IMG/VR virus record: IMGVR_UViG_3300007541_000303
Location: 1-20,666 of that record
Reading direction: 5' to 3' (one strand)
Source of the DNA: a virus
Length of the DNA stretch: 20,666 nt
Position 1 is the first letter of the stretch. Each line of letters begins with the position of its first letter. The notes under the pieces were generated by a model. The model worked only from the letters and a program-made list of their open reading frames with translations. It was not told where the DNA came from and made no database searches. Shown one piece after another: positions 1 to 20,666 of this stretch. The translations under genes and the position numbers were made by a program.

Positions 1-1
1 A

Positions 2-223
2 GTTGCAAAGAACAAAGAAACAGCAACAACAACAAGAACAAGATCTAATGGTACATCAGAGTTTATTGCATACTATGTTGATCGTGGCAATGTTTATGTT
101 TTTGTTATTGAGAAGTATGGATTGGATGCTAAGAAACAAGCAGCTTGGGATAAGAAAAAGCAATCGGTTAAATACACGAGGAAATTATCTGCTCTGAATA
201 TTTCTCCAGATGTTATTCCATAA
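2..223 (+). CDS. 3' end of an unrecognised gene (partial, 5' truncated by window)
   Basis: An open frame enters from the left edge and stops at TAA 221-223, giving the last 73 residues of a protein. The visible part starts with a polar Thr/Arg-rich stretch (TATTTRTRSNG). A compact segment follows with alternating aromatic and hydrophobic residues (FIAYYVDRGNVYVFVIEKYG), and then a lysine-rich helix (KKQAAWDKKKQSVKYTRKL). I do not recognise the family. Its place upstream of gp25 suggests a tail or baseplate-associated protein, but that is only context. A 64-residue open frame from position 3 covers the same DNA in another frame; this frame reads more like protein and has a natural stop before the gap. 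Confidence 0.55.
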   Translation, partial: VAKNKETATTTRTRSNGTSEFIAYYVDRGNVYVFVIEKYGLDAKKQAAWDKKKQSVKYTRKLSALNISPDVIP

Positions 224-224
224 C

Positions 225-234
225 GAATAAATAG
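225..234 (+). promoter_or_regulatory. possible late-promoter-like box (GAATAAATAG)
   Basis: The box differs by one base from the T4 late promoter core TATAAATA. It lies in the only clear gap before the small Hc1-like gene, about 85 bp upstream of its start codon. The identical 10-mer recurs at 17396-17405. The 224-319 gap also holds a TATACT at 284-289 that could pass for a -10 box, but it has no convincing -35 partner. Confidence 0.25.
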
Positions 235-319
235 TTTGATCAATTAGTGCTTTTATTCTTTTCCTTAAAGGCTGCAATCTGATTATACTGAAAATGAAGT
301 GATAAGTCAAGGAGTTTTT

Positions 320-493
320 ATGAAAATACATGATTCTTTAGTAAATTTGTTTGAAACATACATTGCAGAGAGCGATAAGTTTGAAACAGGCAATAAATCA
401 GCTGGTACAAGAGCAAGAAAAGCACTTGCAGAGATCAGCAAAATGTGTAAAGAGCGTAGAGCAGAGATTCAAAACTCTAAAAACGAAGGATAA
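320..493 (+). CDS. small Hc1 histone H1-like protein
   Basis: The product is 57 residues. I chose the ATG at 320 because AAGGAG at 309-314 is a good ribosome binding site at proper spacing; a GTG at 299 would extend the frame but has no such site. The core, roughly residues 22-50, contains GNKSAGTRARKALAEISKM followed by a basic helix. This matches the GNKAAxxRxR-type signature of the Hc1 family of chlamydial H1-like proteins. The Lys/Ala-rich DNA-binding tail of chlamydial Hc1 is missing, so only the helical core is present. It sits directly before gp25. A DNA-binding role cannot be assumed; it could be a structural or assembly factor in the tail operon. Confidence 0.6.
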   Translation: MKIHDSLVNLFETYIAESDKFETGNKSAGTRARKALAEISKMCKERRAEIQNSKNEG

Positions 494-500
494 ATAACAC

Positions 501-887
501 GTGGCGGATACTATCTTCAGCGATCTAAACCTTGCTTTTACTGCGCATCCAGTAACTGGTGCGCTTTCACGCAAATTAGAACGAGAAGCAGTTCGCCAAT
601 CTGTTAAATCGCTTGTCTTAACAAATAGAGGCGAGCGTCCATTTAAACCCGACATTGGTTGTTCTATTCGCAGTTATTTGTTTGAACTTTGGACGCCGAT
701 GGTTAAGCAGCAAATGGAACATGCTGTATTAGAGGTTATTCGTAATTACGAGCCAAGAGCAAGAATTATTCGACTTGTAATTAACGATAACCCAGATATG
801 AATTCATTGATTGTGTCAATAGCATTTATGATCAAGAATGACCCGAATCCAGTAACACTGGATGTAATCTTAAGCAGAGTACGATAA
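501..887 (+). CDS. 25: baseplate wedge protein, gp25-like (GPW/gp25 family)
   Basis: This 128-residue protein is about the usual size for T4 gp25, a component of the inner baseplate wedge that helps start sheath assembly. The family signature is visible at residues 38-62: LVLTNRGERPFKPDIGCSIR followed by a Leu-Phe-Glu helix. The second half has the family's beta-strand pattern ending in ILSRVR. The start is GTG at 501, with GAAGGA at 485-490 as ribosome binding site and seven bases after the previous stop. Its TAA overlaps the gp6 ATG (TAATG), suggesting coupled translation. gp25 and gp6 interact in T4 baseplates, and adjacent placement is common in marine T4-like phages. Despite the historical name, I see no reason to expect lysozyme activity. 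Confidence 0.9.
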   Translation: MADTIFSDLNLAFTAHPVTGALSRKLEREAVRQSVKSLVLTNRGERPFKPDIGCSIRSYLFELWTPMVKQQMEHAVLEVIRNYEPRARIIRLVINDNPDMNSLIVSIAFMIKNDPNPVTLDVILSRVR

Positions 888-2650
888 TGGCAACAGCAAA
901 CACTTATCTAAGAGTTACTGAACTTGATTTTTCAGGTATTCGAGATAATTTAAAATCATACCTTAGCACTCAATCTCAGTTTCAAGATTACGACTTTGAA
1001 GGTTCTGCTATGGCAGTCCTTCTTGATGTGCTTGCTTATAATACACATTACAATGCATACTATCTAAATATGCTCGCTAATGAGATGTTTCTTGATACTG
1101 CGCAGCAGCGTGACTCAGTTGTATCACGTGCAAAAGAACTGGGTTATGTTCCTGTATCTGCTATTGGCGCAACTGCTAATGTTCAGGTTACATTTACTGG
1201 CGTTGCATCAGGAACAACTCAGTTTACAATTCCAAAGAATTCTAAATTTACAACAACGGTTGATGATGTAACTTATACTTATGTAACACCTGAAGCATAC
1301 AAAGTTGTAAGGAACAACGGCGCATATTCACGCTCAATTAATATTAAAGAAGGCGAGCCACTTACGCATCGCTTTACTGTTGGTGTTGCTGGTCAACGAT
1401 ACATTCTGCCGAATCAGTATATTGATACATCAAGTATCACTGTATTTGTTCAAGAATCCGCCACTGATACTACGCAAACTGAATTTACACGTGCAACGAA
1501 TATCAATCAGGTGTTCTCAACTTCTCCAGTGTATTTCTTAGAAGAAGTTGCTGATCAAAAATATGAAATTCTTTTTGGTTCAGGTGCACTTGGTAAAGAG
1601 GTAAAAAGCGGCAACATTATTATTGTAAGTTATCTTGTTTGTAACGGCAGCGCAACAAATGGTGCTTCTGCATTTAGTGTTGATACATTAAATGTTGGAG
1701 TATCATATTCAGCTGCAACACTGGTAACGAATAGCACTGCTCGTGGCGGTCGTTATCCAGAAACAATTTCTTCAATTAAATTTAATGCTCCACGCAACTA
1801 CCAGACGCAAAACAGAGCGGTAATTAATGAAGACTATCAGCGTATCCTTTTGTCTGAAAACGCCGACCTGCAGTCTGTAGTGGCATTTGGCGGAGAGCAA
1901 GCGAATCCTCCAGTCTATGGTAAGGTGTACATTGCTGTCAAACCTTTCGGCGAAGAGTTTGCTACTCAAAACCGCAAAGCGCAGGTTCGTGCTTCTATTC
2001 TTGATCGTACTCCTCTTGGTATTGATCCAGTTGTAATTGATCCAGACTACACTTACTTGATTCCTAACATTACAACATATTATGACAAAACTAGAACACG
2101 TGTAACAGAAGCTGCGATTGAAGCGAATATTCGTGCAACAATTGCTACATTTGCTACAAACAATCTTGAGCGTTTCGGAAATCGTTTGCGTTATTCTCGT
2201 TTCGTTCGTGCGCTGGACAATGTTACAGTAGGTGAAATTCTTAACAATGATGCAACAATTAATCTAGAAAAGCGTTTTGTTCCAAATGTTAATGCTGCTG
2301 AAAAAGTTGAACTTGCATACAACAACCCTATTCGTCCAGAATCAGTAACATCAACTGAATTTACATACAGCGGTTTCTCATGTTACTTTGATGATGATGG
2401 TTTGGGCAACATCAATATCTACCGCTTTAACAGCGCAAGAGAACGTGTCAATGTTGTTTCTAATGCTGGTACAGTAAATTACGCAACAGGATTAGTTGAA
2501 GTTGAAAATTTTGCTCCAAGCGCATACTCTGATATTCAGATGAAAGTGACTGTTACTCCCGATCGTTTGGATGTTATTCCCGTTCGTGAGCAAATTCTTT
2601 TGATGAACTCTGGAGATGCAGTAATCAGCATTGTTGGTGAGTTAACCTAA
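887..2650 (+). CDS. 6: baseplate wedge protein gp6 (baseplate J-like)
   Basis: This 587-residue protein is close in size to T4 gp6 (660 residues), which forms the dimeric ring linking neighbouring baseplate wedges. The N-terminal region has the features expected of marine gp6: DFSGIRDNLKSYLSTQSQF, then a YDFEGSAMAVLLDVLAYNTH helix and EMFLDTAQQRDSVVSRAKEL (about residues 13-85). This is the baseplate-J-type entry helix bundle. A second conserved block around residues 306-350 (NRAVINEDYQRILLSENADL) corresponds to the region where gp6/J proteins pack in the ring. It overlaps gp25 upstream and the gp7-like gene downstream by one base each (TAATG), so the three are probably translated in tandem. 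No truncation or frameshift is seen. Confidence 0.9.
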   Translation: MATANTYLRVTELDFSGIRDNLKSYLSTQSQFQDYDFEGSAMAVLLDVLAYNTHYNAYYLNMLANEMFLDTAQQRDSVVSRAKELGYVPVSAIGATANVQVTFTGVASGTTQFTIPKNSKFTTTVDDVTYTYVTPEAYKVVRNNGAYSRSINIKEGEPLTHRFTVGVAGQRYILPNQYIDTSSITVFVQESATDTTQTEFTRATNINQVFSTSPVYFLEEVADQKYEILFGSGALGKEVKSGNIIIVSYLVCNGSATNGASAFSVDTLNVGVSYSAATLVTNSTARGGRYPETISSIKFNAPRNYQTQNRAVINEDYQRILLSENADLQSVVAFGGEQANPPVYGKVYIAVKPFGEEFATQNRKAQVRASILDRTPLGIDPVVIDPDYTYLIPNITTYYDKTRTRVTEAAIEANIRATIATFATNNLERFGNRLRYSRFVRALDNVTVGEILNNDATINLEKRFVPNVNAAEKVELAYNNPIRPESVTSTEFTYSGFSCYFDDDGLGNINIYRFNSARERVNVVSNAGTVNYATGLVEVENFAPSAYSDIQMKVTVTPDRLDVIPVREQILLMNSGDAVISIVGELT

Positions 2651-5600
2651 TGGCAGTTCTGGAAAAAATTTCAAAACTGGTTAGAAACCAGTTTCCCGAT
2701 TTTTACAAAGAAGATGGAGAAGGATTCCTTCTCTTCATTCAGGCATACTATGAGTACATGGAGCAGAATGGCAAACTAACCGACGCCATTCGCAACCTTG
2801 AATCATATCGTGATATCAGTACAACCACTGACGAGTATCTAACATACTTCTTTAATACGCTAATGCCTTCGATTCCCGAAGACGTGCTTGCTAACAAGCG
2901 TTTGATGGCGAAATATATTAAAGAATTTAATCTATCACGTGGTACTCTCGCCTCATACAAGTTGTTGTTCCGTACTATTTACAATGAAAGTATCGAACTC
3001 TTTTATCCATCAGATTCTATTCTTAAGGTTTCTGATGGCGACTGGCGTATTGATCAATATCTTGTTTGCAGCTATCAACCAGCAACATATACCTTTATTG
3101 GGAAAACAATCAAAGGAACATCTTCTCAAGCAGAAGCACTCGTAGAAGATGTTGTTCGCCGAACTGTTCGTGGTCGAGATTTGATGCAGATTCTTGTATC
3201 AAATGTTAAAGGTACATTTAATCACTTAGAACCAATTCGTTTACTGTCTGATACAAATGCAACTGGCCACACGCCGATTATTGAAGCTGGCATCAATAAT
3301 GTAACAATTACATCTCCTGGTGGCGAATATCGTAATGGTGATGTTGTTCGTTTGATTTCTCCTGATGTTGGTGAGTTTGCTAAAGTTGTTGTTATTGGTA
3401 CAGTTGACCTTGGTGGTACACTTACATTCTCAATTGAAAATGGTGGTTCAGGTTACACAACTTCAACCAGTAACGGTGGAACAACGATTGAACTAATCGG
3501 AGGCGATGGTTCTTCGCCAGCAAGTTTTGTTATTGGTCAAACGGATATTAATGACACCTTTGCGATTTCAATTAATACTGATCTAATTCAAAGTAACACT
3601 GTTTTTGGATCTATGGCTCCAGTAATTACGAATGCTGATGGTGCGCCAAGAGCAATGAATCCATTTGCGAATGTAATTATCTCAGCAACTGATTATGGTT
3701 TTAGAGAATCGGGCACGGAAGTTCTTGGTAACAGAAGATACAGCGATCATGCGAATGCTGTACTTGTAGTTGCAAACACTACTAATCCAGGAATTACGGT
3801 TGGTGCATCTTTGTTTGGTGTTACTTCAGGTGCTAATGGTACAGTTACAACAATTCGTAGAGCGCATAACGGTACGAATGTTGTTATTGGTGTTGATACA
3901 TACAAAAACTTTACTGGCTCTGAAAAGATAAACATTAGCACTTCTTCTGGTACAACAGTTGGTACAGTTACTTCATTTACAGGTAACACCGCTGGCTGGA
4001 TTCCGCTATCAATTGCAGTTATCTCTGGCCAAGAACTTTCGGTTGGCGATGAAATTCGTGGAAGATACTCAAATGCTATTGGTGTTGTCACTCATGTTGG
4101 CGACGCTAATACAGGTGCATATACTGCACCATCAACTGTAGTTCGTGATGTAATTACATATCGTGTTGCTGCTAACACAAGCGCAAATCTTACCAGTCAG
4201 TTTACTGCTGGACCAATTAAACCGTTTTCTCATTACGAACCAATTGCTTTGGTAACTGCGAACACAACAGTTGGTAATGTTGTAGATTGGTCAGTTACTT
4301 CTAATGGTATTATTGAAAATGTATATACTAAACTTGAAGACGCATTTAATTTCTTAAATACAACCTTCGGCACCATTAGAAAACTATCAAATATTGTTGG
4401 TGGTTCTGGTTACTCACGTGCCCCAACGGTTCGTGTACGATCTAATGATGTTGCTGCGCTTGGTATTGGTGAATCTTGGATTACCATGACCAGTACAGAT
4501 TCAAATCTTAATCTTATCGACACAAGCGATAGATTGCATCAAACGAGCGAACAAGCATTTGGTGATATTAAACAAATCTTCAGCAAACAACTTCAGCCTG
4601 ATGGAGTTACCTATGAAGTTGTTGCACGTGTATGGCAAGATTTCGGCAACCGTGATCCTGATGGAAAAGAATATGCATTGGGCGCAGCAACTTTGAGAAG
4701 AATGGCTGGTTCTTGGATTCCTGGGTATCATACTGATACAAGAACGCTAGATGGAACTGTTAATGTTACCATCACCGCAATTGATGATAGAGGTGTTCTT
4801 GGTAAGAATGCACGTATTAATGCTGGTGTTGGTGCGAACGGTACGATTACTGCGATTCGTACTCTTGACTCTGGTTTCTCTTACAAACAAGGTGAAGAAG
4901 TTATCCTCGAAGCAACGAATCGTCCCCTTGCTACTGGCGGTACAGGCATAATTAAACTTTCAGGTGTTGCAAATGCTGAAGGTTATTATGCAACAACAAG
5001 AAGTCATGTATCAACCGCTCGTGGTTATATTCAAGACGGCAGATATTATCAAGAGTTCTCATACGAAATTATCTCACCAATTTCTTTGCAAAGATATCGT
5101 GACTATGCATTAAAGTTGGTACACCCAGCTGGTCAGGCATTGTTTGGTAAGTTCCGTTCGCAGTCGAATGTTTATGTTGATGTAACTGCAAATACATCGT
5201 ACACTAAGACGCTAATGTCTAATGGTACAATTTCAATTACTAAGACCGCAGCGAATGGTACAGTTGCGATTCAGAATGGTAACAACTATGTTGTAGGCAC
5301 ATCTACCAACTTCTTGGGTGAGTTCGGTAATAAAGCAGTTGCTGGTAGCGTAGAAGTAACAGCAGCAAATTCAACTGTAATTGGTACTGGAACTTCGTTT
5401 ACAAATTATGCAGTTGGCGATTTGTTGCAAGTTGGCAACAACGATTATGTTATTAAGACTATCGCCAACAATACAGTTATGTCAGTAAGACCTGATGTAA
5501 ACTTGAAGGGTGCTTCTTCTAACTCCAGTTACACCGTAAATGGTAAGAGCAGCTTTATCGTAGAATGGGATCCAGGTGCTGGTATTCCAAATCGTTTTGT

Positions 5601-5901
5601 TGAAGTTGGTTTTAGTGCTAACTCGGCAACGAATGTAATTCTAACTGATAACTGGATCTTTGGCACGATTACTGGCGCAAACATTTACTTTGCAAACTCT
5701 CATACTATTGCTGGTTCTTCAACTACATTGACCAGCGAGTTTGCGAACGGTGATGTTATTCTTATTGAAACTGCGCATAAACAATATGACAAACTCGTAC
5801 TAAATAAGGTGAATTCCGCTACTTCTGCAAATCTTGCTTCTAAGTGGGTTAAGGCAGACCTTTCTGGTGCGAATGCTTATTATATTTCAGGAACTTTCTA
5901 A
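2650..5901 (+). CDS. 7: baseplate wedge protein, gp7-like
   Basis: This 1083-residue protein lies between gp6 and gp8 exactly as T4 gene 7 does (T4 gp7 is 1032 residues). Residues 1-115 resemble a segment that in T4 gp7 sits in the C-terminal half: FLLFIQAYYEYMEQ, a helix with IRNLESYRDI, and then GTLASYKLLFRTIYNESIEL. Near residues 820-840, RDYALKLVHPAGQALFGKFR matches the VHPxG segment near the end of T4 gp7. Between and after these lie beta-rich modules with repeated GGSGY motifs (around 3436-3500 and 4393-4440) and a GTGTSF-type module near 5380. gp7 in T4 runs along the wedge and contacts gp8, gp10 and the gp6/gp53 core. The ATG overlaps the gp6 stop, and its own stop overlaps the gp8 ATG. 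The order is well supported; the full domain equivalence is inferred. Confidence 0.78.
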   Translation: MAVLEKISKLVRNQFPDFYKEDGEGFLLFIQAYYEYMEQNGKLTDAIRNLESYRDISTTTDEYLTYFFNTLMPSIPEDVLANKRLMAKYIKEFNLSRGTLASYKLLFRTIYNESIELFYPSDSILKVSDGDWRIDQYLVCSYQPATYTFIGKTIKGTSSQAEALVEDVVRRTVRGRDLMQILVSNVKGTFNHLEPIRLLSDTNATGHTPIIEAGINNVTITSPGGEYRNGDVVRLISPDVGEFAKVVVIGTVDLGGTLTFSIENGGSGYTTSTSNGGTTIELIGGDGSSPASFVIGQTDINDTFAISINTDLIQSNTVFGSMAPVITNADGAPRAMNPFANVIISATDYGFRESGTEVLGNRRYSDHANAVLVVANTTNPGITVGASLFGVTSGANGTVTTIRRAHNGTNVVIGVDTYKNFTGSEKINISTSSGTTVGTVTSFTGNTAGWIPLSIAVISGQELSVGDEIRGRYSNAIGVVTHVGDANTGAYTAPSTVVRDVITYRVAANTSANLTSQFTAGPIKPFSHYEPIALVTANTTVGNVVDWSVTSNGIIENVYTKLEDAFNFLNTTFGTIRKLSNIVGGSGYSRAPTVRVRSNDVAALGIGESWITMTSTDSNLNLIDTSDRLHQTSEQAFGDIKQIFSKQLQPDGVTYEVVARVWQDFGNRDPDGKEYALGAATLRRMAGSWIPGYHTDTRTLDGTVNVTITAIDDRGVLGKNARINAGVGANGTITAIRTLDSGFSYKQGEEVILEATNRPLATGGTGIIKLSGVANAEGYYATTRSHVSTARGYIQDGRYYQEFSYEIISPISLQRYRDYALKLVHPAGQALFGKFRSQSNVYVDVTANTSYTKTLMSNGTISITKTAANGTVAIQNGNNYVVGTSTNFLGEFGNKAVAGSVEVTAANSTVIGTGTSFTNYAVGDLLQVGNNDYVIKTIANNTVMSVRPDVNLKGASSNSSYTVNGKSSFIVEWDPGAGIPNRFVEVGFSANSATNVILTDNWIFGTITGANIYFANSHTIAGSSTTLTSEFANGDVILIETAHKQYDKLVLNKVNSATSANLASKWVKADLSGANAYYISGTF

Positions 5902-7667
5902 TGGCTGTTTATAGATACGCTACAAAAGACCTTTCAATCACTAACGCAGAGGCATTTAAAGCAGCACTCAGCGCAAGTGATGGTAGATCAACTAAGAATT
6001 CTGTTATTCTTTATGTTTGTATCGGTAGAACAAATCCTTGGCCAAACGAACCAACGCCTGAAAATCCACCAGACAACGAACAGTATTTGCATTATGAAGT
6101 AATGCGTAGAATGATTGGTGCTAAAAAAGTAACCACTGGTGATGTAAGTCATGTAATTCCAAGATATGACTGGACTTCTGGTACGGTCTATTCAATGTAT
6201 CGTGACACCGATACAGACATGTATGAGCGTGCTTGGTATGTTCTTACTGATGAAAATAATGTGTACATTTGTTTGTACAATAACAAAGGTGCGCAGTCAA
6301 CAATTAAACCTACTGGATTCTCAACGCTTCCATTTACAACCTCTGATGGTTATACATGGAAATATTTGTACACCATTTCGTTGGGCGATGCGCAAAAGTT
6401 TATGACTGCGGTTCATATGCCAGTCAAAACTATTACTGCTGCTGATGGTTCTATTGAATCTTCTCGTCAGCTGGCGGTACAAAACGCAGCAGTGAATGGT
6501 GCGATTCTAGTTGTCGAAACAAATCAAACTGGTTCGGGATATTATCAAGTTGCGAATGCCGCAGTTGTTTCAGCAGGCGTTAATACTCTTAGAATTTCTG
6601 CTACGGCAAATCCAGAAACGACTGATAATTTTTACAACGGTTCGAGCGTATATGTTACGGACGGAACTGGTGCTGGACAGTTGCGTAGAATTATCAATTG
6701 GTCGGGTTCTACTAGAACGCTGACTGTAAACACTGCTTTTGCTACAGTATGTAACACAGACTCACGTGTTATTATTTCTCCAACCGTTACGATTATCGGC
6801 GATGGTCAAGGAGCAAAGGCATATTCATTAGTTGATACAAGTACAGGAGCAATTGCTAATGTTGCTGTAATTAATGTAGGTTCTGGTTATACACGTGCGC
6901 AAGCATTAATTACTGCAAACAGCACTCACGGTGCTGGCGCAACAGCAAATGTAATCATTTCTCCGCTTGGTGGTCATGGCCATGATCCGATTCGTAATCT
7001 TCATGGCGATAAGCTGATGCTTAATGTTCAGTTTAATGGTTCTGAAGGTCAATCAAATACTGGTAAAGGATACGTTCCTTCAAACACTGAGTTTAGAACA
7101 ATCAGCATATTGCGTGATCCAGTTCTAAAGGTTGATGCAAACAACGATATCGTTTCTGTTGAACATATTGCTAACACTTCTAATTCTCCAGCAACTTTGC
7201 GTTTGACAACTCGTTTTGGTATTTCTTATTTGAGTCCAGAACTTATTGGTAACATTGTTCCTAACAATATTCTTACCAATTTGCGCAACTATAATCGTGC
7301 AGTATCTGGTGAACTTGAATTTGTAACGCAGTTTGGTACAGCTGCAAGAACAGCAGCTGCTCTTTCTAACGCAGTACTTGCTGCAAACTGTAATGTTGTA
7401 TATGCAAGAGATGATGAAACAGTTGACGATTCATACTTTCAAACTCTGTATATAAATAGCGTAGAAAGTTACAGCGATTATCCTGCTTTTACTAAAGATG
7501 ATGTTCTGTTAAAGAGCACCAGTGCAACTCCATTGGCTACTGTTGAATCAATTAGTGGTCCAGAGGCAAATACATTCTCTGGAGAAATTATCTTTACAGA
7601 AAATGTACAAGCAGTAACTCGTGACCCAGACCAAATTGAAGATATTAAGATCATTCTAGATTTCTAA
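5901..7667 (+). CDS. 8: baseplate wedge protein gp8, enlarged
   Basis: The product is 588 residues, against 334 in T4 gp8. Conserved landmarks appear in the T4 order. IGRTNPWPNE (about residues 43-52) corresponds to the T4 GRSEPW segment, and HVIPRYDW (about 84-91) to VIPRRDW. SDGYTWKYLYTI (about 151-162) corresponds to GDGYVWEYLFEI. NTEFRTISILRDP (about 394-406) corresponds to FRQISIITNP. The C-terminus, SGEIIFTENVQ then EDIKIILDF, parallels the T4 end. Most of the extra length lies between residues about 190 and 385 and contains beta-rich GSGY modules near 6530 and 6880. gp8 forms a dimer in the wedge and binds gp7 and gp10 in T4. AGGA at 5889-5892 precedes the ATG, which overlaps the gp7-like stop. 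Confidence 0.88.
   Translation: MAVYRYATKDLSITNAEAFKAALSASDGRSTKNSVILYVCIGRTNPWPNEPTPENPPDNEQYLHYEVMRRMIGAKKVTTGDVSHVIPRYDWTSGTVYSMYRDTDTDMYERAWYVLTDENNVYICLYNNKGAQSTIKPTGFSTLPFTTSDGYTWKYLYTISLGDAQKFMTAVHMPVKTITAADGSIESSRQLAVQNAAVNGAILVVETNQTGSGYYQVANAAVVSAGVNTLRISATANPETTDNFYNGSSVYVTDGTGAGQLRRIINWSGSTRTLTVNTAFATVCNTDSRVIISPTVTIIGDGQGAKAYSLVDTSTGAIANVAVINVGSGYTRAQALITANSTHGAGATANVIISPLGGHGHDPIRNLHGDKLMLNVQFNGSEGQSNTGKGYVPSNTEFRTISILRDPVLKVDANNDIVSVEHIANTSNSPATLRLTTRFGISYLSPELIGNIVPNNILTNLRNYNRAVSGELEFVTQFGTAARTAAALSNAVLAANCNVVYARDDETVDDSYFQTLYINSVESYSDYPAFTKDDVLLKSTSATPLATVESISGPEANTFSGEIIFTENVQAVTRDPDQIEDIKIILDF
7451..7458 (+). promoter_or_regulatory. T4-type late promoter box inside gp8 (TATAAATA)
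   Basis: This is an exact match to the T4 late promoter core recognised by the phage sigma factor gp55. It lies in the 3' part of gp8, about 220 bp upstream of the 1990-codon gene. A start about a dozen bases downstream would give a leader of roughly 205 bases for that gene. It also encodes ordinary residues of gp8, so chance occurrence is possible. Confidence 0.4.
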
Positions 7668-7678
7668 GGATAAGATAA

Positions 7679-10600
7679 ATGGCAATCGAAACCAATCTTA
7701 ATCAAAGTCCATATTTTGACGACTTTGTCGGCACCGAAGAAATCCAAGGTGCAGTTGATAAGAACTATCACCGTATTCTCTTCCGCCCAGGATATGCAGT
7801 ACAGGCTCGTGAATTAACGCAGCTTCAAACGATTCTGCAAAATCAGATTGAACGATTTGCTAATGAAGTATTGGTAGATGGCACTGTTGTAACAGGGGTT
7901 GGTCTTACGACCTCTCAGATTGATTATGTTAAGTTGCGTGACAAGGATGCAAACAATCGTGTATTGCTGCTTGGTGACTTTTTCTCAGGCGGCGCAATTG
8001 CGAATGTAACAATTACTGGTTCTGATTCTGGCGTTACTGCTCGTTTGGTTGATGCTAAAGAAGGTTCTGAGACTGCTGCTCCAAATTATCTTTCTTTGTT
8101 TGTACAGTACACTAACTCTGGCGTAAACAATACAGCAAAAGCATTCGCTAACAACGAAACACTGATTGCTCGTTGGACTGCTAACAACACATTTAAAGTT
8201 GCAGCAAACACGATTGTTACTGGTGCAACTGGTAAAGGTTTCCGTGCCACTGTTTCCGATGGTATCATCTACCATAAGGGACACTTTATTCGTGTTACAC
8301 CGCAAAGTATTGTTGTTGAAAAGTACAACACTACTCCTAGCAAAAAACTTGGTTTTGAAACACGTGAATCTATCGTAGATTCAAACGCTGATTCTTACTT
8401 GTTGGACAACGCAACTGGCGCAACTAACTATGCCGCTCCAGGTGCAAATCGTCTTAAGCTGAACCCAGTTCTTGCTACTCGCAGCCTAACTGCAGCAAAT
8501 ACTACAACTTTCTTTACTATCGCCAACATCGAAAATGGCAGCGTAATTCAGCGTTTTACTGATACCACTTATTCTGATATTGGACAATATATCAATCAGA
8601 AGTTCTTTGAAACTCACGGTAACTATGCAATTGAACCTTTCAATATTCGTATTCGTGAGCATTTGAAGCGCACCGATAACCTTGGTCGATATAATGCTGA
8701 TGGCGGTGGTTCTAAAGATAAGTTGGTTGCTGAAGTTGAAAAAGGTATCGGTTATGTCAGCGGTAATCGCATTTCAGTTGAAGATACATTGTTCCGTGAT
8801 GTTGATAAAGCAACTGACTATGCTGTAACCGATAATCGCACTGTTGGTATGTCGCTTGGGCATTATGTTCTTTGTAAAGAAGTTGTTGGCCAGTTTGACT
8901 TTAGAAACCTTAAAGTTGTTAAGCTGTACAGCGCAGCGCAAAAAGGTATCTCTAAGAAAACATTAGGTCAAACTGCTGCAGCTGGTACTGCTATTGGTGA
9001 AGCACGTGTTCGTGGCATCGAATGGGATTCAGGTACGATGGGTCATTGGAATGGTCAATTCCGTATCTATCTATTTGATGTAAGAATGTACAGCGGTTAT
9101 TCGTTTGCCGAAGTTCGTTCTATCTATGATGGTACTCGTGGCGGTTCTTTGAACGCTATGGCTGACATTGTTCTTGAGTCTGATGGTACTGCTAAGATTA
9201 AGGAGCCAGGACTTAATAGTCTTGTTTTCCCATTCACTCAGAAAGGCACCAAAACACTAAGAGATTCTTTAGGCGCAATTGATACAAAATTTGTAGTTCG
9301 TAAGTCAGCTGCAGTTACAATTGGAACTGCTGGAACAATTACAAACTTTGGTACTGCAAACGCAGCTGGTGGATTTACTGACGAAGACCATAACGATTCA
9401 GGTACACTAGATGTTTCTGATCGTAGAAATTTCATTATCGTTTCTCGTGCAGCAGCAACATCTGGCAATAAAACAGGTAATGTAAGTGCTTTTAGCGGTA
9501 ATACAATCACAGGCTCTGGTACAAATTTTGATGGTGATTATTCTGTGGGCGATTTTATTACTTTCGTACATGGCGCTAACACTATTCTTGAAAGAATTAC
9601 TGGTATTACAAACGACACCACTATTCGTGTTGCAAATACATTCAGTTACACTGGAGCTGGGTTGACGCTTAATCACAAAGCGTCTTATCCAGCAGGAACC
9701 ATTTTTGACCTTACTGCTAACGGTAGCATTACTGGTACTGAAGATACATTGACAATTAACACTGGTCGCAAACTTGCTTCCGATACTGATGCTACAGTTT
9801 ACTGGGATGTAATTCGTTACAATGCAGTGCATGCTGATAAGACTGTCAATAAAAACAAATATGTACATATTAACTGCGGCAATAATGTAACCAATAATCT
9901 TGGACCATGGTGCCTCGGCGTTTCTGATGTATTTAAACTGGTTGGTGTTTGGAAAGGTTCTAACACTGGCGTTTCAACTTCAGATATTGATGTAACAACT
10001 CATTTTGAACTTGATACTGGTATGAAGGACGGTTACTATGGACCATCATATCTAAGAAAGAAAGCAAGCAGCTCATTGTCTTTGTCTGCTTCTGATGGTT
10101 TGATGATCAAGTTTAATTACTTTGGTAGATCAACTTCTAATGGTTATGCCTACACTTCAGTTGACTCATACCCAATTGATCCTAACGAAAATAGCTCAAA
10201 TACAACTGCCATCACAACGCAAGAAATTCCTATTTTTACATCACCAACAACTGGTCGCCGTATAGACTTGCGTGATGCGGTTGACTTCCGTCCATACATG
10301 GCCAACACTTGTTCTCCTGGTACAACAGGTACAGTAGCAAATGCACCAACTAATCCGCATGTAGGCAATACATTCTCGTACACAGATACTGCTGGTGTGT
10401 ATAATATTTCGCCAAGTGAAAACTTTATTTGCGACTTGCAATATTATTTGCCACGCAAAGATCGTGTTGTATTGACCAAAGAAGGTGAAGTTGAAGTAAT
10501 TAAGGGTGTTGCTTCTGTAACCCCAAGAACACCAGACGAAAGAGCTGGTTCAATGACTCTTGGTGTTTTGAACATTCCAGTATATCCTTCGCTTTCTCCA

Positions 10601-13600
10601 TATGTTGCTAAGGCATATGGTCGTCAAGATTATGCAGTAACGCTGAATCTTGAGAACAATCGTCGCTATACGATGAAGGATCTGCGTGCAGTTGAACAGC
10701 GTGTTAAGACGCTTGAATACTATTCTTCATTGAATGCGCTTGAAGCGTCTGCTAAGAATAAGCAGATCTTTGGTTCTACTGGTATTGACCGCTACAAAAA
10801 TGGGTTCTTGGTTGATAACTTCGACGGACATAATATCGCTGATACAACTAAGGTTGGTTATCGTGCTGCTGTAGATAGAAATAGAACTCAGTTGCGCCCA
10901 ACTTATGTTCGTTCAGATGTAAGTTTGGCTAAGGATGTTTCTTCCACATCTACCAATGTAACTAACAACAACGGTATTGTAACACTTTCTTATACTAATA
11001 ACACGCTGATTGATCAGAAGTTTGCAAGTAAGTTGCGCAATCCAGTACAAGAACTGACATTTAACTGGAAAGGTGAGATTATTCTTAATCCTCCAGCTGA
11101 TAATACGCCTGACATTACTACGCTACCAGATATTCAGATTGACTTTGATGGTATGTATCAAGCAATTCAAGAGATTGCTGATCGCACTGGCATTACTGGC
11201 ACTGATTGGGGTAATTGGATTACAACTTCTTCTACAAGCACAACCACAAACCTTGGTGCTGTTGGCGGCGGAAACTGGAGTGGGTTTGTTCAAGAAACTA
11301 CAACTCAGACAGATCAAATTCGCAATGGTCTTCAAACTACTCTTAGTGCATCAACTGAATCGTTTGAAATTGGTAACTTCGTAGAAAATGTTGCAGTTCG
11401 TGAGTATATGCGCTCTCGTTTGATTGAGTTTACTGGTGTTCGTATGAAGCCAAATACCAAAGTATATCCATACTTTGATGACGAATTGGTGGAAGAATAT
11501 TGTACGCCAACAAATAATCTGTTTGCAAATACTGCTAATGAAGGTGGTCCGCTTGTAACTTCAAATACAGGTACAGTTTATGGTATATTCCGTGTGCCAA
11601 ATGATGATCGTTTGAAGTTCCGTGTTGGCACCAAGCGTTTCACGCTGAAAGATGTTGCGAATACTCAAACGCAGTCTTCGTTGCTGACTACATCAGCTCA
11701 TGGCGATTACACCTCTATTCCGCTTGATGTTACTCAGCGTGGTTCTTCGGTCAACATGGTTATTCCGCAGATTTCTGAAAATGTTGTAACTGACAATAGA
11801 ACATTAACATCTGTTAGAACGGCAACAATTGTTACTAATCGTTGGGATCCACTAGCACAAACCTTTACAGTTGCTGCTGGTCAGTCTGAAGGTGTATTTG
11901 TAACCAAGCTAGATCTTTGGTTTGGTCGCAAGTCAAGCACTTATCCAATTACAGTACAGTTGCGTGAAGTTGAAAATGGTTTCCCAACAACCACAATCGT
12001 TCCTTATGGTTCAGTAACTCTACAACCAAGCGCAGTAACTGTTTTTGGTAATAGCGCACCAACCAGTTCTGCTACTTCATTTACATTCCCGTCGCCAGTA
12101 TTCCTCAAGAACAATACTGACTATGCATTTGTTGTAATGCCTGGCGGCAACAGCGATGATTATGCACTTTGGTGTGCTGAACTTGGTGGTACAGATGTAA
12201 ATACAAACGAACTGATTCACAAGCAACCAGCTGGCGGTGTATTGTTCACTTCTGCTAACGATAGAACGTGGAATGCCATTCAAAGCGAAGATGTTAAGTT
12301 TAAGCTGCATAAAGCGCAGTTTACAACCAGCACTGGTACGCTGTATGTTGAAAACGAGAATGATGATTACTTCTCGATTGACAACATCGGCGGTTCTTTC
12401 AACTACGGCGAAAAGGTTGTAGCTGAATCTGTACTCCGTATCTCTGGTGTTACAGGCAATTCTGCTGGTCAGTATATTACAGTCGGTACAGTAATCGCCA
12501 ACAATAGAAATACATCTACGGCTGCGAACGGTGTTGTTCGTGAGATTGTACAAGAATACGCAAACGGTGTATGTATTGTTAAGATTGATCCATACAACTC
12601 TGCTAAGTTTGATGCTATGGCAGCAGGTTCTCGTTTGATGATTTATGGAACAAACTTCACAACTGGTATGGGCGAAAAGAGTTCTTACTCCGCAAACACT
12701 CGCAGCGGTTTCGTTAAGTTCTATGATCAAACTGCTGGTAAGTTGTTTATTTCTAGTTCTACTGGCACTACAGCAACTCCATTTGCTAATGGTTTTGTTC
12801 GTGGTCAAAATTCTGGCGGATCAGCAAGAGTAACAACTGTTGATAATATCACTATGAATACGCTGGTTCCAAAGATTCCACAGATTACTTATGGTAACAC
12901 TAGCGTTTCTTGGACAGCTAAAACTACCTCTTCTGGTGGTGTAGTTGGAACAACTTTTGAAAATATTGATCTTCAGGCTGAAAATAACTTTACTGATGGC
13001 GTGAAGAAGATTTTCTCCAAGTCTAACAAGGCAGGTAGAACGCTGATTCTCAAGGGTGTAATGAATACAACTGATCCTAATGTATCGCCAGTAATTGACA
13101 ATACACGTGGTAATGCAGTTGTACTTGAAAACATTATTGATACAGCTGCAGCTTCTACTGAAGAATGGAAAGACGTCGGTAATGCTAAGATGCGTTATAT
13201 GACACGCCCAGTAACATTGGCTGATGGTCAGGATGCTGAAGATCTGTTGATTTATGTTTCAGCTTACAAACCATCTACAACTGGCATTAATGTATATGCT
13301 CGTATTCATAATCCTGAAGATTCTGAAGGATTTAATGATAAGGATTGGACGCCACTTCGTCAAATTACTGCTGCTAACACTTACTCAGATACAGTTGATC
13401 GTAATGACTTCAAGGAATTTGAGTTTGGTTTCTCGGCAAATACTGATGGGCAAAATTTCCTTGGCTCAGGTTACGCAAACAATCATGCATATCTGAACAC
13501 TGGCAATAATGAAGTTGTTGCTTATCTTTCTGGCGATGGTTCTTATCATCATACCTTTAAGACTTATGCGATCAAGATTGTAATGACTGGCGAAACCTCT

Positions 13601-13651
13601 GCCGTTGTTCCTTTGGTTCGTGATATGAGAGCAATCGCACTGCAAAAATAA
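7679..13651 (+). CDS. giant virion structural protein (DUF4815-type N-terminus), likely peripheral baseplate/fibre connector
   Basis: At 1990 residues this is the largest gene here. Residues 29-50 (NYHRILFRPGYAVQARELTQ) are the signature of large structural proteins in marine T4-like phages that I associate with DUF4815. A later conserved block at about 990-1020 (NNRRYTMKDLRAVEQRVKTL) looks like a short helical coiled region, preceded near 859 by RRIDLRDAVDFRPYM. From about residue 1388 (WDPLAQTFTV) a beta-sandwich-rich C-terminal part begins with carbohydrate-binding-like layout. The end has TYAIKIVMTG then VPLVRDMRAIALQK. A GSGTNFDGDYSVGDFITF module near 9510 resembles one in the gp7-like protein. 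AAGGA at 7666-7670 sets the ATG at 7679. It occupies the gp9/gp10 position, so an outer-wedge or fibre-anchoring role is inferred. No enzymatic motif is visible. Confidence 0.75.
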   Translation: MAIETNLNQSPYFDDFVGTEEIQGAVDKNYHRILFRPGYAVQARELTQLQTILQNQIERFANEVLVDGTVVTGVGLTTSQIDYVKLRDKDANNRVLLLGDFFSGGAIANVTITGSDSGVTARLVDAKEGSETAAPNYLSLFVQYTNSGVNNTAKAFANNETLIARWTANNTFKVAANTIVTGATGKGFRATVSDGIIYHKGHFIRVTPQSIVVEKYNTTPSKKLGFETRESIVDSNADSYLLDNATGATNYAAPGANRLKLNPVLATRSLTAANTTTFFTIANIENGSVIQRFTDTTYSDIGQYINQKFFETHGNYAIEPFNIRIREHLKRTDNLGRYNADGGGSKDKLVAEVEKGIGYVSGNRISVEDTLFRDVDKATDYAVTDNRTVGMSLGHYVLCKEVVGQFDFRNLKVVKLYSAAQKGISKKTLGQTAAAGTAIGEARVRGIEWDSGTMGHWNGQFRIYLFDVRMYSGYSFAEVRSIYDGTRGGSLNAMADIVLESDGTAKIKEPGLNSLVFPFTQKGTKTLRDSLGAIDTKFVVRKSAAVTIGTAGTITNFGTANAAGGFTDEDHNDSGTLDVSDRRNFIIVSRAAATSGNKTGNVSAFSGNTITGSGTNFDGDYSVGDFITFVHGANTILERITGITNDTTIRVANTFSYTGAGLTLNHKASYPAGTIFDLTANGSITGTEDTLTINTGRKLASDTDATVYWDVIRYNAVHADKTVNKNKYVHINCGNNVTNNLGPWCLGVSDVFKLVGVWKGSNTGVSTSDIDVTTHFELDTGMKDGYYGPSYLRKKASSSLSLSASDGLMIKFNYFGRSTSNGYAYTSVDSYPIDPNENSSNTTAITTQEIPIFTSPTTGRRIDLRDAVDFRPYMANTCSPGTTGTVANAPTNPHVGNTFSYTDTAGVYNISPSENFICDLQYYLPRKDRVVLTKEGEVEVIKGVASVTPRTPDERAGSMTLGVLNIPVYPSLSPYVAKAYGRQDYAVTLNLENNRRYTMKDLRAVEQRVKTLEYYSSLNALEASAKNKQIFGSTGIDRYKNGFLVDNFDGHNIADTTKVGYRAAVDRNRTQLRPTYVRSDVSLAKDVSSTSTNVTNNNGIVTLSYTNNTLIDQKFASKLRNPVQELTFNWKGEIILNPPADNTPDITTLPDIQIDFDGMYQAIQEIADRTGITGTDWGNWITTSSTSTTTNLGAVGGGNWSGFVQETTTQTDQIRNGLQTTLSASTESFEIGNFVENVAVREYMRSRLIEFTGVRMKPNTKVYPYFDDELVEEYCTPTNNLFANTANEGGPLVTSNTGTVYGIFRVPNDDRLKFRVGTKRFTLKDVANTQTQSSLLTTSAHGDYTSIPLDVTQRGSSVNMVIPQISENVVTDNRTLTSVRTATIVTNRWDPLAQTFTVAAGQSEGVFVTKLDLWFGRKSSTYPITVQLREVENGFPTTTIVPYGSVTLQPSAVTVFGNSAPTSSATSFTFPSPVFLKNNTDYAFVVMPGGNSDDYALWCAELGGTDVNTNELIHKQPAGGVLFTSANDRTWNAIQSEDVKFKLHKAQFTTSTGTLYVENENDDYFSIDNIGGSFNYGEKVVAESVLRISGVTGNSAGQYITVGTVIANNRNTSTAANGVVREIVQEYANGVCIVKIDPYNSAKFDAMAAGSRLMIYGTNFTTGMGEKSSYSANTRSGFVKFYDQTAGKLFISSSTGTTATPFANGFVRGQNSGGSARVTTVDNITMNTLVPKIPQITYGNTSVSWTAKTTSSGGVVGTTFENIDLQAENNFTDGVKKIFSKSNKAGRTLILKGVMNTTDPNVSPVIDNTRGNAVVLENIIDTAAASTEEWKDVGNAKMRYMTRPVTLADGQDAEDLLIYVSAYKPSTTGINVYARIHNPEDSEGFNDKDWTPLRQITAANTYSDTVDRNDFKEFEFGFSANTDGQNFLGSGYANNHAYLNTGNNEVVAYLSGDGSYHHTFKTYAIKIVMTGETSAVVPLVRDMRAIALQK

Positions 13652-13860
13652 TGAAATCCTTAAAAATTAAAGATAATGAAGACTTGATCCGTGATACCAA
13701 GTCAAATGCGGTGCTAAATACTGATATGAGTTCGCTCGAAAAATACCGAGCTCGCAGAGATAAAGAAAGACAAATGTCGTCTGATGTTGATGAACTGAAG
13801 CAGAGGATGACCAATATAGAGCAACTGCTTCAACAACTTGTAAATAGAGAAACCAAATGA
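13651..13860 (+). CDS. small coiled-coil protein preceding a fibre gene
   Basis: The product is 69 residues, overlapping the upstream gene by one base (TAATG) and the downstream fibre gene by four bases (ATGA). The first half is polar and basic (KIKDNEDLIRDTKSNAVLNT). The second half, from about residue 42, has heptad-like spacing of Val, Leu, Met, Ile and Leu (SSDVDELKQRMTNIEQLLQQ), consistent with a short coiled coil. No signal peptide or membrane segment is present. I recognise no defined function. The tight overlaps and coiled coil suggest a structural connector, or an assembly partner of the large protein before it or the fibre after it. The reading frame is well supported by both overlaps. 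Confidence 0.75.
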   Translation: MKSLKIKDNEDLIRDTKSNAVLNTDMSSLEKYRARRDKERQMSSDVDELKQRMTNIEQLLQQLVNRETK

Positions 13861-16800
13861 CTGTAACTGTAGCAAATACTAATCTAAACAACAGTTTCAA
13901 TAGTTGGCGACTGAACACGAATTTGCTCGCTACTGTAATGAGTAACAATGTTGTTACCGTTATGCGAGATAAGACTGGGCAAGGTCGTGGCGGCTCTGTT
14001 ACTGGTAACGCTCATATTAGCGGCACATTCTCAGCAACTACGCTTAGAACTGGAACACTCAGGTCAGGTAACACTACTGATACTGGTGGTTGGTTGTATG
14101 TTAAATCTAACACTTCTATCAATGCAACTTCATTAGCAATTGTTGCTAATACTACGATTGCTGGTAATGTTATCATTAACACTACTGGTTCTCAAGTATT
14201 TAATCTTGGTGATGTTTCTCGTTTGCGTCTTGGCGGCGGTAGCATTGGACAGTATCTTAGAAAAGGTGCTTTAGGAAAACTTGATTTTGAATATTTGACG
14301 CTGCGTCAAATAACTGATCTTTCTTCCAACTCAGCTCATATTATTCTTTCAGCTGCTAACACATCATTTAGCGATAATGGCGATTCACCACATCTTCGTT
14401 TTAGTGGTCTGGCTGACAAAATTGATGTATTTCTCGCTGCTGACGCTACTCCTGGCGATTCAGATCTTTACATTAAGTTGGTTGATGCTGGCGGGGATTC
14501 TGCTCTAGTTATTGCTGACTCTGCAAATAATCGTGTAGCATACATTAATTCAGACGGCAACATTACTGCAAAAACAGCGCAGTTTAATGCTATAACTGCT
14601 AATGGTCATATTCTTCCAGGCACTGATGATTTGTATGATCTTGGTGCTTCTGGTCAAGAGTTCCGCAATCTGTATATTGACGGAACTGCCGAGGTTGACG
14701 TCCTAAGCGTCGCTACAGGAGCCTCTCAGGGCGTCGCTGCTTCGCTTATTCCTGTAACTGACGCAGCTGGTGCGCTTGGCACAACCACTCGCAAGTGGAG
14801 CGCCATGTGGGCTGACACGACGAATGGCGGAACAGGTGTATTCAATACGCTTGGTGTTTCCAGCACACTAAATGTTAATGGCGCAGCAACCTTTAACAGC
14901 TCAGCAACCTTCAATGGTAGCGTAACACTAGGTGATGCTGATACAGATACAATTACACCAAAGGGCAAGTTCGCTAATCTTGCAGTAACAGGTGTTGCTT
15001 CCTTTAATGGAACAACCAACTTTAATGGTACAATGAACATCAATGGCAATGTCAACTTGGGTGACGCTGCTCTTGACTCTTTGACTGTTAAATCAGGTTC
15101 TACTTTCCAAAATGATGTTAATATTGGTAGCGACAGCACTGATGTATTGACTATTTCTTCAAAAGTTGATTCAAACATCATTCCAGTTGTTAATGATGGC
15201 ACTGGTCACTATACACTTGGTTCTACTGCCGCTCGTTGGAATGGCGTATATGCCAATACTCTGTATGCGAATACAGTAAGCGTCGATAATGACGCTACAA
15301 TTAATGGTGATCTAACAGTTGTTGGTGCGGTAAATATTTCTTCTGGTTCTGCTATTGCCGCACCAACTGGTACATTTACAACCTTAAATGTTAATGGAAC
15401 ATCAAATCTTAATGGCACAGTAAATCTTGGCGATGCTTCTGCTGATAATATTAATGTGAATGGATCAATTAACACTGACATCATTCCAGTTACAGCTGAA
15501 AGACATAACCTCGGCACTTCCTCAAGTAAGTGGCATCAAGTATATGCTAACAATGTAACAGTTGGCGACGAAATGACAGTTACAAATAGACTGTCAATTA
15601 CCAAGAATCTTGTTGTTAGCGGCAACACTCAAATTACAAACAATTTGAATATTGACGGGAATATCACTGCTGATGGCACTTGGAAAAATGACGCTGTTGT
15701 AGTTGTTGGTAAGAACGCAAAACTTCACGCTAACAATACTATCACCAATGGCACGCTTCTTAATGCGATGTTGTTAAACTCTTCCGTCAGTCTTGCTGCT
15801 GATAGCGGAACAACCAATGCATTAAATCTTGGTGAAACATTTACAATTTCTGGTGGCGAAGGTATTGACACCTCTGTCGTTGATAATACGATTACAATCG
15901 CAGGTGAAGACGCAAGTACAACTAACAAGGGTGTTGCCTCATTTAGCGCAACAAACTTCAGTACATCTTCTGGTGCAGTAAGCATTAAGTCTGCTGGTGT
16001 ACCAAGTGCTGCCCTTGTAGATACTGGGGTTGTTGCTACATCTTATGGCTCTTCTACCGCAGTTCCTGTTATTACTGTTAACAGCAAGGGTCAAATTACC
16101 TCAGCAACAACTTCTACAGTTGCTGGCGTTACCAATGTAACATATACCCAATCGAATAATGTTATCACTGTTGCTACTGCTGCTGGTTCGTTTAAGGCTG
16201 ACATTGATGCGGCAACGACAACCTCTGGTACTGGTCGTGGCGTTGCCTCGTTTGACACTAATGGATTCTCGCTTTCTTCTGGTCACGTTTCTCTTAAGAA
16301 CGCAACCACTGGTGCAGTTCTTGCAATTAATGGTACTGCCAATGAGGTCAATGTATCTCGCAGCAACGGCACAGTAACTGTTGGTTTGCCAGATGATGTA
16401 ACTGTAACAGGTCAGTTGAATGTCGGTGAAAACATTGTAGTTTCTGGTAATCTTATTGTTCAAGGTACAACTACAACGGTCAACTCAGAAACTGTTAACA
16501 TTGCTGACAATCTTATTGTTCTTAACAGTAACTACACTGGCTCAACCCCATCAGAAAACGGTGGTATTGTAATTGAACGTGGCACTCAAACAAATAAATC
16601 TTTTGAATGGGACGAAACACTGGATCGTTGGACTGTCGGTTCAGAAACAATGGTTGCTGGTACATTTATTGGTGCACTAACTGGTAATGCAGCAACAGCA
16701 ACTAAATTAGCAACTGCTCGGTCAATTGGCATTTCTTTGTCTGGGGATGTAACTGGTTCTGGTTCCGCTAATTTTGATGGTTCTGGTAACATTACCATTA

Positions 16801-17405
16801 CCGCATCAAATATGGCAGTACAACCCAATTCCGTTGCTCTTGGAACAGATACGACAGGAAACTATGTCGGCACAATTACTGCTGGCGCTGGTATTGATAC
16901 AACTGGAGCGACTTCAGGCGAAGGTATTGCGCACACAATTAGCGTTGAATCGGACCTTCGTGGTGATGTATTCTACATTGGTCAAGACACCAATGATTAT
17001 TATTATGTTGGCACAACTACTCATGACTGGTATCTTGACGGCACATTGGATATGCGCCTTGAGAATGATGGCGATCTTCATGTTGATGGATCAGTTGTTG
17101 CATACTCAGCAACGACCTCTTCTGATCGCAAATTAAAGGAAAATATTACTAATGTGAATAATGCATTAGATAAAGTTCTTCAATTAAATGGTGTAGAATT
17201 TACATGGAAGAAAAATAATGAACGTGGTGCTGGTGTGATTGCGCAAGATGTGGAAAAGGTGTTGCCGCAAGCTGTTAAAGAAGTTGCTGATTTGAAGACA
17301 GGTGAACCATATAAAACTGTACAATATGATGCGCTGCATGCATTGCTTATCGAATCCATTAAGGAATTAAAAGCTGAAATTGATGAGCTCAAAAAGAATA
17401 AATAG
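13857..17405 (+). CDS. long fibre protein with C-terminal Peptidase_S74 intramolecular chaperone
   Basis: This is an 1182-residue fibre protein. The N-terminus (FNSWRLNTNLLATVMSNNVV) resembles the attachment motif common in fibre proteins of marine T4-like phages. The centre, about residues 250-570, has four LG...W..Y modules interleaved with NLGDA-type beta repeats. Residues 650-860 carry GVASF...SSG.VSL repeats and a GQLNVGENIVVSGN segment. The C-terminus is an S74 intramolecular chaperone. SDRKLKENI has Ser1089 and Lys1094 at the spacing of the endosialidase Ser-Lys dyad. AGVIAQDVEKVLPQAV follows, then a terminal helix ESIKELKAEIDELKK. By family knowledge it trimerises the fibre and cuts itself off just before the serine, releasing about 94 residues. 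The start codon overlaps the stop of the small coiled-coil gene (ATGA). Confidence 0.88.
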   Translation: MTVTVANTNLNNSFNSWRLNTNLLATVMSNNVVTVMRDKTGQGRGGSVTGNAHISGTFSATTLRTGTLRSGNTTDTGGWLYVKSNTSINATSLAIVANTTIAGNVIINTTGSQVFNLGDVSRLRLGGGSIGQYLRKGALGKLDFEYLTLRQITDLSSNSAHIILSAANTSFSDNGDSPHLRFSGLADKIDVFLAADATPGDSDLYIKLVDAGGDSALVIADSANNRVAYINSDGNITAKTAQFNAITANGHILPGTDDLYDLGASGQEFRNLYIDGTAEVDVLSVATGASQGVAASLIPVTDAAGALGTTTRKWSAMWADTTNGGTGVFNTLGVSSTLNVNGAATFNSSATFNGSVTLGDADTDTITPKGKFANLAVTGVASFNGTTNFNGTMNINGNVNLGDAALDSLTVKSGSTFQNDVNIGSDSTDVLTISSKVDSNIIPVVNDGTGHYTLGSTAARWNGVYANTLYANTVSVDNDATINGDLTVVGAVNISSGSAIAAPTGTFTTLNVNGTSNLNGTVNLGDASADNINVNGSINTDIIPVTAERHNLGTSSSKWHQVYANNVTVGDEMTVTNRLSITKNLVVSGNTQITNNLNIDGNITADGTWKNDAVVVVGKNAKLHANNTITNGTLLNAMLLNSSVSLAADSGTTNALNLGETFTISGGEGIDTSVVDNTITIAGEDASTTNKGVASFSATNFSTSSGAVSIKSAGVPSAALVDTGVVATSYGSSTAVPVITVNSKGQITSATTSTVAGVTNVTYTQSNNVITVATAAGSFKADIDAATTTSGTGRGVASFDTNGFSLSSGHVSLKNATTGAVLAINGTANEVNVSRSNGTVTVGLPDDVTVTGQLNVGENIVVSGNLIVQGTTTTVNSETVNIADNLIVLNSNYTGSTPSENGGIVIERGTQTNKSFEWDETLDRWTVGSETMVAGTFIGALTGNAATATKLATARSIGISLSGDVTGSGSANFDGSGNITITASNMAVQPNSVALGTDTTGNYVGTITAGAGIDTTGATSGEGIAHTISVESDLRGDVFYIGQDTNDYYYVGTTTHDWYLDGTLDMRLENDGDLHVDGSVVAYSATTSSDRKLKENITNVNNALDKVLQLNGVEFTWKKNNERGAGVIAQDVEKVLPQAVKEVADLKTGEPYKTVQYDALHALLIESIKELKAEIDELKKNK
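14610..15551 (+). repeat. four LG...W..Y fibre modules within the S74 fibre gene
   Basis: Four related protein modules occur at 14610-14681, 14748-14816, 15180-15257 and 15483-15551. Each begins with Ile-(Leu/Ile)-Pro or Leu-Ile-Pro. A loop follows, then Leu-Gly, a short polar run, an aromatic residue (Phe or Trp) and a Tyr/Trp-containing end such as WNGVYANT or WHQVYANN. The pattern is typical of beta-structured phage fibre shafts. DNA identity between copies is modest, so they are old repeats and not recent duplications. Confidence 0.7.
17396..17405 (+). promoter_or_regulatory. possible late-promoter-like box over the S74 fibre stop codon
   Basis: GAATAAATAG is identical to the 10-mer at 225-234 and one mismatch from TATAAATA. 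It overlaps the TAG stop of the fibre gene and lies 18 bases before the next ATG. That is very close for a T4 late promoter, whose start point would fall about a dozen bases downstream and leave almost no leader. Weak support. Confidence 0.2.
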
Positions 17406-17423
17406 AGTCAGGGGTAATTCAGC

Positions 17424-17759
17424 ATGGCGGCAAAAGCAAATATTGTAGTCGATCAAGGAGCAGATTTTTCTACAACAATCACTGTTACTGATGCGAACGG
17501 AGATATTGTAGATCTTTCTGGCTATACTGCGGAAGGGCAAATTCGCAAACACTACACATCATCGACTAAAGTTGATCTTATAGCGTCTTTTGGTACGCCG
17601 AGAACTGACGGATTATTGACACTTTCTCTTTCCGCAGCAAACACTTCAGCTATGGAAGCTGGTCGTTATGTTTATGATGTTAATTTAACAGCATCTGGTG
17701 GTACAGTTTCTAGAATGGTTGAAGGTATTTGTACTGTTACTCCTCGTGTAACGCAGTAG
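17424..17759 (+). CDS. small beta-sandwich-like structural protein (BppU N-terminal-like pattern)
   Basis: This 111-residue protein follows the fibre gene after an 18-base gap with a G-rich ribosome binding site (CAGGGGT, 17409-17415). The layout is a series of beta strands: IVVDQGADFSTTITV, then DLSGYTAEGQIRKHY, then LLTLSLSAANTSAM, then AGRYVYDVNLTAS and a closing strand GICTVTPRV. The Q-G-A-D...DLSGYT...IRK pattern resembles the N-terminal baseplate-attachment domain of BppU-like proteins of other phages. I also recall this as a common small gene in marine T4-like phages. A capsid, neck or fibre decoration role is possible; the position favours a fibre or tail accessory. No catalytic motif is visible. 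Confidence 0.7.
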   Translation: MAAKANIVVDQGADFSTTITVTDANGDIVDLSGYTAEGQIRKHYTSSTKVDLIASFGTPRTDGLLTLSLSAANTSAMEAGRYVYDVNLTASGGTVSRMVEGICTVTPRVTQ

Positions 17760-17769
17760 GAGAAACGCA

Positions 17770-18003
17770 ATGTCAGACTTCAAAGTAAAACTGTCCCCAA
17801 CAAATACAAGTTTTACTCTTAAGAATACAACTGTAAGCCCAACACGTCTTGATACGCTTAATGACGTGAGCGAACCAGATGCTGCAAAAGTTGATGGTGC
17901 GATTCTTATCTATGATGCAGACAGCGATACATATGTTTTATCACAAGCAGTGTTTGAATCTGACGGAAATGGAAATTATATTTTGAAAGGTGGGGGTTTC
18001 TAA
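17770..18003 (+). CDS. small linker-like structural protein
   Basis: The product is 77 residues, with AGGAG at 17758-17762 eight bases before the ATG. The middle, RLDTLNDVSEPDAAKVDGAI then LIYDADSDTYVLS, is a motif that in marine phage fibre proteins often appears inside longer chains as a repeated linker; here it stands alone as a gene. It ends in a glycine-rich tail (KGGGF). A structural or fibre-adaptor role is inferred from that motif and from the neighbours. The stop overlaps the next ATG (TAATG), and the G-rich 3' end doubles as the next gene's ribosome binding site. Confidence 0.65.
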   Translation: MSDFKVKLSPTNTSFTLKNTTVSPTRLDTLNDVSEPDAAKVDGAILIYDADSDTYVLSQAVFESDGNGNYILKGGGF

Positions 18004-18413
18004 TGGCAAATAATGTCATTATTTCAATCAGAACATCTCAGACTACAGATACTCCTGCCAGTCTTGCTAATGGCGAACTTGCATATTCATACTCTTCTGA
18101 CAAACTATATATTGGTAAGACTGCCAATTCAAGCGTTGCGCCTGTTGTAACATATATCGGCGGCAAAGTTATTGTTGATAAGGTTGCTAACCTAGAAGCA
18201 TATTTGTTTAGCGGTGCTGGACAAATTACAACAGCAAATGTATTGGTTACAGATACTATTAAATATCAAACTGGTGCATATGCTAATAATGGTGTGATGT
18301 ATGTCAAGCGAAGTGGATCTGTAGATTTTGCGACTGGCTCTATGGGAAGTCTGCTACAAATAGCAGCAAATGGTGTACCAATTTTTGATGAACTAAATGG
18401 TGGAATATATTAA
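18003..18413 (+). CDS. fibre-head-like protein (Mtd-N-like entry motif)
   Basis: The product is 136 residues. Residues 1-40 have the layout of the N-terminal domain seen in Mtd-like and many phage fibre proteins: an IRTSQTT strand, a turn with P, then LANGELAYSYSSDKLYIGKT. The two later fibre genes in this window show the same layout (LQTGEVAVNLFDRKIYVGNG and ITAGEIALNTRDGKLF). The remainder is short and beta-rich (VDFATGSMGSLLQIAANGVP), ending with FDELNGGIY, comparable to the IIDGGTY end of the 455-residue fibre protein. It may be a short tip or adaptor. Start overlaps the preceding stop; AGGTGGGGG immediately upstream gives the ribosome binding site. Confidence 0.65.
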   Translation: MANNVIISIRTSQTTDTPASLANGELAYSYSSDKLYIGKTANSSVAPVVTYIGGKVIVDKVANLEAYLFSGAGQITTANVLVTDTIKYQTGAYANNGVMYVKRSGSVDFATGSMGSLLQIAANGVPIFDELNGGIY

Positions 18414-18415
18414 AC

Positions 18416-18724
18416 ATGGGCGAATGGAAGGATGCGGAAGAAATTCTTCACATATATGATCAACAAACAGAACGACAAATAATTGAACTGAACAAAATTA
18501 TTGTTGGTCTAAGAGCAAGAATTTACCATCTAGAACAACAGCTTGAAGAAGCTGAGCGAGTTCCTGTTCCAAAATCTGTAATTAGGCAGATTGTAGAGCT
18601 TGAGCATAAGATCAGAAAGCAGGAAAAAGACATTGAATACTACAGAAAATTTGTTGCGCCCCAAGTAATTATAAATAAAGAAAACAAAGAAAAGCCAACT
18701 CGTAGGGGTGGCATACCAAAATAA
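18416..18724 (+). CDS. coiled-coil protein preceding a fibre gene
   Basis: The product is 102 residues, starting two bases after the previous stop; its ribosome binding site is weak (GGTGGA at 18399-18404). Two helices with heptad-like hydrophobic spacing are clear. The first runs over residues 10-47 (RQIIELNKIIVGLRARIYHL, then EQQLEEAE). The second runs over 55-82 (VIRQIVELEHKIRKQEKDIE). A PVPKS break separates them, and a basic tail follows (NKEKPTRRGGIPK). This could form an antiparallel hairpin or a parallel oligomer. I do not recognise a family. Lying just before the 455-residue fibre gene, it mirrors the small coiled-coil gene before the S74 fibre and could be a fibre assembly or connector protein. 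That role is inference from position. Confidence 0.7.
   Translation: MGEWKDAEEILHIYDQQTERQIIELNKIIVGLRARIYHLEQQLEEAERVPVPKSVIRQIVELEHKIRKQEKDIEYYRKFVAPQVIINKENKEKPTRRGGIPK
18670..18677 (+). promoter_or_regulatory. T4-type late promoter box before the 455-residue fibre gene (TATAAATA)
   Basis: This is an exact TATAAATA inside the 3' end of the coiled-coil gene, 64 bases before the fibre ATG at 18742. A transcript starting about a dozen bases downstream would carry a leader of roughly 50 bases including the AGGAG at 18729-18733. Placement relative to the gene is typical for T4-like late promoters. Confidence 0.5.
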
Positions 18725-18741
18725 TAACAGGAGCGTCCGAA

Positions 18742-20109
18742 ATGGCATCTATTATTAAACTAAAGCGCAGTTCTACTACAGGTGCTGTGCCATCGCTTCA
18801 GACAGGCGAAGTTGCTGTTAACTTATTTGATCGAAAGATCTATGTAGGTAATGGTGCTGGCTCAACTGCTATTGGCGGTGAAGACTTCCGACTTACTACA
18901 CAGGCTTCTGGTTCTGAAGGCGCATACCTCAAACTGCTTGGCGAAAGTGTACTTTCAACCAATACCGTACTTCTTTCTGCAGGCGAAGGGATTAACATTA
19001 ATCGCCTTGCTAATGGTACAATTACTTTTGCTGGTGAAGATGCAAGCTCTTCTAATAAGGGTGTTGCTTCTTTTTCTGACACCAACTTTACTGTATCTTC
19101 AGGCGATGTTTCTCTTTCAACCGACATTTCCGTTAGTGGACAGCTAAATGTTGGTGAGAATGTTGTTGTAACTGGCAACGGTTCAGTTGGTGGCACATTT
19201 ACTTCTACAGGACAAGCTACTTTTTCTAGCGGCATTGATGTTGATGGTACTGCTGCTCTAAACGCAATTACATGTACCACTCTTGGCGCAAACGGTAATG
19301 TTACTATTGGCGGCACGCTAACTACAACTGGGCTTACCACACTCAACGGTGGTATTACTGCTGACTCTGGCGCATTTACCGTAGCAGATACAACAGGTAA
19401 CATTCACACTAATGGTACTTTGGATGTAGATGGCAATTCTACGCTAAATGGTACTTTAAGCGTTGATGGTTCTTCTGCTCTCAATGCTGTAACCGCAACT
19501 ACAATCCAAGCCAACGGTGCAATTACTGGTTCAAGCACTCTGACTGTTACTGGTTTGACTACGCTGAATGGCGGTATTACTGCTGACAGTGGTGCGTTTA
19601 CTGTTGCTGACACTTCAGGTAACATTGGAACTACAGGTACTCTGACTGTTACTGGACTTACCTCGCTGAATGGTGGTATCGCAGTTGACTCCAATGCATT
19701 TACTGTTGCTGGTGATGGCTCTGGTGACACTGTTATTGCTGGTCAGTTGAATGTTGGTGAGAATGTTGTTGTAACAGGTAACACCGCTATCGGCGGCAGT
19801 CTTACTGTTGATGGTAATCTGACCGTTGAAAGTGCGCTGACTTATATCTCATCTTCTACTGTATATACCGATGACGGTATGTTCAAGCTGTCTTCAAATA
19901 ACGCAGCTGACTCTGTTGACTCTGGTATCTATGCTAAGTATATTGATGGTGCAACTTCAAAGTATGCTGGTTACTTCCGTGATGCTACGGATGGCGTGTT
20001 TAAGTTCTATAAGGAACTTCAGTCTGAACCTGCAAGTACAGTTGATGTTAATGGCACTGGCTATGCTCTCGCTCAGGTTGACATGATAATTGATGGCGGC
20101 ACGTACTAA
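18742..20109 (+). CDS. repeat-rich fibre protein (Mtd-N-like head)
   Basis: The product is 455 residues, with AGGAG at 18729-18733 setting the ATG at 18742. Residues 1-36 (IIKLKRSSTTGAVPSLQTGE, then VAVNLFDRKIYVG) match the Mtd-N-like entry domain of phage fibres. Next is a GEDASSSNKGVASFSDTNF segment, nearly the same as one in the S74 fibre. A shaft of short beta repeats follows, including three TGL(T)(T/S)LNGGI...AFTVA units and two GQLNVGENVVVTGN units. The C-terminal 90 residues (SSTVYTDDGMFKLSSNNAAD, then YAGYFRDATDGVFKFY) form a distinct globular end closing with MIIDGGTY. It has no S74 domain. It is probably a tail or head fibre facing the host. A terminator follows directly. Confidence 0.8.
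   Translation: MASIIKLKRSSTTGAVPSLQTGEVAVNLFDRKIYVGNGAGSTAIGGEDFRLTTQASGSEGAYLKLLGESVLSTNTVLLSAGEGININRLANGTITFAGEDASSSNKGVASFSDTNFTVSSGDVSLSTDISVSGQLNVGENVVVTGNGSVGGTFTSTGQATFSSGIDVDGTAALNAITCTTLGANGNVTIGGTLTTTGLTTLNGGITADSGAFTVADTTGNIHTNGTLDVDGNSTLNGTLSVDGSSALNAVTATTIQANGAITGSSTLTVTGLTTLNGGITADSGAFTVADTSGNIGTTGTLTVTGLTSLNGGIAVDSNAFTVAGDGSGDTVIAGQLNVGENVVVTGNTAIGGSLTVDGNLTVESALTYISSSTVYTDDGMFKLSSNNAADSVDSGIYAKYIDGATSKYAGYFRDATDGVFKFYKELQSEPASTVDVNGTGYALAQVDMIIDGGTY
19138..19782 (+). repeat. paired GQLNVGENVVVTGN repeats in the fibre gene
   Basis: The 14-residue unit is encoded at 19138-19179 and again at 19741-19782, both in frame. A 26-base stretch is identical between them (19147-19172 and 19750-19775). 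A related unit, GQLNVGENIVVSGN, lies at 16410-16451 in the S74 fibre gene. The two copies flank the triple repeat region, so recombination between them would delete about 600 bases in frame. Confidence 0.8.
19327..19719 (+). repeat. three TGLTTLNGGI...AFTVA repeats in the fibre gene
   Basis: Copies lie at 19327-19404, 19549-19626 and, partly diverged, 19651-19719. Copies 1 and 2 are almost identical at the protein level (TGLTTLNGGITADSGAFTVA then DTxGNI) but differ at many third codon positions. Copies 2 and 3 share a 17-base identical run at their 5' edge (19537-19553 and 19639-19655). All keep frame; spacing is 74 and 34 codons. Confidence 0.85.
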
Positions 20110-20124
20110 ATAACTGCAAAAGAG

Positions 20125-20164
20125 ATGGGGGAGCATATCTCTTTATAGAGAGCTCCCCCATTTT
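20125..20164 (+). terminator. intrinsic terminator after the 455-residue fibre gene
   Basis: A perfect 10-bp stem, ATGGGGGAGC at 20125-20134 with GCTCCCCCAT at 20152-20161, encloses a second 5-bp stem, TCTCT at 20138-20142 with AGAGA at 20147-20151. The inner loop is TTAT, with a three-base bulge on the 5' side only. A short T run follows (20161-20164). It begins 15 bases after the fibre stop codon. The T tract is short, so some readthrough is plausible. Confidence 0.85.
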
Positions 20165-20171
20165 ACATTTA

Positions 20172-20185
20172 GGTCTACATAGACC
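20172..20185 (+). promoter_or_regulatory. short palindrome in the leader of the last gene
   Basis: GGTCTACATAGACC is a 6-bp inverted repeat with a two-base centre. It lies between the terminator and the ribosome binding site (AGGAA, 20198-20202) of the gene at 20212. It could be a minor RNA hairpin or a protein site; nothing identifies a binder. Confidence 0.25.
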
Positions 20186-20211
20186 CTGACCACAACTAGG
20201 AAGTCATAGAT

Positions 20212-20666
20212 ATGGCATCGGTCGTCAAGATCAAGCGTTCCTCAGTACAGGGGAAAGCACCCACAACTAGCGACATTACAGCTGGAGAAATCGCTCTTAA
20301 TACAAGAGACGGGAAACTATTCTCTAGTGATGGCACAGCTGTATTTGAAGTCGGCGCAAATCTACACTCATTATCTGTTGGTACAGGCGGAATTTCCGTC
20401 GGGAATGGAGCATTTACTCTTCCAACAACAGATGGTGTAGCAGATCAAATTCTTGTAACTGACGGCAATGGTGTTCTTCAGTGGAGAAACCAGTCTGGCG
20501 GTTCTGCTCTTGCATTTAAACAATATAGTTATATTGCTGCAAACAATCAATTAACATTTACTGGTGTTGATAATTTTGGATCAACGCTTGGTTATATTGA
20601 AGATAAAATTTCTGTATATCTAAATGGTGTTAAACTTCTTGCTAACACTGACTATACTGCAACCAA
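20212..20666 (+). CDS. fibre protein with Mtd-N-like head (partial, 3' end outside window)
   Basis: The open frame runs 151 codons from ATG 20212 to the window end without a stop. AGGAA at 20198-20202 is the ribosome binding site. Residues 1-35 (MASVVKIKRSSVQGKAPTTS, then ITAGEIALNTRDGKLF) match the entry domain of the preceding 455-residue fibre, so the two are tandem paralogues at their N-termini. The middle, DGVADQILVTDGNGVLQWRN, is a common fibre-tip motif. The end, FGSTLGYIEDKISVYLNGVK then LLANTDYTAT, is the NGV.L...DYT module widespread in phage fibre proteins. The first part uses more GTC, GGG and CCC codons than its neighbours. A tail fibre or host-contact role is likely; which fibre is unknown. 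Confidence 0.75.
   Translation, partial: MASVVKIKRSSVQGKAPTTSDITAGEIALNTRDGKLFSSDGTAVFEVGANLHSLSVGTGGISVGNGAFTLPTTDGVADQILVTDGNGVLQWRNQSGGSALAFKQYSYIAANNQLTFTGVDNFGSTLGYIEDKISVYLNGVKLLANTDYTAT

Follow-up and report, generated by a model that had tools for sequence, protein, structure and literature searches.

The closest described counterparts of the fibre locus analysed here include fibre genes of phages T4, CC31, and BPP-1. In T4, the gp36 trimer attaches to gp37 at the latter's N-terminal region (excerpted text of PMC3004832), and the binding is between the C-terminal end of gp36 and the N-terminal end of gp37 (excerpted text of PMC9603124). The gp37 protein starts with a domain that we call a K-type head, and gp36, encoded just upstream, ends in QDFGYY. 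The same features are seen in CC31, whose gp37 carries a K-type head and is preceded by a gp36 that ends in QDFGTY. Each fibre of BPP-1 ends in Mtd (excerpted text of PMC3567102), a distal protein that starts with an Mtd_N head (PF18454), and the protein encoded before it, Bbp9, ends in ADLGGIA, which is a tail of the DxG form. Bbp9 was not found named as the binding partner of Mtd in excerpts from open-licence PMC papers, and the excerpt of the phage 7-7-1 fibre paper does not mention Mtd. A joint of this kind between two proteins has been shown in T4 only; elsewhere, we infer it.

The DNA examined here, hereafter called the window, is an IMG/VR fragment of 20,666 bases. Because the window is the entire record, nothing downstream of it can be read. 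Its principal genes are as follows.

501-887: gp25-like, T4-type baseplate gene
887-2650: gp6-like, T4-type baseplate gene
2650-5901: gp7-like wedge protein, whose PHROG name is just 'baseplate wedge subunit'
5901-7667: gp8, T4-type baseplate gene
3′ of gp8: phrog_358 protein of 1990 aa, followed by a phrog_473 protein of 69 aa
13857-17405: S74-chaperone fibre
17424..17759, + strand: LtfC-like protein, 111 aa, T4-GC 211 family of Kyanoviridae, the conserved anchor of the locus
17770..18003, + strand: Z, 77 aa, ending LKGGGF; tail only, with no head found; precedes A in relatives
18003..18413, + strand: A, 136 aa, ending NGGIY; head at about 18003-18140, plus tail
18416..18724, + strand: B, 102 aa, charged and coiled-coil-like, with weak matches of coiled-coil type; syntenic between A and C
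18742..20109, + strand: C, 455 aa; head at about 18742-18880, repeat body of variable length, conserved last ~100 aa, tail IDGGTY
20212..20666, + strand: D, 151 aa readable; head at about 20212-20361 and the start of a variable tip

The LtfC-like protein matches phrog_3304 'L-shaped tail fiber protein assembly' (E 8e-26) as well as PF23926 LtfC (E 5e-4, under the cut-off), and it is matched in 107 isolate records of Kyanoviridae and relatives that infect Synechococcus, Prochlorococcus, Pelagibacter, and Methylophilales. In isolates, the locus is flanked by gp8/VrlC/GC112 on one side and by neck genes on the other. The fibre genes 3′ of the LtfC-like protein adjoin the neck genes directly in DSL-LC03 and Melnitz-1, and thus the locus sits between gp8 and gp13. 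This is the position of the Kyanoviridae fibre locus in P-HM1, HTVC008M, Melnitz-1, and DSL-LC03, where it lies between VrlC/GC112/GC211 and gp13. As in the window, P-HM1 and Melnitz-1 carry tail-only, head-plus-tail, and head-only genes in a row, although the gene numbers in these four loci differ from those of the window. Synechococcus phage DSL-LC03 encodes Z and A as a single fused protein. Searches of isolates by tblastn with A, Z, and C gave no match and no close homologue; scans of viral contigs in which the LtfC-like protein, A, and D served as queries yielded 73 loci.

Two further observations concern the fibre genes of these loci. The S74 fibre and C have modules in common (60% identity over 53 aa) with repeated QLNVGEN-type segments, and this similarity suggests exchange between fibre genes of the locus. 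In one relative (L003, 18311-20262), two neighbouring paralogues of 322 and 325 aa, both containing PPPMSGTVSGY, follow an Mtd_N-headed fibre.

An N-terminal head of ~45 residues is common to A, C, and D, as the first-pass annotation of this DNA had proposed. In BLASTP comparisons, the first ~50 residues of C align with those of A (E 6e-5) and of D (E 5e-8); A against D gives E 0.32 with no alignment of the heads. Comparison by hhalign of profiles built from non-redundant homologues joins all three pairs, with probabilities of 96.9 for A-C, 89.5 for A-D, and 99.4 for C-D. Because none of 60 column-shuffled controls reaches the observed score for any pair, the head is real, well above chance, and the possibility of a chance motif is ruled out. 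This homology supports a shared N-terminal module of the kind that the annotation had called a common attachment head.

Whether these heads merit the description 'Mtd-N-like' depends on the gene. The best Pfam Mtd_N score in the window is 18.4 bits against a cut-off of 26.3 bits, and it occurs in C only (18754-18858); A and D give no match to this Pfam family. When profiles are compared with those of true Mtd_N heads, the C/D-type heads reach probabilities of 45-76 with none of 60 shuffles as high, whereas 7 of 60 shuffles are as high for the A head. By these comparisons, C and D appear to be remotely related to Mtd_N, and a direct relation of A is unproven. The window therefore differs from BPP-1, whose Mtd carries the Pfam domain itself. 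True Mtd_N heads are carried instead by the next fibre gene in relatives; all eight members of the corresponding alignment (A5) have such a head, and the alignment matches Mtd crystal structures at 6e-19. Neither the K-head profile nor the A profile had a significant match among PDB sequences. Residues 1-119 of D match the start of CC31 gp37 (E 7e-3, among the matches listed), and the gp37 proteins of T4 and CC31 align within our alignment of K-type heads (A4). In this respect D resembles the distal protein of a fibre of the gp36/gp37 type, with a K-type head at its N-terminus.

Structure prediction adds only modestly to this picture. In the AlphaFold2 model of D, head residues 1-50 have a pLDDT of about 92 (chain mean 72.8), and the best structural matches of the head are the trimerisation domains of collagen XV/XVIII (Z 5.0-5.4 over 49-55 residues), at about 6% identity and with no sequence relation shown. 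Next come phage hyaluronate lyases and Mtd, with Z values of 2.3-2.8. The model of A is moderate (mean pLDDT 61), with a VIA-align peak Z of 3.8 and collagen XVIII rows at 3.1-3.5. Matches common to the A and D models are few and weak, and the models are of moderate quality; they bear only weakly on whether the heads have different folds, which would have refuted the first-pass annotation. Foldseek with both models gave no match at E <= 0.001, with Mtd and collagen XVIII chains at the top of the lists. These fold matches are weak, and at most they suggest that the head may be a kind of small domain that trimerises.

In relatives, the three genes differ in how far they are conserved. The order A, C, D is retained in all 53 loci that have two or more heads, 38 of which have all three. 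The nearest head in another locus comes from the same position in 72 of 72 cases, a count that is partly circular because position was assigned by best match to the A, C, and D of the window. All 44 complete homologues of A are 126-140 aa long with a conserved C-terminus, which excludes the earlier suggestion that the 136-residue A is a truncated gene; close relatives that seemingly lack A do have it, without an ATG start. Homologues of C range from 314 to 768 aa, with identities of 0.71 in the head and 0.69 over the last 100 aa and a middle that varies in length. In contrast, D spans 134 to 2425 aa, with a mean pairwise identity of 0.76 in the head versus 0.26 in the rest. Its bodies and tips are unrelated between viruses, and of A, C, and D, only the tip of D is swapped. 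In the window, D is open at the end of the record, and thus its C-terminus is unseen. Two loci (L007 and L011) have two D genes each, and the first D lacks a tail. Relatives also have another gene, headed by a true Mtd_N domain, such that a 'family of three' describes the window but undercounts the set. Gene order in the locus is thus invariant among relatives, but the tips of D are not. A fixed order, a constant A, conserved ends of C, and a variable D indicate fixed, non-interchangeable parts with one swappable end rather than a repertoire.

The first-pass annotation also held that the three genes diverge completely after the head. The bodies do diverge in this way. At the C-terminus, however, A and C both have GG-x-[FY], an ending also found in Z; D usually has no such ending. 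More generally, proteins encoded just 5′ of head genes end in one of two tail forms, GGx[FY] or DxGx[VLIF]. The endings of Z, A, and C in the window are upstream endings as in T4 gp36 and, by this likeness, would take part in docking.

We scored these endings in 1336 complete genes of the loci collected before the hold-out described below, leaving out incomplete genes, with the C-terminal patterns T1 (GG.{0,3}[FY]S?) and T2 (D.G.?[VLIF][ASTV]?). Redundancy was removed by merging sequences that are 70% identical over their last 40 residues, both here and in the next-gene count given below, and a charged coil gene such as B was skipped when deciding which gene precedes a head. The K heads sampled are those reached through scans with other queries. 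With these patterns, which were picked after looking at part of the same data, a tail is present in 43 of 50 non-redundant proteins encoded before K-type heads (42 GGx[FY] and one DxG) and in 16 of 19 encoded before A-type heads, or 59 of 69 when the two are pooled. True Mtd_N heads, which we call R heads, are preceded by a tail in 49 of 66 cases (44 DxG and 5 GGx[FY]). Of 600 other complete genes, 24 have a tail, and several of these 24 themselves lie before an unscored head or a locus end. The DFGYY and DFGTY endings of gp36 in T4 and CC31 are caught by neither strict pattern and were scored as misses in this set.

The reciprocal count gives the same association. The next gene could be read for 64 non-redundant K-headed proteins: in 31, a tail is paired with a head in the next gene (including 4 looser DxG endings), and 22 have no tail and no head next. 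The exceptions are 4 proteins with a head next but no tail and 1 with a tail but no scored head next; in the remaining 6, the tail is followed by a coil gene. Fisher's test on this table gives 5e-11 with the six tail-before-coil rows left out.

A strict one-to-one code, wherein GGx[FY] would go with K heads and DxG with R heads, was rejected. It is broken by the 5 of 66 R-head donors with GGx[FY] and by Acj61, whose gp36 ends in LDYGEF and precedes a K head. In seven loci (L089, L093, L094, L100, L105, L109, and L113), an Mtd_N-headed gene is directly preceded by another that encodes an Mtd_N-headed protein of ~85 aa ending in SIDGGTY (or TF), which breaks a strict pairing of head and tail types.

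Both patterns were fixed in writing before hold-out data were collected from 34 prophage-type loci (bacterial genome contigs) and from isolates. Strict tails occur in 19 of 45 upstream genes compared to 11 of 542 others (3e-16), and with a looser ending also admitted, the counts are 26 of 45 compared to 15 of 542, which correspond to recalls of 42% and 58%. The isolates were picked for diversity: 14 of the best 40 of 66 R-head records, and 5 of the best 40 of 310 K-head records. For the 14 isolates with Mtd_N heads, the annotated upstream gene has a strict tail in 7 and a loose one in 1; those without are AH02 (a near miss, NLGGLA), S-SSM7, S-CAM1, S-CAM3, S-SCSM2R, and RVTF4. A tail lies directly upstream of the K head in 3 of 5 isolates; passing over one small gene in S-B05 raises this to 4 of 5. 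In the 34 genome contigs, the nearest upstream frame has a strict tail in 8, a loose tail in 8, and none in 16, and 2 have no such frame. These counts show that the association between tail and head is strong but not universal. It recurs in T4, BPP-1, podoviruses, and prophages.

In eight of the genome contigs (L170-L173, L179, and L181-L183), the motif that ends proteins encoded ahead of Mtd_N heads is often doubled (DYGLIT...DYGSIA), with the two copies about 10 residues apart. This doubling may relate to the two Mtd trimers per fibre in BPP-1.

At position A, the head and the incoming tail change together. In five loci (L024, L025, L062, L063, and L068), a ~170-aa domain with the motif DYLWKK replaces the A head, the C-terminus of A itself is kept, and the protein before A has an LSIE-like end without a GG tail. 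In two others (L065 and L067), the DYLWKK domain is found on an added protein ending in GGEDGF, and A retains a K-type head. The protein before the DYLWKK domain has an ALNSDDxxTxLSxE-like end in these loci. It is possible that the DYLWKK domain and the LSIE-type end before it form a second head/tail pair.

Given these observations, we consider it reasonably probable that Z, A, C, and D assemble tail-into-head, in the order of their genes, into a single trimeric fibre whose exchangeable tip is D. The fact that tails are usual just before head genes suggests that the gene products plug end to end. Under this proposal, A, C, and D would be successive segments of a tail fibre, or a baseplate-edge fibre, of a marine T4-like phage, and the N-terminal head of each segment would accept the tail at the C-terminus of the preceding gene's product. 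This tail would close the protein with the form [ILV]-[DN]-x-G-x-[hydrophobic], to which a further small residue may be added. Z, with a tail only, would be the base; A and C, with head and tail, would be links; and D, with a head and a swappable body, would be the tip, or a link to the following Mtd_N-headed gene where D ends in a tail. B, a small protein, may act as a helper or at a joint. The genes would then stand in order of assembly, as for T4 gp36 to gp37. T4 has one such joint within genes 34-38, whereas the window would have three or more, along with a tail-only starter, a coil gene, and a location between gp8 and gp13. Several observations speak against a segmented fibre: the R-headed genes of S-SSM7, S-CAM1, S-CAM3, and S-SCSM2R that lack an upstream tail, the modest recall in the hold-out, the lack of strict type pairing, the tailless first D genes of L007 and L011, and the position of B between A and C, which has to be passed over in the counts.

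Head and tail could instead be unlinked, wherein the head only starts trimerisation, the GGx[FY]/DxG tail is a C-terminal folding cap or chaperone tag, and their adjacency reflects an inherited cassette order. The shortness of the tails, the common ancestry of many loci, and the modelled resemblance of the head to collagen trimerisation domains would fit this explanation. However, we judge it unlikely, given that D proteins lack a tail when no head follows, that head and tail change jointly at A, and that the association recurs from T4 to prophages, all of which count against the two being unlinked.

Another arrangement would place separate trimers side by side on the baseplate rim or neck, with each head binding one common baseplate site. 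The T4 proteins gp9, gp10, gp11, gp12, and wac are fixed in this manner. The location of the isolate locus between gp8/VrlC/GC112 and the neck genes would agree with such an arrangement, in that the gp8-gp13 slot of T4 holds 9-10-11-12-wac. It would nonetheless leave the tails before heads unexplained, and T4 gp37, which has the same head, is bound by gp36 and not by the baseplate in the T4 excerpts cited above. We therefore regard side-by-side trimers as decidedly unlikely. The receptor-binding repertoire envisaged in the first-pass annotation, in which A, C, and D would each be an alternative adhesin with the same attachment head, draws on the shared head and the swapped D bodies, but is very unlikely given the fixed order, the constant A, the conservation of C at both ends, and the lack of exchange between positions.

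Returning to the segmented fibre, its logic might extend well beyond this locus. As a general rule, a C-terminal D-x-G-x-hydrophobic tail would be received by the Mtd_N/gp37-type head of the next protein, in marine phages and prophages as well as in T4 and BPP-1, such that fibre connectivity could be read from gene order; at least one other tail/head pair (LSIE-type end, DYLWKK head) would replace it in some relatives. We consider the case for and against this full rule to be evenly balanced.

Candidate expression signals lie between these genes.

18670..18677, + strand: TATAAATA, T4 late-promoter-like, inside the conserved VIINKE terminus of B and 72 nt upstream of C
20122..20164, + strand: GC-rich terminator-like hairpin between C and D
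20172..20185, + strand: 5-bp hairpin with a constant AYAT loop, 26 nt before the start of D, also found in relatives

The sequence TATAAATA, which we take to resemble the T4 late promoter, is present in the 150 nt that precede C in 22 of 26 distinct loci, in most of them inside the conserved end of B. The corresponding counts are 13 of 34 loci for D and 1 of 25 for A, and 3% of random windows contain it. The gap between C and D folds at -36.0 versus -17.6 for shuffles. The stem of the AYAT hairpin has 92.8% of cells paired across 29 sequences, compared to 66.1% when shuffled, and 40 double-change cells versus 13.1 (0 of 500 shuffles as high); sliding the partner strand abolishes the signal. 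A covariance model of this hairpin gave strong matches only before D (46 sources in one search and 8 records in another), with weak matches before D-like genes in three loci (L032, L029, and L044). Rfam had no match in the window, the AYAT hairpin included. This element resembles a regulatory leader that serves the tip gene, D.

As a kind of structure, the segmented tail-into-head fibre is already known from T4. In excerpts from open-licence PMC papers, we found no description of the tail/head rule, nor of a multi-joint array, the shared tail motif, or its reach to Mtd. Few joints between phage fibre subunits are understood as to how the partners find each other. If the rule is true, then sequences would allow assembly order, tip identity, and segment boundaries to be predicted across large groups of marine phages that have not been cultured, and it would offer a hint at how Mtd, the model protein for tropism switching, may attach to Bbp9.
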